A stretch of 40,748 nucleotides of DNA from NCBI GenBank assembly GCA_019113825.1, contig DXGR01000098.1:1-40748 (forward strand), read 5' to 3'. The translations under genes were made by a program, and so were the position numbers. How positions within the stretch are numbered: the first letter of the stretch is position 1; every line of letters begins with the position of its first letter. This stretch comes from Candidatus Stackebrandtia excrementipullorum (GTDB taxonomy: Bacteria; Actinomycetota; Actinomycetes; Mycobacteriales; Micromonosporaceae). The notes below the pieces were generated by a model. It searched no databases. It was not told the origin of the DNA and worked only from the letters and a program-made list of their open reading frames with translations. Shown in pieces: positions 1 to 40,748 of this stretch.

Positions 1-172
1 GTGCCAGGGACACCGCCATCGGGACGGCGATGAGAAAGAAGATCGGACCGGCCAACCCGAGGGCCCACCACAGTGGGTAGAACAGCAGTAGCCAGGTCAG
101 GAGCGACCCGGGCCCCCGAAACAGGCGTGACTCGCTCGTGAGTGGATTCGTTCGCCCCCGGACGGACGACAT
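1..172 (-). CDS. N-terminus of a polytopic membrane protein, probably O-antigen ligase/polymerase type (partial)
   Basis: The reverse strand reads from an ATG at 172 without a stop to the window edge (57 codons). After a short basic leader it has a long hydrophobic stretch containing FYPLWWALGLAGPIFFLIAV, which is one or two membrane helices. The ATG overlaps the TGA of the upstream Wzz-type gene (TGATG), so the two are almost certainly translated together. Wzz-type co-polymerases are commonly followed by O-antigen ligase/Wzy-like proteins in actinobacterial exopolysaccharide loci, and the PLWW...P motif of the first helix fits my memory of that family. The assignment to a polymerase/ligase is inference from context, because only the first helices are visible. 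Confidence 0.6.
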   Translation of the reverse strand, partial: MSSVRGRTNPLTSESRLFRGPGSLLTWLLLFYPLWWALGLAGPIFFLIAVPMAVSLA

Positions 173-1890
173 CACCGCCATGACGTCTGCGGCCGCTCGG
201 TCTCGGGTTCGTCGACACGGGGCATGGTCTCGGTCGGAGTGTCATCCGCCGACGGCCGGCCCACAGGCGACTCTCGCCTCCGCGGACGCGGAGCCGGTCG
301 CGACGCCGCTTTTCGTGGAGGCGCCACCTGTGTGACCTCCACCGGGGCCGTCGGAATCGTGTTGCGGGGCAGCACCACGGCGCCCAGCAGCGGGGCGTCG
401 ATGCGTGCCAACGCCTCGACGGCGTCGGCGGTCTCGTCGATACGGTCACGGCCGCATTCGATCGCCAGCAGGACCGCGTCCGAGGTCGCCGCGAGCCGTT
501 GCGCGTCGGCCGATACGGCCATCGGAGCGGCATCGACGACGATGTAGGAGCAACGGCTTTGCAGCTGCTCGTACACACCGTCCACCACGTCCCTGGGCGG
601 GCCGCCCGCGGTGGCGGAGCCACCGGGACCAACCACGGTCAACGAGGGATGACGTGCAGCCCGCTGCACGGCCTTGTTCAGTCCGACGCGGTCGGCGAAC
701 ACATCGGACAGTCCTGGGACCGGGCGCGTTCCCAGCAGCGAGACGACGCTGATGGTGCCGCCACCGGGATGGGTCGCCACCGCGGCGGTGGACTCGCCCG
801 ACCGCGCCAGAGCCGCCGCGAGGTTGGCCGTCACGATGCTTGAGGCCGAGCCCGCCGCCACACCCGCGACCACGATGACTCGGGGAGGTCGCCCCAACGA
901 GACCACCACCTCGTTGCGCAGCTGCCGAAGACACGGCCCCCGGGGCCGAAGGCCCCGAACACGTCGTGAGCGCTGCTCTCGGTGTGCTCCGGAAGCGTGG
1001 CGAGAACCTCGATACGGCAACGCCGGACGATGTCCCCCGGATGCCATATCCGGACTCCGAACCGGGTACGCACGGCCACGACGCACCATGCGACGAGAAA
1101 CCCCACCAAAAGGCCGCCGGTCGTACTGACCAGCTGATGTGGTGATGCGGCGGCCGTCGGGGGTGGTGGCGTCGCTGGTCACCCTCCCCGATCCGACCGA
1201 ATCGGCAGCGGTGCGCAGTTGGCTGTGCCCGGTCGTCAGCTCCGTGATCTCGTTGTCGACGAGGTCCCTGTCGTTGCGTAGGGCCGCATATCGTGAAGAG
1301 CTCGAGTTCAGCATGTCCATCTGGTCGGACAGTCGATTCCTTTCCTGTCTCAGAGTTTCCAACTCTCCTTCGACGGCTTCGATCTGACCGGTGAGACGCG
1401 ACTGGGCGGACCCGGCGCGGTGATTCAGGTAAGCCGTGGCGAACGCCTCTGCGCCCGCCTGCGCCCGCTGTGGACCTTCGTCGGTGAAACCGATCGTGAG
1501 TATCGACGTGTTGGGCGGCACCGTCACCGACACCCGTCGCGCGAGTTCCGCAGGCGTCTCCGTCGGCTCGCCCAGCCACTCCGCGGCCATCGAGGCGACT
1601 TCGGTGGAGGTGACCAGCTGCGCCTCGGTGTCGAGATTGATCTCGGTCCGGCTTCGGCCCTGTGCCACCGCGACCTCCTCCGCACCGGTCGGCTGGACCA
1701 GGACCGCCGTCTGAGAGACGTACTGTTTGGGCGTCAGCGTGGCGTAGCCGACGCCGCCGACGAGACCGAGCACGGTGATGACCGTCAGCGTCCAGCGGTG
1801 TCGTCTGGCGATGTCGAGGTGATCGTGGAGCGTGCGTACGGAGGCAGGGGCAGGCAAGACCCGGGGCCTTTCGTGTCGTGAAGTTCTCAC
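172..1890 (-). CDS. Wzz/BY-kinase-like polysaccharide co-polymerase with apparent internal frameshifts
   Basis: About 572 aa from a GTG at 1890; a TTG further in at about 1862, preceded by GAAAGG, is an alternative start. Residues 33-52 form membrane helix 1, followed by a Wzz periplasmic domain (SQTAVLVQPT) and a coiled coil around EGELETLRQERNRLSDQMDM. The C-terminal third is a BY-kinase/ParA-like fold (VIVVAG...TANLAAAL, Walker B-like YIVVDAAP), but the P-loop lacks the GK(S/T) signature, so it is probably not an active kinase. The expected second helix (GGLLVGFLVAWCVVAV) lies in another frame between about 1159 and 941. Removing one G from the G5 run at 1159-1163 and adding one base to the C5G4 run at 937-945 restores it. 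Such proteins control chain length and export of exopolysaccharide. The gene is translationally coupled to the membrane protein downstream and divergent from a GH26 gene. Confidence 0.8.
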   Translation of the reverse strand: MRTSRHERPRVLPAPASVRTLHDHLDIARRHRWTLTVITVLGLVGGVGYATLTPKQYVSQTAVLVQPTGAEEVAVAQGRSRTEINLDTEAQLVTSTEVASMAAEWLGEPTETPAELARRVSVTVPPNTSILTIGFTDEGPQRAQAGAEAFATAYLNHRAGSAQSRLTGQIEAVEGELETLRQERNRLSDQMDMLNSSSSRYAALRNDRDLVDNEITELTTGHSQLRTAADSVGSGRVTSDATTPDGRRITTSAGQYDRRPFGGVSRRMVRRGRAYPVRSPDMASGGHRPALPYRGSRHASGAHREQRSRRVRGLRPRGPCLRQLRNEVVVSLGRPPRVIVVAGVAAGSASSIVTANLAAALARSGESTAAVATHPGGGTISVVSLLGTRPVPGLSDVFADRVGLNKAVQRAARHPSLTVVGPGGSATAGGPPRDVVDGVYEQLQSRCSYIVVDAAPMAVSADAQRLAATSDAVLLAIECGRDRIDETADAVEALARIDAPLLGAVVLPRNTIPTAPVEVTQVAPPRKAASRPAPRPRRRESPVGRPSADDTPTETMPRVDEPETERPQTSWR

Positions 1891-2047
1891 CGAAAAGAAC
1901 GACCCGTTAACCGTTAGGACACGGTTACACGTGGCCGGCCTACCGGGACAAGGTTCTTTCACCGCTGGCGTCGGCGTGTCGTCGCCGCCTTCGGGCGCGC
2001 TGATGGGGTAATGAAGTCGGCGACCACACCGACACCAGGAGGCGATC

Positions 2048-3804
2048 ATGGTTAAGGTACGGAGACGACGGATTCTGATCTGGGCGGTCGTGGTCATCGT
2101 CGGGATCGCCGGACTGACGGCCGGACACGCCATGGGCCTGTTCGGTTTCGGCCCCGTCGCCGGAGCCGAGGAGGGCGTGACGGGCCCCGACGGCGACACC
2201 TACACCATGAGCGCCCAACCCGAGGTCAACACGGGTGCGCACACCGAACTGCTCGTCGGTTCCACCGTTGATCAGGGGGTCCTGGTGACCTACATGCGTT
2301 TCACCGTCCCGTCAAAATGGCAAGCGGCGCCCGCCACCCTGCGCATGACACTGACCGAGCCGGCGGCGACACAGGGCCTTCTTGAGGTGACCCTCGTTGA
2401 TCCCATGTGGTCGGAAAGTGGTCTCGTGGCGGCGGAAGTGCCGCCCTCGGGAACGGTTCTCGACACCGTCGCCGTGTCACCGGACGACGAAGCCGTCGAA
2501 TTCGATGCGAGTGCCGCGATCGTGCCCGGCGAGGTCGTCGCCTTCGCCGTTTCGACCCCGGCCACCGACCGACTGTGGCGCATGAACTCCCGCGAGAGCG
2601 ACGGTGACGGTCCGATCCTGCAACTGAACCCGTCCGACCCGGACGCCCACGTGGCGCACGGTCCGGAAGCGGCTCCGGTGGGAGCCGAAAGGTGCGAGGT
2701 CGGCGAACTGTTGGTTCCCACCTGTGGCTCGCTGCTGGGAGTGGCACCCGGGGCGCACATGCCCGGCTCCAAAACCGAGGCGCTGTTGCGGTTCGAGGAA
2801 CTGACGGGGAAACGCCAACACGTCTATCACTCCTACCACCGCGGCGTGGGAAAACTCTTTCCCACACCGGACGAAACGGACGTGGCCTCCGACCCGGAGA
2901 ACGGGCGGATTCTGTTCATCAACTGGAAGCCGTCTCAGGCCAGTTGGGCCGACATCGCCGCCGGGGATCCCGAAACCGACGACTACCTGGACGAGCTGGC
3001 CGATCACATCGGCTCGACGTTCGGTCGGCCCATGTTCTTCACCGTCCACCACGAACCCGAGAACGACGTGCGTCCCGAGGACGGCTCGGGCTACACCGCC
3101 GACGACTATGCCGCCATGTACCGGTACGTGGTCGAGCGGCTCCGATCCGGCGGTGCCGACAATCTGGTCAGCGTCATGGTCTACATGGCCTATCTGAAGT
3201 GGACGGCTATGCCGTGGCACGAAGACCTGTACCCGGGCGACGATGTCGTGGACTGGGTCGGTTGGGACGCCTACGGCTACTCCGACCCCGGATACGGCCA
3301 CGGAGACTTCGCCGAGCTGGTGAATCGGGTGTCCGGCCTCGACCCGGACTGGCCGGGTTTCTACAACTGGGCCGCCACGTCGCTCCCGACAAACCGTTGA
3401 TGGTCGCCGAATGGGGAGTGTGGTATTCGCCGGACAACCCGCTGCACCAGGCGCAGGTGTACCGCGACGCAGTCTCTCAAATGGCGCATTTTCCCCGGCT
3501 GAAGGCGGTGGTCTACTTCGAATCCGAAGACGCCGAGGGCCGGGACTCACGTGTCCAGAACCGACCACAGGGACTGGACGCCTACCGGGCTTTTGCCGAC
3601 TCCCGACACTTCGCGGTGTCCTTGACCCCGTTATCTCGGTATTTGTTCGTCGGCATCGACCTCATCGTCGGAAGGCCCCGGGCCCGACCCGGGGCCAACC
3701 ACGGTCACGCGTCGTCATCGCGCGCGACCGTCCACGACGAGCCGGATCAACACCTCAGCAGGCCTGTCGTGGGCCGCTGTAGTGCGGGCCGCCCAAGCCG
3801 ATGA
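2048..3804 (+). pseudogene. Frameshifted GH26-family glycoside hydrolase (beta-mannanase-like) with DNRLRE/CBM-like N-terminal domain
   Basis: ATG at 2048. A signal anchor (residues about 8-28) is followed by a beta-sandwich domain resembling DNRLRE/CBM96 modules (DTYTMSAQPEVNTGAHTELL, RFTVPS) and a GH26-like catalytic domain. The acid/base is likely E336 in FTVHHEPE. Frame 1 ends with TGA at 3398-3400, before the nucleophile motif, which continues in another frame as KPLMVAEWGVW with Glu encoded at 3409-3411. Adding one C to the CCC run at 3385-3387 gives TSLPDKPLMVAEW without a break, so the split is a one-base loss. The second frame stays open to 3804, through a strong hairpin at 3674-3696 and into the convergent gene, so the true C-terminus may lie earlier. 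GH26 enzymes cut beta-mannans and related glycans; next to a Wzz gene it may trim the exported polymer. It could be a real pseudogene or a base-calling error. Confidence 0.75.
3674..3696. terminator. Perfect 9-bp hairpin between convergent genes
   Basis: GGCCCCGGG, loop CCCGA, CCCGGGGCC. It lies between the GH26 gene and the convergent M23-like gene (stop at 3755) and could end transcripts in both directions. There is no clear U-tract. Confidence 0.6.
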
Positions 3805-4441
3805 CCGTCAGGTCGTTCATCTCCGTACCGGGGCTGCGCGAAACGTAGCAGGAGTACCGGTGTTGATTGATCACCTCAAGGTGGAGGTGCACACCGGAGT
3901 CGCCGTTGACCTGGTAACAGGACGAATACCGGAACCGTCCCGTTTCACCCAGCGACGTCCACGGGCCCACTGTGGCGCCCACGACGATGTTCGCCGGTTT
4001 GTTGTCGACGTGCATGACATCGGCACGAGCCAGCACGTCGCCGGTGGAGGTGTCCACCGCCTCCAGACCGATGCGCCAGCCGCCGTCGGCGAGGTTTCCG
4101 GTGGCGCAGCCGGCCTGCACCGTTACAACGGTGACTCGCACGGCGTTGCCTGCCGACGTGGTGGAACCGAACGGGGACACGACGGTGGCACCGGGGCTGC
4201 GGTAGATGTCGACCGACCAGTCGTTGAGGTACCCCCAGTTGGAGAACACACGATGGTGGGTGGCCGGCGGGGAATAGCCGAAGCGGTCCCACGTGGAGGC
4301 GCCGACGATCGGGGAGTACACGTTGACCGTGTGGCCGGATGCGTGCGCGGCGGCGCTGCCGGGAATCAGCAGCACCAGCGCCGCGACCAGACTCGCCACG
4401 ACGGCACCGGTGACCAGACGGATGTTTCTTTGTAGGTTCAT
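3755..4441 (-). CDS. Secreted M23/LytM-like protein with an altered first zinc ligand
   Basis: 228 aa, ATG at 4441 preceded by GAGG. Residues 1-32 form a Sec signal peptide (basic start, hydrophobic core, AAA-HA). The mature part has the order of an M23 peptidase: a D-x-x-x-D segment (D74, D78, in NDWSVDIYRSPGATVVSPFG), a His near H144 where M23 has its YAH, then SGVHLHLEV (H185, H187). In classical M23 enzymes the first ligand is His in HxGxD; here the aligned residue is D74. The protein may bind metal differently or be a non-catalytic LytM-fold protein. Four Cys residues (112, 175, 198, 228) suggest disulfides. It is on the opposite strand to the GH26 gene and about 100 bp downstream of the importer lipoprotein gene, but probably has its own promoter. 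The family call is by motif reading only. Confidence 0.65.
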   Translation of the reverse strand: MNLQRNIRLVTGAVVASLVAALVLLIPGSAAAHASGHTVNVYSPIVGASTWDRFGYSPPATHHRVFSNWGYLNDWSVDIYRSPGATVVSPFGSTTSAGNAVRVTVVTVQAGCATGNLADGGWRIGLEAVDTSTGDVLARADVMHVDNKPANIVVGATVGPWTSLGETGRFRYSSCYQVNGDSGVHLHLEVINQHRYSCYVSRSPGTEMNDLTVIGLGGPHYSGPRQAC

Positions 4442-4544
4442 GAGGTTTCCTCAAAGGGGCATAGGTTTGTCCGGGCGATGAGGGCATGGTGCCGCCCGGC
4501 GTGTTGACAGTAGTGCGCCGGTGGGTAATGCGCCAGTGCACGGC

Positions 4545-5513
4545 TCAACGCCGTTGCGCGAGAAACTCCGCGAACCGTTCGAGTCCGTCCACATTGCGGG
4601 GCCCGCTGATGCCCTCGTTGTAATCCAGCACGAAGAAGGCCTCGTCGACCACTGCGGGCAGGTTCGCGGTGGCAGGGAAACTCGTGAGGAAATCGATCTT
4701 GTCCTGAGCCGAGCGGTCGCCGTAGTCGAGAATGACGATCACCTCGGGCTCGGCTTCGACCACACTCTCCCAACCGACCTGCGTCCACCGTTGTGTCAGG
4801 TCGGCGAAAATGTTGCGACCCCCCGCCAGATCGATGATGTCGTTGGGAGGCACCTGATTGCCGGCGGTAAAGGCCTGATCGACACCAGAGTCGTACAGAA
4901 AAACCGACACCTCCGACTCCGTGGGTACGGTCGCCGTCACCGCATCGACCCGGTCCTTGAGGTCGTCGACGACGGCCGCGGCCCTGTCCTCGACGTCGAA
5001 GATCGCGCCCAACCGTTCCAGATCCGTGTACAGGCCCTCCAAGGGGGCCACAACCTCAGGGAACCCGGGATAGTTGTAGCAGGACTCGGTGTGCATGAAG
5101 CTCATGATGCCGAGCCGGTCGAGCAGCTCGGGGGTGATACCGCGTTGCTCCGAGAATCCGGAGTTCCATCCCGCCACGACCAGATCGGCCCCGGCGTCGA
5201 CCACGAGTTCACGGTTGAGTAGATCGTCACCGAGAAACTCGACGGCCGCGTAATCGTCGGCCCACGGTGACTCCGAGACCGGCGGGTTTGCCGGTGGCAT
5301 CACGTATCCGTGAACGTGGTCGGTGAGCCCCAAGACGAAAAGCTTGTCGGCGCTGCCTCCCTCATAGGCGACGGCCCGCTGCGGCACCCGATATTCGACG
5401 TCCTCGCCACAGCGCTGCACGACCACGGTGTCGGCGGGGCCCTCGTCGATTGTCGCGCCACATCCGGTGGCGAAAAACAGGACAGCACAGGTGGCGGTAA
5501 CGGTACGTTTCAC
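4545..5513 (-). CDS. Periplasmic-binding-type lipoprotein of a FecBCD-class metal/metallophore ABC importer
   Basis: 322 aa from a GTG at 5513 whose GTGA overlaps the stop of the ATPase gene. N-terminal lipoprotein signal with lipobox FATGC, then the bilobal fold of the iron-siderophore/cobalamin binding protein class (VPQRAVAYEGGSADKLFVLGLTD-type opening, VVDAGADLVVAGWNSGF, NDIIDLAGGRNIFAD, WESVVEAEPEVIVILDYG). It should capture the ligand outside the membrane and hand it to the permease. The MHTESCYNYP segment may be near the ligand site. The ligand cannot be read from sequence: Fe-siderophore, haem, cobalamin and Zn-metallophore are all possible. No cobalamin riboswitch is visible upstream of the operon, and a Zur-like box is. 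Confidence 0.88.
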   Translation of the reverse strand: MKRTVTATCAVLFFATGCGATIDEGPADTVVVQRCGEDVEYRVPQRAVAYEGGSADKLFVLGLTDHVHGYVMPPANPPVSESPWADDYAAVEFLGDDLLNRELVVDAGADLVVAGWNSGFSEQRGITPELLDRLGIMSFMHTESCYNYPGFPEVVAPLEGLYTDLERLGAIFDVEDRAAAVVDDLKDRVDAVTATVPTESEVSVFLYDSGVDQAFTAGNQVPPNDIIDLAGGRNIFADLTQRWTQVGWESVVEAEPEVIVILDYGDRSAQDKIDFLTSFPATANLPAVVDEAFFVLDYNEGISGPRNVDGLERFAEFLAQRR

Positions 5514-6283
5514 GATTCCTCACTCAAGTCGAAAAGTATTTGGGGAACGTCGGTGACGGGATGCCGCACGATCGTGGCCTCGACCTCGAAAACGTCCCGC
5601 AGCAGAGACGTCGTGAGGACACGCGACGGTGTTCCCGCCGCCACGAGAAGGCCGTCGCTCATGACCGCGACCGTGTCGCACACCGCTGCGGCGAGATTGA
5701 GATCGTGCAGGACCACGAGCACGCTGAGACCGGTGCGGCGCAATAGCCGCAGGAGGGCGAGCCGATGGTGAAGATCCAGATGATTGGTGGGCTCGTCCAG
5801 CACCAGGACACGTGGCGTCTGGGCCAGGGCCCGCGCGATGAGGACACGTTGACGTTCACCGCCGGACAGGCTCAAAATTCCGCGGTCGGCCAGGTGCAGG
5901 ACATCCATGTGTCTCATGGAGTCGACGCAGATGCGGCGATCCCGTGCGGTCATGGGACGACCTCGACCACGATGCGGTGTGCGTCCCATCGCGACGGCTT
6001 CGGCCACGGTGAAGTCGAGGTCGGTGACCGGGTCCTGAGGTAGTGCCGCCACCCGACGCGCACTGTCGCGGTACGTCAACGTGGTGATGTCGATGCCGTC
6101 GACGTGAACCGCGCCGCCGGTCGGTTGCAGCGACCGATACACGCACCGCAACGCGGTCGACTTACCGGATCCGTTCGGGCCGACAAGTCCCACGATGTTG
6201 CCGGGCTCCAGCGTGAGCGACAACCGTCGAAGCGGTTGCGAGCCGCCGATCTCGACGCTCAGATCCTTGATCTCCAGACCCAC
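5510..6283 (-). CDS. ABC transporter ATPase, FecE/BtuD class
   Basis: 257 aa. GTG start at 6283 shares its first base with the permease's TAG stop, and its own stop overlaps the GTG of the binding protein, so all three subunits are translationally coupled. Walker A GPNGSGKST at residues 35-43, Q-loop AALPQD, signature LSLSGGERQRV, Walker B VLVLDEPTNHLD and H-switch VVLHDLN are all intact, so it should hydrolyse ATP to drive import. Length is normal for the family (about 255-275 aa). Substrate is set by its partners. Confidence 0.95.
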   Translation of the reverse strand: MGLEIKDLSVEIGGSQPLRRLSLTLEPGNIVGLVGPNGSGKSTALRCVYRSLQPTGGAVHVDGIDITTLTYRDSARRVAALPQDPVTDLDFTVAEAVAMGRTPHRGRGRPMTARDRRICVDSMRHMDVLHLADRGILSLSGGERQRVLIARALAQTPRVLVLDEPTNHLDLHHRLALLRLLRRTGLSVLVVLHDLNLAAAVCDTVAVMSDGLLVAAGTPSRVLTTSLLRDVFEVEATIVRHPVTDVPQILFDLSEES

Positions 6284-7341
6284 TATCGGCTCCCGAACAG
6301 ATAGCCACGGCGACGTAGCAGGAGCAGAAAAACGGGAACTCCCACGAGGGCCGTGATGGCGCCCAGCGGAAGTTCTCTGGGAGCGACCACGGTACGAGCG
6401 GCAACGTCGACCCAGACCATGAACAGTGCCCCCGCCAACGGTGCCACCGTCAACACACGCGCGTGTGAGGCGCCCACAAGGATGCGGACGACATGCGGCA
6501 TGACGAGGCCCACAAACCCGATGGCTCCGCTGACGGCGACCATCGCTCCGGTGGTCACGGCGACCACGGCGAACAGGAGGCCACGTAGCCGCCTACCGTT
6601 GACGCCCAACGCCGCCGACGTGTCGTCGCCCAGCGAGATCACGTCGAGGCCGCGACTGTTGAGACCACAGACGACCACCCCGAAGACAACCGTGGCCGCA
6701 ACGAGGGGGACCTCGTCCCAGGTCGCGCCTCCGAAACCGCCCATGAGCCAAAACAGGACGGTACCGGTGGCTTCGCCGTGTGGGGCGAAGTAGACGATGA
6801 CGCTCATCAGCGCTTGAAACCCGAACGCCATGGCAACTCCTGTAAGGACGAGTCTCAGCGAGGTCACCCCGGCCGCCGACGTCGCCGCAAGGTAGACCAA
6901 CGCGGAAGCCACCAGGGCGCCGACGAAGGCCCCCACCGAGGTGGCGTAAACACCCAGCGCCAGGCCCCCGGCGACGGACACCGTGACCGCACCGACGGAG
7001 GCCCCGGAGGCGACACCGAGGACGAACGGGTCTGCGAGCGCGTTTCTCACCATGGCCTGGATCGCGACGCCGACGGTGGACAGTCCCGCCCCCACGATCG
7101 CCGCCAGCAGTACACGCGGTGTTCTGACCTGCCAGACGATCTGGTAACTCGTGAGATCCTCGGCCGAAACCGTTCCTGCGGTGAGGGCGGTGTGGAGATG
7201 GTCGACGGTCGTGGGTAGGGAGACGAGCGAGCCGCCCAGTGCGATCGCCGTCGGAATGGAAATCAACAGGAGAAGGCCCGACACGGTGCCGATGATCGCG
7301 GTCGAACGTGTGCGTTGTGTCTGAGCAATGTGAGCACCCAT
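6283..7341 (-). CDS. FecCD-family ABC permease
   Basis: 352 aa from ATG at 7341, with GAGG four bases upstream. It is a ten-helix type hydrophobic protein with FecCD hallmarks: TPRVLLAAIVGAGLSTVGVAIQAMVRNALADPFVLGVASGASVGA near the N-terminal third and GAIGFVGLVMPHVVRILVGASHARVLTVAPLAGALFMVWVD in the C-terminal third. It forms the membrane channel of the importer. It is the first gene of the operon permease-ATPase-binding protein and sits directly behind the promoter and Zur-like box at 7360-7402. Confidence 0.95.
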   Translation of the reverse strand: MGAHIAQTQRTRSTAIIGTVSGLLLLISIPTAIALGGSLVSLPTTVDHLHTALTAGTVSAEDLTSYQIVWQVRTPRVLLAAIVGAGLSTVGVAIQAMVRNALADPFVLGVASGASVGAVTVSVAGGLALGVYATSVGAFVGALVASALVYLAATSAAGVTSLRLVLTGVAMAFGFQALMSVIVYFAPHGEATGTVLFWLMGGFGGATWDEVPLVAATVVFGVVVCGLNSRGLDVISLGDDTSAALGVNGRRLRGLLFAVVAVTTGAMVAVSGAIGFVGLVMPHVVRILVGASHARVLTVAPLAGALFMVWVDVAARTVVAPRELPLGAITALVGVPVFLLLLRRRGYLFGSR

Positions 7342-7359
7342 GGAACCTCGTTTTGGGAA

Positions 7360-7374
7360 TGAAAACCATTGCCA
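7360..7374. promoter_or_regulatory. Candidate Zur-type operator upstream of the metal importer
   Basis: TGAAAACCATTGCCA matches the remembered actinobacterial Zur consensus TGAAAATGATTTTCA at 11 of 15 positions. It is 18 bases upstream of the permease start and touches the -10 element, so a bound repressor would block transcription start. The right half is degenerate, hence moderate confidence; a different metal regulator is possible. Confidence 0.4.
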
Positions 7375-7402
7375 TTAAACGGAGGTGTGGAAGCTCGGGC
7401 AA
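7374..7402 (-). promoter_or_regulatory. Promoter of the importer operon
   Basis: On the reverse strand TTGCCC (7402-7397), a 17-base spacer and TTTAAT (7379-7374) form a housekeeping-type promoter directly upstream of the candidate operator and the permease gene. Confidence 0.5.
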
Positions 7403-7737
7403 GTGAATGAGACGACCGTCACCCGAATGCCCACCCGTGTCCGCGGTCCGCGTCCCGCGGTTCGGAGTGGGAAGACTCCGTTGTGTCCGCGACCCCGTGC
7501 GGTCGTAGATATGTTGCACGGCAGTGCATCCGAGGCTTGCGCGGTGGTGAAACGCTTGTGATGCGCGCGGTCCGATCGCGCCCGAGTGGTGGTTCGTTCG
7601 CCGCGTAAGGCTCGTGTGTGCGGCGACTCTCGGGGCGCCGTAGCGCGGTCTCAAGCCGCGGGGCCGGTCGTGACCGTCGCATCACCTTAAGTCGAACTGA
7701 AATGCGTTTGACCGGGTCTTCGAGGTCATGAAAAAGT

Positions 7738-7765
7738 GGACACCACTCTTAAGGGTGGTATGTCC
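7738..7765. repeat. Imperfect inverted repeat around TTAA
   Basis: GGACACCACTC, TTAA, GGGTGGTATGTCC: arms pair apart from a bulge and one mismatch. It begins 12 bases upstream of a second, perfect hairpin. It could be an operator or part of a structured RNA; nothing adjacent decides. Confidence 0.45.
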
Positions 7766-7776
7766 CCCGGATTTGG

Positions 7777-7802
7777 GGTGGGGCGTGGATCGACGCCCCA
7801 CC
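7777..7802. repeat. Perfect 9-bp inverted repeat
   Basis: GGTGGGGCG, loop TGGATCGA, CGCCCCACC. With the preceding repeat it makes two consecutive potential stem-loops in a gene-poor stretch. No U-tract on either side. Confidence 0.5.
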
Positions 7803-8300
7803 AGGCCGGTTTCTTTGCCGACCATGGGGCGTCGATCGTTGCGTCCCCGGCCCCGTGTCGTCGCGGCGTGCGCCGCCCACCGCGCGGGAATCGGCGTTTC
7901 CAGCGGGTACTCGCCAATGTGGCCCGTTTCGTGCCGTGAAGGTTTGAAACTGCGGTGGCTCGTCGGTGACCGCGCATGTGTGCAGGCTGGGCCGGTTGAC
8001 GCGGACGGCCCCCTCGGCGATGTGCCGCGACGCGTCTGCGAGCGTCGCCATCCCGGGTGAGACCGGCCCATTGGTCGTTTCGTTTGAGCTGGCGTGTCCT
8101 CGTCGTGGGGGCTCCGGTCTGATGTGTCCCCGGTGCGGCGAGTCCGGTTCGGGTCGGTATGCGTGTGTGCCGGCGCGAACGCGGTGCCGGGCACGTGCGG
8201 CGCCCACCCGCTGCCGGGTCCCCGTGGCGGGCGGGTCGGCGCCGTCACCGGTAAGGTCGGCGCCGACCGTCGTCCGGCGGCCGGGTCGTGTTCGCCTCGA

Positions 8301-9134
8301 TCACATACGAAACGACAACGCGGCGACAAGGTCCCAATGAAGATTGTCCAGGTATTGCTGAGCCGAATCCTCGTCGACCGCGTTAGTGGCGGTGCAGGAA
8401 ACTATGACCACATAGGATTTAGCTGCTTCGCTTCGCCAACGCCCGAACTCGTAGCCGTCGACAAAAGCGTCGTCGTGGGGCGTGAAGTCGTCTTTGGTGA
8501 GAGCGATCTCCAGATCGGTGGCGGTGTCGGGGTCGGGAAAACCCAGGTACAGCGCCGAAAGACGAAGGCTGCCGTCCTCCGCTTCATAAATGACCTCTGT
8601 GGCCCAGCTGCATCCATGATCGACCAACGTCTCACGAACGTCCGGCGGTGAACAGTCCTCATAGCTCCAGCCGTCCTTTTTGGCAGCCTGGAGGCTCACG
8701 TCGCCGAACGAGAAGTCCCAGTCCCCGAACTCCGCCTCCGAGATGCGACTGCTTTCGGTCGCCGTATCGGTCGTGGGCGGCTCCGAGGGTTCCTCCGACG
8801 TGGGCTCGGGATCGACCGACTCCGACGGGGAGGCCGTGGTGGTGTCCGGCTCGTCGTCGCCGGTGAGGTTGACGACAAGAAGCGTCACGATACCGATGGC
8901 CGCGACCAGTGCCAGGCTGACCAGCGCGATGATCGGGCCGGTAAAACGCTTCGGAGGCGGCTGCGGAGGCATGTGAAACGCCTGCCCGTGCGGCGGGTAC
9001 CCGGGCTGTTGTCCCGGCATGGGACCGGGTGCCGCCCCGTGCGCGGGCGTATGGGGTCCTCCGTGCTCCGGCCCGGGAGGGGTCTGGTGATATCCACCGG
9101 GGAAACCGTGGGACTGTCCGTAAGGGTCGTGCAT
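8301..9134 (-). CDS. Membrane-anchored protein with Pro/Gly-rich cytoplasmic N-terminus; function unknown
   Basis: 277 aa, ATG at 9134. Residues 1-62 are rich in Pro, Gly, His and Gln (cytoplasmic tail typical of actinobacterial single-pass proteins), followed by one helix (about 66-90, GPIIALVSLALVAAIGIVTLLVV). An acidic Ser/Thr/Pro/Glu linker (about 92-135) leads to a compact extracytoplasmic domain of about 140 residues with three Cys (EDCSPP, HGCSW, VSCTAT) and a terminal YLDNLHWDL helix. This tail-helix-linker-domain plan is common for exported actinobacterial proteins of unknown role. I recognise no enzyme motif. It lies 270 bp downstream of the GH2 gene on the same strand and probably has its own promoter. 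Confidence 0.75.
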   Translation of the reverse strand: MHDPYGQSHGFPGGYHQTPPGPEHGGPHTPAHGAAPGPMPGQQPGYPPHGQAFHMPPQPPPKRFTGPIIALVSLALVAAIGIVTLLVVNLTGDDEPDTTTASPSESVDPEPTSEEPSEPPTTDTATESSRISEAEFGDWDFSFGDVSLQAAKKDGWSYEDCSPPDVRETLVDHGCSWATEVIYEAEDGSLRLSALYLGFPDPDTATDLEIALTKDDFTPHDDAFVDGYEFGRWRSEAAKSYVVIVSCTATNAVDEDSAQQYLDNLHWDLVAALSFRM

Positions 9135-9403
9135 GGGGGCTGAGTCACTTTCTTGTCGTCCGTGTCGAGGGTGGCGACACCCGACGTATCACTGCGCGCC
9201 TGGCGTCGCGGTAAGCCGGGTGAGACCATACGAGCGGGGTACGACCCGTCGGGATGGGGCCGGCCGCGCCGGACGTGTGACCACCTGCGTGACCACGTCG
9301 TGTTTCGGCGCCGAATGCAACGAGCATGACGGCCGTTCCCATGTTTCCCGATTCCCTCACCATCTCCGTGCGCACACATGGTGTCACAGTGACGCAAGCC
9401 GGT

Positions 9404-11155
9404 TCAGATGTGACGGGCGCCTTCGATGCGTAGTCGGCGAGTCAGCGGTGTCACCAGGGAGGAGGGCAGCTTGACGACCTTTCGGTCGTAGGTGAGCAGC
9501 CCGTTGAGTTCATCCTCTACATCAGATAGTTGTGTGTACACGGTGGCGCTCAACCCCTCGGCGATCGCCGGAAGAATCTGCCGCCGATGAAGGTCTGCAA
9601 AGGCGGCGCCGAGCTCGTCGGCCGACTCGTATCCTCGGTAACCGAAGACCTCGTCACCGACGTGGTGCCCCTCGACCTTCAGGCTGTACCCGCCGTACTC
9701 CGTGAGAGCCAATACACGATCGTCACGGTCCGCGGGCATGACGAAGTCGTCGACGTAAACGTGAATACTGTGGATGTCACCGCCGCCTTGATCGTGCCAT
9801 CCGCTGGCCTGATCGATCGGTCGACTCGGGTCCAACACCCGCAACCGGTCGACGGCGTCGTCGGCGTGAAACTGCCCCCAGCCCTCGTTGAACGGCACCC
9901 ACACGGCCAGACTCACGACATTGCGCAACAGGGAAACCGTCTGCTCAAGCTCCGCCTTGAACTCCTCACGACCGGCGGCGTCACCACGCCCGAACCGTTC
10001 CACGTCGGTGTCGTCCAGATGTTCACCCGCAGCAGGAGGCTTCGCCACCTCCGGCGCGGCCGGGGCGCCGCCGTTGACCAGGTCCTGCCACACCAACATT
10101 CCCAGCCGGTCGCAGTGGTGGTACCAACGCAACGGCTCGATCTTGATGTGCTTACGCAGCATCGTGAAACCGAGGTCCTTCATGGTCTGAATGTCGTGAA
10201 TCATCGCCTCGTCCGACGGCGCCGTGTAGAGCCCGTCGGGCCAATATCCCTGATCGAGAACACCGGCGTGAAAAAACGGCCGACCGTTCAACAGCAGACG
10301 TCGGTGCCCCGATTCGTCCAACCCGAGGCCAAACGACCTCATACCGAAATAACCGTGCACGACGTCGTCGGTGAGCGTGACCGTCACCCGATACAGGTGA
10401 GGGTCCTGTGGTGTCCACCAACGTGGGCTCGGAAGCGGAACCTCGGTGGCCACATCGGTTTCCAACCGCACGGAGGCAACAATGTCGTCCCCGTCGTAAA
10501 CGGTCACGCCGGCCGTCGCCGCAGTGTCGGTGTGGACGGTCACCTCCACACTGTCGCGATCGAGCCGCGGCACGTAGGTGATATCGCGAACGTATACGGG
10601 CGGGACGCTTTCCAACCAAACGGTCTGCCATATGCCCGATTGCGCGGTATACCAGATGCCACCGCGCCGAAGGCGCTGCTTACCGGTGGAGTGAAACGCC
10701 GTGTCGCTTACATCCCTCACCGCGACGACCAACACGTTGTCCCCGTCGATGAGGTGATCGGTGATATCGAGGGTAAACGCCAGATAACCGCCTACATGGG
10801 ACCCCACGGCGGCGCCGTTGCAGTAGATCTCGCAGGACTGGTCGACCGCACCGAAATGCAGCAGGACCCTGCCGCGATGGAACCCGGCCGGCAACCGGAA
10901 GGTCCTGCGATACCACAGTCGCTCGTCGGGTTGCAGCTGTCGGTTCACACCCGACAGCGGCGCCTCCGGGGAGAACGGCACGAGGATTCGCCCGTCATAG
11001 CGATGTGGAGCATTCGCCTCGGCGGCTGTGACGGCGTAGTCCCAGTACCCGTTGAGATTGAGATAACCGTCGCGAACCAGCTGCGGCCGCGGATATTCCG
11101 GCAGAACCGCCTGCGGATCGAGCATCGCGCCCCACACCGTCGTCGCATTCGTCAT
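9404..11155 (-). CDS. Glycoside hydrolase family 2 protein (beta-galactosidase/glucuronidase-like)
   Basis: 583 aa from ATG at 11155, preceded by AAGGG; the longer open frame upstream has no family similarity. Domain order is that of GH2: a jelly-roll sugar-binding domain (NLNGYWDYAV, RTFRLP, HFGAVDQSCEIYCNG), an Ig-like domain (about 185-275) and a TIM barrel starting near RRLLLNGRPFFHAGVLDQGYWPDG. The acid/base is E424 in VPFNEGWGQ and the nucleophile E486 in LTEYGG. There is no signal peptide, so it acts in the cytoplasm on imported glycosides. The sugar specificity is not readable. The gene is divergent from an alpha/beta-hydrolase gene with a 227-bp shared upstream region. Confidence 0.92.
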   Translation of the reverse strand: MTNATTVWGAMLDPQAVLPEYPRPQLVRDGYLNLNGYWDYAVTAAEANAPHRYDGRILVPFSPEAPLSGVNRQLQPDERLWYRRTFRLPAGFHRGRVLLHFGAVDQSCEIYCNGAAVGSHVGGYLAFTLDITDHLIDGDNVLVVAVRDVSDTAFHSTGKQRLRRGGIWYTAQSGIWQTVWLESVPPVYVRDITYVPRLDRDSVEVTVHTDTAATAGVTVYDGDDIVASVRLETDVATEVPLPSPRWWTPQDPHLYRVTVTLTDDVVHGYFGMRSFGLGLDESGHRRLLLNGRPFFHAGVLDQGYWPDGLYTAPSDEAMIHDIQTMKDLGFTMLRKHIKIEPLRWYHHCDRLGMLVWQDLVNGGAPAAPEVAKPPAAGEHLDDTDVERFGRGDAAGREEFKAELEQTVSLLRNVVSLAVWVPFNEGWGQFHADDAVDRLRVLDPSRPIDQASGWHDQGGGDIHSIHVYVDDFVMPADRDDRVLALTEYGGYSLKVEGHHVGDEVFGYRGYESADELGAAFADLHRRQILPAIAEGLSATVYTQLSDVEDELNGLLTYDRKVVKLPSSLVTPLTRRLRIEGARHI

Positions 11156-11382
11156 GTCGCACACCCTTGAAGATCGTGTTCGGTCACACTCTCGCGTCGC
11201 AGGACGGCCGCCCCCGTCTGCCCGGCCACCGTTCCGGTGACGTGTCCACCGGCGCGTCCCGGAGCCCACAACCCACGACGTTACGCCCACGGATCCCGTT
11301 GGTCGACCAACAACCCGATACCGCCACCGAGCCCGAGGCGCTAATCTGTCAAACCTTGCCCCCCTTGCCCACGGAGTACCCG

Positions 11383-12546
11383 GTGAGTGACCGTGATGAG
11401 ACACCAGAACAGACTCAGCCACCGACCACGACGCCGCGCCGCCGGTGGGTGCGCCGCATGATGTTCACCGGTATCGCCCTGATCGTGCTCGTCGCGGCGG
11501 TCACCGGCGGTGCCGGGTGGTATTTCTCCGGCGAGGTCGTGAACGTCACGCGGGCCGATTACGACTATCCGGTGACCGTTCAGGCGGTCAACGGCACCGA
11601 GGTCACACTTCCCAGGACACCCGAGACCGAACGTCCCGGAGTGTGGGGCCTTCACTGGCCCGACGGTCGGGCACTACTCGGTGAAGTCGTCAGCGGGGAC
11701 GACAACACGGTGGTCCGCAACATTCACCGTGTCCTGTACGGCGACCTGCGAGCCGGCATAAACACCCGCGTAGACACTTGGGCCGTAGGGGAGGACCCGC
11801 AGGCGGCGTTCGGAATCCCGTTCGAGTCGGTGGACGTTGAAACCGAGCTCGGGCCCGCCCCCGCCTGGTATGTACCCGCGGAAGACGACACGTGGGTAAT
11901 CGCCGTGCACGGACGCAACGCCGAACCCCGCGAAGCCCTCCGGATCATTCCGGCTCTGCACGCCGCAGGACTGCCGGTCCTGTCGGTGACGCACCGCAAC
12001 GACCCGGGGGCTCCCGCGTCACCGGACGGTCTCCATCATCTGGGCGCCACGGAATGGCGGGACGTGGCAGCCGCGGTCGACTATGCGATGGCGCACGGAG
12101 CCTCCGACGTGGTGCTGTACGGCTGGTCGATGGGCGGGGCCGTGACCATGATGACGCTACGCAATATGGAGTCCCCCGAACGCGTAAGCGGTATCGTCTT
12201 GGACTCGCCGGTTCTCGACTGGGCGTCGACACTCGACAAACAAGGAGACCAACGTTCTCTGCCCAGGGCCCTGACAACGGTTGCGAAGTGGCTGGTGGAG
12301 TGGCGAGTCGACCTTGACCTGGACGATTTGGATCAACGTGACTTCGCTTCGCGGATGGTCACCCCCGTTCTGCTGTTCGCCGATGTCGCCGACGACACGG
12401 TCGACGTGGGCGCGACCCTGGACTTCGCCGAAGCCGTGCCCGACGACCTTCTGACACTCGTGACGACCACCGCCGGGCACACCGCCTCGTGGAACGAGAA
12501 CCCGGCGGCGTACGAAGCCGAAGTGGTGAAGTTCGTGACCGCGTGA
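11383..12546 (+). CDS. Membrane-anchored alpha/beta-hydrolase
   Basis: 387 aa from GTG at 11383, six bases after a GGAG site; the frame is open further upstream but without a ribosome site. A cytoplasmic Pro/Thr/Gln tail with RRRWVRR leads into one helix (about 28-48), then an extracytoplasmic domain. The hydrolase fold shows HGRN (oxyanion region), GWSMGG with nucleophile S249, a likely acid in the FADVADDTVD segment, and H366 in GHTASW. It looks like a serine hydrolase or esterase facing outside the membrane; substrate unknown. Its 3' end overlaps the convergent beta-lactamase-like reading frame by 214 bases, which is an oddity of the other gene. Confidence 0.85.
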   Translation: MSDRDETPEQTQPPTTTPRRRWVRRMMFTGIALIVLVAAVTGGAGWYFSGEVVNVTRADYDYPVTVQAVNGTEVTLPRTPETERPGVWGLHWPDGRALLGEVVSGDDNTVVRNIHRVLYGDLRAGINTRVDTWAVGEDPQAAFGIPFESVDVETELGPAPAWYVPAEDDTWVIAVHGRNAEPREALRIIPALHAAGLPVLSVTHRNDPGAPASPDGLHHLGATEWRDVAAAVDYAMAHGASDVVLYGWSMGGAVTMMTLRNMESPERVSGIVLDSPVLDWASTLDKQGDQRSLPRALTTVAKWLVEWRVDLDLDDLDQRDFASRMVTPVLLFADVADDTVDVGATLDFAEAVPDDLLTLVTTTAGHTASWNENPAAYEAEVVKFVTA

Positions 12547-13655
12547 GTACCGGATAACGCATGGAACGATGAAACGGCGGCATCGGTGATACCGACTTCC
12601 TCAAGATTCCATCCGTCGCTTGAGGAGGCGACCTGGTTCGTGCACCAGACGATCGCGGTCTGATCGTCCAGATCACGCCACATTTCGCTGTAGGAACGGT
12701 CGTTTCCGCCGTTGTGCCATGCAATCCGGTGGCCGGATTCCTCCCCGATCACCCAGCCGTACCCGTACCACGTCGGTTCGTTCTCCTCGGGGACGTGAGC
12801 GGTGAACAGTTTTTTACGAGACTCGCGGTCCAGAACGGCGTCGCCTTGTAGAGCGGTGTGCCAGCGCGCCATATCCGTGACGGTGGAGAGAACACCTCCG
12901 TTACCACGCAGGTTCCAGTACGGACCGTCGTCTGCCCAGGTGCGTTCGTGTGGACGGCCGTGCCGCGCGCCCTCGGCGTCGTACTCGACGGCGACGGTAC
13001 GAGACGGCCAGGACGGTATGACGTAGCCGGTGTGGAGCATGCCTGCGGGACGAAAAAGGTGCTCGTGAAGGTACTCCTCATAGCCTCCTCCGGAGACGAC
13101 CTCGATGACCGCGGCGAGGAGGCTGTAGCCCAGGTTCGAGTACCGGTACCGCGTTCCCGGTTTTGCCGAGACGGGAGCCGAAGCCGCCCACGCCTCCAGG
13201 TCGTCCCGATGTAGCACGTCGTAGTCGCCGCCCGGCTGGTCACCGAGCCCCGAAGTATGAGTCAGCAACTGGTGCACGGTGATGTCGGGGCCGTTCCAAC
13301 CGGGAAGGTGAACGCTTACGGGGTCGGCGACCCGAAGGGCGCCGCGCGCCTCCAACGTCAGGACGGCGGCAGCGGTGAACTGTTTGGTGACCGAGCCGAT
13401 GTCGTAAACGGTCCGTTGTGTTGCAGGCTCGTTGTTCTCGCGATCGGCCATGCCGAACCCGCTTGAGTACAGAAGCGAGTCGGGTCCGCACAGGGCTATC
13501 GAGACGGTGGCCGACACGGGGAGCTCATCGGACAAGAATGCTTCCACGTCGACCGCCGGATCACCGGTGACGGAATTGCACCCGGTGAGGGCGGTCAACA
13601 GCCACGGCGCAATGGCGAGTGTGCTGTAGCGGAGGACGTCACGTCGATTCGGCAT
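12333..13655 (-). CDS. Tat-exported lipoprotein, beta-lactamase/DD-peptidase-like serine hydrolase (class C fold)
   Basis: Start ATG at 13655 with AAAGGA upstream. NRRDVLRY is a twin-arginine motif and LTGC (C26) a lipobox, so a lipoprotein anchored outside. Serine hydrolase signature: S88-V-T-K91, a YSN motif (RYRYSNLGYSLL) and the third motif HNGG. The class C fold includes esterases, DD-peptidases and lactamases; which this is cannot be told. The recognisable domain ends near WNLEEVG (about 12590). After that the frame has no stop and runs about 70 residues antisense to the hydrolase gene as low-complexity Ser/Thr/Ala sequence, so the natural stop may have been lost. It is 25 bp downstream of the sigma/membrane-partner pair and likely in the same operon. 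Confidence 0.88.
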   Translation of the reverse strand: MPNRRDVLRYSTLAIAPWLLTALTGCNSVTGDPAVDVEAFLSDELPVSATVSIALCGPDSLLYSSGFGMADRENNEPATQRTVYDIGSVTKQFTAAAVLTLEARGALRVADPVSVHLPGWNGPDITVHQLLTHTSGLGDQPGGDYDVLHRDDLEAWAASAPVSAKPGTRYRYSNLGYSLLAAVIEVVSGGGYEEYLHEHLFRPAGMLHTGYVIPSWPSRTVAVEYDAEGARHGRPHERTWADDGPYWNLRGNGGVLSTVTDMARWHTALQGDAVLDRESRKKLFTAHVPEENEPTWYGYGWVIGEESGHRIAWHNGGNDRSYSEMWRDLDDQTAIVWCTNQVASSSDGWNLEEVGITDAAVSSFHALSGTHAVTNFTTSASYAAGFSFHEAVCPAVVVTSVRRSSGTASAKSRVAPTSTVSSATSANSRTGVTIREAKSR

Positions 13656-13680
13656 GGGAATCCTTTCGGTATGCCCGGCT

Positions 13681-14304
13681 TCAGGGGGCACAGGCGGAGG
13701 TGTCGGTGTGGACGGTGACCGCCGACGCCCAATCGATCAGCTGCTCTTCGGTCAGCTCGGTATCGGTGCCGCTGAGACGGATCACCATGTCGTCTACACC
13801 GGATTCGAAGACGACGACGGCGATTCCGTCCGCGGTGTCGGCTATACCGGATCGGCCCGATACGTCGACCGGACGTCCAGACGGCAAAAGGCGTTCTATA
13901 TCTCCCTCTCGCACCGACACGGTGACGGTGTGGTCGGCGCCGACGACCGGCTGGTCGACCGCTATCGGTTGCTCCCCGGTGAACTCCTCTGTGCGGGTGT
14001 CGATCCGGTCGCCCCAGGCCCACTCGGTGATCGTCAGCGACGACAGATCACCGCCTGAGACGTCCATACACACCGCGACGTCGCCGGTCCCCATGCCCTC
14101 CGCCGCAGGCGACGGTGCGTTGGAGTGCCACGGCACCGTTGAGATGCCGACGGCACCTACGACGAGAACCACCACCCCTACGGCCCACGAACCGCGCCTG
14201 ATCCGCTGTCGGCGCGCGCTGGCGGAACGAACTCGATCCAGTAGACCGTCCGGCTCCGGGGCCAACCGCGCCTGGAGCTCCAACGCCCGTTTTATCTCGG
14301 TCAT
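13681..14304 (-). CDS. Single-pass membrane protein, probable anti-sigma-like partner of the ECF sigma factor
   Basis: 207 aa. ATG at 14304 overlaps the TGA of the sigma gene (ATGA) and has GGAG upstream, so the two are translationally coupled. The N-terminal 45 residues form an amphipathic segment (MTEIKRALELQARLAPEPDGLLDRVRSASARRQRIR), followed by one helix (WAVGVVVLVVGAVGIS) and an extracytoplasmic domain of about 135 residues with two Cys and Asp-rich strands. This is the plan of membrane partners coupled to SigE-family sigma factors in actinomycetes. There is no zinc-binding HxxxCxxC anti-sigma motif, so sigma inhibition is inferred from position only. Confidence 0.75.
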   Translation of the reverse strand: MTEIKRALELQARLAPEPDGLLDRVRSASARRQRIRRGSWAVGVVVLVVGAVGISTVPWHSNAPSPAAEGMGTGDVAVCMDVSGGDLSSLTITEWAWGDRIDTRTEEFTGEQPIAVDQPVVGADHTVTVSVREGDIERLLPSGRPVDVSGRSGIADTADGIAVVVFESGVDDMVIRLSGTDTELTEEQLIDWASAVTVHTDTSACAP

Positions 14305-14801
14305 GTCGATCTCCTCACCACGACATCGGCGAACTCCGGACGACCCCGGAGCGCGGCCAATGCACGGCTCATGTGCACGCGTACCGTCGAGGCGGAACAA
14401 CCCAGCAGTTCGGCTATCGCCTGGTCCGGCAGGTCCTCGTAGTAACGGAGTACGAGCACCGCACGCTGCCGCTTCGGAAGCGACGTCAATGCCATCCGCA
14501 TCGCGTCCTGCTCGGCCAAACGGGCGGCGAAGTCGCCACCGGTGCCGTGGTCGGGAAGCTCGTCGGAGGGCGTCTCAGCCGAAGACCGTCTTCGTCGCCA
14601 TGACAGGAATTGCCGCAGTATCGCCTTGCGCACGTAGGCTTCAGGCCCTCCAAGTCCTTCGATACGACGCCAGCGTTGGTGGCACCTCACCAAGGCCTCC
14701 TGCACCAGGTCCTGCGAGCGATGACGATCTCCGCACAGCAGATACCCGAACCGCAGGAGTGCTCCACCACGGCCCCGTACGAAATCGTCGAAATCGGTCA
14801 T
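14301..14801 (-). CDS. SigE-family ECF RNA polymerase sigma factor
   Basis: 166 aa, ATG at 14801 behind a strong AGGAGGG. Region 2 is LLRFGYLLCGDRHRSQDLVQEALVRCHQRW; region 4 is LTSLPKRQRAVLVLRYYEDLPDQAIAELLGCSASTVRVHMSRALAALR, with a clear helix-turn-helix. Short length without C-terminal extension fits the actinobacterial SigE-like subfamily. It redirects RNA polymerase to a small regulon, presumably including its own operon with the membrane partner and the serine hydrolase lipoprotein, which suggests an envelope stress or cell-wall signal. Confidence 0.95.
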   Translation of the reverse strand: MTDFDDFVRGRGGALLRFGYLLCGDRHRSQDLVQEALVRCHQRWRRIEGLGGPEAYVRKAILRQFLSWRRRRSSAETPSDELPDHGTGGDFAARLAEQDAMRMALTSLPKRQRAVLVLRYYEDLPDQAIAELLGCSASTVRVHMSRALAALRGRPEFADVVVRRST

Positions 14802-14945
14802 TACCCTCCTGAGGTTGAACCTCCTATACCGCTATAACGCGGTGAGGCACCGGTTTTGCTTACTCGTGACCGAGAATCTTTTGAAAATCTCGTTCACGGT
14901 CTGCCACCGCCCAAACCGGGCCGACCGGTGTGACACGCTGAAGCC

Positions 14946-16730
14946 ATGAACCGCCTTGCTGACGCGCTGTCGCCCTATCTCCAACAGCACGCCGACAATC
15001 CGGTGGACTGGTGGCCGTGGGGGGAGGACGCCCTCGCCGAAGCCAAACGGCGTGACGTACCCCTGCTGATCTCCGTCGGATACGCCGCATGTCACTGGTG
15101 CCACGTCATGGCCGACGAGTCCTTCGCCGATGACGAGGTCGCGGCCCGGCTCAACGATGCGGTCGTCTCGATCAAGGTCGACCGTGAGGAGCGGCCCGAC
15201 GTCGACGCGGTGTACATGCAGGCGCTGTTGGCGTTGACCGGTCAGGGCGGTTGGCCCATGACGGTGTTCGCCGCGCCCGACGGCACCCCGTTTTTCGCGG
15301 GAACCTACTTCCCCAAGGAGCACTTCCTGCGTCTGGTGGACGCGGTGGACGACGCGTGGACGAACCGGCGAGGGGAGCTCATGTCACAGGGCGCCGCCAT
15401 CGTCCAGGCGTGCGCCTCCGCGGGCCCCGAACTGGCCGACGTCACCCGTGCCTGTCCGATCGACGGTCCGTGCCCCGACGTGTCGCCGGTACCGGTGGCG
15501 ACCTTGGACGCGGCCGCCGCGTCGATCGTCTCGTCCTACGACCGCAGGAACGGTGGCCTGGGAACGGCTCCGAAATTTCCGACTCAACCGGCGCTGGCGT
15601 TCCTTTTGGACCATCATGAGCGAACCGGCGACGACGAGAGTCTCGCCATTGTCCGGCACACCTGTGAACGCATGGCCAGGGGCGGGATCTACGACCAGCT
15701 CGCCGGCGGTTTCGCCCGTTACAGTGTGGACGAATCCTGGGTCGTGCCGCATTTCGAGAAGATGCTGTACGACAACGCCCTGTTGTTGCAGACCTACACC
15801 GACGTGTGGGAGTTGACGCGACGGCCGTTCTTTGCCCGCGTCGCCGAGGAGACGGCCCGTTTTCTGGTCAACGATCTCACGACTGCCGAGGGCGGGTTCG
15901 CGTCGGCGTTGGACGCCGACACCGGTGGCGTGGAGGGCGCGACGTACGCCTGGACACCGGATCAGTTGCGTGAGGCGCTCGGTCAAGCCGACGCCGATTA
16001 CGCCGCCCACGTGTTCGCCGTCTCCGACGCGGGCACGTTCGAGCACGGCACGAGTGTTCTTCAGCTTCCGGTCGACCCCGAAGATGCGGAGCGTTACGCA
16101 GACATCAGAAGACGGCTGAGGGACGCGCGTTCACAGCGACCGCAGCCGGCGCGTGACGACAAGGTCGTTGCCGCGTGGAACGGTATGGCGATCACGGCGC
16201 TCACCGAGTATGCCGCCGAACTCGGTCACGATTGGGCCGACGAGGCAGCCGAACGTGCTGCACGGTTGCTGGCCGAGTTGCACATGGCCGACGGGCGGCT
16301 CCGGCGAGTGTCACGTGACGGTCGAGTGGGGGAGCCCGTCGGTGTTCTCGAGGACTACGGTGCGGTGGCGTCGGCGTTCATGTCCCGGTTCGAGGTCACC
16401 GAGAACCGGGTGTGGCTGGATCGTGCCGGTGCCCTGCTCAACGTCGTGTTGGAACACTTCGGTGACGGTAAAGGCGGGTTCTGGGACACCGCCTCCGACG
16501 CCGAGCAACTGGTGAATCGTCCTGCCGACCCGACGGATGGGCCGACCCCGTCGGGGTGGGCGTTGACCGCCGCCGCGCTGTCGGATTATGCGGACCACTC
16601 CGATGACGATCGTTATGAGGACGCTGCATGGCGGGCATTGGCGATGGTTGCGCCGGTGATCGGTTCCCACGGACGGTTCGCCGCGGGCTTGGCCGGCGCG
16701 GCGGAGCCGATGGTCGTCGACGAGCCGTAA
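14946..16730 (+). CDS. YyaL/DUF255 thioredoxin-fold protein with six-hairpin domain, C-terminally short
   Basis: 594 aa. The N-terminal thioredoxin-like domain has the family signatures [25 protein letters not shown] (residues about 50-56), DREERPDVD and [10 protein letters not shown]. An alpha/alpha-barrel region follows ([72 protein letters not shown]). Most family members I recall are about 650-690 aa and carry a further C-terminal segment; this one stops after [12 protein letters not shown], so about 70 residues seem missing. No obvious frameshift product follows. Role in bacteria is poorly known; redox or sugar-related activity has been suggested. The upstream region is shared with the divergent sigma operon. 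Confidence 0.9.
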
Positions 16731-16783
16731 CCGCCTGAGAAGTCATCGTTGGTTGCGCGGTATACGCGTGGCTGCCGGTGTGC

Positions 16784-16826
16784 CGAAGAGCCTGCACATA
16801 CCCGTGTCGTATACGCGGGCTCTTCG
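16784..16826. terminator. Long bidirectional hairpin between convergent genes
   Basis: Outer arms CGAAGAGCC and GGCTCTTCG pair perfectly, with further imperfect pairing inside (ATAC/GTAT). It lies between the stops at 16730 and 16877 of convergent genes. Confidence 0.75.
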
Positions 16827-16876
16827 CCGCTTTGCGATCCGTTCGGCTCACTGCGGGCGGAGCCTCCAGAGTGCTT

Positions 16877-17893
16877 TTATCCGGGTGGGTCCTGTTTGTA
16901 GTAGATGTTGGCCTGTCGTGTTCCGGGGCAACCTGACGCGAACCCCATCGCGAGTCGTGGTCGCCCATCGGCGAGATTGATCAGGCCGAGTCCTTCGGGC
17001 TCTCGGAAGTTCAGTGAGTAACCGGCGTTGGTGAGGTGGGCTTCGTGGTCGCTCTCGTCGTTGAAGTTGATGCGCCCGATTACGGTGTTTCCCCTGCCGC
17101 GTTCACCGGGTTGGTCGCACGGCTGGTCGTACGGGTTGCCCTGTAGTAGGTAGAGGTGCTGTCCGTAGTGTTGGTAGCCCTGCGGCGTGACGTCGGGTGT
17201 GTGGACGGGCCGGGTGCTGATGTCGGCCAGCCGTTGTGAGAAGTCGTGCTCGGCGAACGCGTCCAGGTCGTACAGCGAGACGCGCATGCCGTCCACGCCG
17301 TCTTTTGTGTAGCGCACGGCGATGGTGTTGTGGTCCATGTCGAGCGAGCACGACGCCAGGTGCATGCCGTCGATCGGTTCGTACAGTTCGACGTCGTCGC
17401 GGGTGATGGGGGTCGTTGACGCCGCCCACGGGAAGCGGCATACGACGCGGGCGCGACTGTTGTCGTCGCCGTAAGGTTGGGCGTCGGCCTCGGTCCACAT
17501 GATGACGCCGTCGGGGGTCGGTTGGACGCCGAAGGCGATGCCGTGCCCGAAGCCGTTGAGGTACATGCGACTGATGTAGTCGCCCTCGAGGGTCATGCGG
17601 TTGATGGCCAGGTGCCCGCGTCGTTTGCTGTCGGGTTGGTCGCTGCGTTGCATCACGTAGACCTCGCCGTTGACGTTGTCGAAGGCGAAACACTGCATGA
17701 TGGGTTTTTCGTGAAGTGGCTTTTTCCAGAACAGACGTGATGAGGCCACTGTGAGGTCGAAGCGCGGTGAGGTGGGCACGTCGGCACGTGCGGTACCGGC
17801 GATCGCGGTGGATCCGAGGCCGCCCGCGAGGATTACGCCGGTGCTCAACGCCAGCATGCGTCGTCTGCTGAGTGTGGACTGTTGGTGATGCAT
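16877..17893 (-). CDS. Tat-secreted beta-propeller-like protein (P68 RBP/TagC-like)
   Basis: 338 aa from ATG at 17893 after GAGGAGG. SRRRMLALSTGVILAGGLGSTAIAGTARA is a twin-arginine signal with an Ala-rich cleavage site, so it is exported folded. The mature part carries repeated strand units (MQCFAFDNVNGEVYVMQ, GHLAINRMTLEGDYISRMYL, GVQPTPDGVIMWTEAD, TIAVRYTKDGVDGMRVSLYDL, GLGLINLADGRPRLAMGFASG), the pattern of the propeller domain found in TagC-like and phage receptor-binding proteins and in secreted actinomycete homologues. It probably binds a polymer or surface glycan; no catalytic residue stands out. Domain assignment is from remembered similarity, moderate. Confidence 0.7.
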   Translation of the reverse strand: MHHQQSTLSRRRMLALSTGVILAGGLGSTAIAGTARADVPTSPRFDLTVASSRLFWKKPLHEKPIMQCFAFDNVNGEVYVMQRSDQPDSKRRGHLAINRMTLEGDYISRMYLNGFGHGIAFGVQPTPDGVIMWTEADAQPYGDDNSRARVVCRFPWAASTTPITRDDVELYEPIDGMHLASCSLDMDHNTIAVRYTKDGVDGMRVSLYDLDAFAEHDFSQRLADISTRPVHTPDVTPQGYQHYGQHLYLLQGNPYDQPCDQPGERGRGNTVIGRINFNDESDHEAHLTNAGYSLNFREPEGLGLINLADGRPRLAMGFASGCPGTRQANIYYKQDPPG

Positions 17894-17970
17894 GGTGTCC
17901 TCCTCGGAGTCGAGGGTGGCTCTCAATGTAGGCGACGGTGTGACAAATCAGCCATTGTGGAATCTTTGTC

Positions 17971-18006
17971 GTTCGTCGCCGATCCCCGTTGGTGTCGGCG
18001 ACGAAC
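17971..18006 (-). terminator. Strong hairpin after the LPXTG reading frame
   Basis: GTTCGTCGCCGA, 12-base loop, TCGGCGACGAAC: a perfect 12-bp stem. It begins 8 bases past the TGA at 18016-18014 that ends the LPTTG segment, not near the earlier TAA at 18145-18143, which argues that the transcription unit was built around the longer gene. Confidence 0.8.
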
Positions 18007-18013
18007 CCCCCTG

Positions 18014-18142
18014 TCAGTCGCGCGAGGCGGCGAGGCGCCAGGCGAACAGCAGCCCGACGACGAGCAGCGCGGCGCCCGTGGCCAGTAGCGGCGACAGCGA
18101 CCACCCGGTGGTCGGCAGCGTCGGCTGGTCGGGCGTCTCCTC
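18014..18142 (-). pseudogene. LPXTG cell-wall sorting signal stranded behind an in-frame TAA
   Basis: Directly after the TAA of the upstream gene, in the same frame, the reverse strand reads EETPDQPTLPTTGWS, then a hydrophobic helix (LSPLLATGAALLVVGLLFAW) and a short positive tail RLAASRD followed by TGA. This is a textbook sortase signal: LPTTG motif, helix, charged tail. A single change of TAA to GAA would join it to the secreted domain and give 193 aa in one frame. There is no start codon or ribosome site of its own. Confidence 0.85.
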
Positions 18143-18595
18143 TTAAGGCGGTGTCGAGACGGGCGTCTCGGGCGTCTTCGGGTCCTCCGGCTCCTCCGGT
18201 TCGTCCTGGACGATGATGTCCACCGTCGCCGTGGCGCTGGTGTCGTTGTGTTCGGATTCGGCGTTGACGATGCTGAAGGTAACCGTCTCCGGCGTCGTGT
18301 CCGTGACGACGGCCGAGCATTGGACCTGCTCTGTCTGGTGAGGCACGAGGGTCCCGACATCCTGGGCACAGTCGGGGAACTCCTCCGGAGCGACGATCGT
18401 GTCGTAGGTGATCTTGCGGTGGTGCTCGTTGGTGACGCTCAGTGTGATCGTCACCGTGTCCCCCGGTTCTGCGGCGATCGGTTCGGCCGCGGCGGTGAAT
18501 GTGGTCAACTCGTCGGCGTAGGCCGGCGTAGCGGCAAAAATTAGTCCTGCTGCGATGCCGGTGACGCTCGCAGTAAGCAGGAACCTTCGGGCCAT
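18143..18595 (-). CDS. Secreted CARDB/DUF11-like protein, truncated before its LPXTG anchor
   Basis: 150 aa from ATG at 18595. Signal peptide (ARRFLLTASVTGIAAGLIFAATPAYA), one immunoglobulin-like domain of the DUF11/CARDB sort (AAEPGDTVTITLSVTNEHHRKITYDTIVAPEEFPDCAQDVGTLVPHQTEQVQCSAVV) with a Cys pair, then a Pro/Glu-rich wall-spanning linker (DEPEEPEDPKTPETP) that stops at TAA. Because the sorting signal follows in frame, the intact form would be covalently wall-anchored; the form encoded here would be released to the medium unless the stop is read through. About 120 bp separate the full-length end from the next gene's start. Confidence 0.85.
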   Translation of the reverse strand: MARRFLLTASVTGIAAGLIFAATPAYADELTTFTAAAEPIAAEPGDTVTITLSVTNEHHRKITYDTIVAPEEFPDCAQDVGTLVPHQTEQVQCSAVVTDTTPETVTFSIVNAESEHNDTSATATVDIIVQDEPEEPEDPKTPETPVSTPP

Positions 18596-18752
18596 ATGGA
18601 TACTCCTGAAATGAGATCACCCGGTGCCGGCGAGTGACGAAACAATCGGCATGGTTGTATGCACGCAATTGCGGTGTGTGACCGTCAGGGGCTCGGTGTG
18701 GCGCAAAGTGGGCCGAAGCGGCGTCGGCTGTCATGACGTGGGGCGATGGTCC

Positions 18753-19514
18753 TCAGTCGTCCAGGAAGCGCGCAATCCCCACGGCCACGGCCTCGGCGAG
18801 GTCCTGACGGAAACCTGCATCCTTCATCAGCGCGGCGTCGTGATCGTTGCGCATGTTGCCGCACTCGATCATCACCTTCGGCACCGTCGTCAGATTGAGG
18901 CCGCCCATGTCGGCGCGAGGGTTCAGGCCGTCGTTACCGATGTAGTCGGCGGGCGCGATCACCTCGGTCATCGCCTCGGCGAGTTCGACGGCCAGATTGT
19001 GGGAGGTATCCACGACCGTGTCGTTATAGCCGTCCAATTCGACTGGTTGCATGATGTGGAAACCCGAGCCGTCCGGCGGACCGCCGTCGGCGTGGAGGGA
19101 GACCGAGACGTCGGCATCGGCGTCGTTCGCGACGGCGGTGCGCTCGGTAATGCAAGGCCCCACGCCCGTGTCGTTCTGTCGGGTCAACATCACCGTGGCG
19201 CCCTCCGCTTGGAGCAGTGCCGCGAGCCTTGTGGCGACGTCGAAGTTGAACTCGTGTTCGAAATAACCGTCATCGGTGTTGGTTCCCGTGGTGTCGCAGG
19301 CTTTTTCGCCGTTGCCGACGTCCACGGGCGCGTTGATCTCATCGGGTGCGTCGATGTTGCCGCCGTTGTGTCCGGGGTCGATGACGACGACCCGGTCGGC
19401 CAACGGGAGAGGCGGTGACGACGACGCGGTGTCGGCCTTCGCCGGAGGGTCGACGGTTTGGCAGGCTCCCAACATGAGAGCGGCCGTGAGAAGGAGCGTG
19501 GCGCTGTATCTCAA
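18753..19514 (-). CDS. N-acetylmuramoyl-L-alanine amidase (amidase_3) lipoprotein
   Basis: Likely start is TTG at 19514 with GAAAGG nine bases upstream, giving 253 aa and a short lipoprotein signal (LRYSATLLLTAALMLGAC, lipobox LGAC); longer in-frame starts give an implausible basic extension. The domain has the amidase_3 zinc site: VVIDPGHNGG (His), YFEHEFNFDVA (Glu), VSLHADGGP (His) and catalytic Glu in VMIECGNMRN. It cleaves the amide bond between MurNAc and the stem peptide. The lipid anchor keeps it at the membrane face, and the neighbours are other envelope genes. An insertion with two Cys (KACDTTG, GPCITE) may form a disulfide. Confidence 0.92.
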   Translation of the reverse strand: MRYSATLLLTAALMLGACQTVDPPAKADTASSSPPLPLADRVVVIDPGHNGGNIDAPDEINAPVDVGNGEKACDTTGTNTDDGYFEHEFNFDVATRLAALLQAEGATVMLTRQNDTGVGPCITERTAVANDADADVSVSLHADGGPPDGSGFHIMQPVELDGYNDTVVDTSHNLAVELAEAMTEVIAPADYIGNDGLNPRADMGGLNLTTVPKVMIECGNMRNDHDAALMKDAGFRQDLAEAVAVGIARFLDD

Positions 19515-19900
19515 CGAAACAAGCCTTTCGAGGCTGTTGACGGGCCTGTTCGACGTTAGCGGAAAGGGCTGTCGCCGTGGTGATCGGGAGCGGACGGTCT
19601 CGACAATGCCGCGGTGCGTGTCGACGCATAAATCCTCTGTCTCCATGAAAGAGCGTGGTGGCTCGATTATGGAAACCGATAGTCACCGGTGTTGAAGCTG
19701 CAAAGAGCGCTTTCCGGCGCCGAAAGACTCCCAGATCGTTTGCCCTGGTTGTGGGTGACTTGTATGTCACGTCGGTATGTCTGTGAGTGCGGACGCCTGC
19801 GGTGTAACGCCAAGGGAACTGTGTGGAAGGTCCGAAAACTTCCGGTTAAACCGGAATTGTCGCCGACCGCCGACCGCCACAAAGAAAAAGGAGAACCACA
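19515..19900. other. Divergent upstream region, 386 bp without a gene
   Basis: It separates the amidase and M23-SapA genes. Short frames here are unconvincing. It holds a near-palindrome at 19710-19726 (CTTTCCGGCGCCGAAAG) and the 17-base palindrome at 19840-19856, plus a relatively AT-rich final 40 bases leading to the AAGGAG site. I looked for c-di-AMP (ydaO) and c-di-GMP riboswitch cores and did not see them. Confidence 0.5.
19840..19856. promoter_or_regulatory. Perfect 17-base palindrome, candidate operator
   Basis: TTCCGGTT-A-AACCGGAA: eight-base arms around one central base, too tight for an RNA hairpin and typical of a dimeric repressor site. It lies 45 bp upstream of the M23-SapA start. 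Confidence 0.5.
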
Positions 19901-20848
19901 ATGGCAAGTGAAACAACTCGCCGGCGCCTTCGTGACCGTCTGGTGAACATGTCGCGTAAGAGCCGGGTTGCGGTAGCGGCCGCCGCAATGATCGGCGCGA
20001 TGGCGCTGACGCCCGTCGCGTTTGCTTCCGCCGACGAGGGGACCCCCGCCCCCCAGGACTTCAGTGCGGCGGCGCCGGCCTACAAGGCACCGTTCGACTG
20101 CAACAAGACGTTTGCGGCGAACAACTGGACCGGCGGGCACCGTCCGTCGAACACGATCGACTGGCAGAACGCCGGTGAAGCCATCAACGGTAAGAACGTG
20201 CGCGCCAGCGCGGCCGGTACCGCCACGTTCTACAACCTGGGCAACACCAGCTATGGGCAGTACGTCGTCATCAATCACGGTGGAGGGGCGACCACGCTGT
20301 ACGCCCACCTCAGCAGCATGGTTCGCAATCCCGGTCAGACGATGAGCGTCAGTCAGGGAACGAAGATCGGTACGGTCGGCAGCACCGGAAACTCCAGTGC
20401 GCCGCATCTCCACTATGAACAAAAGGTCAACGGTGCCGTCGTGACGCCCGTTGTAGAGGGTGTGACCGTTCCTTTGGGAACGAAGAAGAACATCAAGAGC
20501 TCCAACACCTGTGGTGGTAGCGGCAACCCCTACACCCCCGAACAGGTCTGTGGTTCCGGGTTCGGTGTCATCAACCAGCACAACCTGGGGTCTTCGGCCA
20601 CTATCTACGTCCTGTACAACTCGTCCAGCAAGAGCAACTGCGTCGTGACCATGAAGAAGACCAACCTCGGTACGCCGAGCGCGGTGTCGGCGACGTTGCA
20701 GGTTCAGGGATCGAGCAAGATCACCGATTCCGGCAACTTCTCCTACTACGCGGGACCGGTTAAGGCTTCGGCGGCGGCCACCTGCATCAAGTGGGGCGGC
20801 TCGGCAGGCGGGACCGCTTGGGAGAGCGCGTACCAGCACTGCGGTTGA
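19901..20848 (+). CDS. Secreted M23 endopeptidase fused to a SapA-like domain
   Basis: 315 aa, ATG at 19901 after AAGGAG. Signal peptide to about residue 44 (MSRKSRVAVAAAAMIGAMALTPVAFASA). The M23 domain has its full active site: H80 and D87 (GGHRPSNTID), H136 (TLYAH) and H169/H171 (APHLHYE), so it should cut peptidoglycan cross-links with zinc. Residues about 210-315 resemble the spore-associated protein SapA of streptomycetes (VCGSGFGVI, IYVLYNSSSKSNCVVTM, YYAGPVKASAAATCIKWGG), with conserved Cys pairs. The SapA part may target the hydrolase to spore or hyphal surfaces; that is inference. A 14-bp terminator follows, so it is monocistronic. Confidence 0.9.
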   Translation: MASETTRRRLRDRLVNMSRKSRVAVAAAAMIGAMALTPVAFASADEGTPAPQDFSAAAPAYKAPFDCNKTFAANNWTGGHRPSNTIDWQNAGEAINGKNVRASAAGTATFYNLGNTSYGQYVVINHGGGATTLYAHLSSMVRNPGQTMSVSQGTKIGTVGSTGNSSAPHLHYEQKVNGAVVTPVVEGVTVPLGTKKNIKSSNTCGGSGNPYTPEQVCGSGFGVINQHNLGSSATIYVLYNSSSKSNCVVTMKKTNLGTPSAVSATLQVQGSSKITDSGNFSYYAGPVKASAAATCIKWGGSAGGTAWESAYQHCG

Positions 20849-20871
20849 TCACGCATGGGCCCGGCTCGCTT

Positions 20872-20906
20872 GGGCGACGGTTACCGCATCCGGGTAACCG
20901 TCGCCC
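20872..20906 (+). terminator. Strong Rho-independent terminator of the M23-SapA gene
   Basis: GGGCGACGGTTACC, loop GCATCCG, GGTAACCGTCGCCC: perfect 14-bp stem followed by GTTGTTGTTC. It starts 24 bases after the stop and isolates the gene from the WYL regulator. Confidence 0.9.
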
Positions 20907-20965
20907 GTTGTTGTTCACGTCGACGTCTGCGGACCGTGCTCGTCAACCTGCGTAGCCTGGAGCAC

Positions 20966-21949
20966 GTGCGAGCCGCTCGATTGATCAACCTGGTGATGTT
21001 GCTGCAACGGCAGGAGGTCGTCACCGCCGCGTATCTGGCCCGAGAGCTGGACGTGACACCGCGAACCATCGCGCGTGACATGGTCGAGCTGGCCGACGCC
21101 GGTATCCGGGTGGAACCCGTACGAGGTCGGACGGGTGGTTACCGCCTGAGTCAGGACCTGCGTCTGCGCCTGGGGGGCCTGGCCCGCGAGGAGGTCGAGG
21201 CGCTGTTCCTGTCGGGAGTGCCCGAGGCGGTGAGAGCACTCGGTTTGTCCCGCGCGTCGGCTGCGGCCCGTCTGAAACTGGGGACCGCGTTGGCGCCGGC
21301 ACTGCGAGGCGCCCCATCTAAAGTGGAGCATCGGTTCCATCTCGACGCTCCGGGCTGGTTCTGCGAGATCGACACGCCACCGCCGCTGACCGACCTCGCT
21401 CGCGGTGTCTGGAACGACCACCTCGTCACCCTCGATTACCGCGGCGGCCACCGCCCCGGCGCCGCGCCGCCCCCGGTGGTGAGCAGAACCGTGCAACCGT
21501 ACGGGCTGGTCTTGAAAGCAGGGGTCTGGTATCTGGTCGCGCGTGTGGACGAAACGTTTCGCACCTATCGTCTCGACCGGATCATCCGATGGCGTCTGGA
21601 AACCGAGACTTTTCGCCGAATCCGGGACGTGGACCTGGGGTCGGTGTGGCGCAGCGCCTCCCACCGGTTCGGCGCATCGATCCTGACGGAGACCGTCACG
21701 ATCCGGCTGACTCACGACGGTGCCGCGCGATTGCGGCACGTCGTGTCTCCCCACGCATGGGAGATGGTTCGTGCCGACGTCGTAGACGCCGAGCCGCCGG
21801 TCACACTGCGGTTGCCGGTGGAGTCTACGGAGGTCGCCGTCGCCGAACTCATCCGGTTGGGCGCCGACGTCGAGATACTTGAGCCGAAGTCGGCACGGGA
21901 ACAGATGGTGTCGCTCGTGGCTCGCATGGCGGCTGTATACCTGGATTGA
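20966..21949 (+). CDS. HTH-WYL domain transcriptional regulator
   Basis: 327 aa from GTG at 20966 (GGAG just upstream); the upstream extension contains the terminator hairpin and is not credible. N-terminal winged helix-turn-helix of the DeoR/HTH_11 type (RLINLVMLLQRQEVVTAAYLARELDVTPRTIARDMVELADAGIRVEPVRGRTGGYRL), then a WYL domain (TVQPYGLVLKAGVWYLVARVDETFRTYRLDRI) and a WCX-like C-terminal part ending EQMVSLVARMAAVYLD. WYL proteins sense a ligand, in some systems nucleic acid or nucleotides, and regulate nearby genes. The following DUF2784 gene starts close behind and is probably co-transcribed. Confidence 0.92.
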   Translation: MRAARLINLVMLLQRQEVVTAAYLARELDVTPRTIARDMVELADAGIRVEPVRGRTGGYRLSQDLRLRLGGLAREEVEALFLSGVPEAVRALGLSRASAAARLKLGTALAPALRGAPSKVEHRFHLDAPGWFCEIDTPPPLTDLARGVWNDHLVTLDYRGGHRPGAAPPPVVSRTVQPYGLVLKAGVWYLVARVDETFRTYRLDRIIRWRLETETFRRIRDVDLGSVWRSASHRFGASILTETVTIRLTHDGAARLRHVVSPHAWEMVRADVVDAEPPVTLRLPVESTEVAVAELIRLGADVEILEPKSAREQMVSLVARMAAVYLD

Positions 21950-21981
21950 CGACCACGATTGTTCCCGGGACGGTGAAGCCG

Positions 21982-22392
21982 ATGGTTTTCCACATTCTGG
22001 CGCAGGCGACCATGGTGCTGCACTTCGCCTTCCTCGTGTACCTGGTCGTCGGAGGGTTCCTCGCGTGGCGATGGCCCCGCACGTGGTTCGCGCACCTGGC
22101 CGTGGTCCTGTGGGGGCTGCTCAACATCGTCTACCCGGTCGTGTGCCCGCTGACGCACCTGGAGAACCTGTTTCGCGACAGGGCCGGCGAGGAAGGTCTT
22201 GCGCCGAGCGGTTTCATCGACGAATACATCACCGACGTCGTCTACCCCGGCGACCAGGTGATTCTCGTACGGTGGATCGTCGTGGCCGTTGTCGCGATCT
22301 CGTGGGCGGGCGCGGCCATCCTGTGGCGACGTCGGATCCGGAGGCGCCGGACCGGTGAAACCGGCGCCCCTCACCGCCGAGCCCGGCGATAG
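21982..22392 (+). CDS. DUF2784 small membrane protein
   Basis: 136 aa from ATG at 21982, which matches the usual family start (MVFHILAQATMVLHFAFLVYLVVGGFL); an in-frame TTG at 21946 that overlaps the regulator's stop would add 12 residues. Three helices are visible, with the family motif WPRTWFAHLAVVLWGLLNIVYPVVCPLTHLENLFR between the first two and GFIDEYITDVVYPGD before the last. Function of the family is unknown. The last 22 bases overlap the 3' end of the convergent SDR gene. Confidence 0.88.
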   Translation: MVFHILAQATMVLHFAFLVYLVVGGFLAWRWPRTWFAHLAVVLWGLLNIVYPVVCPLTHLENLFRDRAGEEGLAPSGFIDEYITDVVYPGDQVILVRWIVVAVVAISWAGAAILWRRRIRRRRTGETGAPHRRARR

Positions 22393-23303
22393 TGGTCGGC
22401 CGGTCGATCGGCGCCGCCTTCCACGACGTCGCGGATGTATCCCCACGCGTCCGGTACTGAACCGTCGACGTCGGTGGTTCCGTATTCATGTGACAGGTCG
22501 AAACTCGACAGGACCGAGCCGCTGAAACGCCGCACGTCGGGGTCGGCCGCCAGCGCAGCCACACCCCGGCCCAGAAAATGTGGAGTCTCGCTGATAAGGA
22601 AGTGAGGGTCCTTGGAGGCACCGTCACGCCAGCGCTCCTCGGTGACCTCGAAATGAGTGTCCAACATGGCCTCTGACCGGATCCAGCCCGGCGTCACGCA
22701 TACGGCCGTCGCCGCGAACGGCTTCAGCTCACGGGCCAAACCGAAGACGAGCCGCTGCGGTGCCACTTTGGCGAGATCGTAGAAGGCGTTATCGCGGTAA
22801 TGCGCCCGATTGTGCTCTGCGGTTCCGTCGGTGACCTCGATGTGGAGTCCCCCCGGTCGTTCGGTCAGCAACGGCAGCGCCGCGTGCGCCGTGATCAGGT
22901 GTGACTCGACGCCCAGGCGTAGAATTCGCAGGCCGTCGTCGAGGTCGTGCTCCCACAGCGTGGTGTTCCATCCGACCAGGTGATCACCGCCCCACAGGTT
23001 GTTGACCAGGATGTCGAGCCGTCCCTTCTCGGTACGGATGCGGTCGACGAGCGCGCGAACCCGGTCGCCGTCCAGATGGTCGACGACCACGGACTCGCCG
23101 TCCCCGCCCGCCGCGGCGATCTCGTCGGCGACATCCTCGACGGTCTCCGGACGATCCACCTCGGACCGCCGATTTCGGTTGCTGCGTCCCGTCGCGTACA
23201 CGAACGCCCCGGCCTGCGCCAACGCGAGCGCGGTGGCCTTGCCCGCGCCACGCGTCGCCCCGGCGACCAAGGCGACCCTGCCGGCCAACGGTGTATCGGT
23301 CAT
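22371..23303 (-). CDS. Short-chain dehydrogenase/reductase (DHRS1-like)
   Basis: 310 aa, ATG at 23303 after GGGAG. Cofactor site AGATRGAGKA (residues 14-23) with an Arg-rich loop after the second strand (ATGRSNRNRR), which suggests NADP(H). NNLWGG replaces the usual NNAG, and the catalytic pair is in FYDLAKVA (Y..xK), with T in VTDGT at the Ser position. The long C-terminal part (FLGRGVAALAADPDVRRFSGSVLSSFDLSHEYG) matches the DHRS1-like group. Substrate unknown. It is transcribed alone. Confidence 0.9.
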   Translation of the reverse strand: MTDTPLAGRVALVAGATRGAGKATALALAQAGAFVYATGRSNRNRRSEVDRPETVEDVADEIAAAGGDGESVVVDHLDGDRVRALVDRIRTEKGRLDILVNNLWGGDHLVGWNTTLWEHDLDDGLRILRLGVESHLITAHAALPLLTERPGGLHIEVTDGTAEHNRAHYRDNAFYDLAKVAPQRLVFGLARELKPFAATAVCVTPGWIRSEAMLDTHFEVTEERWRDGASKDPHFLISETPHFLGRGVAALAADPDVRRFSGSVLSSFDLSHEYGTTDVDGSVPDAWGYIRDVVEGGADRPADHYRRARR

Positions 23304-23554
23304 GACTGCTCCCTTTCGGTGTGACAAACATCGTCGGCACCACGTTTAACAGCGATACCGGACAGCCCGTGTCTGGTTTTTGCGGTGATGTGGCGCCAAG
23401 ACGCCGACGCGGGTCACATTCGCGCCGGGTCCGGTCGAAGCCTGCACGGCGTCGGAGCAGGATCATCTCGGTTCGAAGGCCACTCGACCGCTACGACACG
23501 ACGTGTCCACTGCGAATACGCGCGCGTGTGACCCACTGATGGAAGATTTCGCCC

Positions 23555-24961
23555 ATGACTGAAACACAGACCGACAGGGTCAACGTGTTTGACCGATGGT
23601 TCAAGATCACCGAACGCGGCAGTTCCATCGGTGCCGAAGTCCGCGGCGGCTTCACCACGTTCATGGCGATGGCCTACATCGTCGTATTGAACCCGCTCAT
23701 CCTCACCGGTGCCACCGACATGACCGGTGAACGGCTTTCGTTGGTCGGAGTGACCACGATGACCGCCTTCTCCGCGTTCATCGCGACCGTGGTCATGGGA
23801 GCGGTGGGCCGTGTCCCGCTCGCGCTGGCGGCGGCGTTGACGGTCAACGCCGTGGTGGCGTACCAGATCGCACCCACCGTGACGTGGGCGCAGGCGATGG
23901 GCCTCGTGGTCCTCGAAGGCCTGTTGATCGTGGTGTTGGCCGTCAGCGGGGTCCGGACCGCGATCATGAACGCCATCCCACGGGACCTGAAGTACGCGAT
24001 CGGTGCGGGATTGGGCCTGTTCATCGCCTTGATCGGGCTCGTCAACGCCGGTTTCGTGACACGGCGGCCCGACGCCGACGGGACGACCGTCCCGGTGGTC
24101 CTGGGCACCGGGGGAGAGCTGCAGGGCTGGCCCATCGTCGTCTTCGCGATCGGACTATTGCTGACCATCGCGTTGTGGGGACGCAAAGTGCCCGGAGCGG
24201 TCATGATCGGCATCGTGGTCGCGACCATCCTGGGGATCGTGATCGAGGCGGTCGCGTCACCGGAAGGCTGGGGCCTGGTGACTCCCACGCTCCCCGAACA
24301 GATATTCGCCAGTCCCGATTTCTCCCTGTTCGGTCAGGTCGACCTCTTCGGCGCGTTCACACATTTGGGCGTCGTCACGGTCATCGTCTTCCTGTTCACA
24401 CTCGTCCTTTCGGGTTTCTTCGACGCGATGGGCACGATCATCGCCGTCTCGGACGAAGCTGGACTGGTGAAGAAGGACGGCCGCATGCCCGGTATGGGAC
24501 TGGTGCTGTCGATTGACGGCGCCGCGGCCGCGTTCGGCGGCATCACGTCCAGCTCCGCGAACACCGTGTTCGTCGAGTCGGCGGCCGGTGTCGGCGACGG
24601 CGCGCGCACCGGGCTGGCCAGCGTCGTGACCGGTTCCCTCTTCGGGTTGACGATGTTCCTGGTTCCGTTGGCGGCGGTCGTGCCCCAACAGGCCGCGGCC
24701 CCCGCCCTCGTCCTGGTCGGTGGTCTGATGTGCGCACAGATGCGCAACATCGACTGGACCGATGTGGAGATATCGCTGCCGGCGTTTCTCATCCTGGCGA
24801 TCACCCCGTTCACGTACTCGGTCACCGCCGGGGTCGGTGCCGGCGTGATCGCCTTCGTGCTTTTGAAGGCGGTCCGCGGCAAGTGGCGTGCGCCCGGGTG
24901 GCTGCTGTGGATTGTGGCCCTGGTGTTTGTGGCGTACTTCGGCATCGACGCCTTCGGCTGA
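23555..24961 (+). CDS. NCS2/AzgA-family purine permease
   Basis: 468 aa, normal length for adenine/guanine/hypoxanthine permeases. ATG at 23555 after GGAAG. Family motifs: RWFKITERGSSIGAEVRGGFTTFMAMAYIVVLNP at the start, AIPRDLKYAIGAGLGLFIALIGLVNAG, LFTLVLSGFFDAMGTI and SIDGAAAAFGGITSSSANTVFVESAAGVGDGARTGLASVVTG, the substrate-binding region. Twelve to fourteen helices are expected. It imports purine bases with protons. No purine riboswitch is seen upstream. Confidence 0.95.
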   Translation: MTETQTDRVNVFDRWFKITERGSSIGAEVRGGFTTFMAMAYIVVLNPLILTGATDMTGERLSLVGVTTMTAFSAFIATVVMGAVGRVPLALAAALTVNAVVAYQIAPTVTWAQAMGLVVLEGLLIVVLAVSGVRTAIMNAIPRDLKYAIGAGLGLFIALIGLVNAGFVTRRPDADGTTVPVVLGTGGELQGWPIVVFAIGLLLTIALWGRKVPGAVMIGIVVATILGIVIEAVASPEGWGLVTPTLPEQIFASPDFSLFGQVDLFGAFTHLGVVTVIVFLFTLVLSGFFDAMGTIIAVSDEAGLVKKDGRMPGMGLVLSIDGAAAAFGGITSSSANTVFVESAAGVGDGARTGLASVVTGSLFGLTMFLVPLAAVVPQQAAAPALVLVGGLMCAQMRNIDWTDVEISLPAFLILAITPFTYSVTAGVGAGVIAFVLLKAVRGKWRAPGWLLWIVALVFVAYFGIDAFG

Positions 24962-25043
24962 CGCGTGGTCCGGCTCGGCGACTGAATCGGTGACGTCACG
25001 GGTACTACCGTGGCACACGTGAACCGTCAACCGAGGAGGCGCC

Positions 25044-25970
25044 GTGAGCGTCGGTTACCGCTGGGTCCCCGAAGACATCCCTCGACAGGACGGCCGTGTC
25101 GCGGTCGTGACCGGCGCCAACTCCGGCATCGGCTACGAGACGGCGGCGACGTTGCTGGAACGGGGCGCCACCGTTGTCCTGGCCTGTCGCGACACGGATC
25201 GGGCCGGGAAGGCGGTCGCCGAACTCGGCAGCCTCGACCGCGCGGAGATCGTCACCTTGGACCTGGCGTCGCTGGAGTCGGTGCGGTCGGCCGCGGCGCG
25301 TTTGGTGGAGCGCTTCGACCGTATCGACCTGCTCGTCAACAACGCGGGCGTCATGTGGACGCCGCACCAGGAGACCGTCGACGGTTTCGAGCTTCAGTTC
25401 GGGACGAACCATCTGGGCCATTTCGCGTTCACCGGTCTGCTGCTGGACCGGATGCTGACCGTCCCGGGGTCGCGCGTGGTGACGGTCGCGAGTCTGGCCC
25501 ACATGGGCGGGCGCATCGACTTCGCCGATCTTCACTCGAAGCGTCGGTACGGTCGTTCGAGGGCCTATGCACAGTCGAAGTTGGCGAACCTGCTGTTCGC
25601 CTATGAGCTGCAGAGGCGTTGTGAGGCGGCCCAGGCCGCTACGGTGTCGGTCGCCGCGCACCCCGGTTTGACGGCCAGCAACCTGGGCCGCAACGTGCCT
25701 CGGCCCGCGCGGCCGATCAACCGGGTTTTCGCCGCCGTGGCCAATCAACCCACGCCGGAAGGCGCCTTGCCTCAGTTGCGGGCCGCCACCGACCCGGACG
25801 TTCGGGGCGGCGAGTACTTCGGTCCGGCGGGTATCGGCCAGATCCGCGGCGGGGCGGTCCGGGTGTCGTCGAGTAAGGCATCGCATGACGCGGAGGCGGC
25901 GAGGCGGCTGTGGGATGTTTCCCGGGAACTTACCGGCGTCGAGTTCAACGGGCTGGGCGCCGACATGTGA
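25044..25970 (+). CDS. Short-chain dehydrogenase, retinol dehydrogenase-like
   Basis: 308 aa from GTG at 25044 behind GAGGAGG. TGANSGIG at residues 23-30 (cofactor), NNAGVM, S in VASLAH and YAQSK (catalytic Tyr and Lys) are intact. Similar to actinobacterial proteins annotated as retinol dehydrogenase/protochlorophyllide reductase-like SDRs with a C-terminal GGEYFGPAG segment. It starts 83 bp after the permease stop on the same strand and may be co-transcribed, but I see no functional link. Confidence 0.93.
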   Translation: MSVGYRWVPEDIPRQDGRVAVVTGANSGIGYETAATLLERGATVVLACRDTDRAGKAVAELGSLDRAEIVTLDLASLESVRSAAARLVERFDRIDLLVNNAGVMWTPHQETVDGFELQFGTNHLGHFAFTGLLLDRMLTVPGSRVVTVASLAHMGGRIDFADLHSKRRYGRSRAYAQSKLANLLFAYELQRRCEAAQAATVSVAAHPGLTASNLGRNVPRPARPINRVFAAVANQPTPEGALPQLRAATDPDVRGGEYFGPAGIGQIRGGAVRVSSSKASHDAEAARRLWDVSRELTGVEFNGLGADM

Positions 25971-26103
25971 GCGAAGGCGCGTAGGCCTCGTCGGGGAAAC
26001 GTGACGGGGCTCCTTCGGGCCTGGTAGCGGGTCCTCGTCATCCGATCCCGAACAAGGCGCTGTGGAACGATTTCGCTGCGCAACCGGCTACGCTCTTGGA
26101 CTT

Positions 26104-26232
26104 GTGAACAGCCCCACGATTTCCGTACCCCGGCGTCGTATCGCCAACCGCAACACGCGGCGCCGACTGCGTACCCAGGATCTCGTCACACCGGTCACCA
26201 TCGCCGGTGTGGCCAACCCCGAGGGAAACTGA
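26104..26232 (+). CDS. Possible leaderless small ORF, 42 aa, basic
   Basis: GTG at 26104 to TGA at 26232. The product begins VNSPTISVPRRRIANRNT and is strongly basic in the middle (RRRL), ending VANPEGN. There is no ribosome site, but TACGCT lies about nine bases upstream of the GTG, at the distance expected for a -10 box of a leaderless mRNA. A 12-bp terminator begins four bases after the stop. The tight fit of promoter, frame and terminator is the only evidence; I recognise no family. Confidence 0.4.
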   Translation: MNSPTISVPRRRIANRNTRRRLRTQDLVTPVTIAGVANPEGN

Positions 26233-26235
26233 AGA

Positions 26236-26262
26236 ACCCGCTCGGCGGTGCGCCGAGCGGGT
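26236..26262. terminator. Perfect 12-bp bidirectional hairpin
   Basis: ACCCGCTCGGCG, loop GTG, CGCCGAGCGGGT. It lies directly downstream of both the small ORF (plus strand) and the peroxiredoxin gene (minus strand, stop at 26270). Confidence 0.85.
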
Positions 26263-26269
26263 GACGACT

Positions 26270-26743
26270 CTACTTGTCCAGCCCCAGATCACGGCGCAGT
26301 TTTGCGACGTGGCCGGTGGCTCGGACGTTGTACTGTGCCAATTCGATCTTGCCGTCTTCGTCGATGACGAAGGTCGAACGGATCACTCCTTGAACGATCC
26401 TGCCGTAGTTCTTCTTCTCCCCGAAGGCGCCGTAGGCGGTCAGTACCGACTTGTCCTCGTCGGACACGAGGGGGAAGGTCAGGGCGTCGCGTTCGACGAA
26501 CGTGGCGAGTTTGGCGGGCTTGTCGGGGGAGATCCCCACGACCTCGTAGCCCGATGCCTGCAGCGACGCGAGGCTGTCGCGGAAGTCGCACGCCTGTTTC
26601 GTGCAGCCGGGGGTCATCGCGGCCGGGTAGGCGTACAGGATCACCTTGCGCCCTTTGAGCCCGCCGAGGGTCAGTCGTCCGCCGTCGGCGGTGGGCAGAT
26701 CGAAGTCGGGGGCCTGGTCGCCCGGTTGCAAACGTGTCGTCAT
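26270..26743 (-). CDS. bcp: Thioredoxin-dependent peroxiredoxin, BCP/PrxQ type
   Basis: 157 aa from ATG at 26743; the longer frame runs into the next terminator. The motif YPAAMTPGCTKQACDFRD carries the peroxidatic C47 and resolving C52 five residues apart, the hallmark of two-Cys PrxQ/BCP enzymes. LQPGDQAPDFDLPTADGG and the end of the fold are typical. It reduces H2O2 and organic peroxides in the cytoplasm using thioredoxin. Single-gene unit bounded by terminators at both sides. Confidence 0.96.
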   Translation of the reverse strand: MTTRLQPGDQAPDFDLPTADGGRLTLGGLKGRKVILYAYPAAMTPGCTKQACDFRDSLASLQASGYEVVGISPDKPAKLATFVERDALTFPLVSDEDKSVLTAYGAFGEKKNYGRIVQGVIRSTFVIDEDGKIELAQYNVRATGHVAKLRRDLGLDK

Positions 26744-26803
26744 GGTGATCAACCCTAACGACCGATGTGGCGGCTGGAGACCGGACGGGATCGAACGCGC
26801 CGA

Positions 26804-26842
26804 AGCCCTGCCCGACACGGATCCGGCGTGTCGGGCAGGGCT
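26804..26842. terminator. Perfect 16-bp hairpin downstream of the S1 protease
   Basis: Arms AGCCCTGCCCGACACG and CGTGTCGGGCAGGGCT, loop GATCCGG. It lies 28 bases past the protease stop (26870) and upstream of the peroxiredoxin start. Confidence 0.85.
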
Positions 26843-26869
26843 GTTGGAAAGGGCGATCCGAGAAGGGTT

Positions 26870-28018
26870 TTAGACCGTGACCAGGGTCAGGTTGTAAGCG
26901 CTCAGCGCGGGCCGCAGGGGCTGGAAGTAGGTCGTGCCACCCCAGGAGCAGTTTCCGCTTCCGCCGCTGGTCATGCCCTGGGCGCTGTTGCCGGAGATGA
27001 AGGAGCCTCCGGAGTCGCCCGGCTCGGCGCAGGCGTTGGTGCGGGTCAGGTTGTAGACGGTGCCCTGCGGGTACGTCACGTTCTGGTTCTTGGCCTGGAC
27101 GGTGCCGCACCTCCATCCGGTGGTGGAACCCGAGCGGCAGATCGAGGCACCCACGGCGGCTTCGTTGCCGTTGGTGACGCTGACGGTGGTGCCGTTGTAG
27201 CGGTTCACGAGGGCGGTGTTCGTCCACGTGGAGGCGGCGTCGACCCAGGCGTAGTCGTTACCGGGGAAGGAGGAACCGCGGAATTGTCCGGTGCCGCCGT
27301 TGCCGCCTTGGACGGAGGAGCCCACGGTGCCGCAGTGGCCTGCTGTCACAAACCCGTTTCCGTAGGTGGGGTGCGTGACGGCGAAGCCGACGGAGCAGCG
27401 CGACGAACCGTTGATGTAGTAGGCGTCACCACCGACGATGCTGGCCATCGGCTGTGGTTCTTCCGTGGTGACGTCGACGCGTACGGCGTCGGCGGGTATG
27501 CCGGCGTCGACGGCGAGTTTGCCGGCGTCGGCGGCGGCTTCGGGCAGCGCCTCGATGACGACCTTGTTGGTGGTCACGTCGACGTAGGTCGAGGTGATGC
27601 CGTCGGCTTCGATACCGGCCTGCCATGTGGTGAGGTCGGCTTCGCTGTACTTGACGACGGTTGTGCTGTAGCCGGTCTGAGTGATCGCGGCGGACGCGTC
27701 GGTGACGGCGACCTGGACGATGTTGGTGTCGGGCTCCAACCACAGGCCGGCGAACCGGTCACCCAGTTGGGCGCGCAGTTCGGGCTCGGCGAGGGAGGCG
27801 AGGCTTTCCACGGCGAGCCGGTCAAGTGCTTCGGCCGTGGTGTAACCGAAGGTGTCGGACATGGCCTCGAGCATTTCGGCGTCGACGGTGCCGGCGATGT
27901 CCTGTCGCTCCTCGTCGAATCCGGCGGGCTGTGCCGAAGCGGTGGAGCCTGCGAGGGCGAAGGTGGTGGTGGCGACTGTCGCGGCTGCAAACACAGCGGC
28001 GATTCTTCGAATCTTCAC
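26870..28018 (-). CDS. Secreted chymotrypsin-like S1 protease with alpha-lytic-type pro-region
   Basis: 382 aa from GTG at 28018, with GAAAGG eight bases upstream; an ATG at 28036 lacks a ribosome site. Signal peptide to about residue 30, then a pro-region of about 155 residues (YTTAEALDRLAVESLASL, RFAGLWLEPD, ALPEAAADAG) that in this family acts as a folding chaperone and is cut off. The mature protease begins near ASIVGGDAYYIN, with the triad His in TAGHCG, Asp in GNDYAWVD and Ser in GDSGGSF, and three Cys pairs. It resembles streptogrisins and alpha-lytic protease. It faces the SARP regulator gene across a 430-bp region. Confidence 0.96.
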   Translation of the reverse strand: MKIRRIAAVFAAATVATTTFALAGSTASAQPAGFDEERQDIAGTVDAEMLEAMSDTFGYTTAEALDRLAVESLASLAEPELRAQLGDRFAGLWLEPDTNIVQVAVTDASAAITQTGYSTTVVKYSEADLTTWQAGIEADGITSTYVDVTTNKVVIEALPEAAADAGKLAVDAGIPADAVRVDVTTEEPQPMASIVGGDAYYINGSSRCSVGFAVTHPTYGNGFVTAGHCGTVGSSVQGGNGGTGQFRGSSFPGNDYAWVDAASTWTNTALVNRYNGTTVSVTNGNEAAVGASICRSGSTTGWRCGTVQAKNQNVTYPQGTVYNLTRTNACAEPGDSGGSFISGNSAQGMTSGGSGNCSWGGTTYFQPLRPALSAYNLTLVTV

Positions 28019-28446
28019 GAAATTGGCCTTTCGCATACGTGCCGGGGGTATAGAGGCCGGATCGCCGCAGCGCAGGGTCACAAAGGGGCATTGACCGGGC
28101 TGGGCGGACCTGGCCTGTGGGCTTGGTTCACCGGGATGAACCACCTACAGTATTCATAGATGTATATCGATGCGCAATGCTTCCGCGGTCGATTTAGGCT
28201 CCCGTTAAGGAAATATCGTCCGATGGATCTTTAATCCGGCATGTCCATGATGATCGTTGTATGGGGCGAATCGTCTGGTTGGCGAGGCCGACCGGCACCT
28301 GGCGGTGTCACCCCATGGGAGAATTGCACTCAAACCGGTAAATGCGCCTATGATGCTGCCAGGCCCCGCAACTACCCGTGACCACAACGAGTTCGACCGA
28401 CCGTCGTCGGTGGAGCTCGATACCGGCTTTGATCGCGAGGATGAAG
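28019..28446. other. Divergent intergenic region between protease and SARP genes
   Basis: About 430 bp with no supported gene. Bases 28140-28260 are AT-richer than their surroundings and probably hold promoters in both directions; the palindrome at 28155-28172 sits in this patch. Confidence 0.5.
28155..28172. promoter_or_regulatory. Imperfect 18-bp palindrome, candidate operator
   Basis: CATAGATGT-ATATCGATG: arms agree at 7 of 9 positions. It lies 137 bp upstream of the protease start in the AT-rich patch of the divergent region. Confidence 0.35.
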
Positions 28447-31400
28447 GTGCCACAACAACCCATACGCGCGTTCGGGCCACTTCTGCGTCACCACCGCCTC
28501 CGCCGCGGCATGACGCAGGGCGAGCTCGCCTCCTCCTGCGGCTTGAGCGTGGCCGCGATTCGCGACCTCGAGCAGCAACGTACCCGGCTGCCGAGGCAAC
28601 GCTCGGTGCGTGCACTGGCCGACGCGTTGAAGCTGGAGACCGAGAAACGCGACGAATTCGAGAAGGCCACGCGCCTGCATCCGCGGCCGTCGCCCGACGG
28701 TGACGGCGACCAACCGGTGACCGTGGGGATTCTCGGCCCGCTGCTGGTCCGTCGCGGATGCCGTGAGTCCGAGGTGGCGTCGGCGAGGCAGCGGCAGCTG
28801 CTGGCCCGCCTCGCCTTGAGCCCCAACGTGACCGTGGGCCGCGACGAACTGATCGACCTGCTCTGGGAGGGGGACGTACCGGCTTCGGTGTTCAACGTGC
28901 TTCAAACCCACGTGGCCAGGCTGCGTCGGGTCCTTCGCGTGAACCCCGTCGTCGACGAGTGCCTGACACTGTCGGCTTCCCCGGGCGGCTATCGGCTCGG
29001 AGCGTCGGCCGCGACACTGGATACCCTGCAGTTCACCGAGCTGGTCTCTCGGGCACGCGAGACCGATCCCGAGAGCGCCGCCGACCTGCTGAAGCAGGCG
29101 TTCGCACTGTGGCGTGGCGACGCGCTGGCCGACGTCGCCGGGTTTCGGACGCACCCGCTCATCACCGGACTCCAGGAACAACGGATCGCCGCGGCTCTCG
29201 CCTTGGCCGACGTCGTCGGGACCGTCCCCGACGACGACCTGGTGGCCGTGCTGCGTCTCCAAGCGGCTCACCATCCTCTGCACGAACCGTTGCAGGCGCG
29301 TTTCATGCTCGCGTTGGCGGCGGCGGGACGACGCGGAGAGGCTCTTCACCACTATCAGGATCTGCGTCGCCGTCTCGCGGAGACCCTCGGCATCGACCCG
29401 GGTGACGAACTGGTCGCCGCCCACGTCGCGATCCTCCGGCGCCTCCCCTCGCCGGCCGCCGCCGTCGCAGCGCCCGAACCGGATCGCCCCGCCCAGTTGC
29501 CGCTCCCCATGGGGCACCTCGTCGGTAGACAACGACACGTCGACGAACTCGACGACCTGCTCACGACCACGGCCTCGGCGACGCCCGTTGTCATCCTCGA
29601 AGGTGGCGCCGGTGTGGGAAAGACGTCTTTGGCGGTGCACTGGGCCCATCGTGTCGCCGAACGGTTCTCCGACGGCCAGGTGTACATCGACTTCAAGTCC
29701 GGAGGGGAGCCGCTCTCGGCCATCGCCGCGCTGCGGGGTCTTCTGCCGAGCTTCGGTGTGCCGTCTCGGCGTATTCCCACCGACGACGATGCCCTGGTCG
29801 GCCTGTACCGCACGCTCGTCCACGGTCGACGGCTGCTGATCGTGTTGGACAACGTCCGAGACGCCGACCAGGTTCGTCCATTGGTGCCCGGGACGGGCGG
29901 GTGCATGGTGTTGGTGACCAGCCGCGCGCGGTTGACGGGCCTGGTCACCACTCACGCCGCCGTGCCCATGCCCGTGAACCTGTTGACCACCGAGGACTCG
30001 ACACGTCTGTTGGAACATCGCCTGGGAACCACACGGACGCAACGGGAACCGGCGGCTGTGGCGCGGCTGGTGAAGCTGTGCGACGGGCTTCCGCTGGCGT
30101 TGGCCATCGTGTCGGCCAGGGCCGCGGCCGAATCCGACATGTCTTTGGAGTGGCTGGCCGAGCGCCTGGGCGCGGGACGGGGTGACCTGTCTGCATTCAG
30201 CATCGCCGACGCGGCCACCGACATACGAGCCGTCTTCTCGTGGTCGTACGAGCAGTTGAGCGCACCGGCCGCGCGGATGTTCAGGCATCTCTCCCTGCAT
30301 CCGCCGGTCGACCTGTCCGTCGAGGCCGCCGCGTCCATCGCGGGAATCTCACCGGGGCAGGCACTGTCACTGTTGACGGAACTGTCCGGCACGCACCTGG
30401 TGAACCTACACACCGGCGGCCGATGCGGGCTCCAAGACCTGTTGCGCTCCTACGCGAACGAACGCTGTTCGGCGACCGACTGGCGCTCCCGGCGCCGCGA
30501 AGCGTTGAAGCGCATGCTCGACCACTACCTGCACACCGCGCATCCGGCGGCGCGACTGCTCGACCCGAACCGGACCGCGATCAGCCTGCCCGAACGGGCG
30601 CCCCACGTCCATCCGGTGGAGTTGCGGGACGCCGGGCAGGCCCGTGCCTGGTTCACCGCCGAGCACCCGGCGTTGATGAGCGTCATCGACCACGCGGCGA
30701 CGCACGACTTCGACGACCACGCGTGGCGTCTGGCGTGGGCGTTGACGGACTTCCTTCAGAGGCAGGGCTTCTGGCACGACTGGGTGCGCGCTCAGGAGCT
30801 GGCCCTCGGCGCGGTCGAACGCGTGGGCGACCGGCTGGACATCGCGCACACCACCCGCGGTTTGGGACGTGCGTACGCTCAACTGGGCGATGTCGAGGCC
30901 GCGCGTCGGTACCTCACAGAGGCCTTCGAGCAGTACGCCCACCTGGGGGAACGGCTGAGCCAGGCCCGTACCCTGCGCAACCTCGCCTACGTCCTGGGGC
31001 GGCACGGCCGGTGCGAGGAGGCACTGACACACGCCGAGAAGGCCCTGACCCTGTATCGGGCCGATGACGATCAGGCCGAGTACGCCAACACGCTCAACGT
31101 GATCGGTTGGCACCTCGCATTGAAAGGCGATCACACCGGGGCGTTGCCGCTGTGCGAACGAGCGCTGTCTTTGTTGCAGGACACCGAGGACCGACGCGGT
31201 ATGGGCGTCACCTGGGACAGTCTCGGGTACATCGGACGTGGTCAGTCCGACCTGAACCGGTCCTATGAGTGTTACCAGGCGGCCGTGGCGATTTTCGTCG
31301 ACATAGGCGACCGCCATAACGAGGCCGAGTCGCGCATGGGGCTCGCCCACACGTGTCGTGCTCTGGGACGCGACGACGAGGCCGACACCGCGGAGCGCGT

Positions 31401-31470
31401 CGCCGACCGGATCCTTCGAGAGCTGGGGGACGGGTCGGTTCCGCCCTACCGCGAGCCGGCGGTGCTTTAA
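28447..31470 (+). CDS. AfsR/SARP-like regulator: XRE-HTH, BTAD, NB-ARC and TPR
   Basis: About 1007 aa. The start is uncertain: GTG at 28447 has GAGG six bases upstream, while ATG at 28441 abuts it and the frame is open to GTG 28378. Order: an XRE-type helix-turn-helix (LLRHHRLRRGMTQGELASSCGLSVAAIRDLEQQRTRL), an OmpR-like winged helix (VTVGILGPLLV...RQRQLLARLALSPNVTVGRDELIDLLW), a BTAD helical domain (about 130-330), an NB-ARC ATPase with Walker A GGAGVGKTS and Walker B RLLIVLDNV, and C-terminal TPR repeats (ARRYLTEAFEQYAHLGE, YANTLNVIGWHLALKGDHTGALPLCERAL). Such STAND-type activators switch on secondary metabolism or secreted enzymes. No biosynthetic cluster is in the window; the flanking secreted protease and peptidoglycan hydrolase are candidate targets. 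Confidence 0.93.
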   Translation: MPQQPIRAFGPLLRHHRLRRGMTQGELASSCGLSVAAIRDLEQQRTRLPRQRSVRALADALKLETEKRDEFEKATRLHPRPSPDGDGDQPVTVGILGPLLVRRGCRESEVASARQRQLLARLALSPNVTVGRDELIDLLWEGDVPASVFNVLQTHVARLRRVLRVNPVVDECLTLSASPGGYRLGASAATLDTLQFTELVSRARETDPESAADLLKQAFALWRGDALADVAGFRTHPLITGLQEQRIAAALALADVVGTVPDDDLVAVLRLQAAHHPLHEPLQARFMLALAAAGRRGEALHHYQDLRRRLAETLGIDPGDELVAAHVAILRRLPSPAAAVAAPEPDRPAQLPLPMGHLVGRQRHVDELDDLLTTTASATPVVILEGGAGVGKTSLAVHWAHRVAERFSDGQVYIDFKSGGEPLSAIAALRGLLPSFGVPSRRIPTDDDALVGLYRTLVHGRRLLIVLDNVRDADQVRPLVPGTGGCMVLVTSRARLTGLVTTHAAVPMPVNLLTTEDSTRLLEHRLGTTRTQREPAAVARLVKLCDGLPLALAIVSARAAAESDMSLEWLAERLGAGRGDLSAFSIADAATDIRAVFSWSYEQLSAPAARMFRHLSLHPPVDLSVEAAASIAGISPGQALSLLTELSGTHLVNLHTGGRCGLQDLLRSYANERCSATDWRSRRREALKRMLDHYLHTAHPAARLLDPNRTAISLPERAPHVHPVELRDAGQARAWFTAEHPALMSVIDHAATHDFDDHAWRLAWALTDFLQRQGFWHDWVRAQELALGAVERVGDRLDIAHTTRGLGRAYAQLGDVEAARRYLTEAFEQYAHLGERLSQARTLRNLAYVLGRHGRCEEALTHAEKALTLYRADDDQAEYANTLNVIGWHLALKGDHTGALPLCERALSLLQDTEDRRGMGVTWDSLGYIGRGQSDLNRSYECYQAAVAIFVDIGDRHNEAESRMGLAHTCRALGRDDEADTAERVADRILRELGDGSVPPYREPAVL

Positions 31471-31563
31471 GAGGTTGTCGTTACGCCTGTCTTTCGGTGT
31501 TCTCAACGGACCCGCTCATACGACACGCTGCGCTCGTTCCGCCCGTCCGAACGGCCGCACACG

Positions 31564-31593
31564 ACGAACGGAGCCCACCGTCGGCTCCTTCGT
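31564..31593 (+). terminator. Hairpin downstream of the SARP gene
   Basis: ACGAA(C)GGAGCC pairs with GGCTCCTTCGT with one bulged base; 94 bases after the SARP stop. No clear U-tract. Confidence 0.5.
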
Positions 31594-31643
31594 CGGCGAC
31601 CGGCGACCTTGGTGTGGTCTACTCCCTGCGTACCACGTGTGGT

Positions 31644-31689
31644 CTTTCATGATCTCTTGCGACACAACGGTTCGAACCGCTGATGAAAG
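31644..31689. promoter_or_regulatory. Nested inverted repeats with CGGTTCGAACCG core
   Basis: Outer arms CTTTCAT (31644-31650) and ATGAAAG (31683-31689) enclose the perfect 12-bp palindrome CGGTTCGAACCG (31668-31679). It is too far from the M23 start for a translational switch; an operator is the simplest reading. It is not a tRNA: no acceptor stem or anticodon arm can be built. Confidence 0.4.
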
Positions 31690-31831
31690 TGGAACGTGAC
31701 GACGTGTCAGGCTAATGTGACAAACACGGTGTCCGAGCGCCGACTACGGGATCGATGCGGGTTGTATGTGTCAAGGCTGGTGCATGGGGTGCCCGGCATC
31801 CTGGGTGTCCGCCACCGCAACCGTGGTGGAT

Positions 31832-31855
31832 CAGCGACGGGGACCTTCGTCGCTG
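31832..31855 (+). promoter_or_regulatory. Leader hairpin just upstream of the M23 gene
   Basis: CAGCGACG, loop GGGACCTT, CGTCGCTG: perfect 8-bp stem, preceded by a weaker CCACC/GGTGG stem at 31812-31829. It ends 28 bases before the ATG, next to the GGAAAG ribosome site, so a structured 5' leader is possible. Confidence 0.4.
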
Positions 31856-31883
31856 TGTGTACATCGGACGGAAAGTTCACGTT

Positions 31884-32885
31884 ATGAACGATTCGACAGT
31901 GAGTGCCCCCAGAGCGGCGTTTGCACGCAGACGTCGTGGCATTCGGATTTTCTTGGGTGCCGCCTCGGCGGTAGCCGTCGCGGCCGGTGTCCTTATGGGA
32001 ACCGGATTCGCCCAGGCCGACGAGGCCACCGCGGCCGCCCCGAACTGGCCACTGGTTCAGAACGGCCACGTCGGCGACCGAGTGGCGACGGTGCAGTACC
32101 TGCTGCGTCACGACGGCGCCAACATCGAGGCCGACGGACAATTCGGACCTCTGACCAAGAGCGCCGTGGAAAGCTTCCAGTCGGACAACGGACTGGGTGT
32201 CGACGGCATCGTCGGTTCCGAGAGCTGGCCCGAACTCGCCGTCGACGTCGACGAAGGCGACGAGAACGAGGCGGTCAAGGCGCTGCAGGTCCTGCTCAAC
32301 CGTCATGGTGGGGAGGTCTCGGTATCGGGTGCCTACGATGCGGCAACCGGCGAAGCCGTGGAGGCGTTCAAGGCCGAGCACGAGGCCGGAACGGGCACGC
32401 TCGTCAACGACGAAACCTGGCAGTTCCTGGTCGGGACGTCACCGCACGTGGGTGACCACAGCCTCCCGATCGACCGGGATGTGTTGCCGCGCAGCGAGTA
32501 CGACGACCCGCACCATGACTACCCAGCGATCGACCTGCCGACACAGACCGGCACGCCCGCCCTCGCGGTCGTCGCCGGAACCGTGACGATTATCAACGAC
32601 GGAAGCTGTGGCCTGGGCATCAACCTGGTTGACGCCGCCGGCAACCGTTACACCTACTGCCACTTCTCGGCTCACAGCGTCTCCAACGGCGCCGAGGTGG
32701 CCGCCGGTGAACAGGTCGGCTTGACCGGCAGCACCGGTCACTCGTCCGGACCGCACCTGCACTTCGCGATCCGCGTTCCTCCCTCGAGCACGAGCGTCTG
32801 CCCGCAGAACTGGCTCCTGGCCATCTACGACGGCAACGACGTGCCCGACCCGACCACGCTGCCGACCTCCGGCTGCACCTACTAA
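31884..32885 (+). CDS. Secreted M23 endopeptidase with two peptidoglycan-binding domains
   Basis: 333 aa, ATG at 31884 with GGAAAG upstream. Signal peptide to about residue 48 (RRRRGIRIFLGAASAVAVAAGVLMGTGFAQA). Two PG_binding_1 repeats follow: GDRVATVQYLLRHDGANIEADGQFGPLTKSAVESFQSDNGLGVDGIVG and GDENEAVKALQVLLNRHGGEVSVSGAYDAATGEAVEAFKAEHEAG. The M23 domain has HHDYPAIDLP (His and Asp ligands), YCHFS at the catalytic-His position and SSGPHLHFAI. It should bind the wall and cut stem-peptide cross-links. It follows the SARP gene on the same strand but has its own long leader; a large terminator follows. Confidence 0.93.
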   Translation: MNDSTVSAPRAAFARRRRGIRIFLGAASAVAVAAGVLMGTGFAQADEATAAAPNWPLVQNGHVGDRVATVQYLLRHDGANIEADGQFGPLTKSAVESFQSDNGLGVDGIVGSESWPELAVDVDEGDENEAVKALQVLLNRHGGEVSVSGAYDAATGEAVEAFKAEHEAGTGTLVNDETWQFLVGTSPHVGDHSLPIDRDVLPRSEYDDPHHDYPAIDLPTQTGTPALAVVAGTVTIINDGSCGLGINLVDAAGNRYTYCHFSAHSVSNGAEVAAGEQVGLTGSTGHSSGPHLHFAIRVPPSSTSVCPQNWLLAIYDGNDVPDPTTLPTSGCTY

Positions 32886-32980
32886 AAGGGGCGTGAGGTC
32901 GCAGTCTGGAACCCGGCGCCTGCGACCCCTCCCATGATCGGGGTGTCGTCCTCCGTGGTTCGGGGCGGCACCCAACACCA

Positions 32981-33019
32981 CCGCCGACGCGGTGCCCACA
33001 CCAGGCACCGCGTCGGCGG
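32981..33019. terminator. Perfect 16-bp bidirectional hairpin
   Basis: Arms CCGCCGACGCGGTGCC and GGCACCGCGTCGGCGG, loop CACACCA, between the convergent M23 gene and giant membrane protein gene (stop at 33027). Confidence 0.88.
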
Positions 33020-33026
33020 CGCGCTG

Positions 33027-36000
33027 TCAGGACATGCCCCTGATGTGTCGTCCCAGCCGGTACAGATCCCGTCTTCGCTTCTCGAAGGTGGCCCCCACCG
33101 CCAACAGCAGCGCACCGGCCACGCCCAGCGGTAGCCACGTCGGCAGCAGCATCCACAGCAACGCGAGCTCACGCAGCGCCGAGACCATTACGACCGCGCC
33201 GCTGATCACGACGACGGCTTGAAGCCGTCGCCATGCTCCGAACACGAGAATCGCCACCGCACATGCTCCCAACAGGAGCCTTCTCAGCGGAGTATCGCCG
33301 GTGATCAACAGGACGGCCACAGTGGGCAGGTATCCGATCAGGAGCCCGGGCGCGAAGGTGAACCAGCTTCCCGCCGTTTCACGGCGCCGGTATTCGCTGA
33401 AACCTCCCCACAGCACCACGAGCGCCAATGGCACGACGTAGCCTTCGACGAGGCCCACATCCGTCTGCCACAACAAGATCCAGTAGGCGAACAGCGTCAG
33501 GACACCGGCGATCACCGGATACACCGTTGCGGGCAGGATCCGGTCGTGTCGGCCCCATGCGAACAACGCGATCAGAGCGGCCTGAACGAGGAGCACAAAG
33601 GCGGGCGCGACGCCGCCGCCGAAGGCGGCGATCAGCGCGGCGGTGAACGGAATCCACGCGGTGGCTTCGGCTGTTCGGCCGTGTCGACCGAGCACTTTCG
33701 CTGCACCCAACAGCGCTGTGGCGACCACAAGGGGACCGAACGCCGCATGGTGGACGGCCAGGCCCGCGTGTAGGCCGACCGCCCCTGCGGCGACCGTGCC
33801 GACCGTGGCGGCCGCCTGCCACGCCACCACACGAACGGCCGTCCCGGTCGTGGATACCGCGACGGCGACGGCGCCGACGAACGCCAGGCCGAAGCCGGCG
33901 ATGGTCGTCACCGGTGTGGCCAGGCATGCGGCGAGACCCGCGCCCCCTGTGATCGCCGTGGTCACGCCGGCCCAGGCACGTTGACCCGCGCTCCAACCGT
34001 CGAGCCCTGTCACGACGGACCAGGCGCCGCCGGCGAGGACGGCGAAGACCGGTAGCAGTGGCCAGGGAACGTTCGTCGCGACGAGAACTCCCGGTACCAG
34101 CAGGATCGCCGCCGACACAGCGGTCACCACGGCCCACCGGAGCCGTCCGAGGCCGAGCACCACGAGTACGACCGCCGTGGCGGCCAAGGCTGCGCCGGTC
34201 ACCTGCAGCAGCGTCGTCGACGCCGTCGACGCCTCCCACCCCCACGGCGACAGTCCATCCATGGTGGAGGTCGGGGTGTGTTGCCACGCGTGCCACGGCC
34301 ACGCCCACGGCAGCACATACAGTGCCCGAAGCAGCGGCACCGAGACCGCAACGCACAAGAGAGCCGGAACGATCGCGACCGCGGCCCGCACCACCACGCT
34401 TCGCCGACGGGGCAGCATCAACAGGGCCGCTCCGACGGATACGAGCGCGGCCACACCCGTATAGAGCGAGGACGCACCGAGGCTCACCGCCATGACGGTG
34501 ACGACCGTGGCGACGGGGCCTATCGTCGCCGACACCGCACCCAGCTCGGGTGCCCGCCGAAGGCGCAGCATCCCGGCACACAGCAGCGCCACCACCATGG
34601 CCGTCACCGTCGCCGGTTGTGCCGACACCACGTCACCGCCGTACGCGGCGAGGGTCGTCACCGGCAACAAGACGATCGTCGAGCCGGCAAGGACGTTCCC
34701 GGTCGCCTGGTCCCGTTTGTGAGCGAGCACCGCCACCAGCGCGACCCCCACGGTGAGCATCAGGGCGGATACCCACACCGACGAGGGGTCGGCCCGATGG
34801 GTGGCCGCGAGCGAATAGAGCGCGGTCGGCGCCGCGACGATCAGCGGGGCACGACTTGTGCCGAAACACGCGACTGCGGCCAGTCCCACCGCAGCCAGGG
34901 CCGCGGTCCATCCGTAACTCGACTCCGGGAGCTGCCACGCCTGCGGTGCTGCGACGACGGCGGCCACCAACAGGTAGGCGGCGGGTTCCACCCGGTATCG
35001 GCGGGCCAGGCCGCTGGACGCGGCGATCGCGGCGACGACGGCCAACAGTATCGGCGCCTGCCACGTGACCCAGTCGGTTCGCACCGAGGTCAATCGTTCG
35101 ACGACGACCGACAATGTCAACAGCGCGAGGGCGGCACCGGTGACGCCGGTGACGATGAGCCCCGCCCATCGCAGGGCGTCACCGTAGCGGGTCGACAACC
35201 GTGATGTCAGGAAAGCGGTCGCTCCGGCGGCGACGTAGCAGGATGCGACCCAATCGGGGAACACGACGGCACCGACACCCGCCGCAGTGACGAGTACGGC
35301 GACCGTCGCCGTGATGTGTGCGGCGAGACGCCACTGGTTTTCGATCACGAGGATCGTGACGAGCAATGCCGTCGCCAACAGCGTCACCACCATGGGTATC
35401 GCCTGGCTCCGACCGTTGAAAACGAACCCGGCGAGGAGCAACACGATGCTCACCGTGACCAGCGCGGTAGCCGGGATCATGCCGATCGCCACCGCGGCCT
35501 CGTCCCGATCACGTGGGGGACGGGCAAGGAACCACCATGCCGAGGCGACGATCAGGGCCGCGACCGCCAGAGCGTGGAGGGGTTCGGCACCCGACAGCCA
35601 CAGCCCGACGGGTACCGCCGCGCAGCCGTTCGTGACCGCGAGGCTGTACGCGAACCCACGGGCTCGCCCGGTCGTCGGCACCGCGGCGAGCGTGGCCGCG
35701 ACGGTCAATCCCGCGGTGACGAGGAAAGTGGTCCCCGGGCCTGCCAGAGACAACAGCACCGCGTAACCGGCGAGGGTGAAAGCCCCACCGAGCAGCCAAC
35801 CCCGCCATGGGCGGCGGACGGTGGCGGCGAGGAAACCGTAGACCCCGGCGGCCACCGTCAACGCGGGCGCCGCCACCGGCCATGCCACGCCGATCACCGT
35901 CGGTGAGGCGATGAGCGCGGTGGTCGCGGCGCCGACGGCCACGACAGCTCGGTACGGGTGGCGGGCCCACCAAGCGGTTGCGGCGATCACGGTGAGAATC

Positions 36001-37235
36001 ACCGGCAACTGCCAGGCGTGGTCTATGACCGGTGCGGCCGTGGACAAAACGCCCAGGCTGTTACCGACCGAGATCACGGCGACGTGGACGGTGACGAAAA
36101 GCGGCGGAATGCCGAAGAGACCCACGGCCGTCCAGCCCGTCAGCAGTGGACCGAACCGCCACGGCGACGGCAACAACCGGGCGAGACCGATGACGAGGGC
36201 CGACGCCGTGACTCCGACGAGGATCCAATGCGGTGGCCACAGGTGAAGCGAGAGATGTGTTGCCGTTGCCACGAACACCAGTGCCGCACCGGCCGCGGTC
36301 ACCGACGCCTCGCCGAGCCGACCGGGGGTAGCGTCGTTACGACGCGCGATCCACCACGCGGTCGTCGTTATCACGATGAACAGGACACACAAGCGTGCAA
36401 AGCCGCCCGACCACGGCGTATACGCCAGGGCGGCTACCCCGGCGACGATCGTGAACGCGGTGACGGTGTAACCGGCGGTCTTCATGCCGGTCGCCAGTCG
36501 ATAGGCGATCGCCACCGTCACGGCCGCCGTCATCAGAAGCGACAGGTCCGCTACCGTCCACAGAGCCGATACCACCGCGTCACACACCAACGCGAGCATC
36601 GCCAGGACGGTGACGGTTTCGGCGGTGGCGACGAGTCGATACCGCGTCAACAGCGGTGGGAGCCCCAGGAGCGTGAGGGTTCCCGCGGTCAGGACTGCGA
36701 TGCGGCCGACCGGGCCGTGGTTGGTCCACGCATAGACCGCGAACGCGATGATCGCAACAGCCGACACGATGCCCCCCAACGTCAACAGAATCCGTTGGGC
36801 TGACAGGCGGGAGAGTTCCGGATGCCGACCGGGGACCGGTGCCGTCGGCGCGTGCGGGAGGGGATGTGGGTCGGGGGCGACCGGTGGCGCCATGGCCGAC
36901 GCTCCGGCAGGCTTCGCCGGTGGAGGCGACGGCATACCGGTAGGCACCGCCGACGCGGGCGGCGACGGCAGGGTCCGCGCGGATGCGGTTCTGGCTTGTC
37001 GGGCCCGCACACCCAGGTCGTGCAGGACCCGGCTGCGTCGTTGCTGCAGTACGGCGAGATTCTCGGTCAGCTCCTCGACGCGCCGCCGGGCGTGACGGAG
37101 CGCGTCGTTGTGATGCGCGGTCGCCGTGTCGAGCTCGGCCAGTTCCGCCAGAAGCGGTTCGTGGCCGCGTCCACAGTTACGGCAGCCGGCCACCGGGGCG
37201 GGCTGATCACAGACGGGACACCGAAATAGTTGCAC
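33027..37235 (-). CDS. Giant polytopic membrane protein with N-terminal zinc ribbon (SCO7613-like)
   Basis: About 1402 aa from GTG at 37235; the ribosome site is weak and the frame opens further upstream, so the start is approximate. Residues 5-21 form a zinc ribbon (CPVCDQPAPVAGCRNCGRG), followed by a helical coiled coil (LLAELAELDTATAHHNDALRHARRRVEELTENLAVLQQRRSRV), a Pro/Ala-rich linker, and then more than thirty hydrophobic helices to the C-terminus (RKRRDLYRLGRHIRGMS tail). Zinc ribbon plus very many helices matches proteins annotated as SCO7613 C-terminal domain-containing membrane proteins. Function is unknown. GC-rich Ala/Val/Thr composition is typical for such proteins and not a sign of transfer. 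Confidence 0.85.
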   Translation of the reverse strand: MQLFRCPVCDQPAPVAGCRNCGRGHEPLLAELAELDTATAHHNDALRHARRRVEELTENLAVLQQRRSRVLHDLGVRARQARTASARTLPSPPASAVPTGMPSPPPAKPAGASAMAPPVAPDPHPLPHAPTAPVPGRHPELSRLSAQRILLTLGGIVSAVAIIAFAVYAWTNHGPVGRIAVLTAGTLTLLGLPPLLTRYRLVATAETVTVLAMLALVCDAVVSALWTVADLSLLMTAAVTVAIAYRLATGMKTAGYTVTAFTIVAGVAALAYTPWSGGFARLCVLFIVITTTAWWIARRNDATPGRLGEASVTAAGAALVFVATATHLSLHLWPPHWILVGVTASALVIGLARLLPSPWRFGPLLTGWTAVGLFGIPPLFVTVHVAVISVGNSLGVLSTAAPVIDHAWQLPVILTVIAATAWWARHPYRAVVAVGAATTALIASPTVIGVAWPVAAPALTVAAGVYGFLAATVRRPWRGWLLGGAFTLAGYAVLLSLAGPGTTFLVTAGLTVAATLAAVPTTGRARGFAYSLAVTNGCAAVPVGLWLSGAEPLHALAVAALIVASAWWFLARPPRDRDEAAVAIGMIPATALVTVSIVLLLAGFVFNGRSQAIPMVVTLLATALLVTILVIENQWRLAAHITATVAVLVTAAGVGAVVFPDWVASCYVAAGATAFLTSRLSTRYGDALRWAGLIVTGVTGAALALLTLSVVVERLTSVRTDWVTWQAPILLAVVAAIAASSGLARRYRVEPAAYLLVAAVVAAPQAWQLPESSYGWTAALAAVGLAAVACFGTSRAPLIVAAPTALYSLAATHRADPSSVWVSALMLTVGVALVAVLAHKRDQATGNVLAGSTIVLLPVTTLAAYGGDVVSAQPATVTAMVVALLCAGMLRLRRAPELGAVSATIGPVATVVTVMAVSLGASSLYTGVAALVSVGAALLMLPRRRSVVVRAAVAIVPALLCVAVSVPLLRALYVLPWAWPWHAWQHTPTSTMDGLSPWGWEASTASTTLLQVTGAALAATAVVLVVLGLGRLRWAVVTAVSAAILLVPGVLVATNVPWPLLPVFAVLAGGAWSVVTGLDGWSAGQRAWAGVTTAITGGAGLAACLATPVTTIAGFGLAFVGAVAVAVSTTGTAVRVVAWQAAATVGTVAAGAVGLHAGLAVHHAAFGPLVVATALLGAAKVLGRHGRTAEATAWIPFTAALIAAFGGGVAPAFVLLVQAALIALFAWGRHDRILPATVYPVIAGVLTLFAYWILLWQTDVGLVEGYVVPLALVVLWGGFSEYRRRETAGSWFTFAPGLLIGYLPTVAVLLITGDTPLRRLLLGACAVAILVFGAWRRLQAVVVISGAVVMVSALRELALLWMLLPTWLPLGVAGALLLAVGATFEKRRRDLYRLGRHIRGMS

Positions 37236-37436
37236 CTGTGTACTCTGCTCCAGCTGTGCAAACGCTCCTACGTTTCGGCATTGTGACACGTGAGGCCGTT
37301 GTCTCCGGAACGACTGAGGTGGACGACGGTACCGGGCGAAGCTACCAACGAGTATTGTCGGTGCCGAAGCGTCAGGTTTACAAAGCCTTCGCCCGACGAC
37401 CGTTGTCATTCACCAACGCTGGAAAAGGTGACCGTT

Positions 37437-38606
37437 ATGGCCGCTAACCCGCAATTCGACGTGTACCGCCTGCCCGAGGAACACGAGGCCGTCAAGGCCG
37501 CGACCAGGGAGGTTTGTGAGGCCGGTGTGGCTCCCCACGCCGCCGCGGTAGATCAGGCCGGGGAGTTCCCCGCCAAGTCGTATGAGGCGCTGCGGGCGGC
37601 GGACCTTCACGCTCCGCACGTCGACGGGGAGTACGACGGTGCGGGTATCGACGCGCTGGGAACGGCCATCGTCATCGAGGAGATCGCCAGAGTCTGCGCC
37701 TCGTCGTCGTTGATCCCGGCGGTGAACAAGCTCGGCACGATGCCGTTGATCCTGGCCGGTTCCAAGGAGCTGAAGGCGAAGTACCTGCCTCAGGTGGCCT
37801 CGGGTGAGGCGATGTTCTCCTACTGCCTGTCGGAGCCGGAGGCCGGTTCGGACGTCGCGGGTATGACGACCAAGGCCGTTCGTGACGGTGATTTCTACGT
37901 TCTCAACGGTGCGAAACGGTGGATCACCAACGCCGGTGAATCGAAGTTTTACACGGTTTTCGCGGCGACGACCCCGGACGGGGGTTCGAAGGGCATCAGC
38001 GCCTTCGTGGTGGAGAAGGACGACACCGGCGTGAGTTTCGGTGCGCCCGAGAGCAAGCTGGGCATCAAAGGCTCGCCGACGCGTGAGGTGTTCTTCGACG
38101 ATGTCCGGATCCCGGCCGACCGGCTGATCGGGGGCGAGAACGAGGGCTTCAAGATCGCGATGCGCACGTTGGACCACACGCGGGTCACGATCGCCGCGCA
38201 GGCGGTCGGTATCGCTCAGGGTGCGTTGGACTACGCCAGCGAGTACGTCAAGGAGCGCAAGCAGTTCGGTAAGGCGATTGCCGACTTCCAGGGCGTCCAG
38301 TTCATGCTGGCCGACGCGGCGATGAAGATCGCCGCCGCACGCCAGATGACATACGTCGCGGCGGCGAAGTCGGAGCGCGAAGACGGCGACCTGACCTTCT
38401 ACGGTGCTGCCGCCAAGTGTTTCGCCTCGGACACGGCCATGGAGGTCACGACCGACGCGGTGCAACTGTTGGGCGGATACGGGTACACCACGGATTACCC
38501 GGTCGAGCGCATGATGCGCGACGCGAAGATCACCCAGATTTACGAGGGAACCAACCAGGTGCAGCGCATTGTCATGGCCAAGCAGGTCCTCAAGGGCCTG
38601 GTGTAG
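37437..38606 (+). CDS. Acyl-CoA dehydrogenase
   Basis: 389 aa from ATG at 37437 after AAAGGTG. It has the ACAD three-domain fold: helical N-terminus, FAD-binding beta domain (YCLSEPEAGSDVAGMTTKAVRDGDFYVLNGAKRWITNAGESKFY) and C-terminal helical domain (RKQFGKAIADFQGVQFMLADAA, LLGGYGYTTDYPVERMMRDAKITQIYEGTNQVQRIVMA). The Glu in QIYEGT is the catalytic base of short/medium-chain enzymes. It oxidises acyl-CoA to enoyl-CoA and passes electrons to ETF. Likely short- or branched-chain substrate. No other beta-oxidation gene is adjacent. Confidence 0.96.
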   Translation: MAANPQFDVYRLPEEHEAVKAATREVCEAGVAPHAAAVDQAGEFPAKSYEALRAADLHAPHVDGEYDGAGIDALGTAIVIEEIARVCASSSLIPAVNKLGTMPLILAGSKELKAKYLPQVASGEAMFSYCLSEPEAGSDVAGMTTKAVRDGDFYVLNGAKRWITNAGESKFYTVFAATTPDGGSKGISAFVVEKDDTGVSFGAPESKLGIKGSPTREVFFDDVRIPADRLIGGENEGFKIAMRTLDHTRVTIAAQAVGIAQGALDYASEYVKERKQFGKAIADFQGVQFMLADAAMKIAAARQMTYVAAAKSEREDGDLTFYGAAAKCFASDTAMEVTTDAVQLLGGYGYTTDYPVERMMRDAKITQIYEGTNQVQRIVMAKQVLKGLV

Positions 38607-39057
38607 CCGATTCGGACGGTTGTCGTTGCGGCGGCGACCGTCCGATGAATGGTTCTCATAGCGGAAAACCCCGGCTCGTCGCGTGTCCGGGGTTACCGTT
38701 TTGCCCGAAAGAGCGCGAACGGCGTGCCCGCGGTCTCCAAACGCAGCGGGGATACGACACGTTTGAATGTTTGCCGTCTGTTGCCGCCAACCCGTTTGCC
38801 GCAATAGCCGACACCGATTCACAAGCATTGACGAAGAAGCCGGATCGTTGTCGTGAATACGAGTGCATGAACCGACTATCGGTCGATTGCCGAGTGTCGT
38901 GTAACCGAGCGATAACGTTGTGCGGGCCCCTCGGTCGTGCAGGTCAGCGGACGTTTATGCCATTTTCGTGTGGTTTTGTTCTTGTGACAATTCGGTTATG
39001 GTGGGATCTTCATTCATAGACCGTCACGATGCCGACAGGTTCGAAAGCTGGTACAGC
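38607..39057. other. 450-bp region with no supported gene
   Basis: A 200-codon frame spans part of it, but its product is a shadow of the dehydrogenase end followed by unstructured sequence. The region holds the dehydrogenase terminator (38612-38645) and, near its right end, an AT-richer stretch (38950-39010) with TGTGACAA at 38984-38991 and TATGGT that probably contains the methyltransferase promoter. Confidence 0.45.
38612..38645 (+). terminator. Terminator of the acyl-CoA dehydrogenase gene
   Basis: TCGGACGGT and ACCGTCCGA pair perfectly (9 bp) around a 16-base loop, five bases after the stop. Confidence 0.7.
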
Positions 39058-39870
39058 ATGGCAACCACAGAGCGACCGGAATGGGCTCCCGAAGGCGTCG
39101 ACATCAGCCGACCGAATATGGCGCGCAGTTACGACTATTGGCTCGGAGGGTCGCACAACTTCGCGGTCGACCGTGAATACGCCAAGAAGATCATCGAGGT
39201 GCTGCCCGGCACCCGATTGATCGCTCAGGCGAACCGATCCTTCATGCACCGCGCTTTGAGGTACCTCCTGGACCAGGGCGTGCGGCAGTTCCTCGACCTC
39301 GGGTCGGGCATTCCCACGCTGGGCAACGTCCACGAGGTGGCTCATGAGGTGGACCCGGAGGCTCGCGTCGTATACGTGGACATCGACCCCATCGCGGTAG
39401 CGCACAGCAGACAGTTGCTTGCCGACAATCCGAACGGGATCGCCATCCAGGCCGATCTCGCCGACGCCGACGAGATCCTTGGGAACCCAGAGGTGCAGCG
39501 CATACTGGACTTCAGTCAACCGATCGGGCTGCTCATGGTGTCGGTTTTGCACGTGGTGCCCGACGCCGTCGACCCGTATGGGGCGGTGGCCCGATACCGC
39601 GACGCGATGGTCCCGGGAAGTTTCGTGGTCATAACGCACGGTACCGACGACAGTCGCTCCGAGGAGATGCACGGTGCCCGGGAACTGTCCGAAAAGACAC
39701 CGACACCCGGCCATCTGCGCAGCTACGACGAGATCGAAGCGTTCTTCGAGGGTTTTGAATTTGCTGATCCGGGCCTGGTCTGGGTGTCTCAATGGCGTCC
39801 GGATCCGTCCGATGAGCTCGACGACCCGAACCAACTGACGTTTTATGCGGGTGTGGGCCGGAAGAGATGA
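39058..39870 (+). CDS. DUF574-family SAM-dependent methyltransferase
   Basis: 270 aa from ATG at 39058; an in-frame ATG at 38998 would add 20 residues. Family signatures: ISRPNMARSYDYWLGGSHNFAVDRE near the start, QANRSFMHRALRYLLDQGVRQFLDLGSGIPTLGNVHEVA (SAM-binding glycine motif), VVYVDIDPIAVAHSRQLL with the acidic ribose-binding position, and SVLHVVPD. This family is abundant in actinomycetes and its substrates are mostly unknown. The end overlaps the next gene by ATGA, so it is translationally coupled to a GGDEF protein. Confidence 0.93.
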   Translation: MATTERPEWAPEGVDISRPNMARSYDYWLGGSHNFAVDREYAKKIIEVLPGTRLIAQANRSFMHRALRYLLDQGVRQFLDLGSGIPTLGNVHEVAHEVDPEARVVYVDIDPIAVAHSRQLLADNPNGIAIQADLADADEILGNPEVQRILDFSQPIGLLMVSVLHVVPDAVDPYGAVARYRDAMVPGSFVVITHGTDDSRSEEMHGARELSEKTPTPGHLRSYDEIEAFFEGFEFADPGLVWVSQWRPDPSDELDDPNQLTFYAGVGRKR

Positions 39871-40748
39871 TGTACGTCGCGCCCTTCGTGGACGCGTGGC
39901 GCCACGCGCTGCGCGGTGCCATTTTCGTCCCGATCCCCTCTGCGGAGCAGGAACGATTTCTCACGATTTTGTCGGAGCGGATAATCGGGGCGCTCACCGC
40001 AGAGCCTCCGGACGGAAATGTGGGGTATCCGATCGGTGTCGAAATGGTGGAAAAGGGATTCTCCACACCGGAAACCTTGGCACGCACCATGACGACGATG
40101 CGTCGGATGCTCCCCGAGCTTGTCGGCCACGACGAGCGGCGCTTGACGGCGTTCATGGAGTCCTTCACGACCGGCTTCGCTCAGGCAATGATCGACCGAT
40201 GCCTCGACGGGCAGGAGGCGGTGCGGTTGGCGGCGCTGACGGCCACGGCCGACGCTCAGAAGGCACTGCGTGACAGCGAAGCCCGATTTCGGGACTTCGC
40301 CACGCACGATCAGTTCACGGGGTTGCCGAACCGTACTCGGCTGGTGGAACGCCTGGCGGAGGTGGTTGAGTCGGGCCGCCACCTGGCGGTGTTCAGCATC
40401 GACCTGGACGAGTTCGGCAAGGTCAACGACACGTTCGGGTACCGGGTGGGGGACCGGGTCCTGTTGGAGACCGCCGACCGGTTGAGAGAGCTGGCCGCCA
40501 CCATCGAGCACTGCGAGGTCTTCCGACTCGACCGCGACGAGTTCGTGATGTTGTTGGGGGACATCGAAACACCCGACGAAGCGGAGGCCATGGCCGACCG
40601 CGCGGCGGCGACGCTGGCGGAGCCGTATCTCATCGACGACTACGACCTGCCCATCACGGCCGGGGTCGGGATCCTCGAGACGATCACAACCAATGTGGAA
40701 CTCGGCGAGATGTTGCGCATGGCGCAGGTGGCGTTGCACTGGGCGAAA
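39867..40748 (+). CDS. GGDEF-domain protein with degenerate signature, partial (runs off the window)
   Basis: ATG at 39867 inside the ATGA overlap with the methyltransferase stop; GGAAGAG precedes it. 294 codons are visible without a stop. Residues 1-135 form a helical N-terminal domain (FVDAWRHALRGAIFVPIPSAEQERFLTILSERI, LPELVGHDERRLTAFMESFTTGF) of a kind I associate with actinobacterial GGDEF-EAL proteins. From about residue 146 a GGDEF domain follows (DQFTGLPNRTRL, FSIDLDEFGKVNDTFGYRVGDRVLLETADRL). The signature is DRDEF (222-226) instead of GGDEF, and no RxxD I-site is seen just before it, so cyclase activity is doubtful. An EAL domain may lie beyond the window; the usual intervening PAS domain is absent. 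Confidence 0.9.
   Translation, partial: MMYVAPFVDAWRHALRGAIFVPIPSAEQERFLTILSERIIGALTAEPPDGNVGYPIGVEMVEKGFSTPETLARTMTTMRRMLPELVGHDERRLTAFMESFTTGFAQAMIDRCLDGQEAVRLAALTATADAQKALRDSEARFRDFATHDQFTGLPNRTRLVERLAEVVESGRHLAVFSIDLDEFGKVNDTFGYRVGDRVLLETADRLRELAATIEHCEVFRLDRDEFVMLLGDIETPDEAEAMADRAAATLAEPYLIDDYDLPITAGVGILETITTNVELGEMLRMAQVALHWAK

Follow-up and report, generated by a model that had tools for sequence, protein, structure and literature searches.

Why should a gene for a small, presumably secreted protein be followed, directly past its stop codon and in the same frame, by a cell wall sorting signal? The question is raised by a locus on the minus strand of the window, by which we mean the whole stretch of 40,748 nucleotides that was analysed here, taken from the genome of Candidatus Stackebrandtia excrementipullorum (contig DXGR01000098.1). 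Translation of the window gives an open reading frame of 150 codons, which starts with an ATG at 18595 and ends with a TAA at 18145-18143, and the frame continues unchanged past this TAA for another 42 open codons, from 18142 to 18017, up to a TGA at 18016-18014. The sequence-only reading had placed the TAA in frame between a secreted domain and an LPXTG sorting signal, and this arrangement was confirmed. The features of the locus and of the two flanking genes are as follows, in the order in which the minus strand is read.

18753 to 19646, minus strand: P0002, the upstream gene, N-acetylmuramoyl-L-alanine amidase (profile match to PF01520, 115.8 bits)
18603 to 18607, minus strand: AGGAG in the upstream sequence, 5' of the ATG, which we take to be a ribosome-binding-like site
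18146 to 18595, minus strand: the 150 codons that precede the stop, with a predicted secretion signal, an Ig-like beta-sandwich domain and a linker rich in Pro, Glu and Thr (translation, homology and structure model)
18515 to 18595, minus strand: predicted signal peptide, residues 1-27, ending in AYA before DE (translation read by eye)
18143 to 18145, minus strand: in-frame TAA, with Pro-Pro before it and G after it (sequence and translation)
18017 to 18142, minus strand: open frame past the TAA, 42 codons, with no in-frame ATG, GTG or TTG (translation)
18104 to 18118, minus strand: LPTTG motif (translation)
18038 to 18091, minus strand: hydrophobic segment, residues 18-35 of the tail (translation)
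18014 to 18016, minus strand: distal stop codon, TGA (translation)
17971 to 18006, no strand assigned: perfect inverted repeat of 12 bp with a loop of 12 nt, a possible U-less terminator (inverted-repeat and folding analysis)
16877 to 17893, minus strand: P0001, the downstream gene, beta-propeller protein (profile match to PF21311, 63.5 bits, cut-off 23.7)

The 42 codons of the tail translate into EETPDQPT-LPTTG-WSLSPLLATGAALLVVGLLFAW-RLAASRD. The motif, the hydrophobic segment and the reading frame thus agree with the earlier description of a sorting signal past the stop, whereas the charged end is a weak one: past the hydrophobic part it has two Arg and one Asp, as compared to four and five Arg in the two homologues described below, L010 and L011. 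Taken alone, the tail falls below the profile cut-offs, with 18.6 bits to PF00746 (cut-off 20) and 10.9 bits to TIGR01167 (cut-off 15.9); the tails of the two relatives score 20.8 and 24.1 bits to PF00746 when taken alone, and the whole proteins score 16.4 (under the cut-off) and 20.4 bits. The possibility that the motif had arisen by chance was rejected on the basis of the homology to these two tails. We also observed that the TAA sits in a CTTAAG palindrome, one of three in the window, and that an open reading frame on the plus strand (17892-18146) thus ends on an overlapping TAA.

The part before the stop is predicted to be exported. The assignment of residues 1-27 to a signal peptide leans on a cleavage rule that we presume to hold here, and in both relatives the predicted signal peptide likewise ends in Ala-x-Ala followed by Asp-Glu. 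The domain behind it gave weak, sub-threshold profile matches, to DUF7507 (17 bits, cut-off 27) and to a DUF11-type repeat (14.7 bits, cut-off 24). A structure model, for which the input was an alignment of three sequences, had a mean pLDDT of 75.8 and seven strands, with 66 of the 150 residues at 90 or above and with blocks over residues 31-110 that were mostly at 90-95. By its look the modelled domain is an Ig-like beta-sandwich. A fold search of the model against the PDB recovered weak matches, seven of them at E 0.001 or better, the best at 3.1e-4 with a TM of 0.37.

Which of the two states is the older one, the interrupted or the continuous frame? We searched five genomes of the genus, namely our own (G000, a 4.17-Mb draft in 149 contigs) and four others (G001 to G004). 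The 150-residue part matched three of the five, which are the genome itself, G001 (45% identity) and G002 (42%), in which the matches lie in open frames of 225 and 236 amino acids, and no homologue was found in G003 and G004 at E 0.001. In the homologues L010 (200 amino acids) and L011 (232 amino acids), LPTTG, a hydrophobic segment and a basic end are fused in frame to the domain with no stop in between, and the tails of these two proteins are also the two best matches to the tail outside its own genome (55% and 54% identity). Because two homologues from the genus carry the tail fused in frame without a stop, the anchored form is probably ancestral and the TAA derived, a parsimony argument drawn from two homologous sequences. 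The earlier suggestion of a change from GAA to TAA was more specific than the alignment permits; the linker around the TAA does not align with the linkers of the relatives, and the ancestral codon can therefore not be read from them.

Across the family, the 150-residue part matched 6 of 354 genomes, three of which belong to the genus, and the other three matches were weak (E 1e-4 to 1e-3, 26-33% identity). A contig scan with the same part, from which records of the own genome may be excluded, found no relative. Within the genus, 34 matches to the 42-residue tail were obtained at E 1 or better, and only the one in the window lies in an open frame of less than 100 amino acids; another two, both weak (E 0.55 and 0.88), have a TGA in them. 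In 200 genomes of the family, the tail matches listed, which extend to E of about 3e-5 and do not include the tail in the window, are located in open frames of at least 174 amino acids, a listing that says little about weak tails.

We consider it likely that a real nonsense change in the linker has freed a formerly wall-anchored surface protein. The assembly contains the TAA, the remnant past it is intact, with every element of a sorting signal in frame, and the two fused homologues in the genus are free of stops. In the scenario that we propose, the ancestral gene would have encoded a sortase-anchored surface protein, in the linker of which a nonsense change arose. Translation would begin at 18595 and end at the TAA, and the product of 150 residues would be exported by means of its signal peptide and released without attachment to the wall, for want of a sorting signal. 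The 42 codons for the LPTTG motif, the membrane segment and the basic end would then be an untranslated remnant within the transcript. We infer that the organism does carry the TAA, that it makes the protein and releases it, and that the change has become fixed in the species.

A few other explanations for the interrupted frame were considered and set aside. An altered genetic code, in which TAA is not a stop, was rejected on the grounds that TAA also ends other open reading frames in the window; it closes 6 of 21 heuristically picked frames, this gene included. A restart of translation on the tail was dismissed given that an in-frame ATG, GTG or TTG is absent and that the product would be without a secretion signal. 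A frameshift in place of readthrough was not called for, the tail being already in the frame of the body.

The TAA could also be an error in the consensus or the assembly, or an allele that happened to be in the majority in a mixed population, such that the gene of the living organism would still encode an anchored protein. The source is a draft of 149 contigs and the only genome of the species analysed here, both relatives are uninterrupted, and the tail shows no drop in third-position GC, all of which speak for this reading. However, an error would leave unexplained why the residues of the tail have changed faster in the lineage of the window, although the sites are few, and by our own estimate true broken genes in bacteria are commoner than consensus errors that create a stop. 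We regard an error or a minority allele as unlikely.

The rates of change within the tail also bear on the age of a nonsense change. Of 29 residues compared in the tail, 10 are specific to the lineage of the window and three each to those of L010 and L011, while among 100 residues of the domain the corresponding numbers are 14, 15 and 25 (Fisher p=0.014 for tail versus domain). The species are roughly equidistant, as judged from the identities of their class E sortases (82% between the window's genome and G001, 84% between it and G002, and 81% between G001 and G002). The comparison, made on 29 residues in three sequences, suggests that the tail is under relaxed constraint in the lineage of the window. 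The window-specific changes are distributed as 7, 5 and 8 over the codon positions of the tail, a distribution that differs significantly neither from that in the relatives (p=0.20) nor from that in the domain (p=1.0).

It had been argued from the sequence that the tail shows no decay and that the nonsense change is very recent. The first of these statements is exaggerated. In the six frames of the whole window, 537 of 1431 stops are followed by at least 42 open codons, and since open frames are cheap in GC-rich DNA, the open frame past the TAA is little evidence of recency; the window-specific residues in the tail likewise speak against an absence of decay. An LPxTG motif is found after a single one of these 537 stops, which is the one in front of the tail. 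When neutral events were simulated at rates that we assumed, the tail was still intact with a probability of 0.776 after one event, 0.273 after five, 0.075 after ten and 0.019 after fifteen, and because of these survival probabilities the intactness of the tail excludes only a long decay. The GC content at third positions, 41 of 42 codons in the tail as compared to 123 of 150 in the body (p=0.011), is unlike the outcome of a long neutral drift. Thus, the two stop-free fused homologues argue for a nonsense change, and the third-position GC argues against an older decay, but the simulation and the ten unique residues do not establish that the change is very recent.

We also considered the hypothesis that the stop is read through, in a programmed or tolerated manner, so that a released and a wall-anchored form would be produced from one gene. 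As in genes for which readthrough is known, an open extension with a functional-looking element follows the stop in frame; neither the frame nor the sorting elements have been lost, and the third-position GC of the tail is high. Furthermore, the stop is preceded by Pro-Pro, a context in which termination in E. coli is reportedly slowed (PMC7246954). In that report, a C-terminal proline that slows termination leads to ssrA tagging, not to readthrough, with large variability between species (PMC7246954), and the Pro-Pro, which is the sole feature here that could be turned towards recoding, predicts tagging and not extension.

Readthrough genes are also unlike the gene in the window in several respects. 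UAA is reported to be the least leaky of the stop codons (PMC5289835), and in a conserved recoding site both the stop and the extension would be retained, whereas no stop is present in L010 or L011. The RNA past the stop is not unusually folded; no stimulatory structure was detected 3' of the stop (z 1.13, with 177 of 200 shuffles as good or better, pseudoknots aside), and the fold around the stop did not stand out from shuffled sequences (z 0.22). None of the 40 tRNA matches in the draft genome has an anticodon that reads UAA, near-cognate misreading aside. Nor is the tail more constrained than the tails of the relatives, and among the literature matches listed, no title concerned the readthrough of an LPXTG protein. 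The earlier proposal of one gene with two forms is hence left without positive support, and we consider programmed or tolerated readthrough extremely unlikely. Leaky termination at the Pro-Pro-UAA-G context of this chromosomal gene, which would yield chiefly the released form along with a small share of the wall-anchored one, appears every bit as improbable. Readthrough, if it were to be shown, would bear on how far bacteria set the location of their proteins by recoding, although the evidence leans against it.

Could the anchor instead have been lost as a consequence of changes in the sortases? One sortase match was identified in each of G000 and G003, and two in each of G001, G002 and G004; the three genomes with two matches are also larger than the other two. 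The sortase in G000 belongs to class E according to NCBIfam (197.7 bits, cut-off 160), while the second sortases in G001 and G002 belong to class F, above the curated cut-off. Class E sortases in Streptomyces are reported to prefer LAXTG (PMC5148588). One hypothesis is that the class F enzyme served this protein and that the tail became useless once the enzyme was gone, and both genomes in which the fused tail is intact do have a second sortase. This correlation rests on two lineages, and in Actinoplanes missouriensis the deletion of all four class F genes is reported to have had no phenotype, with a class E enzyme serving the anchored protein (PMC13251363). Furthermore, at least five other LPXTG tails in G000 (L001, L026, L030, L056 and L073) are uninterrupted, and LPXTG thus seems to be still usable in a genome with only the class E enzyme. 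Because these tails have been retained, the loss of the class F sortase is not in itself enough to account for this one lost anchor, and we find this explanation very unlikely.

The downstream end of the locus is marked by a hairpin, the arms of which (17971-17982 and 17995-18006) are 100% complementary. Its predicted stability is -26.6 kcal/mol (z -5.73), and none of 200 shuffles was as stable. The hairpin was previously described as a perfect 12-bp terminator placed 8 bases after the distal stop. The perfect pairing over 12 bp holds, but the hairpin begins 7 bases past the TGA, neither strand has a T-run behind it and it was absent from the output of a terminator scan, so that a role as terminator is our inference.

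The genes on both sides encode proteins of the extracellular type. Homologues of P0001 are present in four of the five genus genomes, and one is also located 3' of the anchored homologue in L011. The N-terminus of P0001 resembles what we take to be a Tat signal. PF21311, the family matched by this secreted protein, is a phage receptor-binding propeller family. A contig scan with P0001 led to one locus, L015, in Candidatus Stackebrandtia faecavium (10,846 bases), with which L039 from G003 (3,993 bases) shares 131 of 360 sampled 60-mers. Elsewhere in the window, a protein of 1460 amino acids with the look of multiple membrane spans (33027-37409, minus strand) had no Pfam match at E 0.001, and a SARP-type regulator (28378-31470, plus strand) matched HTH, BTAD, NB-ARC and TPR profiles. 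An open reading frame of 642 amino acids that lies entirely on the strand opposite to the regulator (28372-30300) is probably a shadow frame.

Returning to the release of an anchored protein by a nonsense change, the gene resembles the LPXTG proteins of the Actinomycetota with PF00746 or TIGR01167 tails in that a signal peptide, here a predicted one, an extracellular domain, a linker, LPTTG, a hydrophobic segment and a basic end follow each other in one frame. It differs from them by the stop between the domain and the tail, and by a tail that is under the Pfam and NCBIfam cut-offs when taken alone; L010 and L011 have domain and sorting signal in one stop-free frame, which the gene in the window does not. 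The closest parallel is found in Listeria, where nonsense changes 5' of the sorting signal in InlA, also an LPXTG protein, are reported to convert the anchored protein into a truncated, secreted form (PMC6558679, PMC5131979). As in that system, homologues with an intact anchor exist, here in two of the other four genomes from the genus. Unlike in Listeria, where the effect rests on experiments and many strains, our case is read from one draft genome, and the protein and the organism are unrelated and only a short tail is lost.

If the stop is real, the locus would represent a clean case in which a single change causes a surface protein to be secreted and in which relatives without the stop are at hand within the genus for comparison, and it would extend a known kind of event beyond the pathogens.
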